The notes beneath the pieces were generated by a model. The model was not told the origin of the DNA. It was given only the letters and a program-made list of their open reading frames with translations, and did not search any database. A DNA stretch of 51,670 nt, from contig JAFSVI010000063.1 in assembly GCA_017445145.1 (NCBI GenBank), positions 1 through 51,670 on the forward strand, read 5' to 3'. The position numbers and the translations under genes were made by a program. Origin of the DNA: Bacteroidaceae bacterium (GTDB lineage: Bacteria > Bacteroidota > Bacteroidia > Bacteroidales > Bacteroidaceae). Positions 1-51,670 of this stretch are shown piece by piece. The first letter of the stretch is position 1; the number at the start of each line of letters is the position of its first letter.

Positions 1-95
1 ATGAGGTCTGTTTTATCGACATACATGTATCCGCCTTCGCGTATGCGGCTGAAGGTCTGAATCCCCACAGGGTAACGTCTGTTCTGTACTTCCAT
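1..95 (-). CDS. AAA-ATPase-like / DUF1703 protein, N-terminal fragment
   Basis: The reverse strand from 95 opens with ATG and stays open for 31 codons to the window edge. The peptide begins MEVQNRRYPVGIQTF and continues with a YMYVDKTDL segment. This is the typical start of Bacteroidales AAA-ATPase-like proteins (PF09820 with a C-terminal DUF1703 PD-(D/E)XK nuclease-like domain), where a conserved R/KYPVGIQTF stretch precedes the YVDKT motif and the Walker A region. These genes are common, often multicopy, and of unknown function. Only the first few percent of the gene is visible, so no catalytic residue can be checked. A TATCTTTG -7 element lies upstream at 130-123. Confidence 0.72.
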   Translation of the reverse strand, partial: MEVQNRRYPVGIQTFSRIREGGYMYVDKTDL

Positions 96-122
96 AGTGC
101 TTAGTGCTTTGAGTTTTCGGCA

Positions 123-130
123 CAAAGATA
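123..130 (-). promoter_or_regulatory. Bacteroidota -7 element for the AAA-ATPase-like gene
   Basis: Reverse strand TATCTTTG matches the TAnnTTTG consensus 28 bases before the start codon at 95. No good TTTG is seen at the usual distance upstream, so the -33 part is weak. Confidence 0.5.
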
Positions 131-290
131 GGTATATTTCCCGAAACCTTGGCATGCAGGAGGCATTATTTCACTAACCAGCATGATTTTGCCCTTCCAT
201 TCCCGGATAATTCCCATTGAAGTTTAGCCTTTGTGGTTACTTGTGTTGCTGTGGACAATACACGCCCATGGCGACATGTTGGGTGGAATA

Positions 291-365
291 GCCCATGGCA
301 CGTGGTGTGACTTGCCGCGGCACATGGTGTAACTTGCCGCGGCGTGGGTTGTTTCATACCGCGGA
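291..365. repeat. 22-bp-period array with GCCGCGGC cores (copy A)
   Basis: Units start at 291, 313, 335 and 357, exactly 22 bp apart. The units at 313 and 335 begin TGCCGCGGC, the one at 357 has ACCGCGG, and the first is degenerate (GCCCATGGC). The first two share a GGTGT-ACT tail. Short open frames here are by-products of the repeat. The array lies in the gap between the AAA-ATPase-like gene and the fumarate reductase operon. Confidence 0.75.
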
Positions 366-393
366 TATTTCATTTTTTATTTCTGACTTTAGT

Positions 394-537
394 ATTTTAC
401 ATACACATTTACCACGTAATCTACAGAAACACAATCTATTATCCTGTGTATGTAAATAGGTGTAGGCCAGTTGTTAACAGCTGTTAATTATGCTGGTAAC
501 TATATGATATAAAGTTGTGTAGCCTGTGTATGTAAAA
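394..537. repeat. Three copies of a TGTGTATGTAAA motif in an AT-rich spacer
   Basis: CCTGTGTATGTAAA occurs at 443-456 and again at 523-536. The reverse complement TTTTACATACACA occurs at 395-407. Copies one and two are inverted; two and three are direct, 80 bp apart. No gene was recognised between 366 and 690. Confidence 0.6.
474..487. other. Perfect 14-bp palindrome
   Basis: TTAACAGCTGTTAA reads the same on both strands and lies between two direct TGTGTATGTAAA copies. The length and symmetry suit a dimeric DNA-binding protein, but no known operator was recognised. Confidence 0.45.
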
Positions 538-690
538 TGTGTGTGTAAGGTGGGGTAAAACCCTTGTTTTCGGTGAAATCGTGCAAATAATTGTCAGATT
601 TGTGCATATTCCGGTGCAATTTGCGTGGGCGTGGCGGTGTGAGTGGCTGTGGGATGGATTTGTTTTTGGGGTGGGCGGGATGTACGCATA

Positions 691-728
691 CAAAAAAAGG
701 TGGTGAGGCCGTGCGGGCCTCACCACCT
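691..728 (-). terminator. Intrinsic terminator of the fumarate reductase operon
   Basis: A stem AAGGTGGTGAGGC pairs with GCCTCACCACCTT around a short loop (about 699-728). On the reverse strand it is followed by TTTTTTTG (698-691). It lies about 20 bases after the frdB stop codon. Confidence 0.9.
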
Positions 729-749
729 TAAATGGTGTAATTCACTACC

Positions 750-1508
750 TTAGTCGGCGAGCTTAGCCTTGATGAACTCGCGGTTGAGGCGGGCTATGTT
801 GGCTATGGTCTCGTTCTTGGGGCACACGGCCTCGCAGGCGCGGGTGTTGGTGCAGTTGCCGAAGCCCAGCTCGTCCATCTTGGCCACCATGGTCTTGGCG
901 CGGCGTGCAGCCTCGGGGCGTCCCTGCGGCAGCAGCGCGAGCTGGCTGACCTTGCTGGATACGAAGAGCATGGCGGAGCCGTTCTTGCAGGCGGCAACGC
1001 ATGCTCCGCATCCGATGCAGCTGGCGCAGTCCATGGCCTCGTCGGCATCCTGCTTGGGGATGAGGATGGCGTTGGCGTCCTGTGCTTGGCCGGTGCGTAT
1101 GGTGGTGTAGCCCCCGGCCTGGATGATCTTGTCGAAGGCGTTGCGATCGACCATGCAGTCCTTGATGACGGGGAAGCCGGCCGAGCGCCAAGGCTCGACG
1201 GTGATGGTCTCTCCGTCCTTGAAGCGCCGCATGTAGAGCTGGCAGGTGGTGGCACCGCGCTCGGTCTTGCCGTGGGGTGTGCCGTTGATGTAGAGTGAGC
1301 ACATGCCGCAGATGCCCTCGCGGCAGTCGTGGTCGAAGACGAAGGGTTCCTTTCCGGCCTCAATGAGTTCCTCATTCATGATGTCGAGGGCCTCGAGGAA
1401 GGAGGTGTCGTCGGGAATGTTCTTCAACAGGTGTGTGTCGAAGTGGCCCTTTGCCTTGGGGCCGTCCTGTTTCCAGAACTTGATGGTTACACTTATATTC
1501 TTAGCCAT
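750..1508 (-). CDS. frdB: Fumarate reductase / succinate dehydrogenase iron-sulfur subunit
   Basis: 252 residues, the usual length of the B subunit. It passes electrons between the FAD of FrdA and the haem/quinone site of FrdC in anaerobic fumarate respiration. Visible ligands: C62, C67, C70 and C89 for the [2Fe-2S] cluster (motif CREGICGMC), and the [10 protein letters not shown] stretch with C161, C164, C167 and C170/C174, plus C219, C225 and C229, for the [4Fe-4S] and [3Fe-4S] clusters. It is last in the operon frdC-frdA-frdB and is followed by a strong terminator. Its ATG stands only a few bases from a palindromic element filling the frdA-frdB gap. Direction of the reaction (Frd or Sdh) cannot be fixed from sequence; fumarate reduction is the family role in Bacteroidales. 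Confidence 0.96.
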
Positions 1509-1511
1509 ATC

Positions 1512-1635
1512 GGACCCACCCCCCGCCCTCCCTAAAGGGAGGGAGTAGAATGTTTATGGGGGTGATATTCTACTATCGTTAATAATGTTTGAAAGGTGAC
1601 CACCCTCCCCCTTTAGGGGGAGTGAGGAGGGGGTC

Positions 1636-1636
<1 letters not shown>
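1512..1636. repeat. Palindromic element filling the frdA-frdB spacer
   Basis: The 125-bp spacer is built of nested inverted repeats. The outer ends are GGACCC (1512) and GGGTCC (1631-1636). Left hairpin: CCCTCCC-TAAA-GGGAGGG (1526-1543). Right hairpin: CTCCCCC-TTTA-GGGGGAG (1605-1622). Inner pair: GTAGAAT (1544-1550) and ATTCTAC (1567-1573). The left third is an imperfect reverse complement of the right third. The element begins on the last base of the frdA stop codon and ends 3 bases before the frdB ATG. MITE-like origin is inferred. Confidence 0.75.
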
Positions 1637-3624
<1,988 letters not shown>

Positions 3625-3671
3625 AGCTGTAAGAGATTTTTTGAGGTTGTAGGGGGTTCGAGGTTAAGAGG

Positions 3672-4382
3672 TTAGCCGCAGATGGGGGCGTCGCCCCAGA
3701 TGGCGAACTTCAGGACGACGATGGCGAACATCAGGATGACGACTGACGACCAGATGAAGCTGATGCACTGCCAGCGGTTGTGCCATATCTTGCCGCTCCA
3801 GCCAAAGGTCTGGATGGCGCTCCAGATGCCGTGGTTCATGTGGAACCAGATGGCGCAGAACCACACCAGGTAGAGGCAGACGTAGAGGACGTGCATCGGA
3901 GCGTCGTGGAACGTATAGACGATCCAGCCATAGCCGTCGGCTGCCGTCAGGGCCTGGCCGCCGGCGAACTCGATGGGCTTCTCCATGATCTCGGCCCACT
4001 GCATGTGGTACCAGAAGTTGGCCAGGTGCAGGATGAGGCCGCAGCAGATGATGAAGCCCAGCAGAAGCATGTTCTGGCTGTACCACTCCACCTTCTCGGG
4101 CTTGTCGGTGACGGCATAGGAGTCGGTGCCGCGGGCCTTCTTGTTCTGCAGCGTGAGGATGATGGCGAAGACGAAGTGCAACACCATGAGCGCTGCCAGA
4201 CCTACGGTGGCAACCAGTGCGTACCAGTTGGCGCCGAGGAACTCACAAATCATGTTGTAGCCCTCAGCGCTGAAGAGGGCTACGACGTTCATGCTCGCAT
4301 GGAACGTCAGGAAGAGAACGAGCGCCAAGCCTGTGACGGCCATGACTACTTTTCTTCCGATGGAGGAATCAATTAACCACAT
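3672..4382 (-). CDS. frdC: Fumarate reductase / succinate dehydrogenase cytochrome b subunit
   Basis: 236 residues from the ATG at 4382. A longer frame to 4511 would add 43 residues, but it overlaps the promoter at 4435-4465 and starts in non-conserved sequence, so the ATG giving MWLIDSSIGRKVVMAVTG is chosen. About five membrane helices are visible, with histidines spaced for haem (FLTFHASMN, MVLHFVFA, LILHLANFWYH, WFHMNHGIW). This single-subunit di-haem cytochrome b558 type anchors FrdAB and exchanges electrons with menaquinone. First gene of the operon, with a full consensus promoter 50 bases upstream. Confidence 0.95.
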   Translation of the reverse strand: MWLIDSSIGRKVVMAVTGLALVLFLTFHASMNVVALFSAEGYNMICEFLGANWYALVATVGLAALMVLHFVFAIILTLQNKKARGTDSYAVTDKPEKVEWYSQNMLLLGFIICCGLILHLANFWYHMQWAEIMEKPIEFAGGQALTAADGYGWIVYTFHDAPMHVLYVCLYLVWFCAIWFHMNHGIWSAIQTFGWSGKIWHNRWQCISFIWSSVVILMFAIVVLKFAIWGDAPICG

Positions 4383-4434
4383 AAAAAAAGGATTAGAGTA
4401 ATTAAAATTAGGTATATATGCGTCAAATATGGCG

Positions 4435-4465
4435 CAAAAATACTTCTTTTCAGTGATAGGACAAA
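4435..4465 (-). promoter_or_regulatory. Promoter of the fumarate reductase operon
   Basis: Reverse strand TTTG (4465-4462), 19 bases, then TATTTTTG (4442-4435): a full match to the Bacteroidota sigma factor consensus (-33 TTTG, -7 TAnnTTTG). The leader to the frdC ATG is about 50 bases. Confidence 0.85.
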
Positions 4466-4660
4466 GGAAAATGCCCTTTTTTTTCTCTACACATGCCGCC
4501 TTTTGCTCCAATGCCCACCGCCAGCGCCTCGCTGCGTGGCTTCGGGCCTCACTTCTATCGCCTTTGCTTGCGGCAGTTAAAGTTAAAGCACAACATTAAC
4601 GCACAAACGCCCACAGCTATAGGTGATTGCAATTTTTTTTGAAAAATATTCCAACAAACA

Positions 4661-4693
4661 TTGCTCGTAATTGGAATAAAATTTGTACTTTCG
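4661..4693 (+). promoter_or_regulatory. Promoter of the division/cell wall cluster, near-leaderless
   Basis: TTG at 4661 and TACTTTCG at 4686-4693 resemble the -33/-7 consensus with one -7 mismatch and 22-base spacing. The rsmH ATG is only 4 bases after the -7 box, so the predicted transcript would start at or next to the start codon. Confidence 0.55.
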
Positions 4694-4697
4694 CGCC

Positions 4698-5606
4698 ATG
4701 GAATCAGCCATTTATCACACAAGCGTCATGCTCTTGCCCTCAGTGGAGGGGCTAAACATCAAGGCTAATGGCGTTTACGTGGATGCTACACTCGGCGGCG
4801 GCGGCCATAGTCGTGAGATTTTGAGCCGCCTCGGTAGCGAGGGAAGGCTGTTCAGCTTCGACCAGGACGAGGATGCCATCTCGCGGTGCGGGAGCGGCGA
4901 CCGGCGCTGGCAGCTCGTGCGTAGCAACTTCCGCTACCTCCACAACTGGATGCGCTACTACGGCATCGACGCCATCGACGGCCTGCTGGCCGACCTCGGC
5001 GTGTCGGGCCACCACTTCGACGATGCGTCGCGAGGCTTCAGCTACCGCCAGGATGCCCCCTTGGACATGCGCATGAACCAGCGTGCGAGGAGCAGCGCTG
5101 CCGACGTGGTGAACAGCTACACTGCCGATCAGCTGGCAGACATCTTCCGCCTCTACGGCGAGCTCAAGCAGGGACGCCGACTGGCGGCTGCGCTGGTGGC
5201 AGCGCGCACGCGCAAGCCCGTGGCCACTACTGGCGAGCTGGCGGCCATCGTCTCCCCGCTGCTGGGGCGCGACCGCGAGAGCAAGGACCTGGCACGGGTG
5301 TTTCAAGCGTTGCGCATAGAGGTTAACCATGAGATGGATGCCTTGCGCGACCTGTTGCGCAGCGCCACATCGCTTCTCCGCCCCGGAGGGCGTCTCGTGG
5401 TGATGAGCTACCACTCGCTCGAGGACCGCCTCGTGAAGAACACCATGCGTGCGGGCAACGCCGAGGGCATCGTCGAGCAGGACATCTACGGCCGCAGCGC
5501 GGCTCCATTGCGCGCCATAGGCAAGGCTGTGGGGCCCACGCCGGAGGAGATGGCCGCCAACCCCCGCAGCCGCAGCGCCAAGCTGCGCGTGGCGGAGAAG
5601 GTGTGA
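4698..5606 (+). CDS. rsmH: 16S rRNA (cytosine-1402-N4)-methyltransferase RsmH (MraW)
   Basis: 302 residues, usual RsmH length. It methylates N4 of C1402 in the 16S rRNA P-site using S-adenosylmethionine. Recognised by the start YHTSVMLLPSVEGL, the SAM motif YVDATLGGGGHSREIL, the LLADLGVSGHHFDDASRGFSYR block, the PLDMRMN motif and the C-terminal SYHSLEDRLVK with PRSRSAKLRVAEK. The ATG at 4698 is chosen; a TTG five codons earlier lies inside the -7 element. It heads the dcw cluster. No mraZ gene precedes it: the neighbour upstream is the divergent frdC. Confidence 0.95.
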   Translation: MESAIYHTSVMLLPSVEGLNIKANGVYVDATLGGGGHSREILSRLGSEGRLFSFDQDEDAISRCGSGDRRWQLVRSNFRYLHNWMRYYGIDAIDGLLADLGVSGHHFDDASRGFSYRQDAPLDMRMNQRARSSAADVVNSYTADQLADIFRLYGELKQGRRLAAALVAARTRKPVATTGELAAIVSPLLGRDRESKDLARVFQALRIEVNHEMDALRDLLRSATSLLRPGGRLVVMSYHSLEDRLVKNTMRAGNAEGIVEQDIYGRSAAPLRAIGKAVGPTPEEMAANPRSRSAKLRVAEKV

Positions 5607-5684
5607 GCGCCACGGTCGGGGGGCTGTTACTGCCACGGCCAGGCAAACGCGACCTACGGGTGGGGCTGGACACAGACTGACATA

Positions 5685-5727
5685 CCGCGCTTTGCGCGCG
5701 TACATAAATATATAATAAGGAGTAGAA
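5685..5727 (+). repeat. Leader repeat before ftsL (GC hairpin plus ATAATAAGGAGTAGAA)
   Basis: CGCGCTTTGCGCGCGTACAT is followed by an AT-rich run and TATAATAAGGAGTAGAA (5711-5727), 8 bases before the ftsL ATG. The first half recurs inverted at 39411-39441 before susC. The second half recurs twice before murD. The AAGGAG is one of the few good ribosome-binding sequences in the window. Confidence 0.6.
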
Positions 5728-5735
5728 AAAGCAAT

Positions 5736-6377
5736 ATGCGAAAGAACGACGCAACAGTTGCCAGCGAGGATACCCTCGCGGGCACACCACATGTCACAGG
5801 CAATGACGTCGCCGCCGTGGTATGGAGAGCCGACGGCGAGGAGGCTGACGGCGAGCAGACACTCGCCGTCAGCAACCAGGACCTTGCCGATGGCGGCGAC
5901 CCGGATGCTGCCGACGGCGACTTGGCCAGCACAACCGACGCCAGTGGCGAGGCTCCCGTTGCTGACAGCACGGCTGTGGGCGATGCCGACGTGCCCGAAG
6001 CCATTGTGGCCGAAGAGCCGCGCCACTCGGCCTGGAAGGTGTTCTCCTCGGAGGACCTGCCCCAGCTCTCGCTGCGCGAAATCCTCGGTGGCGACTACCT
6101 CATCAAGAGCTTCCTGCGCGAGAACATCTGGTTCATACTCTTCCTCGTGGCGCTGGCCGTGGGCTACATCACCAACCGCTACCTGGCGCAGCAAGAGGTG
6201 ATTGAGGAGGCACGCCTGCGCAAGGAACTCGTTGACATGAAATACTTTGCACTGACGCAAGGCGCGCAGCTGACCATGCGCTCGCGCCAGAGCAACATCG
6301 AACGGCAGCTGCTGCAGAATGGCGACAGCCTCCTGCGAGCCGCCATAGACCCGCCTTACATCATACGCCACAAATAA
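5736..6377 (+). CDS. ftsL: FtsL-like cell division protein with acidic N-terminal extension
   Basis: 213 residues, placed between rsmH and ftsI where Bacteroidota carry an FtsL-like gene. Residues 1-95 are an acidic, low-complexity region rich in Ala, Asp, Gly and Glu. A conserved-looking segment (LREILGGDYLIKSFLRENIW) precedes one membrane helix at about 131-147. A short coiled-coil-like periplasmic part (EEARLRKELVDMKYFALTQ) follows. FtsL scaffolds FtsQ, FtsB and FtsI/FtsW at the septum. The first 90 residues would be cytoplasmic and look like an expanded disordered tail. Assignment rests on position and topology; sequence similarity to classical FtsL is weak in this phylum. Confidence 0.8.
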   Translation: MRKNDATVASEDTLAGTPHVTGNDVAAVVWRADGEEADGEQTLAVSNQDLADGGDPDAADGDLASTTDASGEAPVADSTAVGDADVPEAIVAEEPRHSAWKVFSSEDLPQLSLREILGGDYLIKSFLRENIWFILFLVALAVGYITNRYLAQQEVIEEARLRKELVDMKYFALTQGAQLTMRSRQSNIERQLLQNGDSLLRAAIDPPYIIRHK

Positions 6378-6386
6378 CGCCGCGCC

Positions 6387-8450
6387 ATGGACTTCAACAG
6401 CAAGAACACACTGCCACGCTACCTCTTCATCATCATACCGATGACGCTCGTGGGCCTCGCCGTCATCGGCAAGGCTGCATTCGAGATGACCGCACGCAGC
6501 GACTACTGGGAGCGCGTGCGCAAGCGCCTGGAGAAGCAGCAGCGCGACATACCCGCCATACGCGGCAACATCTACTCGGCCGACGGACAGCTCATGGTGG
6601 GGTCGCTGCCTGTCTATAACCTGCGCATGGACTTCGTCATACAGGACCCCAGCGAGAAAGCCGTGGAGAAACGACGCCACAGCCGCGACACCCTGTGGGC
6701 TGCCAAGAAGGACAGCTTCTGCATGGGGCTGCACGAACTCTTCCCCGAGAAGAGCGCCAAGGAGTACATGCAGCTCATCGAGTCCCACTGGACGAGTCGA
6801 CGCCGCAACCTGCTCATTGCGCGCAACGTGTCGTATATCAAGTACAAGCAGTGCATGGATTTGCCCTACGCCAAGGCCGGAGCCATAGCCACGGGCTTCT
6901 ATGCCGAACCCGTGCCACAGCGACGCAAACCCTACGGGTCGCTCGCCAGCCGCGTGCTCGGCACCTATGACGCCCTTGCCGACTCGGCGCGCAACGGCCT
7001 GGAGTTTGCCTACGACAGCATCCTGCGCGGCGTCAATGGCAAGAAACATCTTGAGAAGGTGCGCAACAGGTGGATGGACCGCACGGACATCGAACCCATC
7101 GACGGGTGCGACATCATCACCACGCTCGACGTGGGCATGCAGGACGCGGCAGAGAAGATTCTCAGCCGCAAGCTCGCGGAACTCGATGCCGAGATTGGAG
7201 TGGTGGTGCTCATGGAAGTGAAGACCGGCGACGTCAAGGCCCTCGTCAACCTGGTGCGCACGGCGCCCGGCGAGTACCGCGAAGGGGCCAACTATGCGCT
7301 CACGGCACTGTGGGAACCCGGCTCCACGTTCAAGACGGCATCCATGATGGTGGCTCTGGAGGACGGCGTCGTCAAGCGCGGCGACATGATCGACACCGGC
7401 AACGGCACATGGCCCATGCACGGCCGCACGATGAAAGACCACAACTGGATACGTGGTGGCTACGGGCGCATCAGCGTCGATGAATGCCTGATGTACTCGT
7501 CCAACGTGGGCGTGAGCCGCATCATCGACAATGCCTACCACGACCATCCCGAGAAATACGTCGATGGCCTCTACCGCGAGGGCGTCGGCGTGGGCTTCGA
7601 CATGCAGATCCCCGGCGCCGCAAAACCCAATGTGCGGCGCCCCAAGCCCAACGACCCTTATTGGTACAAGACCACACTGGCCTGGATGAGCATAGGCTAC
7701 GAGACCCAAATCCCACCCATATACACGGCCACGTTCTACAACGCCATCGCCAACAACGGACGCATGGTCAAGCCGCGATTCGTCAAGGAGATACGCAAGG
7801 ACGGCATCACATACGAGGAGTTTCCCGTCGAGGTCATCAAGGAGCGCATCTGCAAGACCAGCACGCTGCGCGACATACACGCCATACTGGAGCGCGTCGT
7901 CAACGACCCCAAGGGCCTGGGACGCAAGGCCGGCAGCAAGCTCTTCAAGGTGTGTGGCAAGACGGGCACGGCACAGGTGGCCGACCGCGAGGGGGGCTAC
8001 CACAGCGGCCGCTCGCGCTACATGGTGAGCTTTGCCGGCTACTATCCCAGCGAGAAACCTCGCTACACATGCCTCGTGTGTATCAAGAAAGCCGGCCTGC
8101 CGGCCTCCGGCGGCGGACATGCCGGGCCGGTGTTCAGCGAGCTGGCCCACTACGTGATGTCGCAGGGCGTGTATAAGGAGGTCGATGCCGCCTTCGACAG
8201 CACCTCCGTTGTGCGCCCCGCCAACCATGTCGATGAAATCATAGCCACGGCACGCAAGCTGCCGATGGCCGAGACACCCGACGTCGTGGGCCTTGGAGCC
8301 AAGGACGCCGTGGAGCTGCTCGAGGCCCGCGGCTATGCCGTGCGCATCCACGGCCGCGGCCGCGTGGTGGGGCAGAGCATACGCGCCGGCTCGCCAGTGG
8401 TGAGGGGCAAGACCATCACGCTGGAGCTGCACATGCCCCGCACCCCGTGA
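6387..8450 (+). CDS. ftsI: Peptidoglycan D,D-transpeptidase FtsI (PBP3/SpoVD type) with PASTA domain
   Basis: 687 residues. An N-terminal membrane helix (about 12-32) is followed by the PBP dimerisation domain ([18 protein letters not shown]) and the transpeptidase domain. Active-site motifs are intact: STFK with nucleophile S313 and K316, SSN at 371-373, and KTGT at 525-528. A C-terminal PASTA domain occupies about 629-683 ([20 protein letters not shown]). It cross-links septal peptidoglycan with FtsW. The start at 6387 leaves a 9-base gap after ftsL. The stop codon lies in the first unit of a 22-bp tandem repeat. Confidence 0.96.
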
Positions 8451-8512
8451 CCCCCATCCAAGCACCAAGTGGCCCCCATCCACGCACGCCGTGGCCTACA
8501 TCCAAGCAACAA
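8447..8512. repeat. Three tandem 22-bp repeats between ftsI and murE (copy B)
   Basis: Units 8447-8468, 8469-8490 and 8491-8512 each start GTG and contain a CC-TACATCCA or CCCCATCCA block and GCA. The ftsI TGA lies in unit 1. The period equals that of the GCCGCGGC arrays, and unit junctions read GCCGTGGCC, so this may be a diverged member of the same family. Confidence 0.8.
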
Positions 8513-8527
8513 AAGAAATCCAACGAT

Positions 8528-9988
8528 ATGAAACTCTCACAACTTCTTCAGGGCGTTGACCCCATCCAGCTCCTCGGCACGACCGACGTGGAGGTGACGG
8601 ACATCGCCATCGACTCGCGCCAGGCCCAGCCCGGCACCTTGTTCTGTGCCATGCGAGGCACGCAGACCGACGGCCACCGTTTCATCCCCAAGGCCGTGGA
8701 GCAGGGAGCATCCGTCGTGGTGTGCGAGACGCTCCCCGACGACATTGCCGACGGGGTCACCTACGTCCGCGTGGCCGACACCGAGGCGCTCATAGGCCCA
8801 CTGGCCACCACCTTCTTCGGCGACCCAACGTCGCAGCTCGACCTCATCGGTGTCACCGGCACCAACGGCAAGACCACCACCGCCACCTTGCTCTACAACA
8901 TGTTCCGACGCTTCGGCTACAAGTGCGGACTCGTATCCACCGTGTGCAACTACATCGACGGCTGCCCGCTGCCCACTGACCACACCACACCCGACCCCGT
9001 CACCCTCAACCGTCTGCTCGGTCAGATGGCCGACGCCGGGTGTGCATACGTGTTCATGGAGGTCAGCTCCCACAGCGTGGCGCAGAAGCGCATCGGCGGC
9101 CTGCGCTTTGCCGGGGGCATATTCACCAACCTCACCCGCGACCACCTCGACTACCACAAGACCGTCGAGGCATACCGCGACGCCAAGAAGGCTTTCTTCG
9201 ACATGCTGCCCGACGATGCCTTTGCCGTGACCAATGCCGACGACCGCAACGGCATGTTCATGGTGCAGAACTGCCGCGCACGCGTCATCACCTACTCGCA
9301 GATGGGCGTGGCAGACCATCGCGCACGCATCCTCGAGGAGAGCTTCGACGGCATGGACCTCGACCTCGACGGCCGTCAGGTGTTTGTGCAGTTCATAGGG
9401 CGCTTCAACGTCTCCAACCTGCTGGCTGTATATGCGGCGGCGCTGGCCATGGGGGCCAAGAGCGACGAGGTGCTGGTGGCGCTGAGCGCACTGCGACCCG
9501 TCAACGGCCGCTTCGAGACCATACGCTCGGCCAGCGGCGTGACGGCCATCGTGGATTATGCCCACACACCCGACGCCCTCGACAACGTGCTTGCTACCAT
9601 CAACGACATACTGCGCCGACCGGGACGCTGCATCACCGTGTGCGGCGCCGGGGGCAACCGTGACAAGGGCAAGCGACCCCTCATGGCGCAGAGCGCCGTG
9701 CGCGCCTCCGACCGCGTCATCATCACCTCCGACAATCCCCGCTTCGAGGAGCCGCAGGACATCATCAACGACATGCTTGCGGGCCTCACGCCCGACGACA
9801 TGCGCAAGGTGGTGGCCATTGCCGACCGCCGCGAGGCCATACGCACTGCCGCCATGCTCGCACAGCCTGGCGACGTCATCCTCATTGCCGGCAAGGGCCA
9901 TGAGGACTATCAGGAGGTCAAGGGCGTGAAACACCATTTCGACGACCACGAGGTCGTGCGCGAGGCGTTCGGGATACGGGCTCAGTGA
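8528..9988 (+). CDS. murE: UDP-MurNAc-L-alanyl-D-glutamate:meso-DAP ligase
   Basis: 486 residues from ATG 8528. A GTG at 8447 would add 27 residues of repeat sequence and is rejected. The ligase adds the third stem-peptide residue. Visible: N-terminal substrate domain with [23 protein letters not shown] motif [14 protein letters not shown] near residue 110, the carbamylated-lysine region [19 protein letters not shown], and DNPR in [17 protein letters not shown] is the motif associated with meso-diaminopimelate rather than lysine selection. The stop codon overlaps the first heptamer of a GTGAGAA array. The downstream neighbour is an inserted IVS-type gene rather than mraY. Confidence 0.96.
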
Positions 9989-10030
9989 GAAATGAGAAAT
10001 GAGAAGTGAGAAGTGAGAAATGAGAAGTGA
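9985..10030 (+). repeat. Left heptamer array (GTGAGAA/ATGAGAA)
   Basis: Six full units of RTGAGAA plus GTGA run from the murE stop codon to 10030. The sequence is the reverse complement of the TTCTCAC array at 10462-10577. Together they enclose the four-helix-bundle gene. Confidence 0.9.
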
Positions 10031-10082
10031 TACCTATGAGGTTTCAAGGAAGTTCAACCATAGACATATAAGACTATTAGAC

Positions 10083-10448
10083 ATGAGATACGATGACGGC
10101 GGTCCTCTGAAGACCAAATCTATGGACTTCAGTGTTCGCATCTACAATCTTGGAAGGCTTCTCAACAGCAGGGGAGAACAAACACTTCGCGGACAGGTGG
10201 TGCGGGCGGGAACATCAATAGGAGCCAATATCTCTGAGTCCCGCCGCGCAGAATCACTCGCAGACTTTATCCACAAGCTGTCCATCGCCCAGAAGGAATG
10301 CGAGGAAACACGCTACTGGCTGGAGCTGCTATCCAAAATTGGCCTCATTACTGAAGCCGAATACCAATCTATTGACACAGACGCGGCCGAGATTGACCGT
10401 ATTCTATCTGCAAGCATTAATACCGCCAAAGGACGGAATAAGGACTGA
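10083..10448 (+). CDS. Four-helix-bundle protein of the 23S rRNA intervening-sequence (IVS) family
   Basis: 121 residues from ATG 10083; the frame is open from ATG 10020 (142 residues), but that start lies in the repeat array. Family features: KTKSMDFSVRIYNLGRLL, the central RAGTSIGANISESRRAES motif and KLSIAQKECEETRYWLELL, typical of the TIGR02436 four-helix-bundle family. Relatives are encoded in 23S rRNA intervening sequences and, as Avd, in diversity-generating retroelements; they form barrel-like pentamers and bind nucleic acid. The function of stand-alone copies is unknown. The gene interrupts the conserved murE-mraY junction, has lower GC than its neighbours, and is bracketed by inverted heptamer arrays. 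Lateral insertion is inferred. Confidence 0.88.
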   Translation: MRYDDGGPLKTKSMDFSVRIYNLGRLLNSRGEQTLRGQVVRAGTSIGANISESRRAESLADFIHKLSIAQKECEETRYWLELLSKIGLITEAEYQSIDTDAAEIDRILSASINTAKGRNKD

Positions 10449-10461
10449 TTCCAAAAAACTA

Positions 10462-10577
10462 TCACTTCTCACTCCTCACTCCTCACTTCTCACTTCTTAC
10501 TCCTCACTCCCAACTTCTCACTTCTCACTTCTCACTTCTCACTCCTCACTCCCTACTTCTCACTTCTCACTTCTCAC
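10462..10577 (+). repeat. Right heptamer array (TTCTCAC/TCCTCAC)
   Basis: Sixteen consecutive heptamers, mostly TTCTCAC or TCCTCAC with a few variants (TTCTTAC, TCCCAAC, TCCCTAC). They are the reverse complement of the left array. The array ends 20 bases before the mraY ATG. Confidence 0.92.
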
Positions 10578-10597
10578 TAAAAAAACGTACACACTTC

Positions 10598-11863
10598 ATG
10601 CTATACTATCTCTTCCGATACCTCAGCGAGTTTGGCATCTCCGGCTCACACATGTGGAGCTACATCTCGTTCCGTGCACTGCTGACGCTGGTGCTCTCGC
10701 TCATCATTGCTGCCTGGTTCGGCGAGTGGTTCATCAAGTTCATGCGCCGACGCAAGCTCAGCGAGGCGCAGCGCTCGGCCGACATAGACCCCTATGGTGT
10801 CGATAAAGTCGGTGTGCCGTCGATGGGCGGCGTCATCATCATCGTGGCCACCATAGTGCCATGCCTGCTCTTCGGCCGCCTGCGCAACATCTACATGCTG
10901 CTCATGCTGGCCACCGTCGTGTGGTTCGGCCTCCTGGGCTTCTGGGACGACTACACAAAGATGAAACGCTCGAAGGACGGCATCAGCCCCATCTACAAGC
11001 TCGGAGGCCAGGCCGTGTTCGGCCTCATCGTGGGCCTCGTGCTGTGGGCCAGCCCCGACGCCGTCATCCGCGAGAACATCAAGACCGAGAAGCAGAACGG
11101 CGTGGAGGTGGTGACCCACAAGAGCGACCCCGTGAAGAGCACGCTCACCACCATACCCTTCGTCAAGAACAACAACCTCGACTACTCGGCACCCTTCTCC
11201 GCCCTTGGCGACTGGAAAGGCGCGGCCGGGTGGGTGCTCTTCGTGCTCGTGACCACCTTCGTGGTGATGGCCGTGAGCAACGGTGCCAACCTCAACGACG
11301 GCATGGACGGCATGTGTGCCGGCAACTCCGCCGTCATGTGCCTGACGCTGGGCATCCTGGCCTACGTGTCGAGCCACATCAACCTTGCGGCCTACCTCAA
11401 CATCATGTACGTGCCGGGCAGCGAGGAGCTGGTGATATTTCTCCTCGCCTTCGTAGGGGCGCTCATAGGCTTCCTCTGGTACAATGCCTATCCGGCCCAG
11501 ATCTTCATGGGCGACACGGGCAGCCTGGCCATTGGCGGCGTCATCGCCGTGACGGCAGTCATCATCCACAAGGAGCTGCTCATACCCGTCATCTGCTTCG
11601 TGTTCCTCATGGAGAGCATCAGCGTGCTGCTGCAGACCAACTATGCACGCTATGGCAACAAGCGCGGGCTGAAGCTGCGTGTGTTCAAGCGCGCGCCGCT
11701 CCACGACACCTTCCGCGTGGCTCCCGGCCAGCTCCCGGCCAACTTCAAGGTGCTCCTCAACTGGCCCAAGGGCTGCTGGCTGGAGTCCAAGATCACCGTG
11801 CGTTTCTGGATCATCACCATCATGATGTGTGCGCTGGCGGTGGTGACGCTCAAGATAAGGTGA
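10598..11863 (+). CDS. mraY: Phospho-N-acetylmuramoyl-pentapeptide transferase
   Basis: 421 residues with about ten membrane helices. It transfers phospho-MurNAc-pentapeptide to undecaprenyl phosphate, forming lipid I. Motifs: SMGGVIII after KVGVP, GFWDDYTKMK with the DD pair, NGANLNDGMDGMCAG with the NxxN/D..D group, YPAQIFMGDTGSLAIGG, and the HDTF segment in place of the usual HHH loop. It is longer than the E. coli protein because of an insert after helix 4 (about residues 160-205), usual in Bacteroidota. The start ATG 10598 follows directly after the heptamer array, so its leader differs from that of a typical dcw cluster. Confidence 0.96.
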   Translation: MLYYLFRYLSEFGISGSHMWSYISFRALLTLVLSLIIAAWFGEWFIKFMRRRKLSEAQRSADIDPYGVDKVGVPSMGGVIIIVATIVPCLLFGRLRNIYMLLMLATVVWFGLLGFWDDYTKMKRSKDGISPIYKLGGQAVFGLIVGLVLWASPDAVIRENIKTEKQNGVEVVTHKSDPVKSTLTTIPFVKNNNLDYSAPFSALGDWKGAAGWVLFVLVTTFVVMAVSNGANLNDGMDGMCAGNSAVMCLTLGILAYVSSHINLAAYLNIMYVPGSEELVIFLLAFVGALIGFLWYNAYPAQIFMGDTGSLAIGGVIAVTAVIIHKELLIPVICFVFLMESISVLLQTNYARYGNKRGLKLRVFKRAPLHDTFRVAPGQLPANFKVLLNWPKGCWLESKITVRFWIITIMMCALAVVTLKIR

Positions 11864-11907
11864 GAAGTGCGGAGCGAGGAGCATCGGGCGAGAGCCTATA
11901 TGCATAA

Positions 11908-11948
11908 TATAATAAGGAGTAGAATATATCATATAATAAGGAGTAGAA
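11908..11948 (+). promoter_or_regulatory. Duplicated leader with two AAGGAG sites before murD
   Basis: TATAATAAGGAGTAGAA occurs at 11908-11924 and again at 11932-11948, 24 bp apart. The second copy ends 1 base before the murD ATG. The same 17-mer precedes ftsL at 5711-5727. It carries a strong AAGGAG, rare in this phylum. Confidence 0.7.
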
Positions 11949-11949
11949 T

Positions 11950-13284
11950 ATGAACAACCGAATAGTTATCTTAGGAGCCGCAGAGAGCGGCGTGGGCGCT
12001 GCCGTGCTGGCCAAGAAGCAGGGCTTCGACACCTTCGTCTCCGACGGCGGCACAATCAAGCCCCGCTACAAGGAGATGCTCGATGCCCGAGGCATCAGCT
12101 ACGAGGAGGGAGGCCACACCGAGGCTCTCATCCTCAGCGCCGGCGAGGTCATCAAGAGTCCCGGCATACCCGACACGGCCCCCATGGTCGTCAAGGTGAA
12201 GGCTGCCGGCATCCCCATCATCAGCGAGATTGAGTTTGCCGGGCGCTACACCGACTCGAAGATGATATGCATCACCGGCTCCAACGGCAAGACCACCACC
12301 ACGAGCCTCATATACCACATCTTCTGCCGCGCCGGCTACGACGTGGGCCTCGCCGGCAACATAGGCCGAAGCCTGGCCCTGCAGGTGGCCGAGGAGCCGC
12401 ATGCCTACTACGTCATCGAACTCAGCAGCTTCCAGCTCGACAACATGTACGACTTCCGCGCCAACGTGGCCGTGCTGCTCAACATCACCCCCGACCACCT
12501 CGACCGCTACGACGGCAAGATGCAGAACTACACCGATGCCAAGATGCGCATCATCCAGAACCAGACCAAGGACGACGCCTTCGTTTATTGGAACGAGGAC
12601 CCCATCATCGCTGCCGAGCTGAAGAAATACCACATCGAGAGCCGCCTCTGCCCCTTCAGCATCATCAAGAAGGAGGGCATGATAGGCTACATCGCCGACG
12701 GAGAGTACGTCATCGAGCGCCCCACGCCATTCAACATGGAGCAGGAAGCACTCGCCCTGCGCGGCAAGCACAACATGTACAATTCCTTGGCCGCAGGCAT
12801 CGCCGCCGACCTCAGCGGCATCAGCAACGATGCCATACGCGAGGGGCTCAGCACCTTCGAGGGCGTGGAGCACCGCCTGGAGCACGTCTGCCGCGTGCGC
12901 GGCGTGGAGTATGTCAACGACTCCAAGGCCACTAACGTCGATGCCTGCTGGTATGCCCTCGAGAGCATGACGACACCCACGGTGCTCATCCTCGGCGGCC
13001 TGGACAAGGGCAACGATTACGAGGCCATCCGTGACCTGGTGGTGGAGAAGTGCCGCGCGCTGGTGTTCCTCGGCGTCGATAACAGCAAGCTGCACGCCTT
13101 CTTCGACCCGCTGGGCCTGCCCACCGTGGAGACACACTCCATGCGCGAGTGCATGGACGCCTGCTACCGCCTGGCCCAGCCCGGCGACACGGTGCTGCTC
13201 TCGCCCTGCTGCGCCAGCTTCGACCTCTTCCGCAACATGGAGGACCGCGGCGAGCAGTTCAAGGCCATAGCGCGCAGCCTGTAG
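11950..13284 (+). CDS. murD: UDP-MurNAc-L-alanine:D-glutamate ligase
   Basis: 444 residues, usual MurD length. It adds D-glutamate to UDP-MurNAc-L-Ala. The N-terminus NRIVILGAAESGVGAAVLAKK is the nucleotide-binding fold. The ATP loop is ITGSNGKTTTTSLIYHI near residue 108. Further hallmarks are IELSSFQLD, NITPDHLDRY, and the C-terminal VEYVNDSKATNVDACWYALE and LLSPCCASFDLF. The start is fixed by the duplicated AAGGAG leader directly upstream. It lies 86 bases after mraY. Confidence 0.96.
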   Translation: MNNRIVILGAAESGVGAAVLAKKQGFDTFVSDGGTIKPRYKEMLDARGISYEEGGHTEALILSAGEVIKSPGIPDTAPMVVKVKAAGIPIISEIEFAGRYTDSKMICITGSNGKTTTTSLIYHIFCRAGYDVGLAGNIGRSLALQVAEEPHAYYVIELSSFQLDNMYDFRANVAVLLNITPDHLDRYDGKMQNYTDAKMRIIQNQTKDDAFVYWNEDPIIAAELKKYHIESRLCPFSIIKKEGMIGYIADGEYVIERPTPFNMEQEALALRGKHNMYNSLAAGIAADLSGISNDAIREGLSTFEGVEHRLEHVCRVRGVEYVNDSKATNVDACWYALESMTTPTVLILGGLDKGNDYEAIRDLVVEKCRALVFLGVDNSKLHAFFDPLGLPTVETHSMRECMDACYRLAQPGDTVLLSPCCASFDLFRNMEDRGEQFKAIARSL

Positions 13285-13289
13285 TGAGC

Positions 13290-13331
13290 TACCATTTTAC
13301 CATTTACCATTTACTATTTACCATTCACCCT
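13290..13331 (+). repeat. TTACCAT heptamer array between murD and ftsW
   Basis: Six consecutive heptamers: TACCATT, TTACCAT, TTACCAT, TTACTAT, TTACCAT, TCACCCT. It is a second 7-bp array in the same cluster, with no gene attached. Confidence 0.8.
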
Positions 13332-13363
13332 TTGGCCCTACGGCATCAACACCTGATTAGACT

Positions 13364-14575
13364 ATGTCATCCGCTCCCCGCTTCAACTTCGCCCGCCTCT
13401 TCGACGGCGACAAGGTCATTTGGATGGTGCTCTTCTTCTGCTGCATCGTCTCCGTGCTTGAGGTATATAGCGCTTCGAGCAACATGAGCTACGAGAAGGG
13501 CAACTTCTGGTCGCCGGTGCTCATGCACTCGCTCTACATCGGCATCGGCCTCCTCGTGGCGTGGGTCGTTCACCGCATACCCTGCCGCTTCTTCGGCTGG
13601 ATTGTCGTGGCAGGCCCCATCGTGAGCATTGTCATGCTCGTGGCGGCCTACTTCTATGGCGCTGTCAACGAGACCCACCGCTTCATCCCCATCCTGGGCA
13701 TCTCCTTCCAGCCCTCGGAGATTGCCAAGGGGTCGTTAGTGGTCGTGGTGGCATGGCTGCTGAGTGTGTTGCGCGACGACCACGGCGCCACGTCGCCGGC
13801 CTTCAGGTGGATTATGGGCTTCACCATCTTGTTCTGCGTGCTCATCGTGCCCGAGAACCTGTCCACGGCCGCCATCCTCTTCCTGGTGGTGATGATGATG
13901 ATGTTCATAGGCCATGTGCCATGGCGCCTGATGGGGCCGCTCATCGGCGTGCTCACCCTTGGTGCCGCACTGGGCTATGCCGTGCTCACCCTCACACCCA
14001 CGGAGACCATGGAAAAGCTCGACGACGTGCCCGTGCTCAAGCGTCTGCCCACCTGGGCCCACCGCGTGCGCGACCATGTGGAGTTCCCGGCCGACCCCGA
14101 CTCGTTCGACATCTCCACCAACCCACAAATCGTGCAGTCGCACATCGCCATCGCCACGTGCAACATCATCGGCCGCGGGCCGGGCAACAGCACCGTGCGC
14201 GACTTCCTGCCGCAGGCCTACTCCGACTTCATCTTCGCCATCATCATCGAGGAGCTTGGGCTGGCGGGTGCCGTGTTCATCGTCATGCTCTACATCACCC
14301 TCCTGTACCGGGCGGCGCGCATCGCCGGGCGCTGTGAGAAGAACTTCCCGGCCTTCATCATCATGGGTCTGGCGTTGCTCATCGTCACGCAGGCCCTCGT
14401 CAATATGTGTGTCGCCGTGGGCATCATGCCCGTGACGGGGCAGCCGTTGCCGCTCATCAGCCGCGGCGGCTCGTCGATGATGGTCAACTGCGCCTACATC
14501 GGCATGATGCTCTCCATAAGCCGTTCGGCGCGTCTCACCCCCGAGCCGACGGCCACCAAGTCGGGCATCGTATAA
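13364..14575 (+). CDS. ftsW: Septal peptidoglycan glycosyltransferase FtsW
   Basis: 403 residues, SEDS family, about ten membrane helices. It polymerises lipid II at the septum together with FtsI. Recognised by VLEVYSASSN near the N-terminus, GISFQPSEIAKGSLV, the large periplasmic loop (about 205-270) leading to QSHIAIATCNIIGRGPGNST, DFIFAIIIEELGL with the conserved IxEE, and GQPLPLISRGGSSMM near the C-terminus. The start follows the TTACCAT array by about 30 bases. It sits between murD and murG as is usual in Bacteroidota. Confidence 0.95.
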   Translation: MSSAPRFNFARLFDGDKVIWMVLFFCCIVSVLEVYSASSNMSYEKGNFWSPVLMHSLYIGIGLLVAWVVHRIPCRFFGWIVVAGPIVSIVMLVAAYFYGAVNETHRFIPILGISFQPSEIAKGSLVVVVAWLLSVLRDDHGATSPAFRWIMGFTILFCVLIVPENLSTAAILFLVVMMMMFIGHVPWRLMGPLIGVLTLGAALGYAVLTLTPTETMEKLDDVPVLKRLPTWAHRVRDHVEFPADPDSFDISTNPQIVQSHIAIATCNIIGRGPGNSTVRDFLPQAYSDFIFAIIIEELGLAGAVFIVMLYITLLYRAARIAGRCEKNFPAFIIMGLALLIVTQALVNMCVAVGIMPVTGQPLPLISRGGSSMMVNCAYIGMMLSISRSARLTPEPTATKSGIV

Positions 14576-14604
14576 CCACTGTCAACAGCCAAAAGCATAA
14601 ATCA

Positions 14605-15729
14605 ATGAAAGTCATCATCAGCGGCGGTGGCACCGGAGGCCACATCTTCCCAGCCCTGAGCATAGCCAATGCCATCAAGGGGCTGCGCCCGGAGGCGGAG
14701 ATACTCTTCGTCGGAGCCGAGGGGCGCATGGAGATGCAGCGTGTGCCGGCCGCAGGCTACACCATCGTCGGCCTGCCCGTGGCAGGCTTCGACCGCCAGC
14801 ATCTGCTGCGCAACGTCGTCGTGCTGTGGAAGCTTCTGCGCAGCCGCATCAAGGCGCGCCGCATCGTGCGCGAGTTCCGCCCCGATGTGGCCGTCGGTGT
14901 GGGCGGCTATGCCAGCGGCCCCACGCTCAACGTGGCCCAGAGCATGGGCATCCCCACGCTGCTGCAGGAGCAGAACTCCTACGCCGGCGTCACCAACAAG
15001 CTCCTGGCCAAGGGTGCCAGCCGCATCTGCGTGGCCTACGAGGGCATGGAGCGTTTCTTCCCGGCCGAGAAGATCATGCTCACGGGCAACCCCGTGCGCC
15101 AGGCCCTCACCGCCTGCCGCCTCACGCGCTCCGAGGCCGTGGCGAAGCTGGGCTTCGACCCCGTGCGTCCCACGGTGCTCATCATCGGCGGCAGCCTTGG
15201 CGCGCGTTCCATCAACGAGAGCGTGATGGCGGCGCTGGCGGACATTGAGCAGGGCGGCGTGCAGTTCGTGTGGCAGACGGGTGGCTACTATTTCGAGGAC
15301 ATCAAGCAGCGGCTCTCCGCGCGCGGCTGCCCACCCAACCTCAAGGTCACCGACTTCATCAGCCACATGGACGAGGCCTACCGCGCCGCCGACCTCGTCA
15401 TCAGCCGCGCCGGCGCCAGCAGCATCTCCGAGCTGTGCCTGCTGGGCAAGGCGTCCATCCTTGTGCCGTCGCCCAACGTGGCCGAAGACCACCAGACCCA
15501 CAACGCCATGGCCCTCGTCGGCCGCGATGCCGCCATCCTCGTCCGCGATGCCGACGCTGCCGCCACGCTCATCCCCACGGCCCTTGCCGCCGCCAAGGAC
15601 CACGCGCTGCTGCGCCGTCTCTCGGCCAACGCCAAGGCCATGGCCTTGGCCGACTCGGCCGAGGTCATCGCCAAGGAGGTCATCAAGCTGTGCGAGACCC
15701 GCGCCGCAGACAGCGCTGCGCGGCGCTGA
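14605..15729 (+). CDS. murG: Undecaprenyldiphospho-muramoylpentapeptide beta-N-acetylglucosaminyltransferase
   Basis: 374 residues. It adds GlcNAc from UDP-GlcNAc to lipid I, making lipid II at the inner face of the membrane. The N-terminal glycine loop ISGGGTGGHIFPALSIA begins at residue 5. The second GGSLGARSIN loop and the C-terminal RAGASSISELCLLGKASILVP sugar-nucleotide motif are present. A frame open from 14407 would overlap ftsW by 170 bases, so ATG 14605, 29 bases after ftsW, is chosen. Confidence 0.96.
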   Translation: MKVIISGGGTGGHIFPALSIANAIKGLRPEAEILFVGAEGRMEMQRVPAAGYTIVGLPVAGFDRQHLLRNVVVLWKLLRSRIKARRIVREFRPDVAVGVGGYASGPTLNVAQSMGIPTLLQEQNSYAGVTNKLLAKGASRICVAYEGMERFFPAEKIMLTGNPVRQALTACRLTRSEAVAKLGFDPVRPTVLIIGGSLGARSINESVMAALADIEQGGVQFVWQTGGYYFEDIKQRLSARGCPPNLKVTDFISHMDEAYRAADLVISRAGASSISELCLLGKASILVPSPNVAEDHQTHNAMALVGRDAAILVRDADAAATLIPTALAAAKDHALLRRLSANAKAMALADSAEVIAKEVIKLCETRAADSAARR

Positions 15730-15782
15730 CGCCCCCGGCCTCCCGGTCAACCAATTATCACTTCATCAGCAATCATCAATCT

Positions 15783-17216
15783 ATGGCAGACAATACATCC
15801 CATCAGTCAGCGGCCCCCACGCCCGCCGCCACACCCGCCACATCCGGCGAGGTGGCTGCCGTCTATTTCGTGGGCATCGGCGGCATCGGCATGAGCGCCA
15901 TAGCGCGCTACTTCCTCCAGCGCGGCCTCGCCGTGGCCGGCTACGACCGCACCCCCACCGCCCTGACGCGCGACCTCGAGGCCGAGGGAGCCGACATCCA
16001 CTACACCGACGACGTGGCCCTCATCCCCGCCGCCTTCCGCGACGCCGCACACACGCTCGTGGTCTATACCCCCGCCGTGCCGGCCGACCACAGCGAGCTG
16101 CTCTTCTTCCGCCAGGGCGGCTTCGACATCCAGAAACGCGCACAGGTGCTGGGCACGCTCACGCGCTCCCACCGCGGGCTGTGTGTGGCCGGCACCCACG
16201 GCAAGACCACCACCTCGAGCATGGTGGCCCACATCCTGCATCAGAGCCACGTCCGTTGCAACGCCTTCCTGGGCGGCATCACCAAGAACTATGGCACCAA
16301 CTACCTGCTGGCTCCCGACAGCGACTACGTGGTCATCGAGGCCGACGAGTTCGACCGCTCGTTCCACCACCTGCTGCCATGGGCCACGGCCATCACCGCC
16401 ACCGACCCCGACCACCTCGACATCTATGGCACCGAGGAGGCATATCTCGAGAGCTTCCGCCACTACACCGAACTCGTGCAGCCCGGCGGGGCGCTCATCC
16501 TCCATGCCGGCCTCAAGCTGCGCCCCAACCCCCAGCCGGGCGTGACCACCTACACCTACAGCCGCGACGGCGGCGACTTCCACGCCGCCAACGTGCGCAT
16601 CGGCGGCGGCGAGGTGTGCTTCGACCTCGTCTCGCCCATCGCCGACGTACCCGGCATCAGCCTCGGCGTGCCTGTGGCCATCAACATCGAGAACGGCATC
16701 GCCGCCATGGCCCTGGCACAGCTGGCCGGAGCCACGCCCGACGAGCTGCGCCGTGCCATGGCCTCGTTCAGCGGTGTGGAGCGCCGCTTCGACTTCCGCG
16801 TGCGCACCCCGCAGCGCGCCTATCTCAGCGACTATGCCCACCACCCCGAGGAGCTGCGCCAGTGCATACAGAGCATCCGCGAGGTGTATCCCGGCCGTCG
16901 CCTCGTGGGCATCTTCCAGCCGCACCTCTACACCCGCACACGCGACTTCTACCGCGAGTTTGCCGACGCCCTCGCCGGCCTCGACGAGGTCGTGCTCACA
17001 GAAATCTATCCCGCACGCGAAGCCCCCATACCCGGGGTCACGAGCCAGCTCATCCTCGACAACCTCCCCGCCGGCAAGCCCTGCCGCCTCATCCGCAAGG
17101 CCGACGTGGTCGATGTCGTGCGACAGCTCCGCTTCGACGTGCTCCTCACGCTCGGCGCCGGCGACCTCGAGGACTATTCCCCCGCCATCGCCGAGGCCGT
17201 GAACGCCACCCTCTGA
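15783..17216 (+). CDS. murC: UDP-N-acetylmuramate:L-alanine ligase
   Basis: 477 residues from ATG 15783; the frame is open further upstream only as a shadow of murG. It adds L-alanine to UDP-MurNAc. The dinucleotide-binding motif FVGIGGIGMSAIARYF starts near residue 30 after a short Ala/Pro/Thr-rich leader. The ATP loop is VAGTHGKTTTSSMVAHIL, followed by EADEFDRSFHHL and SDYAHHPEELRQ. In this cluster the ligases are out of pathway order (murE, murD, murC), as usual in Bacteroidota. murF and ddl are not in the window. Confidence 0.96.
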   Translation: MADNTSHQSAAPTPAATPATSGEVAAVYFVGIGGIGMSAIARYFLQRGLAVAGYDRTPTALTRDLEAEGADIHYTDDVALIPAAFRDAAHTLVVYTPAVPADHSELLFFRQGGFDIQKRAQVLGTLTRSHRGLCVAGTHGKTTTSSMVAHILHQSHVRCNAFLGGITKNYGTNYLLAPDSDYVVIEADEFDRSFHHLLPWATAITATDPDHLDIYGTEEAYLESFRHYTELVQPGGALILHAGLKLRPNPQPGVTTYTYSRDGGDFHAANVRIGGGEVCFDLVSPIADVPGISLGVPVAINIENGIAAMALAQLAGATPDELRRAMASFSGVERRFDFRVRTPQRAYLSDYAHHPEELRQCIQSIREVYPGRRLVGIFQPHLYTRTRDFYREFADALAGLDEVVLTEIYPAREAPIPGVTSQLILDNLPAGKPCRLIRKADVVDVVRQLRFDVLLTLGAGDLEDYSPAIAEAVNATL

Positions 17217-17234
17217 CCAACACCCCCCCCACCC

Positions 17235-18044
17235 ATGGCCAACGACGACACCACCACCACACGCCACACGGCACCCGGCGCCACGCCACCCGACGTGCAG
17301 CCCGGAGGCGGAGCCTCGCTCCTGAAGACCGCCTTCAAGCTCATCGTGCTCTTCGGCGTGGCGGCATACCTCATCTTTGCGCTGACAACGCTCAACCGCC
17401 CCTCCGAGACGCTGCTCTGCCAGGGCATGGACATCAGCATCGCCGACACGGGCTTCATCACCCCGGCCGACGTGCGCGCCCTCCTCGAGGCCCAGGGCAT
17501 GCTGCCCGAGGGCCGCAACTTCGACGACATCCGCCTGGCCGACATGGAGTCGTGTCTCGTGGCCAGCTCCTACGTCAGCCAGGCTCTGTGCTACCAGACG
17601 CCCGAGGGCAAGATCGCCGTCAACATCAAGCCGCGCAAGCCCATCATCCACGTGCTCAACAGCCGCGGCGAGGACTTCTACATCGACAACAGCGGCGGCA
17701 CCATGCCGCGCTCGGGCCACACGGCCGACCTGCTTGTGATGACGGGCCACGTGGACCGCGCCACGGCGCCGGCCCTCTACACCGACATGGCTCTGACGAT
17801 GAATGCCGACACCTTCTGGCGTTCGCGCATCGAGGAGATACATGTTGACCCCCACGGCGAGCTGCTGCTCACCCCGCGCCTGGGCAACCACACCATCGTC
17901 CTTGGCGACACCGCGGCCATTGCCGACAAGCTCCACCGCCTGCGCCTTTTCTACGAGGAAGCCATGCCCCGGGCCGGGTGGAGCCGCTACAAGACCATCA
18001 GCCTCAAATTCGATAATCAAATAGTTTGTACAAAATGGGAGTAG
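17235..18044 (+). CDS. ftsQ: Cell division protein FtsQ
   Basis: 269 residues with a Thr/Pro-rich cytoplasmic tail (1-30), one membrane helix at about 33-51, and a periplasmic POTRA-plus-beta region. Sequence identity to E. coli FtsQ is low; the call rests on topology and its place between murC and ftsA. FtsQ links FtsL and FtsB to the divisome. The 3' end overlaps ftsA by 10 bases, which suggests translational coupling. Confidence 0.88.
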   Translation: MANDDTTTTRHTAPGATPPDVQPGGGASLLKTAFKLIVLFGVAAYLIFALTTLNRPSETLLCQGMDISIADTGFITPADVRALLEAQGMLPEGRNFDDIRLADMESCLVASSYVSQALCYQTPEGKIAVNIKPRKPIIHVLNSRGEDFYIDNSGGTMPRSGHTADLLVMTGHVDRATAPALYTDMALTMNADTFWRSRIEEIHVDPHGELLLTPRLGNHTIVLGDTAAIADKLHRLRLFYEEAMPRAGWSRYKTISLKFDNQIVCTKWE

Positions 18045-19426
18045 AAAGAAACATCGTAGCCATCGAGCTCGGGTCGTCGGCCATCCGGGCCATCGTCGGG
18101 CAACGCCGCATCGATGGCAGCCTACAAGTGGTAGGCTATGAGAAGGAAAGCATGCCCGACAGCATCCGCAAGGGAGCCATCTACAACTTCGACAAGACCC
18201 TCGCTGCCATCACGGCCGTGAAGAGCCGCCTCGAAGAGCGGCAGAAGATGCACATCAGCCGCGCATACGTGGGCCTGGCGGGGCAGTCGCTGCGCACCGT
18301 GGGCAACAGCGTCACGCGCAACCTCGACATGCGCGTGGCCATCTCCGAGGACCTCGTGGACCGCCTCAAGGACGAGAACCTGGGCAAGAACTACGGCGAG
18401 GCCGAGATCCTCGACGTCGTGCCGCAGGAGTACCGCGTCGGCGGGCGCTCCACCAGCGAGCCTGCCGGCATCATGGCCGACCGCATCGAGGGCCTGTACA
18501 AGAACATCATAGCGCGGCGCACGCTGCGCGAGGGCATCCAGCGCGTGATGCAGATGGCCAAGATCGACGTGGCCGACTTCTTCATCTCGCCGCTCCTGCT
18601 CAGCAACTACCTCCTGAGCGACACAGAGAAGCGCTCGGGCTGCGCCCTCATCGACTTCGGCGCCGAGACCACCACGGTGGCCGTCTATGAGAAGAACATA
18701 CTGCGCCACCTCGTCGTCATCCCCCTTGGCGGCAACAACATCACCGCCGACATCGCCGCCAAGCTCCACATCGACACCGAGGAGGCCGAGCAGCTCAAGC
18801 TGCGCTACGGCTCGGCATGGACCGACGAGCAGGACATGGACACCACGCCCACCATCGACAGCACCATCAACCAGAAGTTCAGCCAGAGGCAGGTGCTCAC
18901 CATCGTCGAGGCCCGCCAGCACGAGATCCTCGAGAACGTGTGGGAGCAAATCAAGGGCTACGCCGACCGCCTCATGTCGGGCATCGTGCTCACCGGCGGC
19001 GGTGCCAACATGAAGAACCTCGACAAGGCCCTCAAGCAGCTCCACGGCTACGACAAGACCAAGACGCGCCTGAAGCCCTCGTCCGACGACTTCACCACCA
19101 ACCTCAAGCTCGACTACCAGGGCAACAACCTCTCCACGCTGCTGGCCATGCTGCGCCGCGGCGATGCCGAGTGCATGAGCGAGAAGCCCGCCGAGCGCGA
19201 CCTCTTCACCCAGGACGACAGCGCCGACCCCGCCGCCACAGCCCCCGGCACCAAGGGCGAGGGGGTGGTGAAGTCGCCGCCCACACCCGACGACAGCGCC
19301 CCTGAGGAACTCGAATCCGCCGCCGAACCCGAACCCGCGAAGCCCCAGCGCCCCACCGCCTTCTCGCGCTTTAGCAAGTGGCTGCGCAACACTGCCACCA
19401 TCCTCGTCGAACCCGACCACCAGTAA
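18035..19426 (+). CDS. ftsA: Cell division protein FtsA
   Basis: 463 residues, actin-like ATPase that tethers FtsZ to the membrane. The phosphate loops are visible: VAIELGSSAIRAIVG near residue 8 and ALIDFGAETTTVAVYEK; adenosine-site GIVLTGGGANMKNL follows. Residues about 380-440 form an acidic proline-rich linker, and the C-terminal RFSKWLRNTATILVEP looks like the amphipathic membrane helix. The ATG at 18035 overlaps the end of ftsQ; an in-frame TTG three codons earlier is less likely. Confidence 0.95.
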   Translation: MGVERNIVAIELGSSAIRAIVGQRRIDGSLQVVGYEKESMPDSIRKGAIYNFDKTLAAITAVKSRLEERQKMHISRAYVGLAGQSLRTVGNSVTRNLDMRVAISEDLVDRLKDENLGKNYGEAEILDVVPQEYRVGGRSTSEPAGIMADRIEGLYKNIIARRTLREGIQRVMQMAKIDVADFFISPLLLSNYLLSDTEKRSGCALIDFGAETTTVAVYEKNILRHLVVIPLGGNNITADIAAKLHIDTEEAEQLKLRYGSAWTDEQDMDTTPTIDSTINQKFSQRQVLTIVEARQHEILENVWEQIKGYADRLMSGIVLTGGGANMKNLDKALKQLHGYDKTKTRLKPSSDDFTTNLKLDYQGNNLSTLLAMLRRGDAECMSEKPAERDLFTQDDSADPAATAPGTKGEGVVKSPPTPDDSAPEELESAAEPEPAKPQRPTAFSRFSKWLRNTATILVEPDHQ

Positions 19427-19480
19427 CGCCCGCAAGCATCAATCCCCACACACATCACATCTATACCACACATTAGCAAT

Positions 19481-20803
19481 ATGGAAGACTATATAAGCCA
19501 AGCTGATGGCATACAGTTTGACCTCAAGGTCAACAACCCCAGCATCATAAAGGTCGTCGGTGTCGGAGGTGGAGGAGGCAACGCCGTCACCCACATGTTC
19601 AACGAGGGCATTCACGACGTCACCTACGTCCTGTGCAACACCGACAACAAAGCCCTCACCGACTCACCCGTGCCCAACAAGCTGCAGATGGGCGAGGGCC
19701 TCGGCGCCGGCAACAAGCCCGAGAAGGGGCGCCAGTCGGCCCTCGACAGCCTCGACAAGATACGCGACCTCTTTGCCGACGGCACGCGCATGGCCTTCAT
19801 CACCGCCGGCATGGGCGGCGGCACCGGCACCGGCGCGGCGCCCATCGTGGCGCAGTGTGCCCGCGAGATGGGCATCCTCACCGTGGGCATCGTCACCATC
19901 CCCTTTGCCTTCGAGGGCTTCAAGAAGATCGACACGGCGCTCGACGGCGTCGAGGAGATGTCCAAGCACGTCGATGCGCTGCTCGTCATCAACAACGAGC
20001 GCCTGCGTGAGATCTACCCAGAGCTCACCGTGCTCAACGGCTTCGCCAAGGCCGACGACACGTTGAGCGTGGCCGCCAAGAGCATTGCCGAGATCATCAC
20101 CATGCGCGGCATCATCAACCTCGACTTCGAGGATGTCAAGACCGTGCTCAAGGACGGCGGCGTGGCCATCATGTCCACCGGCTACGGCGAGGGCGAGAAC
20201 CGCGTGTCCAAGGCATTCCAGGAGGCGCTCCACAGCCCACTGCTCAACAACAACGACATCTACAACTCCAAGAAGGTGCTCTTCTACATCACCTTCAGCA
20301 GCTCCGGCGAGACGGACCAGCTCACCATGGAGGAGATGAACGAGGTCAACGACTTCATGAAGCGCTTCCAGCAGGACGTGGTGGAGACCAAGTGGGGCTT
20401 GGGCATCGACGACGGGCTTGGCTCCAAGGTCAAGATTACGCTTCTGGCCTCCGGCTTCGGCCTCTCCAACGTGCCAGGCATGGAGCAGGTTGAGGCCAAG
20501 CACAAGCAGGAGGACGACGAGGCTCGCCGCAAGGAGGAGGAAGAGCGCGAGAACAAAGCCGACCGCCGTGGCCTCTACTACCACGACGAGGGCGAGCGCT
20601 CGCAGAAACCGCGCCGCCAGATCTTCATCTTCACGGACGACGACCTCGACAACGACGACATCATCTCCATGGTCGAATCGTCGCCCACCGTCGATCGCCG
20701 CAAGGACGAGCTGCAGCGCATCAAGGAGAAACGCACCTCCGAGAGCGCCGTGCCGGCCGCCGACAGCGCCGCCACCATGCCGGCTTTCACCATAACCTTC
20801 TGA
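19481..20803 (+). CDS. ftsZ: Cell division GTPase FtsZ
   Basis: 440 residues, tubulin-like GTPase forming the Z ring. Motifs: VVGVGGGGGNAVTHM at about 25, the tubulin signature GGGTGTG at 112-118, NNERL in LLVINNERLREIY, and the T7-loop region NLDFEDVKTVL. The GTPase core ends near residue 325 and is followed by a charged linker. The C-terminus is ATMPAFTITF, taking the place of the conserved tail that binds FtsA and differing from the proteobacterial form. It is last in the cluster and runs towards recO with only 14 bases between them; no clear terminator was seen. Confidence 0.97.
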   Translation: MEDYISQADGIQFDLKVNNPSIIKVVGVGGGGGNAVTHMFNEGIHDVTYVLCNTDNKALTDSPVPNKLQMGEGLGAGNKPEKGRQSALDSLDKIRDLFADGTRMAFITAGMGGGTGTGAAPIVAQCAREMGILTVGIVTIPFAFEGFKKIDTALDGVEEMSKHVDALLVINNERLREIYPELTVLNGFAKADDTLSVAAKSIAEIITMRGIINLDFEDVKTVLKDGGVAIMSTGYGEGENRVSKAFQEALHSPLLNNNDIYNSKKVLFYITFSSSGETDQLTMEEMNEVNDFMKRFQQDVVETKWGLGIDDGLGSKVKITLLASGFGLSNVPGMEQVEAKHKQEDDEARRKEEEERENKADRRGLYYHDEGERSQKPRRQIFIFTDDDLDNDDIISMVESSPTVDRRKDELQRIKEKRTSESAVPAADSAATMPAFTITF

Positions 20804-20817
20804 GCGGCCGCGCGCCG

Positions 20818-21555
20818 TCAGCTGAACGTGGCGCGCAGCACGTCGAGGCTGCGCAGCGGCGGGAAGTCGGCCACATGCAGCCGGTAGTAGGTCACGATGA
20901 CCTCCAGCATGCGGCTCCGCGCCCGGCCGTTCAGCCCCACACGCCGCATGTTGCCATAGCCCAGGCGCAGCAACCGTGGCACCAATGCCGCCTCCTCACC
21001 CTCGAGATAGTCGGGGTGCAGGGGGCGGCATTGTGTGTATTCCGCCGCGCGCAGGTCGAAGAAAGCACCCTCGCGCCAGCCCCCTATGTTGGGCGCGAAG
21101 CCCAGGAAGCGGCTCAGCCCCAGCAGCAACACCACGTGGAAGCTCGCAAAACCCTCGCGAGCGCCGTCCAGCCACGCCAGCGACGCCTCCAGCCACGCCA
21201 GCAGCCGCGCGTCGGCCTGCTCCTGGCGCAGCACACAGCCCAGGAACTCGCCCACGAACAGCGCCATGGCGGCCTTGTGTGGGTGGTAGGGGATGTCCGT
21301 CCACACGCGAGCCATGCCCACCTCGGAAGCCACGGCCAAGTCGCCGCGACGCGGTTCGCGCCACGTCACGTCAACCACCGTCAGCGGCTGCCACAGCGCG
21401 GCGCGCACACGCCCGCCGCGACCCGTGCGCCCGCCGCTGCCGCCGCGCCGCACCACGAAGGCCACCGTGCCGGCCTCGGCCGTGAACACGTTGACAATGA
21501 CCTTGTCATCGCTGTAGCGCACCGCGTTAAGGACTATGCCTCGGGAGGTAATCAT
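20818..21555 (-). CDS. recO: DNA repair protein RecO
   Basis: 245 residues from the ATG at 21555. The start MITSRGIVLNAVRYSDDKVIVNVFTAEAG is the OB-fold typical of RecO (TrxGIVLxxxxYxDxxxIxxxFT). A helical domain with LLLGLSRFLGFAPNIGG follows. RecO works with RecR to load RecA onto SSB-coated DNA. The longer frame to 21633 would start upstream of the -7 element at 21559-21566 and is rejected. The Bacteroidetes version lacks an obvious zinc-binding cysteine cluster here. Confidence 0.93.
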   Translation of the reverse strand: MITSRGIVLNAVRYSDDKVIVNVFTAEAGTVAFVVRRGGSGGRTGRGGRVRAALWQPLTVVDVTWREPRRGDLAVASEVGMARVWTDIPYHPHKAAMALFVGEFLGCVLRQEQADARLLAWLEASLAWLDGAREGFASFHVVLLLGLSRFLGFAPNIGGWREGAFFDLRAAEYTQCRPLHPDYLEGEEAALVPRLLRLGYGNMRRVGLNGRARSRMLEVIVTYYRLHVADFPPLRSLDVLRATFS

Positions 21556-21558
21556 GCA

Positions 21559-21566
21559 CAAAAGTA
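21559..21566 (-). promoter_or_regulatory. -7 element of recO, near-leaderless
   Basis: Reverse strand TACTTTTG matches TAnnTTTG and lies only 3 bases before the recO ATG. The implied transcript has almost no leader. The -33 part is not clear. Confidence 0.6.
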
Positions 21567-21637
21567 CAGAAAATCTTGGCAAAACGCCCGCTAAATGCAG
21601 AAAAAACAGCCGCAAATAAACTTTTTCTCCCAAAATG

Positions 21638-21669
21638 TTTGGCTATTACCCACTTTTGCCGTACCTTTG
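21638..21669 (+). promoter_or_regulatory. Promoter of tRNA-Glu and rpsT
   Basis: TTTG (21638-21641), 20 bases, TACCTTTG (21662-21669): full Bacteroidota consensus, 28 bases before the tRNA. The sequence after the -7 box (CACCCGC) is identical to that at gyrB. Confidence 0.88.
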
Positions 21670-21697
21670 CACCCGCAAAACCGCCGAAGTGGCACAC

Positions 21698-21769
21698 GGT
21701 CCATTCGTCTATCGGTTAGGACGAGAGATTTTCATTCTCTAAAGAGCAGTTCGACTCTGCTATGGACTA
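21698..21769 (+). tRNA. tRNA-Glu (anticodon TTC)
   Basis: A 72-base cloverleaf. The acceptor arms GGTCCAT and ATGGACT pair, with a G-U at the first position. The anticodon arm is AGAGA-TTTTCAT-TCTCT with anticodon TTC. The T arm is AGCAG-TTCGACT-CTGCT. The D arm contains TCTATCGGTTAGGA. CCA is not encoded after the discriminator A. It lies just upstream of rpsT and probably shares its promoter. Confidence 0.95.
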
Positions 21770-21810
21770 CAGTTAACAATAACCATAAACAATAAACTTC
21801 AAACTGATAA

Positions 21811-22065
21811 ATGGCTAACCATAAGTCTTCCCTGAAAAGAATCCGTCAGGAGCAGAAGCGTCGTCTCCACAACCGCTACTACGCTCGCAACATGCGCGTC
21901 GCTGTGCGTCGTCTGCGCGCCACTACGGACAAGGCCGATGCCGAGCAGCAGCTACCGCTCGTGCAGAAGATGCTCGACAAGCTCGCAAAGCGCAACATCA
22001 TCCACAAGAACAAGGCTTCGAATCTCAAGTCAAAGCTTGCGCGCCACATCCAGAAGCTGGCATGA
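21811..22065 (+). CDS. rpsT: 30S ribosomal protein S20
   Basis: 84 residues, very basic, usual S20 length. It binds the 5' domain and helix 44 of 16S rRNA early in assembly. Typical sequence: [18 protein letters not shown] at the start and [21 protein letters not shown] near the end. It lies 41 bases after tRNA-Glu with no separate promoter visible, and ends 62 bases before an intrinsic terminator. Confidence 0.97.
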
Positions 22066-22126
22066 GGCCGCAGCGCCACAGGGGACTTGCCCCAATAGCA
22101 TAAGCACATATTCTCAGCATAAGGAT

Positions 22127-22154
22127 GCGCCAACCGTGAGGTTGGCGTTTTTTT
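22127..22154 (+). terminator. Intrinsic terminator of tRNA-Glu/rpsT
   Basis: Stem CGCCAACC (22128-22135), loop GTGA, stem GGTTGGCG (22140-22147), then seven Ts. Confidence 0.95.
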
Positions 22155-22296
22155 ATGCTTGTACGCAGCCTTGTCTGCAAGGCGCTGAAGGCGTCGCCGC
22201 ACAATAACCTGTGGGTACGGGCGTGGTGAGCACCCGCGGTTATTGAGCCGCTCCCGGAACATGTACTCTGGACGAGTGCACCATCCCCCCAGGAGG

Positions 22297-24564
<2,268 letters not shown>

Positions 24565-24638
24565 TGCACCACCGCCGCGGCTGACACGCTGCCAGCCCGC
24601 GCCGGCACCACCGTCACCCGCACCAACGATACCCCGCA

Positions 24639-24677
24639 CGCCGCGGCATCGCACCCACGATGCTGCGGCGTTTTTTT
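24639..24677 (+). terminator. Intrinsic terminator of gyrB, formed by two repeat units
   Basis: CGCCGCGGCATCG (24639-24651) pairs with CGATGCTGCGGCG (24658-24670), one G-U, followed by seven Ts. The two arms start exactly 22 bp apart and in phase with the repeat array that follows. Confidence 0.92.
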
Positions 24678-24792
24678 GTCGCTGCCGCGCCAAGTAACAC
24701 AACTCGCCGCGGCAAGTTCCCATACTCGCCGCGGCAAGTAACACAACTTGCCGCGGCGAAAATGTTGCCCGGCGAGGGTCACTTGTGCCATG
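24639..24792. repeat. 22-bp-period array with GCCGCGGC cores (copy C)
   Basis: Seven units start at 24639, 24661, 24683, 24705, 24727, 24749 and 24771. Most open with (T/C)GCCGCGGC; spacers include AAGTAACACAACT (twice) and AAGTTCCCATACT. The first two units form the gyrB terminator. The array fills the gyrB to NfeD-like gene gap. Confidence 0.9.
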
Positions 24793-24837
24793 GGCCGCGC
24801 ATAAATGGCAAACCAACCGACTAAAATCACTGCTATT

Positions 24838-25491
24838 ATGCTTGACAACATCTCCACATGGTTCGCGTCGCTCGACACCACGATGCAGGTATTCTGGGCC
24901 TGCGCCATTGCAGCAAGCGTCGTTTTCGTCATACAAAACGCACTGATGCTCCTCGGCATCGGCGACATGGACAGCGATGTCGATGCCGACGTGGGCACCG
25001 ACTTCGACGTGCATGCCGACTTCGACCACGCTGATGCCGACATCACCAGCGGCCACAGCGGCCACGAGGGCACGCTGGGTTCGGCAGGCATCTTCTCGCT
25101 CTTCACGCTGCGCAACTTCATCAACTTCTTCCTCGGCTTCGGGTGGGGAGGCATCAGCCTCGCCAACGCCATCGAGAGCCAAGCACTGCTCGTCGTGGCG
25201 GCCATCCTCTGCGGACTGCTCTTCGTGGGCATCTTCGTGGCCATGCTCAGGTTCATACTGCGTCTGGAGACCAACGGAGCCTTCAGCATACGCGACTGCG
25301 TGGGCCTCACCGCCAGCGTCTATCTGCGCATTCCCGCCAACCACAAGGCAGCCGGCAAGGTGCAGGTGAGCGTCAACGGCTCCGTCCACGAGCTCGACGC
25401 CTTCACCGACGGCGACTTCCTGCCCACGGGCACACGCGTGAAGATAGTGAAGGTCATCGACAGCGGCTCGCTCCTCGTAGAACCCATCTGA
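24838..25491 (+). CDS. NfeD-like / YqiJ-like membrane protein
   Basis: 217 residues from ATG 24838; an in-frame ATG at 24805 would add eleven polar residues. One hydrophobic segment lies at about 16-40. An Asp/His-rich stretch follows (DMDSDVDADVGTDFDVHADF). Two more helices occupy about 85-140. The C-terminal OB-like domain (GLTASVYLRIPANHKAAGKV to SGSLLVEPI) resembles NfeD. NfeD-type proteins are almost always paired with flotillin-type SPFH proteins in membrane microdomains, and a flotillin gene follows here. The Asp-rich loop suggests metal binding, but this is not established. Function is assigned by context. Confidence 0.75.
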   Translation: MLDNISTWFASLDTTMQVFWACAIAASVVFVIQNALMLLGIGDMDSDVDADVGTDFDVHADFDHADADITSGHSGHEGTLGSAGIFSLFTLRNFINFFLGFGWGGISLANAIESQALLVVAAILCGLLFVGIFVAMLRFILRLETNGAFSIRDCVGLTASVYLRIPANHKAAGKVQVSVNGSVHELDAFTDGDFLPTGTRVKIVKVIDSGSLLVEPI

Positions 25492-25587
25492 CACCACCTG
25501 CCCACCAATACCCCACGTGCCACCACAGGGAGCGCACAGCGCGCCAGCGCTGCGCGGCCCCTCGCGACACAAAACGTCCATCTGCTT

Positions 25588-25674
25588 ATGATATTCACCA
25601 TCCTGGCTCTTGCCGTCATCGTCTATGGCGCATGGTATCTCTACCGTCAGCGCCGACGCTACAACGACCTGTAG
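25588..25674 (+). CDS. 28-residue single-pass membrane peptide
   Basis: ATG at 25588 opens a 28-codon frame ending TAG at 25674. The peptide starts MIFTILALAVIVYGAWYLY and ends with a basic, polar tail (RQRRRYNDL). That gives one membrane helix (about 2-19) with a positively charged end predicted to face the cytoplasm. It lies between the NfeD-like and flotillin genes on the same strand. The composition is not what a random GC-rich frame would give. It is not a recognised family, and expression is unproven. Confidence 0.55.
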   Translation: MIFTILALAVIVYGAWYLYRQRRRYNDL

Positions 25675-25773
25675 CCGCCAGCCACCCGCTGACGCGCCAC
25701 ATCCCCGGAGGTGTGGCAGGGCGCCTGGCGCACCCTCACAACAACAATTCATAACCCTATAACTCAACATCCT

Positions 25774-27144
25774 ATGGAAATCTACTTCGTCATCGTGTTG
25801 GCCGTTGTGGCCTTCTTCCTCGTCGTGGCGCTCATCAACCGCTGGCGCCGCTGTCCCTCGGACAAGATACTCGTCATCTACGGCTCCTCCGGAGCGCGAG
25901 GCTCCGCCAAGTGCGTACATGGCGGCGGCGCCTTCGTGTGGCCCATCGTGCAGGACTATGCCTACATGAGCCTCACCCCGCTGAGCATCGACGCCAACCT
26001 CACCAACGCCCTCTCGCGTCAGAACATACGCGTCGATGTGCCGTGCCGCTTCACCGTGGGCATCAGCACCGAGCCAGAGTACATGCAGGCCGCCGCCGAA
26101 CGCCTCCTGGGCCAGACGCCCCAGCAGATCCAGGAGCTGGCGCGTGACATCCTCTTCGGCCAGCTGCGTCTCGTCATCGCCACCATGAGCATCGAGGAGC
26201 TCAACAGCGACCGCGACAAGTTCCTCGAGGCCATCTCCACCAACGTCGAGGTCGAGCTGAAGAAGATAGGCCTGCGACTCATCAACGTCAACGTCACCGA
26301 CATCAAGGACGAGAGCGGATACATCGAAGCCCTCGGCCGCGAGGCGGCTGCCAAGGCCATCAACGAGGCCAAGGTGCGCGTGGCCGAGCAGGACAAGATC
26401 GGTGAGATCGGTAAGGCAGAGGCCGTGCGGGAGACACGCGTGCGCACCGCCGAGGCCAACGCCCAGGCCGTGAAGGGCGAGAACGAGGCCAAGGTGGAGA
26501 TAGCCAACTCCGAGGCCTACCGCCGCGAGAAGGAGGCCGAGGCTGCCCGCAAGGCCAACGCCGCCGAGAAGGTGCAGCAGGCCAAGGCTCTCGAGGAGGC
26601 CTACGCCGCCGAGAAGGAGGCCGAGACGGCGCGTGCCGAGCGCGAGCGCGCCACGGAGACGGCCAACGTCATCGTGCAGCAGGAGATTGAGAAGCAGCGC
26701 CTCATCATCGCCGCCGAGGCCGAGGCCGAGCAGAAGCGAGCCATAGCCCGAGGCGAGGCCGACGCCGTCTTTGCCAAGATGGAGGCCGAGGCAAAGGGTC
26801 TCTACGAAATCCTCACACGCCAGGCGCAGGGCTACGACAAGATGGTGCAGGCCGCCGGAGGCGACGCCACGGCTGCCTACTCTCTCCTCCTCCTCGAGAA
26901 GCTCCCCGAGCTGGTCAAGACGCAGGTCGATGCCATCAAGGGCATCAACATCGACAAGGTCACCGTGTGGGACAGTGGCGCAGCCACGGCCGACGGACGC
27001 AGCTCCACCGCCAGTTTCCTCAGCGGACTCGTCAAGAGCATTCCCCCGCTCAACGACCTCTTCGAGCAGGCCGGACTGAGCCTGCCCGAATACCTGGCCA
27101 AGCGCAAAGCCGACGAGGCAGCCAGTGCCGCACCAGCAGAGTAG
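25774..27144 (+). CDS. Flotillin / SPFH-domain membrane scaffold protein
   Basis: 456 residues from ATG 25774 (MEIYFVIVLAVV). An N-terminal membrane hairpin (about 3-22) is followed by the SPFH/band 7 domain (SDKILVIYGSSGARGSAKCVHGGGAFVWPIVQ). A long Ala/Glu-rich coiled coil covers about 200-350 (ANAQAVKGENEAKVEIANSE and EKEAETARAERERATETANV). A C-terminal assembly region ends near PEYLAKRK. Flotillins form oligomers in ordered membrane domains. The usual NfeD partner gene lies upstream. Confidence 0.92.
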   Translation: MEIYFVIVLAVVAFFLVVALINRWRRCPSDKILVIYGSSGARGSAKCVHGGGAFVWPIVQDYAYMSLTPLSIDANLTNALSRQNIRVDVPCRFTVGISTEPEYMQAAAERLLGQTPQQIQELARDILFGQLRLVIATMSIEELNSDRDKFLEAISTNVEVELKKIGLRLINVNVTDIKDESGYIEALGREAAAKAINEAKVRVAEQDKIGEIGKAEAVRETRVRTAEANAQAVKGENEAKVEIANSEAYRREKEAEAARKANAAEKVQQAKALEEAYAAEKEAETARAERERATETANVIVQQEIEKQRLIIAAEAEAEQKRAIARGEADAVFAKMEAEAKGLYEILTRQAQGYDKMVQAAGGDATAAYSLLLLEKLPELVKTQVDAIKGINIDKVTVWDSGAATADGRSSTASFLSGLVKSIPPLNDLFEQAGLSLPEYLAKRKADEAASAAPAE

Positions 27145-27197
27145 GCACCGAGTGAGCAGCGAGTGGGCACCGCGCCCGTAAGCGAGCGCCTCTTGCT

Positions 27198-27345
27198 CAA
27201 AGCGCCTCTCGCTCCAAGCGTCGCGCCTCGCTCTCCAAGCGCCTCTCGCTCCAAGCGCTGCACCTCGCTCTCCAAGCGCCTCTCGCTCCAAGCGCCTCTC
27301 GCTCTCCAAGCGCCTCTCGCTCCAAGCGCTGCAGCCCTCCAAGCG
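27198..27345 (+). repeat. Minisatellite of CCAAGCGCCTCTCGCT units
   Basis: CCAAGCG (or CAAAGCG) begins at 27198, 27214, 27235, 27251, 27272, 27288, 27306, 27322 and 27339, spaced 16-21 bp. The array fills most of the spacer between flotillin and the next gene. Confidence 0.85.
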
Positions 27346-27369
27346 CCTCGCTGACAACAATCTTCTAAT

Positions 27370-28194
27370 ATGCAACGGCTCAATGCCATAGCCAACGCCC
27401 TCAAGAGGCACGGACGGCTCCACACAGGAGCCGCTTCGTGCCTCGTCGTCTTTCTCGCAGCCATGACAGCGGCAATCACAGCCGCCGCCCCAGCTCCCCA
27501 GGCTCCCGCCGCCGCCCATCCCGCCGCCGCTCCCCCCCAGGCTGCCGCCGCCCCAGCTCCCCAGGCTGCCGCCGCCCCCCATCCCCCCGCCGTCAGCGGC
27601 TTCCGCCTCGAAGCGCTCACCGACACCACGGCGCGCCTCCTGCTCACCACCTCCGGCGGCACCGACGTCTGGCCCCTGCCATATCCCACCTTCGCCTTCG
27701 CCGTGGGCGACGTGGATGGCGACGGCGAGGACGATGCCCTCGTGGGCGTCGTCAAGCCCACCCGCTACGATCCCCGTCCCGCGCGCCGCCTCTTCGCCTT
27801 CCGCCAGGTCCACGGCCGCATACGCCCCCTCTGGCTCGGTTCCCGCCTCGTCGGCGAGCTGCTGGACTTCAGCATAGAGCCGCCCCCCGCCGCTGTGCCC
27901 GGCGCTTCTCCGCCGGGTCCTGCCGCTGTGCCCGGTGCTTCTCCGCCGGGTCCCGCCGCTGCTCCCGGCGCTTCTCCGCCGGGGTCCGCCGCTGTGCCCG
28001 GCGCTTTTCCGCCGGGTCCTGCCGCTGTGCCTGGCGCTTCTCCGCCAGGTCCTGCCGCTTCTCCGCCGGGTCCCGCCGCTGTCCTCGTCGTTGAGCAGGG
28101 CCGCTGCGGGCGGCGCCTCCTCAGCCGCTACGTCTGGGACCACTTCGGCTTCGTCCGTACCCATGTCCTCGACACACTGACATCCACACCATAA
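27370..28194 (+). CDS. Exported proline/alanine-rich protein with FG-GAP-like calcium motif
   Basis: 274 residues. The N-terminus has a hydrophobic stretch (ASCLVVFLAAMTAAITAAA) that may act as a signal peptide. An Ala/Pro-rich linker (about 40-75) follows. A small folded region contains FAVGDVDGDGEDDALVG, a DxDxDG calcium-binding loop like that in FG-GAP/VCBS repeats. Residues about 174-235 are five 11-residue AAVPGASPPGP repeats coded by a 33-bp tandem repeat, then a C-terminal SRYVWDHFGFVRTHVLDTL. It ends 13 bases before the DUF3160 gene, so the two probably share a transcript. The family was not recognised; repeat number is likely to vary between strains. Confidence 0.7.
   Translation: MQRLNAIANALKRHGRLHTGAASCLVVFLAAMTAAITAAAPAPQAPAAAHPAAAPPQAAAAPAPQAAAAPHPPAVSGFRLEALTDTTARLLLTTSGGTDVWPLPYPTFAFAVGDVDGDGEDDALVGVVKPTRYDPRPARRLFAFRQVHGRIRPLWLGSRLVGELLDFSIEPPPAAVPGASPPGPAAVPGASPPGPAAAPGASPPGSAAVPGAFPPGPAAVPGASPPGPAASPPGPAAVLVVEQGRCGRRLLSRYVWDHFGFVRTHVLDTLTSTP
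27889..28074 (+). repeat. In-frame 33-bp minisatellite
   Basis: Five 33-bp units (27889, 27922, 27955, 27988, 28021) and a shortened sixth of 21 bp. Each full unit encodes AAVPGASPPGP or a close variant. Units differ mainly at silent sites. Confidence 0.92.
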
Positions 28195-28207
28195 CACTCT
28201 CATCCCC

Positions 28208-30694
28208 ATGCTTTCCCTTCTCTTTTCCGCCTTGCTGGCGCTGGCCACACCCGCCCCCGACACCATCGCCGCCGACGCCGCCCCCGAACCCGCCCCACGC
28301 CGCCCCATCACCCTCCCCGGCGCTGGCCACATCAACGTGGAGACCCTGCGCGACTTCGACCTCGACATGGACATCAGCCGCCTCTCGCTGGCCGAGCTGC
28401 GCGTGCTGCGCAACGCCATCGCCGCCCGCCAGGGCTACGCCTTCCAGAGCGAGGACCTGCGCAGCCTCTTCTCCACCACGTCGTGGTACGACTCCCTCAT
28501 GCTCGCCCGCTGGGAGCGCGTGGAGGAGAGCTTCGAGCAGCATCCCGTCAACTGGGAGGCGCTGGGCGACGAGGACTACCGCGTCACCTACGCGCGCCAG
28601 CACGACAAGTACGTACCCCTTCAATACACCGCCGCCGAGCAGCGCTTCGTGGTGCGCGTGTGCCAGCGCGAGGCCCTGCTCGCGCAGCAGAACTTCGCCG
28701 CCCAGCCGCCGCACCGCGTCAACGTCGATAACATCCTCAACCCCTGGCAGCTCGAGGACTTCCCCGAGACTCTGCGCGACGCCCTCGGCCGCAACGGCTT
28801 CGCCATCGTACCCGCCGACGGCCTGCAGCTCTTCCACATCTACGAGCAGAACGACTACACCGTGTTCCCCTCCTTCGTCACCACCGACGTCTATCTGCAG
28901 CTCTTCCATTTCTACTTCGACTGCGTGCTGCGCGACATCGAGCAGCAGCGCCTCGACTCATGCGTCAGCCTCCTGTGCTCGCGCCTCAACGCCGGCCTCG
29001 ACGCCATAGCGCGCCAGCCCGACAACAAGATCGTGGCCAACACGGCACAGTGGCTGCAAGCCTACTTCGCCGTGGCACGCGCCCTGCACAGCGGCCAACG
29101 TCCCGCCGGCGCACCGCCAGCCTACGCCGCCGATGCCGCCGCCGAGGTGGAGCGCTGTCTGCAGGCCCAGAACGACTTCTCGCCCTTCCTGGGCTACGTC
29201 AAGGCGCAGTTCCCATACGCGCTGTTCCGCCCACGCGGCCACTATGCCGCCAACGAGCGCCTGCAGCGCTACTTCCGCACGATGATGTGGCTGCAGACAG
29301 CCTCCTTCGCCACCGACGACGCACAGCAGATGCAGCGTGCCGCCCTGCTGGCACACGTGCTGCGCAGCGACACCGCCACACTCGCCCTCTACCACCGCAT
29401 CACAGAACCCCTCACCTACCTGCTCGGACAGCCCGACAACGCCAGCCTCATGCAGCTCGCCGAGCTGCTGCCCACCACCGACATGGGCCGTCTGCTCACC
29501 ACCAAGAGCCAGATGCAGCGCCTCACCGCCGCAATAGAGGACGTGGCCGAACGTCAGACACGCATACGCCCCAAGCACCTGCTCACCGCACGCCACAAGC
29601 TCAACCTCATGCCACAGCGCTACATGCCCGACGCCGAGGTGCTACAGGAGATGGCCGACGACGAGACCATGCCCACATCGCTGCGCCCCGCGCCCCGCGC
29701 CCTCGACGTCATGGCCGCCATGGGTGTCGGCGCCGCCGAGCGCATACTCATCGACGTGCAGCGCGAGGCCGACCGCTGGCCGCAATACCCCCTGCGCCTC
29801 GACTCCATGCGCCGCCGCATGGCGGCCATCGACTGGCCGGCCACCGTCGCCACCACCAGGCTCGACGCGCTGCGCCAGCTGCCAACACCCGCCAGCGGCC
29901 AGCCCTACTTCATGCTCACCCCCGAGTGGCAGCGCAAATGCCTCAACACCGCCCTCGCCTCATACGCCGAACTCAAGCACGACGCCATACTCTATGCCAA
30001 GCAGCCCTTCGGTGCCGAGTGCGGCGGCGCCGGCCCGCCGGAACCGCTCATCAAGGGTTACGTGGAGCCGAGCCTGGCCTTCTGGCAGAAGGCCGTGGAG
30101 CTCAACACCCGCTTCGTGGAGGTGCTGGAGCGCTACGACCTCTTCACCGACAAGGCGCAGACCACCAGTGAGGCCATTGGCACGCTGGCGCAGTTCCTGC
30201 TCGAGGTGACGCGCAAGGAGCTGGCCGGACAGCCTCTCACCATGGCCGAGCACGACCAGATCGAGGTCATCGGGGCCACCATAGAGAACATATCGCTCGA
30301 CCTGGCACGCGCCCCCGAGCAGTGGCTCCAAAACTGGGACGACGTGCTGGGCGCCGACCGCAGCGTGGCATGCATAGCCGACGTATATACCGCCAACTCC
30401 CTCAACATCCCCGAGGACCAGAAAGCGGTGCTCTACGAGGCTGTGGGCGCCGCCAACGAGCTGTACGTCGTCGTGGAGGTCGAGGGGCAGCTGTGGCTCA
30501 TGCGCGGCGCCGTGCTCTCCTACCGCGAGCTCGAGCGCCCGCTCTCCATGCCGCGCCTCACCGACGAGGAGTGGCAGCAGCACCTGCTCACCAACCCCGA
30601 CGACGGCACCCCCGCGTGGATGCAGGACATCATCGTGCCACTCAAGGAGCGCCCCAAGCCCAATGCTGAGGTCTTTTATAGCACTGGCTGTTAG
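28208..30694 (+). CDS. YARHG and DUF3160 domain protein, exported
   Basis: 828 residues. A signal peptide (MLSLLFSALLALATPAPDT) begins the protein. A YARHG-type domain lies at about 58-95 (LRVLRNAIAARQGYAFQSED followed by STTSWYD). The long helical region from about 180 to the end fits DUF3160 (VFPSFVTTDVYLQLFHFYFD, LPTTDMGRLL, EVIGATIENISLD and IADVYTA). DUF3160 proteins are exported and of unknown function, and often carry an N-terminal YARHG or similar wall-associated domain. The 3' end overlaps the CapA-like gene by 32 bases, so the pair is probably co-translated. Confidence 0.85.
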   Translation: MLSLLFSALLALATPAPDTIAADAAPEPAPRRPITLPGAGHINVETLRDFDLDMDISRLSLAELRVLRNAIAARQGYAFQSEDLRSLFSTTSWYDSLMLARWERVEESFEQHPVNWEALGDEDYRVTYARQHDKYVPLQYTAAEQRFVVRVCQREALLAQQNFAAQPPHRVNVDNILNPWQLEDFPETLRDALGRNGFAIVPADGLQLFHIYEQNDYTVFPSFVTTDVYLQLFHFYFDCVLRDIEQQRLDSCVSLLCSRLNAGLDAIARQPDNKIVANTAQWLQAYFAVARALHSGQRPAGAPPAYAADAAAEVERCLQAQNDFSPFLGYVKAQFPYALFRPRGHYAANERLQRYFRTMMWLQTASFATDDAQQMQRAALLAHVLRSDTATLALYHRITEPLTYLLGQPDNASLMQLAELLPTTDMGRLLTTKSQMQRLTAAIEDVAERQTRIRPKHLLTARHKLNLMPQRYMPDAEVLQEMADDETMPTSLRPAPRALDVMAAMGVGAAERILIDVQREADRWPQYPLRLDSMRRRMAAIDWPATVATTRLDALRQLPTPASGQPYFMLTPEWQRKCLNTALASYAELKHDAILYAKQPFGAECGGAGPPEPLIKGYVEPSLAFWQKAVELNTRFVEVLERYDLFTDKAQTTSEAIGTLAQFLLEVTRKELAGQPLTMAEHDQIEVIGATIENISLDLARAPEQWLQNWDDVLGADRSVACIADVYTANSLNIPEDQKAVLYEAVGAANELYVVVEVEGQLWLMRGAVLSYRELERPLSMPRLTDEEWQQHLLTNPDDGTPAWMQDIIVPLKERPKPNAEVFYSTGC

Positions 30695-31610
30695 CACGGT
30701 GCTGCTCACCGGCGACATCATGCTCGACCGCGGTGTGCGCCGACGCATCGAGGCCGACGGCATCGATGCCCTCTTCACGCCCGCCATAGACTCGGCGCTC
30801 GCCGCAGCCGACGTCGTCGTGGGCAACCTGGAGTGTCCCGCCACGAGCGTGCGACGCCCGGCATTCAAGCGCTTCGTGTTCCGCGCCGAGCCACAATGGC
30901 TCGGCGCACTGCAGCGCCATGGCTTCACCCACCTCAACCTGGCCAACAACCACAGCGTGGACCAGGGGCGAGCCGGCCTCGAGGACACCCACCGCCAGGT
31001 CACGGCCCACGGCATGACGCCCATAGGTGCCGGACCGACGCCCGCAGAGGCCTGTCGCCCCGTGCTGCTCACCACACACCCACGCCCCGTGTATCTCGTG
31101 GCAACGCTGCGCATGCCGCTCGAGAACTTCCCGCCGCTGCCCCGGGCATGGGACGTGAGCCGCGAGGACACCGACTCGCTGTTGCGACGCGTGCGCGAGC
31201 TGCGCCGCCGCGAGCCGCGGGCCGTCATCATCGTCTCCCCACACTGGGGCTGGGAACACCGCCTGCACCCCGAACCCGCACAGCGCTTCCTGGCCCACCG
31301 CATCATCGATGCCGGGGCCGACGTCGTGGCCGGACACCACACACACACGCTGCAGGACGTGGAGACCTACCGCGGACGCACCATAGCCTATTCGCTCGGA
31401 AACTTCATCTTCGACCCCCGACACGGCATCAATGCCAGCGCAGCCATGCTCGCCATCGACGTGATGCCCGACACCATACGCGTGCGAACCATACCCACAC
31501 GCATACGCCACTGCGCCGTACATGCCGCTGAATGCGCTGGCAACCAGCGTGTGAACCCCTACCCAAAGCCCGAATGCACAGACGCCGTAACTGACAGACC
31601 TCCAACTTGA
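30663..31610 (+). CDS. CapA-family (PGA_cap) metallophosphatase
   Basis: 315 residues. Metallophosphoesterase-like motifs of the PF09587 family are in order: TGDIMLDRGV near residue 16, VVGNLECP, NLANNHSVDQG, SPHWGWEH, AGHHTHTLQ and YSLGNFIFDPR. The family is named for CapA, involved in poly-gamma-glutamate capsule formation, but most members have no known substrate. The catalytic GD motif starts only about 16 residues in, leaving no room for a separate signal peptide, so cytoplasmic location or a non-classical anchor must be considered. It overlaps the DUF3160 gene. The C-terminal 40 residues are unstructured-looking. Confidence 0.88.
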   Translation: MLRSFIALAVSTVLLTGDIMLDRGVRRRIEADGIDALFTPAIDSALAAADVVVGNLECPATSVRRPAFKRFVFRAEPQWLGALQRHGFTHLNLANNHSVDQGRAGLEDTHRQVTAHGMTPIGAGPTPAEACRPVLLTTHPRPVYLVATLRMPLENFPPLPRAWDVSREDTDSLLRRVRELRRREPRAVIIVSPHWGWEHRLHPEPAQRFLAHRIIDAGADVVAGHHTHTLQDVETYRGRTIAYSLGNFIFDPRHGINASAAMLAIDVMPDTIRVRTIPTRIRHCAVHAAECAGNQRVNPYPKPECTDAVTDRPPT

Positions 31611-31680
31611 TGCATGTCAAGAAAACGGTTTGTGCGCGAAAAAAGCGTGAAACAGTGTCAAACCTACACTATAATAAGCA

Positions 31681-31779
31681 TTATCTTTGCAGCGTCAAAA
31701 GGAAAGACTGACACAACAGCATCAGCCAAGCCATTCGCGAGAAGCGCTTGGACGATGAGACAGAAATACGGTTTTTCAT
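31681..31779 (-). CDS. Possible small ORF, 32 residues
   Basis: The reverse strand reads MKNRISVSSSKRFSRMAWLM, then a hydrophobic LLCQSFLLTL and a stop. It resembles a signal peptide without a mature protein, so it could be a leader peptide or the remnant of a broken exported-protein gene. Its stop codon overlaps a plus-strand TATCTTTG. Coding is uncertain. Confidence 0.25.
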   Translation of the reverse strand: MKNRISVSSSKRFSRMAWLMLLCQSFLLTLQR

Positions 31780-31847
31780 GGTATTAGGTTAGTTTTAAAG
31801 GTTTTCATTCCTCTTTGAGCCGCTTAGGTGGCTCGACTTTAGGTAAG

Positions 31848-31979
31848 TTAGTTAAGGTAATTGATTGCCAGAATAGCTAAACCACACCAGCGCAGTGATG
31901 CGGTGGCCTCTGGAAGAGACTTTACATTTCGTATGTTACGTCCAAAGTTATTCTGAGAGATTGAAAAAGATTTGTTCAT
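31848..31979 (-). CDS. Possible small ORF, 43 residues
   Basis: The reverse strand reads MNKSFSISQNNFGRNIRNVK, then SLPEATASLRWCGLAILAIN and YLN. It has a basic N-terminal half and a hydrophobic C-terminal half. The amino acid mix is more protein-like than most short frames in this window. It lies about 60 bases downstream of xerD on the same strand. No family was recognised. Confidence 0.3.
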   Translation of the reverse strand: MNKSFSISQNNFGRNIRNVKSLPEATASLRWCGLAILAINYLN

Positions 31980-31989
31980 AGTTAATTGG

Positions 31990-32019
31990 AGCGATTCTTC
32001 GTGAGAAGGGTCGCTTTTT
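31990..32019 (+). terminator. Intrinsic terminator of the candidate RNA
   Basis: AGCGATTCTTC and GAGAAGGGTCGCT pair with two G-U pairs around GTGA, followed by TTTTTG on the plus strand. On the minus strand the hairpin has no T run after it. Confidence 0.6.
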
Positions 32020-32037
32020 GCTGCTTTGTGGGGGTGG

Positions 32038-32967
32038 CTATTGGGCGGGAAGGTTGCGGGGATGGTGCTCGAGAATCTCCTGGCGCAGGTGCGAGCGGTC
32101 CAGGTGCATGTAGATTTGTGTGGTGTTGATGCTCTCGTGGCCCAGCATCTCCTGGATGGCGCGCAGGTTGGCGCCGCCCTCGAGCAGGTGGGTGGCAAAG
32201 CTGTGGCGGAAGGTGTGGGGCGAGATGGTGGCGCGCAGGCCCGTCTTGAGGCACAGCATCTTCACGATGTGGAACACCGTGATGCGCGACAGCGCCGAGC
32301 CACGGCGCACGCTCAGGAACACATAGTCCTCGTGGCCGCGCTTGGGCGTGATGGCCGCGCGCTGCTCGAACCACGCCGTGAGCTCGTCGGTGGCGCGGCC
32401 GGAGACTGGCACGAGGCGTTCCTTCTTGCCCTTGCCGTGCACGTGGATGAAGCCTTCCTCCAGAAACAAGTCGCCCAGACGGAGGCCGCAAAGCTCGCTC
32501 ACGCGCAGCCCGCACGAATAGAGCATCTCCAGGATGGCGCGGTCGCGCTGCCCCTCGGCCTTCTCCATGTCGATGGCAGCGATGAGGCTGTCGATCTCGC
32601 CCACCGAGAGCACGTCGGGCAGGTGCTCGCCGTGCTGGGGCGACTCCAGCAGCTCCGTGGGGTCGGTCTCCACCTCGCCCTCGAGCTCAAGGAAGCGGTA
32701 GAAGGCATGCACGCCGGAGAGTATGCGCGAGATGCTGCGCGCGCTGATGCCCAGGTCCATGAGCGTGGCCACGAAGGTGTGGAGCTCGTCGAGCGTCACG
32801 CGCCGGAAGTCGATGCCCTCGGCCGCGTAGTAGCCCAGGAGCTTGTCCAGGTCGCGGAGGTAGGCGTCGAGAGTGTTGGCCGAGAAGCCACGCTCCAGGA
32901 GCAGATACTGGCGGTAGCGGCGCAGCAGCGGCGCCGCCACGGGGGGGCAAGCGTTGTCGTACACCAC
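32038..32967 (-). CDS. xerD: Site-specific tyrosine recombinase XerD
   Basis: 309 residues if started at the GTG at 32967 (or 308 from GTG 32964). No ATG exists in frame in this region; the first is inside the core (MDLG). The catalytic set is complete in this numbering: R155 (GLRVSEL), K179 (GKGKKER), H251 and R254 (HTFRHSFATH), H277 (LGHESI) and nucleophile Y286 (QIYMH). The SAM-like N-terminal core-binding domain has RYRQYLLLERGFSANTLDAY. XerC/D resolve chromosome dimers at dif. A run of seven Cs lies just after the chosen start. The gene begins 23 bases after the inositol-phosphate synthase stop. Confidence 0.9.
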   Translation of the reverse strand: MVYDNACPPVAAPLLRRYRQYLLLERGFSANTLDAYLRDLDKLLGYYAAEGIDFRRVTLDELHTFVATLMDLGISARSISRILSGVHAFYRFLELEGEVETDPTELLESPQHGEHLPDVLSVGEIDSLIAAIDMEKAEGQRDRAILEMLYSCGLRVSELCGLRLGDLFLEEGFIHVHGKGKKERLVPVSGRATDELTAWFEQRAAITPKRGHEDYVFLSVRRGSALSRITVFHIVKMLCLKTGLRATISPHTFRHSFATHLLEGGANLRAIQEMLGHESINTTQIYMHLDRSHLRQEILEHHPRNLPAQ

Positions 32968-32990
32968 GTCTCGTGACCCATGCGTGGGCG

Positions 32991-34364
32991 TTAGTCCATC
33001 TCCTCGTCGGCCTCGTAGCCGCCCATCTCGCGGATGGCGTTCTTCAGCATGGTGTATTGCTGGTACAGGTGGTTCACGGGTTCCTCGCCACGGGTGTAGT
33101 CGTGCATGGGGCTCTTGAGGAAGAACGAGAGGAAGCGCTGTGTGCCATAGCGACCGGCGCGCGCCGCCAGGTCGGAGAGCAGGCACAGGTCGAGGCAGAG
33201 CGGTGCCGCCAGGATGCTGTCGCGGCACAGGAAGTTGATCTTCACCTGCATCTCGTAGCCCATCCACCCGAAGATGTCGATGTTGTCCCAACCCTCCTTG
33301 TTGTCGCCGCGAGGGGGGTAGTAGTTGATGCGAACCTTGTGGGCATAGTGGCTGGCGTAGGCGTCATCGACGTTTGCCTGCTGAGCGGCCGGGCGGCCGT
33401 TGCCGTAGAGCTCAGGCTGCGCCTCGGGCTTGAGGATTGTCTCCAGCGTGGAGAGCTTGGACACCTCCTTGGTGCGGAAATTGGCCGGCTCGTCGAGCAC
33501 GAGGCCGTCGCGGTTGCCAAGGATGTTGGTCGAGAACCATCCGTTCAGACCCAGGCAGCGCGTGCCGATGATGGGCGCGAAGCCGCTCTTGACGAGCGTC
33601 TGGCCCGTCTTGAAGTCCTTGCCGGCAATGGGCGTATGCGTCTGCTCTGCCAGCTCCCACATGGCGGGGATATCCACAGTGGTGTTGGGGGCACCCATGA
33701 TGAATGGTGCGCCCTCGCTCAGGGCAGCGTAGGCGTAGCACATCGAGGGTGCTATGCGGCTGCGGTCGTCGCTGCGCATGGCCTGCTCCAGGTCGCTGAG
33801 GTGGTGGTGTACGCTCGCATCGACGGGCACGTAGATCTCCGTCGAGGCCGCCCACAGCACCACCAGGCGCGAGCACCCCTGCTCCGACTTGAAGCGGCGG
33901 ATGTCGTCGCGGAGGGCCTCCACCATCTCCCAGCGTGTCGGCAGCTGACCACCCACGCCACGCTTCACGTTGTCGCCAGTGAGGCGGCGGGCATAGTCGC
34001 GGTCGAAGGCAGCCGCCATGGGGCGTATGGCCTCAAGCTCGGCGCGCACGGGCTCGATGTCCTTGGGCTGAAGCACCTCGGCGTAGATGGCAGCCTCGTA
34101 GGCATTGGCGCCATACACGTCCCAGCAGCCGAAGACGATGTCATCAAGGCGCGCCAGCGGCACGATGTCGGCATAGGGCAGGTACCGCTTGTCGGCGCCG
34201 CGGCCTACGCGGATCTTGTCGTACTGCGTCATGGAGCCGATGGGCTTGGCCAGGCCCTTGCGGGCCATGAGCACACCTGTGATGAACGTCGTGGCTACGG
34301 CTCCGTTGCCCACGACAAGTATTCCGAGTTTTCCCTCCGCCGGGAGGACGTGGCTTGTTGGCAT
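32991..34364 (-). CDS. Myo-inositol-1(3)-phosphate synthase
   Basis: 457 residues. It converts glucose-6-phosphate to inositol-3-phosphate with NAD, the first step to inositol lipids. Recognised by the N-terminal NAD loop GILVVGNGAVATTFITGV, the FGCWDVYGANAYEAA block, PNTTVDIPAM, AGKDFKTGQTLVKS and NILGNRDGLVLDEP, with DNACPP-like sequence absent. In gut Bacteroides this enzyme supplies inositol phosphoceramide and related sphingolipids. The other genes of that pathway are not in this window. A consensus promoter lies upstream; xerD follows on the same strand and may be read from the same transcript. Confidence 0.93.
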   Translation of the reverse strand: MPTSHVLPAEGKLGILVVGNGAVATTFITGVLMARKGLAKPIGSMTQYDKIRVGRGADKRYLPYADIVPLARLDDIVFGCWDVYGANAYEAAIYAEVLQPKDIEPVRAELEAIRPMAAAFDRDYARRLTGDNVKRGVGGQLPTRWEMVEALRDDIRRFKSEQGCSRLVVLWAASTEIYVPVDASVHHHLSDLEQAMRSDDRSRIAPSMCYAYAALSEGAPFIMGAPNTTVDIPAMWELAEQTHTPIAGKDFKTGQTLVKSGFAPIIGTRCLGLNGWFSTNILGNRDGLVLDEPANFRTKEVSKLSTLETILKPEAQPELYGNGRPAAQQANVDDAYASHYAHKVRINYYPPRGDNKEGWDNIDIFGWMGYEMQVKINFLCRDSILAAPLCLDLCLLSDLAARAGRYGTQRFLSFFLKSPMHDYTRGEEPVNHLYQQYTMLKNAIREMGGYEADEEMD

Positions 34365-34421
34365 GATATGATATGTATTGGTTTTTTGACTTCATGCATG
34401 ACCCACGCGGCCAATGCGGCG

Positions 34422-34452
34422 CAAAATTACACATTAATGCCGACACGGCAAA
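34422..34452 (-). promoter_or_regulatory. Promoter of the inositol-phosphate synthase gene
   Basis: Reverse strand TTTG (34452-34449), 19 bases, TAATTTTG (34429-34422): full Bacteroidota consensus. The leader is about 55 bases. Confidence 0.85.
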
Positions 34453-34522
34453 GCATTTGCCCGATATTATTTCCAAAAAGGTGTGCTTTTTGCCGCCCGC
34501 ACCACGGCGATGAGGCATGGCG

Positions 34523-34551
34523 GCCGCGGCAGGCTGCCGCCGCTGCCGCGG
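34523..34551. repeat. Pair of GCCGCGG cores 22 bp apart (copy F)
   Basis: GCCGCGGC starts at 34523 and GCCGCGG at 34545. CCGCGGCAG and CTGCCGCGG form a perfect 9-bp stem. It lies in the inositol-phosphate synthase to dnaA gap; the rest of 34453-34810 holds AT-rich sequence with no gene recognised and no convincing cluster of DnaA boxes. Confidence 0.6.
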
Positions 34552-34810
34552 AGAATAAATATATTTTTTATGAATAACACCCTCTCTCGCCCCCGGCCGC
34601 AGCGGATGGCGGTAAAGAATTATATTTTCGCATCTTAGGACTTGAACGTAAAATGGCGGGCGGGGTGGGGTGGTGGCGGCGTAAGGTTTTGGAAACGACG
34701 GGGTTGTTTTTATGCAATAGGTCGAAAAACATATTTTTGGCCGCGGCGCTCAATGGGGCTGAAATAGTGCCGTTTAGGTCATTGGCCTGTGTGGACAAGT
34801 GAGGCGCGGA

Positions 34811-34842
34811 TTTGGCAGAACCGAAAAATGTCCGTATCTTTG
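34811..34842 (+). promoter_or_regulatory. Promoter of dnaA
   Basis: TTTG (34811-34814), 20 bases, TATCTTTG (34835-34842), then CACCGCAA. A single near-match to the DnaA box (TGTGGACAA, 34790-34798) lies just upstream and could serve autoregulation. Confidence 0.85.
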
Positions 34843-34903
34843 CACCGCAATTCGGCTCTTGCCGGCGTTGCATCACTTGCATATACTTGCCAAAGAGGAA
34901 ACA

Positions 34904-36292
34904 ATGTCAACAACCCCGACGGAAGAACAGAGGTGGAGCGCGTGCCTGAAGATTATTCAGCACAACGTAAGCCAGCAGCAATATGCCATCTGGTTCGCAC
35001 CACTGACGCTGGACAGCTACGATGCCCAGCGCAGGGAACTCACCGTGTGTGTGCCAAGCCCATACTTCCGCGAGCACATTGAGCAGCATTTCCTCTCGCT
35101 GCTGAGGCAGTCGCTCGTGCGAGTGTATGGCGAGGGCATACGCCTTATGTATAAGGTGAAGGTCGATGCCAAGAACGACCTCTCGGTGAGTGTCGAAGGC
35201 TCTACGCGCACCACAGCCTCGCAGCAGCCACAGATGCGCCTCGCCTCTGCGCAGAGCACCTTGCAGCCACTCGACTCACACCTGCAGGATGACCTCACCT
35301 TCGACAACTTCGTCGAGGGCGCGGCCAACAAGCTGCCGCGCACCGTGGGCATGAGCATCGCCGAGAACCCGCATCAGATGACCTTCAACCCATTGTTCGT
35401 ATATGGGGCATCGGGAGTGGGGAAAACGCACCTCGTCACGGCCATCGGCAACCGCCTCAAGGAGCTGCACCCGCAGGCACGTGTGCTCTACGTCTCGGCT
35501 CACCTCTTCCAGGTGCAATACACCGAGTCCGTGCGCCAGAACAAGACCAACGACTTCATCGCCTTCTACCAGACCATCGACGTGCTCATCATCGATGACA
35601 TACAGGAACTGGCGACGGAGAAGACGCAGCTCGCTTTCTTCCACATCTTCAATCACTTGCACCAGAATGGCAAACAGCTCATACTCACCTCCGACCGCCC
35701 GCCGGTGGCCCTCGGCGGCATGAACGAGCGTCTGCTCACACGCTTCAAGTGGGGGCTGCTGGCAGAGCTGGAAAGGCCCGACCAGACACTGCGGCGCGAC
35801 ATCCTGCGCAGCAAGGTGCGCCACGACGGACTGCGCATCTCGGAACCTGTCATCGACTTCATATCCCACAACGTCGATAAGAGCGTGCGCGACCTCCACG
35901 GCGTGGTCACTTCGCTCATGGCATACAGCGTCGTCTATAACTGCGAAGTCGATATCGCCATGGCCGAGCGCGTCATTGCGCGCACCGTGGGCATGGCCGA
36001 GCGCCGCGAAATCACCATCGAGGGCATCGTGGAGCAGACGTGCCTCGCCTTCGGCATCGAGCGCGAGGAGCTGCTCTCGGCAAGCCGAAAGGCTACTATC
36101 GTTGCCGGCCGACAGGTGGCGATGTACCTCGCGCAGAAGCACACTCACCTGAGCACCACAAAGATAGGAGCCGCCATAGGCCGCAGGAACCATGCCACAG
36201 TCATACACTCGTGCCAGAGCGTGCAGCAGCGCATGGAGACGGACCGCGTCTTCCGCCAGCAGGTGGAGGAGCTGGAGGCGCACCTGCGGTAG
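34904..36292 (+). CDS. dnaA: Chromosomal replication initiator DnaA
   Basis: 462 residues from ATG 34904, preceded by AGAGGAAACA. DnaA binds DnaA boxes and opens oriC. Domain I is WSACLKIIQHNVSQQQYAIW. A short linker follows. The AAA+ domain shows Walker A GASGVGKT at 168-175, Walker B LIIDDIQEL with D231/D232, and LTSDRPPVALGGMNERLLTRFKWGL. The domain IV helix-turn-helix has RQVAMYLAQKHTHLSTTKIG and GRRNHATVIHSC. The longer frame to 34799 would pass the promoter. dnaN and recF are not adjacent, as usual in Bacteroidota. Confidence 0.96.
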   Translation: MSTTPTEEQRWSACLKIIQHNVSQQQYAIWFAPLTLDSYDAQRRELTVCVPSPYFREHIEQHFLSLLRQSLVRVYGEGIRLMYKVKVDAKNDLSVSVEGSTRTTASQQPQMRLASAQSTLQPLDSHLQDDLTFDNFVEGAANKLPRTVGMSIAENPHQMTFNPLFVYGASGVGKTHLVTAIGNRLKELHPQARVLYVSAHLFQVQYTESVRQNKTNDFIAFYQTIDVLIIDDIQELATEKTQLAFFHIFNHLHQNGKQLILTSDRPPVALGGMNERLLTRFKWGLLAELERPDQTLRRDILRSKVRHDGLRISEPVIDFISHNVDKSVRDLHGVVTSLMAYSVVYNCEVDIAMAERVIARTVGMAERREITIEGIVEQTCLAFGIEREELLSASRKATIVAGRQVAMYLAQKHTHLSTTKIGAAIGRRNHATVIHSCQSVQQRMETDRVFRQQVEELEAHLR

Positions 36293-36312
36293 CGCCCAGC
36301 ATCCCTTTCCAC

Positions 36313-39006
36313 TTATTCACTCGGCAGGGCGGCCACGAAGGCATCGATGGCCGCTATCTTGCGCGCTATGGCGTTCTTGATGCGCGCCAAGGCCTCGTCG
36401 TAGCTCAATGTCTCGTCGTAGTTGATGCGCGTGCCGATGGGCCAGATGCTCATCGTCACGGCGTTGGAGCGCCGCACCACCTCCGCCTGCACGTCGATGT
36501 AGGCCGGCAGCGAGGCGAAGTCGGCGCGGTGCTCTGCCCAATGGCGGCGCACGACGTCGCAGAAGCGCGGGTCGCGAAATAGCTGTTTCTGCAGGAAGTA
36601 GCCGTCGGCTTGAACGGCATCGGCCATCGACGGCAGGAACGTGCCCCAGTCGAAGTCCCACGCCGGGCCGAACTTCACGCGCCCGCCACGCTCCTTGTAG
36701 AAGTAGCAGCTGTTGGGCACGCTGGACTCGCGGTTGTTGGCAAGCTCGTGGACCAGCCACCAGTCGGCAAACATGTCGGGGTCGAGCCAACGCTCCCACT
36801 CGTGGGCCATGAGGCGCTCGTCCTCGAAGATGGCGCGCTCCATGGAATCCACGTAGGCGTGCATGTAGTCGAACTGTTCGGGCGTGATGTCGTCGGACGG
36901 CGAGCGGAACATGGTGGGGTAGGCGTTGATGGCTGTGCGGAACTTGTGCTCGCGGTCGTAGTTGATGTCGATTTCCATCAGGTAGCCGCCTGTGAGAGCC
37001 TCGCCGGAGACGTCGGCAGGCGTCATCTCCGTCACGGCCACGCGGTTTTTGCCAACCTTGATGCCCTCGCACAGGAAGTAGTTGCCCACGTGGCGACCGT
37101 TCATCACAACCTCCACGGTGCGCCCGCGAGGCGTCCACTCCAAGTGCGTGCGCCGTGCGGCCTCCAGGGCGATGTCGTTGCGCAGCGTGGTGCGGTCCAG
37201 TGCGTTGGCAAGCAACACCCAGCGCTTGTTGGACGGCATGCCAAGCACCTTGCCCTTCTCGTCGAAACGCATGCTGTAGGGCTTCTTGGGCCACAGCACC
37301 CACGTGCTGTTGCCCCGGCCCTTGATGCTCGTGGTGCGCTCCAGGTCGAGGTGCCCGTCGGTGTCGTAGATGCGGATGGAAGCGCCGTCGGTCCACTCCG
37401 TGCGGCTCACGATGGATGCCGAGCCGGGAGTGGTGATTTCCACCAGCGGCAGGCCAGTGGTGACGACCTGCACGGTGTAGGTGTTCACCTCGCCCGTGGC
37501 GCTCACCACCGTCAGGCGCACGCCCTCGCTGTAGTCCAGCGCCGTGCGCCCGCTCACCACCTCCGCGTCGCCGGCATAGACGTGCTCGCCGTTGGTATCG
37601 AAGGTGGCCACGAGGGCCGTGGCGTCGAACACATAGGGTGTGACGAGGCGCACCTGTGTGCCATCGACATCCACGCTGACGTCAGTGGCCACGCGCCCGG
37701 CGTTGAGCTCCTGCGGGAAGGTGAGGCGCAGCAGCATGGCGCCGCTGCTTTTCACCTCGAAGGCCGACGACGACACCAAGGCGTCGGAGCCGTTGACGTC
37801 GGTCGTGGGCAGCACCAGCGCAACCATGTCGTCGTAGCCGAGGCTGTGGCCCGTGTCCTCGATGGTGGCGCGGAACTGACCCGCGCGCATCATGCCCTGC
37901 TCGTCATAGACCTGCTCCACGGCCGCCAGGCGGTAGGCGGTGGGCGTGGTGACGTAGCCGGCGCGGGTGAGGGTACCCACGCGGTCGAGCAGCAGGTTGC
38001 TCACGGCGCTCCGGCCGGCGAAGGTGAGGGCGGCTGTCGAGGGGTTCACGCGGAACTCCACCGTGGCCTGCCCGCCCTCGGCCAGCAGCAGCGGCCTCAC
38101 GGCGAGCACGGCGATGCTCGTGGGCACCAGGTACGACTGCGGGAAAGTGTATTCGGTGCCGTCGGCCATGCGGATGGTGACGGTGTGGTTCCACATGTTG
38201 CTCGTGATGCTCTGAAGGATGTTCTCCGTGTGCCACGTGTAGGGCGTGTCCATGCGCCCAAGCACCTCGTCAGGGGCGCCGGCGCGGTAGTATTCCAGGG
38301 CATAGTAGCCGTTAGCGCCTTCCACCACACGCACGGAGATGCCCTCTTCGCCTTGCTCGCCCTGTTCGCCTTGCTCCCCTTGTTCCCCTTGTTCGCCCTG
38401 TTTGCCTTGCTCTCCTTGCTCCCCGCGTTCGCCTTGTTCCCCGCGCTCGCCCTGTGGACCCTGCGCACCCTCGGCCTTGACGGGGTTGCCCTGCTCATCG
38501 ACGAGGCGCGTGTAGGTGGCGCCGTCGTCGTAGGACACGGCCCAGTAGCCCGCCTGGTCCACAAGCAGCCACGGAGTGACACCGTCGATGCCGTTGCGCC
38601 CGGCAGCACCGGCGGCGCCATCCTGGCCATCAACGCCGTCGCGGCCGTCACGGCCGTCCACGCCGTCCACGCCGTCCTTGCCATCGATGCCATCGCGGCC
38701 ATCCGCGCCGTCCTTGCCATCGGCGCCGTCGCGGCCGTCCACGCCGTCGCGGCCGTTGACGATGTCTATCGACGAGTCGTCGGAGAAGGTCACCGTCCAG
38801 CCGTCGGCACTGCGTGTCACGCCGGTAATCACGCACCCGGCGTCCATGGCATGCTGAAGGGCATCGACGGCGCTTTCGACGTCGGTGACGCGTTGCTCTA
38901 AGCTGTCCAAGCGGCGCTCAATGTCGCTAAGGTCGGTACATGCCACGAGGCATGTCAGCGCCGTGGCCGTGGCGAGCCATCTCGCTATGTGGGGTCTGTG
39001 GGTCAT
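36313..39006 (-). CDS. Collagen-like DUF4988/CotH-domain lipoprotein
   Basis: 897 residues from ATG 39006 (15 shorter than the open frame). The signal ends in lipobox LVAC with C23, predicting an outer-membrane or surface lipoprotein. A coiled coil at 27-56 ([20 protein letters not shown]) precedes about 19 Gly-X-Y triplets (85-142: GRD, GVD, GKD, GID). A small domain follows, then 14 more triplets (180-222: GER, GEQ, GKQ). This resembles the DUF4988 region of Bacteroidales lipoproteins. The C-terminal half is a CotH domain: [35 protein letters not shown] and [13 protein letters not shown]. CotH of spore formers is a protein kinase; activity of this one is inferred only. It is divergent from the susC operon. 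Confidence 0.9.
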
Positions 39007-39037
39007 ATCAGTGGCTGTTTGTCGCGCATCTGCCGCG

Positions 39038-39169
39038 CTGTCGTGTCGCATCTGCCGCGCTGTCGTGGCGCTGTTGTCGCGCTGTCGTGGCGCTGTTGCC
39101 GCGCTGTCGTGGCGCCGTTGTCGCGCTGTCGTGGCGCTGTTGTCGCGCTGTCGTGGCGCTGTTGTCGCG
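39038..39169. repeat. Six tandem 22-bp repeats in the cotH leader (copy D)
   Basis: Units start at 39038, 39060, 39082, 39104, 39126 and 39148, with five nearly identical copies from 39060. Each contains CTGTCGTGGCGCTGTTGTCG. The array lies between the -7 element at 39194-39201 and the CotH gene start codon. Confidence 0.92.
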
Positions 39170-39193
39170 CTATTGCTGTGCGGAAAACGGCGG

Positions 39194-39201
39194 CAAAGTT
39201 A
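39194..39201 (-). promoter_or_regulatory. -7 element of the CotH lipoprotein gene
   Basis: Reverse strand TAACTTTG matches TAnnTTTG. The nearest TTTG is only 12 bases upstream, so the -33 match is weak. The transcript would carry the whole 22-bp array in its leader. Confidence 0.5.
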
Positions 39202-39307
39202 AGCATTATCAGCCAAAGAGGGCGCTAAAGTGGGGCAGATAACGCAAAAAAACGTGCATTTTGCAACATTTTTTTGCATTCTTTATGGCAGTTTGATAAT
39301 TTTATAT

Positions 39308-39315
39308 TATTTTTG
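39308..39315 (+). promoter_or_regulatory. -7 element of the susC operon
   Basis: TATTTTTG matches TAnnTTTG about 190 bases before the susC start codon. The -33 part is not in ideal position. Confidence 0.45.
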
Positions 39316-39410
39316 CGGCCAAATGTGAACGGCAATGCCCACGATACCATGTGGCAGCTGAAGCAGCTAACATGATGCCAGTCGCCATGCGGAGTGGGGC
39401 ATGAAGCCAT

Positions 39411-39441
39411 ATAATATATAATATGTACGCGCGAAGCGTCG
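39411..39441 (-). repeat. Inverted copy of the ftsL leader repeat
   Basis: The reverse strand reads CGACGCTTCGCGCGTACATA followed by TTATATATTAT, matching 5685-5716 closely. It lies in the susC leader. Confidence 0.55.
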
Positions 39442-39507
39442 TGCCGCACTTGGCGGCCTAAAGAGCAGAGTTCAACAGTTATTTTGTTTAATATTAAGAG
39501 AGTATTT

Positions 39508-42500
39508 ATGGAAAAAAGACTAACAATGCTCATGAGCGCGCTCTTCCTCTGCGTGGGGATGGCGATGGCTCAGATCACGGTCAAGGGCACTGTCATCTCA
39601 TCCGACGACGGAGAGCCCCTGCCCGGAGCCGCTGTGAAGGTGCTCGGCCAGAAGAATGGCACGACGACCAACGCAGATGGCCAGTTCACAATCGAGGTGC
39701 CCAGCGCCGACGCGCGTCTGGAGTTCTCACACATCGGCATGCTCCCGCGCGTCATCAAGGCCCGCAACGGCATGCAAATATCCCTCGACACTGACAACCG
39801 CCTCCTCGACGAGGTCATGGTTGTCGCCTACGGCACCACCAAGCGCTCCACTTTCACCGGCTCCGCCGTGGAGGTCAAGAGCGAGGACATCACCAACCAC
39901 GTCGCATCAACGGCCACCAACTCTCTCATCGGTAAGGTGGCCGGCGTGCAGGCCACAGGCGTCAGCGCCGGCCCCGGCAGCGCTCCCACCATCCGCATCC
40001 GTGGCTTCGGCTCCATGGAGGCCAGCACAACGCCTCTGTACATCATCGACGGCGTGCCCATGGCAGCCGGCGTTGTCACCGTCAACCCCAACGACATCGA
40101 GTCCATGTCCGTGCTGAAGGATGCCAGCGCCACAGCCCTCTACGGTGCACGCGCTGCCAACGGTGCCATCATCATCACCACCAAGAAGGCCAAGGGCAAG
40201 CAGGACGCCGAGGTGACCTTCGACGCCAAGTGGGGTAGCAACAGCCGCCTCGTACCCAACTACGACGTCATCACCGACCCGGGCCAGTACTACGAGACGC
40301 AGTTTGCCAGCCTCTACAATTGGCGCAAGACCCTTGGTGCCAGCGACCAGGACGCCTACCGCTGGGCCAGCTCCAACATCTACAACGGCAACAACGGCGG
40401 TCTCGGCTATCAGGTCTATACGCTGCCCGTCGGCGAGAACCTCATCGGCACCAACGGCAAGCTCAACCCCCATGCCACACTCGGCTACAGCGACGGCCAG
40501 TACTACTACACCCCCGACGACTGGTACGATGAGACATACCACAACAGCTTCCGCCAGGAGTACAACGTCAGCGTCAGCGGCGGCACCGAACGCCTGAGCT
40601 ACTATGCCGGCGTGGGCTTCCTGCAGGACGGCGGCACCGTGGAGAACTCCAACTACAAGCGCTACACCGCACGCACCAACGTCGAGTATCGCGCCAAGAA
40701 GTGGCTCAAGCTCACCACGAACATGGGCTTCACGCACCGCGACAGCCAGAACCCCACCTACGGAACAACTTGGGGCAGCAGCGGCAACCTCTTCTACATC
40801 ACAAACATTATGGGCCCCATCTACCCCCTCTATGTCCGCAATGCCGACGGCACAATAAAGGTGGATAACGGCATCACCATCTACGACTCCAACCAGACCA
40901 ACCAGACACGTCCGTCCATCGTCGGCAACGCCGTGCGCGACAACATGTACGACCGCCGCAAGGGCCAGGGCGACATCTTCACCGGACAGTGGCAGGCAAC
41001 CATCACACCCATCGAGGGCCTCGACATCTGGGCGCAGATTGCAGCACAGAGCATCAACAGCCGCACCAACTACCTCTACAGCCGTTTCGGCAGCGGCAGC
41101 AGCGTCGATGGCATTGGCTACACCAACCACGACCGCACCTTCAACGTCAACCAGCAGTACATGGCCAACTACCAGAAGGCATTTGGCCTCCACAACCTCA
41201 ACGTCCTCGTCGGCTACGAGAACAACCGTCAGACCGAGCAGAACATCAACGGCGACAAGGACCACCTCTTCAACCCCAACAATGGCGAGCTCAACAACGC
41301 ACTCTCCCACACCAACGAGCACGTCTATTCTAACTCCGACCAGATCTTCCGTCAGGGCATCCTCGGAAAGGTGGCCTACGACTACGACGAGCGCTACTTC
41401 CTCGATGCCAGCATCCGTCGCGACGGAAGCTCCATCTTCGCACCCGGCCACCGCTGGGGCACCTTCGGCGGTGTGGGTCTCGGCTGGCAGATCAACAAGG
41501 AGAACTTCATGAAGAACGCCGAGTGGGTGGACCTCCTCAAGCTCAAGGTGAGCTTCGGTGCCAACGGTAACGACGGCGGCATGGGCTACCACGCCTACAG
41601 CGACTTCTACACCACTGCCTACAACGACGAGACAGGCCAGTACTCCATCTCGCAGACCACCAAGGGCAACGAGAACCTCACGTGGGAGAAGAAGCACATG
41701 TGGAACGTCGGTATCGACTTCTCCTTCTTCAAGTATCGCCTCAACGGTACCATCGAGTTCTACAACGGTACCACCAAGGACCTCCTCTACACCAAGGACC
41801 TCCCCCTCTCCAGCGGCATCAGCGCACGCACCTATCCCACCAACATCGGCGAGCTGCTCAACCGCGGTGTTGAAATCTCGCTGGACGGCGACGTCATCCG
41901 CACCAAGAACATCAAGTGGAACATCAACGCCACGCTGGCCCACAACCACAACGAGTTCCTGCACCTCGACCCCGCCGACGAGGAAGTGGGCGGCATCAAG
42001 TACAGCAACAGCATCATCCGCGTGGGCGGCTCCATCGCTCAGGCATACATGCTGAAGTACGCCGGCACATACCAGGGAAGCTACACCGGCGAGGTGCCCG
42101 AGGGCAACAAGTTCGAGCCGGGTCAGGCCCTGTGGTATGCCCGCGAGACCGTGAAGGACGCCAATGGCAAGACCGTGTATGATGCCGACGGCGTCACGCC
42201 GCAATATACCGGCAAGGACATCGTCGTCAACAGCATCGACCAGGCCGACAAGTACGACCTCGGCAGCGTGCTCCCGAAGGTCATCGGCGGCTTCGGCACC
42301 ACCTTCGAGGCCTACGGCATCGATCTCAGCGCCCAGTTCAGCTACCAGCTCGGCGGCAAGACCGTCGATGGTGCCTACCAGTCGCTCATGGTCAACGGCC
42401 GCAGCAACGGCCAGGCCATGCACAAGGACCTGCTCGACGCCTGGTCGGCCGACAACAGCGGCTCCGACATCCCCCGTTTGGTCTATGGCGACACCGACGC

Positions 42501-42786
42501 CAGCTCGCAGACAGCCTCCGACCGCTGGCTCACCAAGAGCAACTACCTCTCGCTCAACAACCTCACCGTGGGCTACACCTTCCCCAAGAAGTGGATGAAC
42601 AAGCTCCATGTGCGCAGCCTGCGCGTCTATTTCGCAGGTGAGAACCTCTTCCTCATCACCGCACGCAAGGGCCTCGACCCACGCTACACCACAGGTGTCG
42701 GAAGCTTCACCACCGGCGCCGGCATGGCCACCAGCTCCTACGCCACCATGCGCAGCGTCACCGCTGGTCTGACAGTGAAGTTCTAA
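39508..42786 (+). CDS. SusC-type TonB-linked outer membrane transporter
   Basis: 1092 residues from ATG 39508. A signal peptide ends at MAMAQ (residue about 22). A carboxypeptidase-regulatory-like domain (ITVKGTVISSDDGEPLPGAA) covers about 23-100. The TonB plug shows EVMVVAYGTTKRSTFTGSAV and PTIRIRGFGSMEASTTPLYI. The 22-strand barrel ends in TAGLTVKF with a terminal aromatic residue. SusC proteins import oligosaccharides or peptides that SusD gates. The substrate cannot be told from sequence. No sigma/anti-sigma or hybrid two-component regulator gene is next to it. SusD follows after 73 bases. Confidence 0.96.
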   Translation: MEKRLTMLMSALFLCVGMAMAQITVKGTVISSDDGEPLPGAAVKVLGQKNGTTTNADGQFTIEVPSADARLEFSHIGMLPRVIKARNGMQISLDTDNRLLDEVMVVAYGTTKRSTFTGSAVEVKSEDITNHVASTATNSLIGKVAGVQATGVSAGPGSAPTIRIRGFGSMEASTTPLYIIDGVPMAAGVVTVNPNDIESMSVLKDASATALYGARAANGAIIITTKKAKGKQDAEVTFDAKWGSNSRLVPNYDVITDPGQYYETQFASLYNWRKTLGASDQDAYRWASSNIYNGNNGGLGYQVYTLPVGENLIGTNGKLNPHATLGYSDGQYYYTPDDWYDETYHNSFRQEYNVSVSGGTERLSYYAGVGFLQDGGTVENSNYKRYTARTNVEYRAKKWLKLTTNMGFTHRDSQNPTYGTTWGSSGNLFYITNIMGPIYPLYVRNADGTIKVDNGITIYDSNQTNQTRPSIVGNAVRDNMYDRRKGQGDIFTGQWQATITPIEGLDIWAQIAAQSINSRTNYLYSRFGSGSSVDGIGYTNHDRTFNVNQQYMANYQKAFGLHNLNVLVGYENNRQTEQNINGDKDHLFNPNNGELNNALSHTNEHVYSNSDQIFRQGILGKVAYDYDERYFLDASIRRDGSSIFAPGHRWGTFGGVGLGWQINKENFMKNAEWVDLLKLKVSFGANGNDGGMGYHAYSDFYTTAYNDETGQYSISQTTKGNENLTWEKKHMWNVGIDFSFFKYRLNGTIEFYNGTTKDLLYTKDLPLSSGISARTYPTNIGELLNRGVEISLDGDVIRTKNIKWNINATLAHNHNEFLHLDPADEEVGGIKYSNSIIRVGGSIAQAYMLKYAGTYQGSYTGEVPEGNKFEPGQALWYARETVKDANGKTVYDADGVTPQYTGKDIVVNSIDQADKYDLGSVLPKVIGGFGTTFEAYGIDLSAQFSYQLGGKTVDGAYQSLMVNGRSNGQAMHKDLLDAWSADNSGSDIPRLVYGDTDASSQTASDRWLTKSNYLSLNNLTVGYTFPKKWMNKLHVRSLRVYFAGENLFLITARKGLDPRYTTGVGSFTTGAGMATSSYATMRSVTAGLTVKF

Positions 42787-42859
42787 GCCTGTGCGCACAG
42801 CGCTCACTCCAAGATTCGTAAATCAACATTTCAACTCATAAACGCATAAACAGACATTT

Positions 42860-44578
42860 ATGAAACTATATAAGATTTCCCTTCTCGCCATCAGTGCAGC
42901 CCTCCTCACCACGGGTTGCAAGGACATGGACGAGCAGATCCCAGAGGGTGGCTCCATCACGCCTGAGCAGCTGGCTGAGACATATAGGACGGTGCCCTCG
43001 CGCGTCGATGCTTCCTTCGTAGGCATGTACAAGATGATGGCCGACGGCGGCAGCGGACGTGTGTTCACCAACAGCAACCGTGCCGACGACTTCGGCTTCG
43101 TCATGAGCATGATTTCCCTCTCCCTCGAGGGCGCCGATGCCTTCGGTGCCGACAACAACTACAACTGGTTCTCGACGGCCAGCGAGTACTCCGACCGCGA
43201 CCCCAACTATGCCAACCCCTACATCCGCTACACCACGCCCTACCGCAGCATAGGCGTGGCCAACGGACTCATCACGAGCTTCACCTCGCTCCTTGCCGAC
43301 GCACCCACCGACACGCTCACCCGCAACAAGCTGGGCCAGGCCTACGCCATGCGCGCCTTCGACTACATGGCCCTCGCGCCCTACTATGCCGGCAACTACG
43401 CCAACCATGGCGACGACCCCTGCATTCCGCTCCTCGGCACCGAGTCTGACTTCGACTATACCAACAACCCGCGTGCCACCGTGCGCGAGGTGTATGCGCA
43501 GATCGTCAGCGACCTCGACAACGCCCTCGAGTACCTCAAGGGCTACGACCGCGGCGTGGATTACACCAGCGCCACCTCCTACAAGGAGAGCGCCAGCCAG
43601 AAGATGTACATCGACCGCAACGTGGCATTCGGCCTCCGCGCACGTGCCAACCTGGCCATGGAGAACTGGCTGCAGGCTGCCGCCGATGCCGACAGCGCAC
43701 TCGTGGGCTACCAGCCCGCAAGCATCGCCGACGTCAGCGAACCCGCCTTCTGCAGCCTCCAGGAGCGCAACTGGATCTGGGGCATTCTCCTCACCGAGGC
43801 CGAGGCCAGCGAGTATGGCTACCGCTGCAGTGCCGCCTGGACGAGCGCCCTCTGCGGCAGCGGCTACGGCCCTGCCACCGGCAACACCCCCTGCATCAAC
43901 AAGCTGCTCTACGACAAGATCCCCGACACCGACGTCCGCAAGGGCTGGTGGCTCGACGCCACACGCCACTCCGACAACTGGGCCAACCAGGTGTGGACAG
44001 ACCCCGCAAACGGCGCCACAGCCAAGGGCGACGACATTGCAGCCTTCAAGGACCAGGGTGGCGACAAGGACGAGCTGCTGCCCTACACCAACATCAAGTT
44101 TGGCATGAAGAGCGGATGCTCATCCACCAAGAACGACAACGACTGGCCCCTCATGCGCGCCGAGGAGATGCTTCTCATCAAGGCCGAGGGCCTGGCCAAG
44201 GGTGGCAAGGAAGCCGAGGGCCGCAGCGTGCTCGAGAGCTTCGTCAAGACATATCGTGACCCCGCCTACAGCAGCAATGCCGGAGGCCGCACACTCGCCG
44301 ACGAGATCTGGTACCAGCGCCGCGTGGAGCTGTGGCTCGAAGGCTTCGACGTCTTCGACGCACGCCGCCTCAACAAGCCCATCGTGCGCTTCATCCCCGG
44401 CCGCGAGACCAACGTGCCCGCCGCATTCATGTTCAACATCGCTGCCGACGACCCCTGGCTCAACATGCGCTTCCCCGACACCGAGGTCAACGCCAACCAC
44501 GGCATCATCGACAACGAGGGCGGCACACAGCCTCAGAGCGAGCAGAACGCCTCGCTGCGCGACGGCGTGACAGACTGA
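42860..44578 (+). CDS. SusD/RagB-family nutrient-binding lipoprotein
   Basis: 572 residues with a lipoprotein signal (MKLYKISLLAISAALLTTGC, C20). It has SusD hallmarks: an N-terminal TPR-rich region (YRSIGVANGLITSFTSLLAD, AYAMRAFDYMALAPYYAGNY), EVYAQIVSDLDNALEYLKG, and the C-terminal MRAEEMLLIKAEGLAKGG with WYQRRVELWLEGFDVFDARR. SusD caps the SusC barrel and captures ligand. It is second in the operon. Confidence 0.95.
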   Translation: MKLYKISLLAISAALLTTGCKDMDEQIPEGGSITPEQLAETYRTVPSRVDASFVGMYKMMADGGSGRVFTNSNRADDFGFVMSMISLSLEGADAFGADNNYNWFSTASEYSDRDPNYANPYIRYTTPYRSIGVANGLITSFTSLLADAPTDTLTRNKLGQAYAMRAFDYMALAPYYAGNYANHGDDPCIPLLGTESDFDYTNNPRATVREVYAQIVSDLDNALEYLKGYDRGVDYTSATSYKESASQKMYIDRNVAFGLRARANLAMENWLQAAADADSALVGYQPASIADVSEPAFCSLQERNWIWGILLTEAEASEYGYRCSAAWTSALCGSGYGPATGNTPCINKLLYDKIPDTDVRKGWWLDATRHSDNWANQVWTDPANGATAKGDDIAAFKDQGGDKDELLPYTNIKFGMKSGCSSTKNDNDWPLMRAEEMLLIKAEGLAKGGKEAEGRSVLESFVKTYRDPAYSSNAGGRTLADEIWYQRRVELWLEGFDVFDARRLNKPIVRFIPGRETNVPAAFMFNIAADDPWLNMRFPDTEVNANHGIIDNEGGTQPQSEQNASLRDGVTD

Positions 44579-44619
44579 GTTTAGTCATTATTAATAACTC
44601 ATAATTACCACTATATAGT

Positions 44620-46902
44620 ATGAACAAGTATTTAAGATATGCCCTCCCCCTGGCACTGAGTACGCTTGTCATGGCGGGATGTAAGGATGAAGACAGCGTG
44701 GAAGTCGGTCAGTGGGACTCCAGTACCGACTACGCCGTTGTCGCATTCAAGGAGATTACACAGACGGTGGAGCTCGACCCTGCAGCGGAAACAACCTACA
44801 CGCTCCACATGACACGCCGCCATCCCCAACTGAGCGAATTGCTGGATTCAGAAAGCAACAGAGTCGGCGCGCTCATCGATGACCTGAAGGACCAAATGGC
44901 CGACGAGCTCGAAGCCGAGGAGGCCGACTTGAAAGAGCAGCTCGCTGCTGAAGACCTTACAGACGAAGAGAAGGCCGAGATCCAAGAGAACTACGAAGAG
45001 GCATGTGCCGCCATCCAGAAGAAGTATCAGGATCAAATCGATGCTCTTCAGGCGCAGTACAAGGAGTATGAGGCCACGCAGTGCAACGCTAACCTCGAGG
45101 CCATCGAGGTGCCCATCACCATCACCAATGGCACCGAGGACATCTTCACCATCTCCTCGGCCAAGTTCGAGAAGGGTGCTTGGGACGCTGAATACACCAT
45201 CTCCTTCCCGAAGGCTGAGGTCGGCGTGACCTACGAGGTGCAGTATGCCGTCAAAGACCCGCGCTATGTCTCCTCATATAGCGATGCAGCCACGGCTACG
45301 TTCTCTGTCACCCGCGTCAAGTGGGTTCCTGTGGGCAACGGTGTTCTTACCGACTACTTCTGGTTCGAGGGCAGTAATCCTGTTGAGGTGGTCATGAAGG
45401 ATGGCGACAACACCAAGTTCCGTATCATGCATCCCTTCAACACCATGGCAGCAGGCTATCAGAGTGTGGAAACGTCTGAATACGTGGAGCTCACTTTGCT
45501 CAAGGTTGGACAAACCCTTAAAGGTGTTAAAATCTCCAACGAGGATCTTGTTTACTTCACCCCCGTACATACAGGCTATGTGCATCCTGATTATCATGCT
45601 GAGGTAGTGGTGTGGCATCCTGCCGACCTCTATTCTTCACCTTCTGAAGATATGTATCTTGCCAGCAAGGTTCTGGGCTACACCACAGTGAAAATCGATG
45701 GTAAGGATTATAAGGTTCCCGGTGCTATCAACCTCGCTCCTTATTTCTATATGAGTGGAGTTGGCGGCTGGAACCGCACCACCGACACTAAGTGTGTGCA
45801 ACTCGTCATGGATGGCTTCAAGCTCACGTATGAGGCCGACCTCTTCACCCCTGGCGACTTCGAGTGGGAGAAGGTGTTCGAAGGTGTGTTCACCTCTAAG
45901 CAGATGAGCAGCACCTCCACCGCTTCTCTCTATCGCGGCAATTGCGTCGCCACGACCGACGATGCCGACAAGACGTTCACCGCCAAGTATGGTGTGCCAT
46001 ACATCCTCGAGGCTCCCTATGCTGAGGACTACGACATCATCTTCTTCGTGAAGGATGGCCGCATCCAGATGCCCAAGGACTATGACGACGATCTCGGTCT
46101 GCAGCCCATCGGCATTGACGCCGCCGGCATGCCCGTCTATGTCACCATCAATGGCTCGTCGTCCACGTTCAAGGACAACGAGGTCACTCTGAACATGACT
46201 TTCCAGGCCGAGCGCGAGTATATCAACGACCAGGGTCGCAAGGCCTACGAGTACATCACCCTCGACACCAACGACGAGACACTGGCCAACATCACCTGGA
46301 ATCCCGTCGGCACTGGCACATACTACTACATGGACTACGACGACGAGGACAATGTCATCTATCATGAGGACCCGGGCTACGTCATCCTTCAGCGCCAAGA
46401 CAGTCCCGATATGTTCATGGTTGAGGACTGGTACAGCGGCGGCACCCTCGAGTTCACTTGGGACCAGACCACCAACGCTGTCAGCGTTCCCATGTGCGAC
46501 ACCGGCGACACCTACGGCGACTATGGCACCATCTATGCCAGCGATGTGGCCAACTGCCCCTACAGCTCCGCCAGAGGTTGGACCGTCGAGGACTATCCCA
46601 CGTTCTACGATGCTGAGTCCAGCACCTTCGTCCTTCGCCTTGTCTATTTCGTGAATGGTGGCACCTTCGGCATCTACGACGAGAAGATGGTTGTTGACTG
46701 GACAGCCTCCGAGGTCAAGGCCCCGATGCTCAAGAAGCAGGGTCGCACCATGCCCCATTACTTCAAGCTTCAGCAGGGTGCCAAGGTGCTTGGCAAGTAT
46801 GCCAACTACACCAAGCACCTCGGCAAGAGCACCAAGACCACCGTCCGCAACCGTGCGGGCAAGACGTCCTTCGAGGCCAAGACTTCCCTCGTGAAGTTCT
46901 GA
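44620..46902 (+). CDS. Surface lipoprotein of the SusCD operon, with coiled-coil insert
   Basis: 760 residues. Lipobox LVMAGC with C21. It follows susD by 41 bases on the same strand, the place of SusE/SusF-type glycan-binding lipoproteins. Residues about 81-152 form a charged coiled coil (ADELEAEEADLKEQLAAEDL onward to QYKEYEATQ). This is followed by fibronectin-like beta modules (VPITITNGTEDIFTISSAKF). The last 50 residues are strongly basic (KLQQGAKVLGKYANYTKHLG, ending SLVKF). Codons are more often T-ending than in susC or susD. The family was not recognised; carbohydrate or protein binding at the cell surface is inferred from position. Confidence 0.72.
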   Translation: MNKYLRYALPLALSTLVMAGCKDEDSVEVGQWDSSTDYAVVAFKEITQTVELDPAAETTYTLHMTRRHPQLSELLDSESNRVGALIDDLKDQMADELEAEEADLKEQLAAEDLTDEEKAEIQENYEEACAAIQKKYQDQIDALQAQYKEYEATQCNANLEAIEVPITITNGTEDIFTISSAKFEKGAWDAEYTISFPKAEVGVTYEVQYAVKDPRYVSSYSDAATATFSVTRVKWVPVGNGVLTDYFWFEGSNPVEVVMKDGDNTKFRIMHPFNTMAAGYQSVETSEYVELTLLKVGQTLKGVKISNEDLVYFTPVHTGYVHPDYHAEVVVWHPADLYSSPSEDMYLASKVLGYTTVKIDGKDYKVPGAINLAPYFYMSGVGGWNRTTDTKCVQLVMDGFKLTYEADLFTPGDFEWEKVFEGVFTSKQMSSTSTASLYRGNCVATTDDADKTFTAKYGVPYILEAPYAEDYDIIFFVKDGRIQMPKDYDDDLGLQPIGIDAAGMPVYVTINGSSSTFKDNEVTLNMTFQAEREYINDQGRKAYEYITLDTNDETLANITWNPVGTGTYYYMDYDDEDNVIYHEDPGYVILQRQDSPDMFMVEDWYSGGTLEFTWDQTTNAVSVPMCDTGDTYGDYGTIYASDVANCPYSSARGWTVEDYPTFYDAESSTFVLRLVYFVNGGTFGIYDEKMVVDWTASEVKAPMLKKQGRTMPHYFKLQQGAKVLGKYANYTKHLGKSTKTTVRNRAGKTSFEAKTSLVKF

Positions 46903-46922
46903 CCCCGCATCCATACCTTTGA

Positions 46923-46957
46923 CCGGCGGGCCGTGTGCACATGCCACGGCCCGCCGG
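46923..46957 (+). terminator. Strong hairpin after the SusCD operon
   Basis: CCGGCGGGCCGTG (46923-46935) and CACGGCCCGCCGG (46945-46957) make a perfect 13-bp stem 20 bases after the stop codon. No T run follows, so it may act as an mRNA 3' end stabiliser or in both directions. A second stem ACCATCC/GGATGGT lies just after. No gene was recognised from 46903 to 47138. Confidence 0.6.
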
Positions 46958-47138
46958 CTTGCAAACACAACCATCCGGCATCCTTTGCTGGATGGTTACT
47001 TATATCCGTACCTTTCAACTCGTCGGCATCAGTGCCGCCAATTGGGTCGGCACGTTGACCGTCGAGGTGAAGACATATTGGCCCGATGCCATCGGCTCCC
47101 GCTTTACTGTCTATCCGAAGGTGGCAAACCGTTTGTCG

Positions 47139-48593
47139 TCAGCAAAACAAGTCGTCCAGGGTAAGTTCACGTTGGATGCATTCAGAATGCTCATTTCTGT
47201 CAATGCCCTTGGTCGTTATCATCGTCACAATGACATTCTTGTCGGTGTTTGTTGTCTCGATGAATGCCCGTACCTTGCGTTCAATGTCATCTTCATCCTT
47301 GGCGGTCATAGTGTATGGTCTGTTCCAGAACTTCATTTCGCAGATGTTGATAGTTTTGTCTGCACGGTCGATGAGCATGTCTATCTGCGCAGAACGCTGT
47401 TCACCTTTGCCAAACCACGAAAAGACATTGGCAGTTATGCCAGAAATCCCCAATGCCTTCTTTATTTGATCCACGTGGTTCAGACACAACATCTCAAACG
47501 ACAGCCCGCTCCATGTGGTGTAAACATGTGAGTTTTGGCTGTTCGACCAATAATTGGCATCGTGGGCATCTGCTTTCTTTATGACCTGAAAGTGGAACAT
47601 GGTAAATGAATCGACAAGCTGGTATAGCGTGCCATTGTTTTTTCTTTCCATGGAGTTATGGCTCTTATGGTTCCCGTGTGCTATGACGAAAGGTTCATAG
47701 CTGCGGATGAATCCACAACTCTCCAATTCTTCAAGCATCATGGAGAACTTGCCATTATCTGCGAGGTGTGTCTTTTCGAGCACTTCCTGTCGGGTCAGTC
47801 CCTTTCCTCTGGTTGCCAATGCTGTAACAATCTTGATGTGGTTGGTGGCATCTTTGTAGAGCGAGTTGTACAAACTGTGGAACTCGTCGTGCAGTTCGCC
47901 ATCCTCAGCAAAGACAAGCCTGTCGATGTTCTGTGCCACTCCTTCGCCTTTGTCCATTTTCGACAGATAGAAAGGAATACCGCCAAGAACCATATAGCAC
48001 TCGGCAATCTGCTTAGTTGACAGTCGGAACCCCCGGGCATCAAAGTACATCTGGCACTCTCTGAGCGTAAAGGGCTTCAGCGGAATCTTGTGGGTTACCC
48101 GGTTGTGAAGGCCGCCTCTATTCTTAATCAGGTTGTTGATAATCCATGATGTCGCACTGCCACAGACTATGAGTTTGATGTCATCGCGCCATGATGCCCA
48201 CGAATTCCAGAAATGCTCCAAGCCGCTGATGAAATTGGAGCGTGGTGTGTCCATCCAGGGCATTTCGTCGATAAAGACAATCTTCTTCCCCTCCGGCAGG
48301 GATTCCAAATACCTTTCCAGTGCCATGAACGCATCAAGCCATGTCTTGACCTGTGGCACTTCTGGTCGCCTTTTCCTAATGCCCTGCATAAAGTTCTTCA
48401 ACTGAATCCGCATCGGGACCTTGTTCATGCCAGCTACGTAAAAAGCATAGTCCGTGCCGATGACTTTCTGTATGAGGAACGTCTTGCCTACGCGCCTACG
48501 TCCATACACGGCAATGAATTCAGACTGTTCAGAGCTGAGGTATTCCTTCAGCTGCTGCTGTTCTTTCTCGCGTCCAATGAAAAGCTTGCTCAT
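47139..48593 (-). CDS. ATPase (archaeal-type AAA) with C-terminal DUF234 nuclease-like domain
   Basis: 484 residues. N-terminal ATPase: Walker A GRRRVGKT at 31-38 and Walker B VFIDE with D109/E110, then SGLEHFWNSWASWRDDIKLI. A winged-helix part (GLTRQEVLEKTHLADNGKFS) follows. The C-terminal domain has a PD-(D/E)XK-like set: D405 in QIDMLID and E419-x-K421 in CEMKFW. These proteins are widespread in Bacteroidales and archaea. Their function is unknown, though defence or mobile-element roles have been suggested. GC is clearly lower than that of neighbours, which suggests lateral gain. It stands alone between the susC operon and the GH36 gene. Confidence 0.9.
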   Translation of the reverse strand: MSKLFIGREKEQQQLKEYLSSEQSEFIAVYGRRRVGKTFLIQKVIGTDYAFYVAGMNKVPMRIQLKNFMQGIRKRRPEVPQVKTWLDAFMALERYLESLPEGKKIVFIDEMPWMDTPRSNFISGLEHFWNSWASWRDDIKLIVCGSATSWIINNLIKNRGGLHNRVTHKIPLKPFTLRECQMYFDARGFRLSTKQIAECYMVLGGIPFYLSKMDKGEGVAQNIDRLVFAEDGELHDEFHSLYNSLYKDATNHIKIVTALATRGKGLTRQEVLEKTHLADNGKFSMMLEELESCGFIRSYEPFVIAHGNHKSHNSMERKNNGTLYQLVDSFTMFHFQVIKKADAHDANYWSNSQNSHVYTTWSGLSFEMLCLNHVDQIKKALGISGITANVFSWFGKGEQRSAQIDMLIDRADKTINICEMKFWNRPYTMTAKDEDDIERKVRAFIETTNTDKNVIVTMITTKGIDRNEHSECIQRELTLDDLFC

Positions 48594-48659
48594 ACCATGT
48601 TGATTATTTGTTCTTGTCTTTGGCCATTGGGTCTGGAATATGGTTCATGGCTAATGCCG

Positions 48660-48667
48660 CAAATGTA
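48660..48667 (-). promoter_or_regulatory. -7 element of the ATPase/DUF234 gene
   Basis: Reverse strand TACATTTG matches TAnnTTTG, with a TTG about 20 bases upstream. The leader to the ATG at 48593 is about 60 bases. Confidence 0.65.
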
Positions 48668-48914
48668 CTTCTTTTTCTTGAAGCAGCCAAGTAAATTGCA
48701 CGAAAATGGTCGCAGAGGTACCCATTTTGCCATGTTAGCGACCTGTTTCGTGCTGTTTTGGGCGATTCTGCCCGTCTGTTGTCGGGTGCATGTATCGGCA
48801 GATGTTGTGCCTGTCGGTGGCCAAACGTAGCTTGTGACGTCCGCTGTTGGCCAAAAAGTGTGTGGCCGAAGGCATTTTTTTAGTAGGAAAAGCGCCGTTG
48901 TCGCGCAAATGTAG

Positions 48915-48922
48915 TATATTTG
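48915..48922 (+). promoter_or_regulatory. -7 element of the GH36 gene
   Basis: TATATTTG followed by CACCGCAA, the same start-site context as dnaA. It lies 26 bases before the ATG at 48949. Confidence 0.7.
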
Positions 48923-48948
48923 CACCGCAATCTCAATGTATCACACCC

Positions 48949-51105
48949 ATGAAACGCATCCTTTTCCTCCTCACGGCCTGCGCCGCCATGTTTGCGGCCC
49001 GCGCCGACGACGTGTTCATCAACACCCCGCGCACCACGCTCATGCTCTCGGCCAACGAGGGCCAGACGCCGCGCATCCACTACTATGGCCCCCGCCTGTC
49101 GCCTGGCCAGGGTCGTGAGGTCTATGACGCCATGAGCCTCAGCGCCGACGCCTATCCGGCCTTTGGGCGCGACAGCTTCGACGAGACGGCGTTGAGCGTT
49201 ACCCACTCCGACGGCAACATGTCCACGGAGCTGGCCGTGACGGGCGTGCGCACCGACGGCGACGTCACCATCATCTCTATGAAGGACCGCAAGTACGACT
49301 TCTTCGTTGACCTGTGCTACCGCGCCAGCGACGCCAGCGACGTCATCGAGACATGGACCGTGCTGCGCAACGGCGAGAAGAAAGCCGTGCGCCTGGAGCA
49401 GTATGCCAGCGGCGTCATCCCGGTGCGCCAGGAGGGCGCCTGGCTGACCCATTTCCACGGCAACTGGGGCCAGGAGGCACAGATGACCGAGGAGGCCCTG
49501 ACGCAGGGCCTGAAGACCATCGTCAACCACGACGGCGTGCGCACGGCCATGGCCGACCGCGCCGAGGTGATGCTCTCGCTCGACGGTCGCCCCAGCGAGA
49601 ACAGCGGGCGCGTCATCGGCGCCGCGCTGTGCTGGACCGGCAACTACAAGCTGCGCGTTGAGACGCGCGGCAAGCACCGCCACACGCTCCTCGCCGGCAT
49701 CGACGACCTCCACACGGCCTACACCCTGCGCACCGGCGACACGTTCCGCACGCCGGAGCTGGCCATGGCCTACAGCGCCGAGGGCAAGGGCGGCGTGAGC
49801 CGTGCCTTCCACCGCTGGGGCCGCGCCGGCAAGCTCCACAACGGCCGTGCGCTGCGCCAGGTGCTGCTCAACTCGTGGGAGGGCGTGTATATGAACGTCA
49901 ACCAGCCCGTGTGCGAGCAGCTCATGGACGGCCTGCGCGACCTCGGCGGCGAGCTCTTCGTGGTCGATGACGGGTGGTTTGGCCGCAAATACCGCCGCAC
50001 CTACGACGACAAAGCCCTCGGCGACTGGGTCACCGACACCGAGAAGCTGCCCGCCGGCATACCAGCCCTCGTGCGCGCTGCCGAGGAGCGCGGCCTGCGC
50101 TTCGGCATCTGGATAGAGCCGGAGATGGTGAACACCACCAGCGAGCTCTACGAGCAGCACCCCGACTGGGTCGTGGCGCACCCCACGCGCGAGCTCTCGC
50201 GGGGCCGTGGCGGCACACAGCTGGTGCTCGACATGTCCAACCCTCGCGTGCAGGACTTCGTCGTGGGCATCGTCGATGGCCTCGTGCGCGAGAACCCCAC
50301 GCTCCACTACATCAAGTGGGACTGCAACATGTCCATGCAGAACTTCGGCAGCTCCTATCTCACCGCCGACCGCCAGAGCCACCTCTTCGTGGATTACCAC
50401 CTCGGGCTGCGCAGCGCCCTCGAGCGCATACGCGCCGCCCATCCCGACCTCGTCATCCAGCTCTGCGCCAGCGGCGGCGGCCGCGTCAACTGGGGCTTCA
50501 TGCCCTACTTCGACGAGTTCTGGGTGAGCGACGACACCGACGCGCAGCAGCGCCTCTTCATCCAGTGGGGCACGAGCCACTTCTTCCCGCCCATGGCCAT
50601 GGCGCAGCACGTCAGCGCCTCGCCCAACCACCAGACGGGGCGCGTCATCCCGCTCAAGTTCCGCTTCGACGTGGCCATGACGGGCCGCCTGGGCATGGAG
50701 ATGAAACCCAGCGACCTCAGCGACGAGGAGCGCGACTACGCCCGCCGCGCCATAGCCTTCTACAAGGAGATACGCCCCATCGTGCAGCTCGGCGACCTCT
50801 ACCGTCTCATCTCGCCCTACGAGGGCAACGGCTTCTGCAGCGAGATGTTCGTGAGCGAGGACAAGAGCGAAGCCGTGTTCTTCTGCTACAAGTTCCAAAA
50901 CTACATCGGCCTCGACGCACCGCGCTGGCACATGGCGGGCCTCGACCCCGCAGCCACCTACCGCCTCGAGGAGTTCGAGTGCCGCGAGCGCCAGCATTTC
51001 TTCGAGGGCAAGACCTTCACGGGCAGCTTCCTCATGCACACCGGCATCGACGCCGCCCTCAGCGGGCAGTTTGCCAGCCGCGTCATACGCCTCACCCGCC
51101 AGTAG
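48949..51105 (+). CDS. GH36 alpha-galactosidase, exported
   Basis: 718 residues from ATG 48949; a longer frame passes the promoter. A signal peptide (KRILFLLTACAAMFAARA) predicts the periplasm. The N-terminal beta-supersandwich domain (about 25-300) is followed by the catalytic barrel. Catalytic motifs: nucleophile D458 in YIKWDCNMSM and acid/base in WVSDDTDAQQR (D528/D529). VVDDGWFG and GIWIEPEMVN are also diagnostic. GH36 enzymes release alpha-1,6-linked galactose from raffinose-family or galactomannan glycans. The SusCD operon upstream is separated by the opposite-strand ATPase gene, so a shared function is not shown. Copy E of the 22-bp array follows. Confidence 0.95.
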   Translation: MKRILFLLTACAAMFAARADDVFINTPRTTLMLSANEGQTPRIHYYGPRLSPGQGREVYDAMSLSADAYPAFGRDSFDETALSVTHSDGNMSTELAVTGVRTDGDVTIISMKDRKYDFFVDLCYRASDASDVIETWTVLRNGEKKAVRLEQYASGVIPVRQEGAWLTHFHGNWGQEAQMTEEALTQGLKTIVNHDGVRTAMADRAEVMLSLDGRPSENSGRVIGAALCWTGNYKLRVETRGKHRHTLLAGIDDLHTAYTLRTGDTFRTPELAMAYSAEGKGGVSRAFHRWGRAGKLHNGRALRQVLLNSWEGVYMNVNQPVCEQLMDGLRDLGGELFVVDDGWFGRKYRRTYDDKALGDWVTDTEKLPAGIPALVRAAEERGLRFGIWIEPEMVNTTSELYEQHPDWVVAHPTRELSRGRGGTQLVLDMSNPRVQDFVVGIVDGLVRENPTLHYIKWDCNMSMQNFGSSYLTADRQSHLFVDYHLGLRSALERIRAAHPDLVIQLCASGGGRVNWGFMPYFDEFWVSDDTDAQQRLFIQWGTSHFFPPMAMAQHVSASPNHQTGRVIPLKFRFDVAMTGRLGMEMKPSDLSDEERDYARRAIAFYKEIRPIVQLGDLYRLISPYEGNGFCSEMFVSEDKSEAVFFCYKFQNYIGLDAPRWHMAGLDPAATYRLEEFECRERQHFFEGKTFTGSFLMHTGIDAALSGQFASRVIRLTRQ

Positions 51106-51146
51106 CCCCCAGCCACAACCCATAACCCCCGGTTGCCGCACATCCA

Positions 51147-51245
51147 TGCCGCGGCAAGTGGTGGAACATGCCGCGGCATGTTCCGCTACTTGCCGCGGCG
51201 TTTTTTGCTACTTGCCGCGGCGTGTTCCGCCACGTGCCGCAGCTC
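51147..51245. repeat. 22-bp-period array with TGCCGCGGC cores (copy E)
   Basis: Units start at 51147, 51169, 51191, 51213 and 51235. The first four open with TGCCGCGGC and the last with TGCCGCAGC. Spacers are mostly unlike each other (AAGTGGTGGAACA, ATGTTCCGCTACT, GTTTTTTGCTACT, GTGTTCCGCCACG). The 51246-51379 stretch holds no recognised gene. Confidence 0.9.
51169..51206 (+). terminator. Intrinsic terminator of the GH36 gene made of two repeat units
   Basis: TGCCGCGGCA (51169-51178) pairs with TGCCGCGGCG (51191-51200), 9-10 bp, followed by six Ts (51201-51206). Confidence 0.65.
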
Positions 51246-51379
51246 TTGGGCCCCGTATGCGCGGTGCCTTGGCAACATATCCTTGGCGCTCTCTTGATTG
51301 ACATGATTTTTTCCACCACGAATTAAACGAATTATACTAATTTTCGGGCTGCGCAGTGTCAGCGATTTTTTCGAATTAT

Positions 51380-51544
51380 GAGTCCACTTGAAAAAGTCCT
51401 CCTTGCTCTGTCACCCCTTCGGGGTTCAGCCGTAACGGTCTGATTCCCAAGAAGGGGTTTCACCCCTCCCTGTGTTCTTTTCGTCCCTTCTCTAAGTGTA
51501 GAGCGTCCCTGCGGGCCGAGCGCGGGACTTTTTCAAGTGGGCTC
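51380..51544. mobile_element. MITE-like element of 165 bp with 20-bp terminal inverted repeats
   Basis: GAGTCCACTTGAAAAAGTCC (51380-51399) and GGACTTTTTCAAGTGGGCTC (51525-51544) are inverted copies with one mismatch. The interior has further stems (CCCCTTCGGGG near 51415, AAGGGGTTTCACCCCT near 51453) and no transposase. No clear target-site duplication was seen. The open frame from the right edge runs through its right end. Confidence 0.7.
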
Positions 51545-51669
51545 AGTAATGCACCTTCGGTTGGGGTGAGGAATTCCTTGCCCCCAAGAATATCTACCTT
51601 GGGAGTCTTCTGTTTTTCTTCCTCCATGTACTCGGCAATCTGCTTTTGCCGGATTGCTCTTTTGTAGTC
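51460..51669 (-). pseudogene. 3' end of an unidentified gene running into the MITE-like element
   Basis: The reverse strand is open from the window edge to TGA at 51462-51460, 69 residues. It begins DYKRAIRQKQIAEYMEEEKQ and includes VDILGGKEFLTPTEGALL. After that the frame enters the inverted repeat (SPLEKV) and ends with basic sequence coded by the element. The native C-terminus was probably replaced by the insertion. The protein family was not recognised and the start lies outside the window. Confidence 0.5.
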
Positions 51670-51670
51670 C

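Follow-up and report, generated by a model that had tools for sequence, protein, structure and literature searches.

The murE–mraY locus

The window analysed here is the whole stretch of 51,670 nucleotides from a Bacteroidaceae bacterium, and its genome is a 2.73-Mb draft. Between murE and mraY, it holds a gene of the S23 (four-helix-bundle) family that is enclosed by two arrays of heptamers, the second being the reverse complement of the first (Table 1). A reading made from the letters alone (the sequence-only reading) had described an IVS-type four-helix-bundle gene between inverted heptamer arrays, with murE and mraY as its neighbours and the first array starting on the murE stop codon. All of this is borne out by profile models for the S23 protein and both neighbours, by the copies counted in each array, and by the murE reading frame, which ends at 9988 with its TGA (9986–9988) inside the first GTGAGAA of the left array.

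Table 1. Coordinates of the S23 cassette and its host genes in the window.
Feature	Position	Strand	Basis
murE (upstream host gene); TGA stop within first heptamer	8447..9988	+	ORF list, NCBIfam NF001126
Left (5′) arm, ~6.6 RTGAGAA heptamers	9984..10030	+	Period-7 repeat detection
Leader, left arm to likely start codon	10031..10082	+	Comparison with nearest relative
S23 / four-helix-bundle gene, 121 aa	10083..10448	+	PF05635, TIGR02436
Right (3′) arm, ~16.7 heptamers TTCTCAC/CTCACTC, reverse complement of left arm	10462..10578	+	
mraY (downstream host gene)	10598..11863	+	ORF list, TIGR00445

The right array repeats with a period of 7 at 85% matches, mixing TTCTCAC with CTCACTC variants, and 19 nt separate it from the mraY start codon. 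The two arrays are 431 nt apart and give nine gapless inverted pairs of 47–60 nt, 78–86% complementary, at spacings of 427–501 nt. Although the S23 frame stays open upstream as far as an ATG within the left array (10020), the likely start is 10083, because homologues align from there. The leader has zero differences from the nearest relative, and all 4 differences within 10031–10448 are coding.

The S23 protein

The protein matches PF05635 with an E-value of 2.9e-27 and 95.4 bits (cut-off 33.8), and TIGR02436, the S23 (23S-rRNA-IVP) model, with 107.4 bits against a cut-off of 24. Among solved structures, the one closest to it is PDB 2rld (E 3.9e-54; the entry has five chains), followed by 2gsc. 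The S23p of Xanthomonas is described, in the available part of the source, as a homopentamer of four-helix bundles (PMC4990558). Searches with PF05635 and the NCBIfam profiles gave no match of the window protein to an enzyme family. By the ORF list and profile searches, S23 is the only gene recognised between the arms; no transposase, other recombinase, site-specific nuclease or reverse transcriptase was recognised within the unit. The protein is under purifying selection, with dN/dS values of 0.03–0.16 in 12 hand-chosen pairs.

The family is abundant in the genus: PF05635 is above its cut-off in 120 of 139 genomes, and the maximum in one genome is at least 17 matches (E 0.001), both among the matches listed. 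The window's own draft genome has one S23 gene that exceeds the family cut-off, and a weak second PF05635 match of 26 bits, below the cut-off, lies there in a 259-aa frame (locus L002, C147:4658–4801). No relative of the window protein turned up in a scan of viral contigs.

Mirrored arms around S23 genes

Mirrored flanks were scored with an exact test, passed when the 250 bp on either side of a gene share an exact inverted match of at least 12 nt. The genus set comprised the window locus and 60 fetched regions around the best-scoring PF05635 places among the matches listed, with 66 S23 ORFs, 64 of them with enough flank. The test was passed by 34 of the 64 S23 genes versus 5 of 429 other ORFs of at least 300 nt in the same regions. 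When the genes most closely related to that of the window were added, inverted matches were found in 55/93, direct matches in 6/93 and matches between shuffled partners in 23/461. Among named genomes (the best 80 of at least 583 loci matching one peptide pattern), 37 of the 80 had inverted and 7 direct matches. In a phylum-wide set the result is weak (inverted 6/30, direct 4/30), with many degenerate heptamers by eye.

Arms were also aligned with mismatches and gaps in 175 cassettes; the genus cassettes came from the 60 regions, the 30 loci that best matched the window protein and one extra region (95 unique). Orthologous copies are counted separately in the cassette totals, and independent origins are fewer. 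A score of at least 40 was reached in inverted orientation by 89/175, with a median arm of 36 bp, versus 8/175 in direct orientation and 3/519 shuffled pairs; about half of the S23 genes (86/175, score below 40) have no detectable arms. Period-7 arrays are detectable on both sides in 41 of the 175, and in 40 of these 41 the two units agree when one is inverted (27 without mismatch, 13 with one), whereas in direct orientation they differ at three or more positions in 40 of the 41.

The word itself varies by locus. Across 115 arms there are 56 distinct heptamers with the consensus ARTKNAN (A-R-T-[GT]-N-A-N), a motif of 3.66 bits versus 3.03 ± 0.09 for shuffled units (12 shuffles). Units in the genus include AATTCAC, AATGGAC, TTGAAAG, GGATTAG and GGTTATA, and other genus loci use units of 8 or 9 nt (GTAGTTAA, AAGAAGTTA). 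At two loci (L082:9290–9429 and L087:9338–9482) the arms are a variant of the array type, in which a short motif (GAAGTTA or GGTTAAT) alternates with differing small palindromes. The idea that the heptamers are chosen as translation stops in all frames was rejected, a stop being present in the sense arm for 42 of 56 units versus 39.9 ± 2.9 after permutation.

Tandem arrays are common in the genus also without S23: 59 of the 75 period-7 arrays in the genus regions do not adjoin an S23 gene, and control spacers have some period 7 as well (z 2.7 and 5.5). This abundance could suggest an ordinary small gene lying beside neutral, slippage-prone repeats that appear mirrored because arrays are so frequent, but the excess of inverted over direct and shuffled matches in the set of 93, the agreement of inverted units in 40 of 41 cassettes and the examples in five phyla largely contradict this explanation, which we consider very improbable. 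The flanks on both sides of S23 have autocorrelation peaks at lags 7, 14 and 21, and the lag-7 excess is 0.065 and 0.089 in the named set and 0.052 and 0.071 in the genus, versus 0.040 and 0.029 in control spacers.

Distribution and position in operons

The sequence-only reading had proposed searching genomes for the same gene family with inverted arrays. Such cassettes do occur far beyond the window locus, in Bacteroidota, Bacillota, Verrucomicrobiota, Acidobacteriota and Cyanobacteriota. In the named set (best 80 of at least 583), the isolates Bacteroides oleiciplenus and Xylanibacter brevis pass the 12-nt inverted test, the latter with the window's own heptamer. The metagenome-assembled genomes that pass include ones labelled Clostridia/Oscillospiraceae, Opitutales, Acidobacteria, Ignavibacteriales and the cyanobacterium Symploca, labels that may be wrong for single contigs.

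Twelve plasmid or phage loci were hand-picked from the 22 listed hits of 28 matching records. The clearest arms among them belong to four cyanobacterial plasmids, with exact inverted matches of 36 nt in Nostoc C052, 32 nt in Nostoc commune SO-36, 31 nt in Dolichospermum and 32 nt in Aulosira. Over 100 kb of the Nostoc C052 plasmid, there are four period-7 arrays, and their sole inverted pair encloses the S23 gene. Three further cyanobacterial loci have inverted matches of 16–18 nt, two of them also direct ones (17 and 25 nt). The loci of Bernardetia, Treponema and Euhalothece have heptamer arrays with inverted matches of only 8–11 nt, and the Treponema locus a direct match of 28 nt; in two phage contigs (unverified) S23 is present and arrays are absent. 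On a plasmid of Anabaena cylindrica (L286:1480–1827), cas2 and cas1 are separated by an S23 gene, and repeats of the AAGTAAA type occur close to it on either side.

Both neighbouring genes could be called for 156 of the 175 cassettes. The two share the strand of S23 in 121, lie together on the opposite strand in 5 and are mixed in 30. The median gap to the same-strand stop upstream is 61 nt, and that to the next same-strand start 54 nt. Because of the strand counts (121 versus 5) and these short distances, most cassettes are placed within operons, in sense orientation.

Empty and occupied sites

Two spacers were surveyed in the closest genomes: murE–mraY in 30 of 130 matching genus genomes and sdhA–sdhB in 30 of 106, 28 of the latter being resolved. 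The comparison with empty sites that the sequence-only reading had suggested gave occupied and empty forms of both spacers, as is characteristic of transposons. At murE–mraY, S23 is present in 3 genomes (the window's, G130 and G022) and the other 27 have a spacer of just 12–182 bp, which agrees with the claim of an insertion between normally adjacent genes. Period-7 arrays are detected in two of these 27 spacers, and several more have other short repeats by eye. The copies in G130 and G022 both have arrays, and the opposite picture, the same gene in the same place with no arrays and vertical descent, is not what these relatives present.

The sdhA–sdhB spacer is 0–9 bp long in 12 of the 28 genomes (0 being an alignment overlap, L305), and is filled by a different palindromic element of 126–176 bp in 11 and by S23 cassettes of 461–651 bp, with three kinds of arms, in 5. 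At base level, these cassettes lie between the sdhA stop, often supplied by the first arm, and the sdhB start, and no target site duplication is apparent there by eye. Occupancy requires two changes on the mraY tree (30 rows) and five on the sdhA tree (28 rows), both being single-gene trees. In the window, the sdhA–sdhB spacer (1510–1636) holds a palindromic element of ~127 bp with GGACCC ends and inner hairpins, in which no gene is recognised; by eye it is like the other 126–176-bp elements of the 11 genomes, of which the window's genome is one, in a spot used elsewhere by S23 cassettes.

Exchange between lineages

Between the window and its nearest relative, G130, the cassette is 99.0% identical, whereas the flanks are at 85–88% (murE part 85.3%, mraY 87.8%). 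Because of this difference, the window cassette has evidently been exchanged between lineages as a unit that ends at the arrays, where the similarity drops back. Four-fold sites differ at 0/57 positions in the cassette versus 51/140 in murE and 81/206 in mraY, and the high identity includes the non-coding leader. None of 61 other 400-nt segments is as alike as the cassette; the corresponding counts in three further pairs are 0/41, 0/36 and 0/90, all four pairs having been selected for a very alike S23 gene.

The same lineage at the same site, a patchy set of hosts and a unit more alike than its flanks are the marks of homing-like elements. All three are found here, but in a hand count of 46 listed pairs, the similarity of the gene exceeds that of either flank in 22, is below that of either in 9 and lies in between in 12, with 3 incomplete, a pattern that is compatible with allele swaps but also with other histories. 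Movement to new sites seems rare, because the S23 clades mostly keep their sites; four rows not labelled as sdh site fall inside the sdh group with moderate support. The S23 of G022 at murE–mraY shares a clade with that of the window at 62% amino acid identity, others being at 53% or less. On the right, this copy carries an array of 15-mers, and on the left a short arm whose sequence is unlike the window's; the two arms match inverted over 15 nt. Since these arms differ from those of the window but still pair inverted, both have changed and kept their match.

The stem in the transcript and the nature of the unit

A long stem carrying the gene in its loop had been proposed as a possible fold of the transcript, and the predicted fold does pair the arms (MFE −197 kcal/mol, z −5.3 against 20 shuffles). 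By this prediction, the ends form a stem enclosing the unit, as in an intervening sequence (IVS). The mismatches between arms, however, have no G–U bias in the sense RNA: 64 are of the wobble type versus 91 of the opposite type, and such a bias was rejected. Of the mobile or RNA-processing unit that the sequence-only reading had suggested, the mobile part is supported by unit exchange and empty sites; for the RNA part, the predicted fold and the sense orientation in operons are in favour, but the distribution of mismatches is not. RNA excision of the cassette would be plausible, even if the wobble-pair test did not favour it.

The cassette might be an mRNA intervening sequence kept for the host, in which the arms would be an RNase III site separating S23 from the host mRNA, and S23 a domesticated RNA-binding regulator. 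We regard this as quite unlikely: the purifying selection on S23, the operon location, the fold and the precedent of IVSs (in the accessible portion of PMC4990558) are in its favour, but it does not sit well with the scattered occupancy that single host-gene trees give (two changes over 30 rows and five over 28), the exchange as a unit or the negative wobble test. The lack of wobble bias would rather suit a pure DNA element, whose arms would be terminal inverted repeats for a trans-acting enzyme, S23 being a DNA-binding accessory and the RNA stem a by-product. Empty and occupied sites, exchange as a unit and the RTGAGAA arrays that stand alone at the ends of other genes in this lineage also fit such an element, although the strong sense orientation in operons (121:5) is unexpected for a DNA-only unit, no nuclease or transposase is recognised within it and no target duplication is apparent by eye at sdhA–sdhB; in our opinion it is unlikely.

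The reading that we prefer, and think reasonably probable, is that of a small homing-like mobile cassette of the S23/IVS kind that resides in operon spacers and is related to rRNA intervening sequences. The cassette is read as small, mobile and site-faithful because the S23 gene is framed by mirrored arrays of differing words across phyla. It would consist of one S23 gene between inverted arrays, typically an ARTKNAN heptamer 5′ and its reverse complement 3′, seated after one gene's stop codon and ahead of the following gene's start. Its own promoter may be unneeded, because it mostly lies in sense within the operon. Empty as well as occupied sites exist and cassettes are far more alike than their flanks, so species evidently gain and lose it, and exchange it with one another, at constant sites, in the manner of homing elements; the arms would be its ends and probably the place where recombination swaps the unit. 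In the transcript, the arms would form a long stem that may be a target of RNase III, like that of 23S rRNA IVSs, and cleavage there would leave the host operon intact. Either as RNA or as DNA, the arms are probably bound by the S23 pentamer, and template switching between them is one possible route for a new unit to reach both.

More tentatively, and with greater doubt than belief, S23 cassettes could be a distinct, phylum-crossing homing-like class with ARTKNAN arms that is the source, instead of slippage alone, of the heptamer arrays that occur between genes in Bacteroidota and Cyanobacteria. Arrays standing alone would then be scars, and rRNA IVSs a branch settled in 23S rRNA; the arms would be rewritten together, so that the cassette would have its own way of copying arm to arm.

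Relation to known systems

REP/BIME sequences with RAYT, and MITEs, are small intergenic inverted-repeat units, some of them tied to a gene. Unlike these, the S23 cassette has no transposase, and its arms are arrays with locus-specific units. The Avd protein of diversity-generating retroelements is a small four-helix-bundle pentamer; in contrast, there is no Avd model among the NCBIfam matches of the window (1e-3) and no reverse transcriptase between the arms. The short tandemly repeated repetitive (STRR) sequences of cyanobacteria are intergenic heptamer arrays. Both these and the TAACTGA arrays of Beggiatoaceae resemble the S23 arms in being intergenic heptamers, and several S23 genes of cyanobacterial plasmids sit between such arrays. 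In the available part of one report, the Beggiatoaceae arrays run as direct repeats apart from one inverted case, the S23 gene goes unmentioned, and the heptamer arrays of Beggiatoaceae, Cyanobacteria and Bacteroidetes are described mainly as direct repeats (PMC4679880).

The closest relatives are the 23S rRNA IVSs of Leptospira, Coxiella and others, which have the same protein family and the gene within a terminal inverted repeat. According to the portion of the source at hand, the Coxiella IVS is likewise a unit of ~430 nt with 2–3 tandem heptamers before the S23 ORF, treated as strain variation, and is cleaved by RNase III in vitro (PMC4990558). S23 cassettes differ in lying in operon spacers and in having long tandem arrays as arms, and whereas the Coxiella ORF is described there as undergoing reductive evolution (PMC4990558), the cassette protein is under purifying selection. 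The unit of the window is no 23S rRNA insertion: it lies between murE and mraY, and the E. coli 23S matches no fetched locus. In two genomes of Flavobacterium columnare, a four helix bundle gene between those of guanylate kinase and nicotinate-nucleotide adenylyltransferase is tabulated under phage elements (table 5 of PMC5524665, as far as its accessible text goes), and this is possibly another operon-spacer cassette.

What is already known, from 23S rRNA IVSs, is the S23 family and its gene inside a stem. A literature search found nothing that links S23 genes to inverted heptamer arrays, or the two to operon insertion; many subscription papers lay outside it, and novelty is unproven. We think that there is a real chance that S23 cassettes are a class of their own. 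The large "four helix bundle protein" family gains a genomic anatomy, with mirrored heptamer arms, a position in operons and exchange as a unit. Moreover, a concrete source is offered for intergenic heptamer arrays that the accessible literature has so far treated as direct repeats, together with a tie to rRNA intervening sequences. Two questions become testable, namely the ligand of the S23 pentamer and the joint change of two distant arms.

Solo arrays and other repeats

Elsewhere in the window's own genome (L046:2968–3046, C137), a solo RTGAGAA array overlaps the end of a gene that we take to be queC-like (putative), and no S23 gene was seen near it. In the nearest relative (L108:2760–3010), a solo RTGAGAA-type array of ~250 bp follows mraY, and a palindromic stretch comes after it, before murD. 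The window has a solo TACCATT array of ~6 units (13290–13333) just past murD, in the same gene cluster, and long tandem arrays at 27180–27349 and 39031–39171, with units of 16–37 nt and 22 nt.
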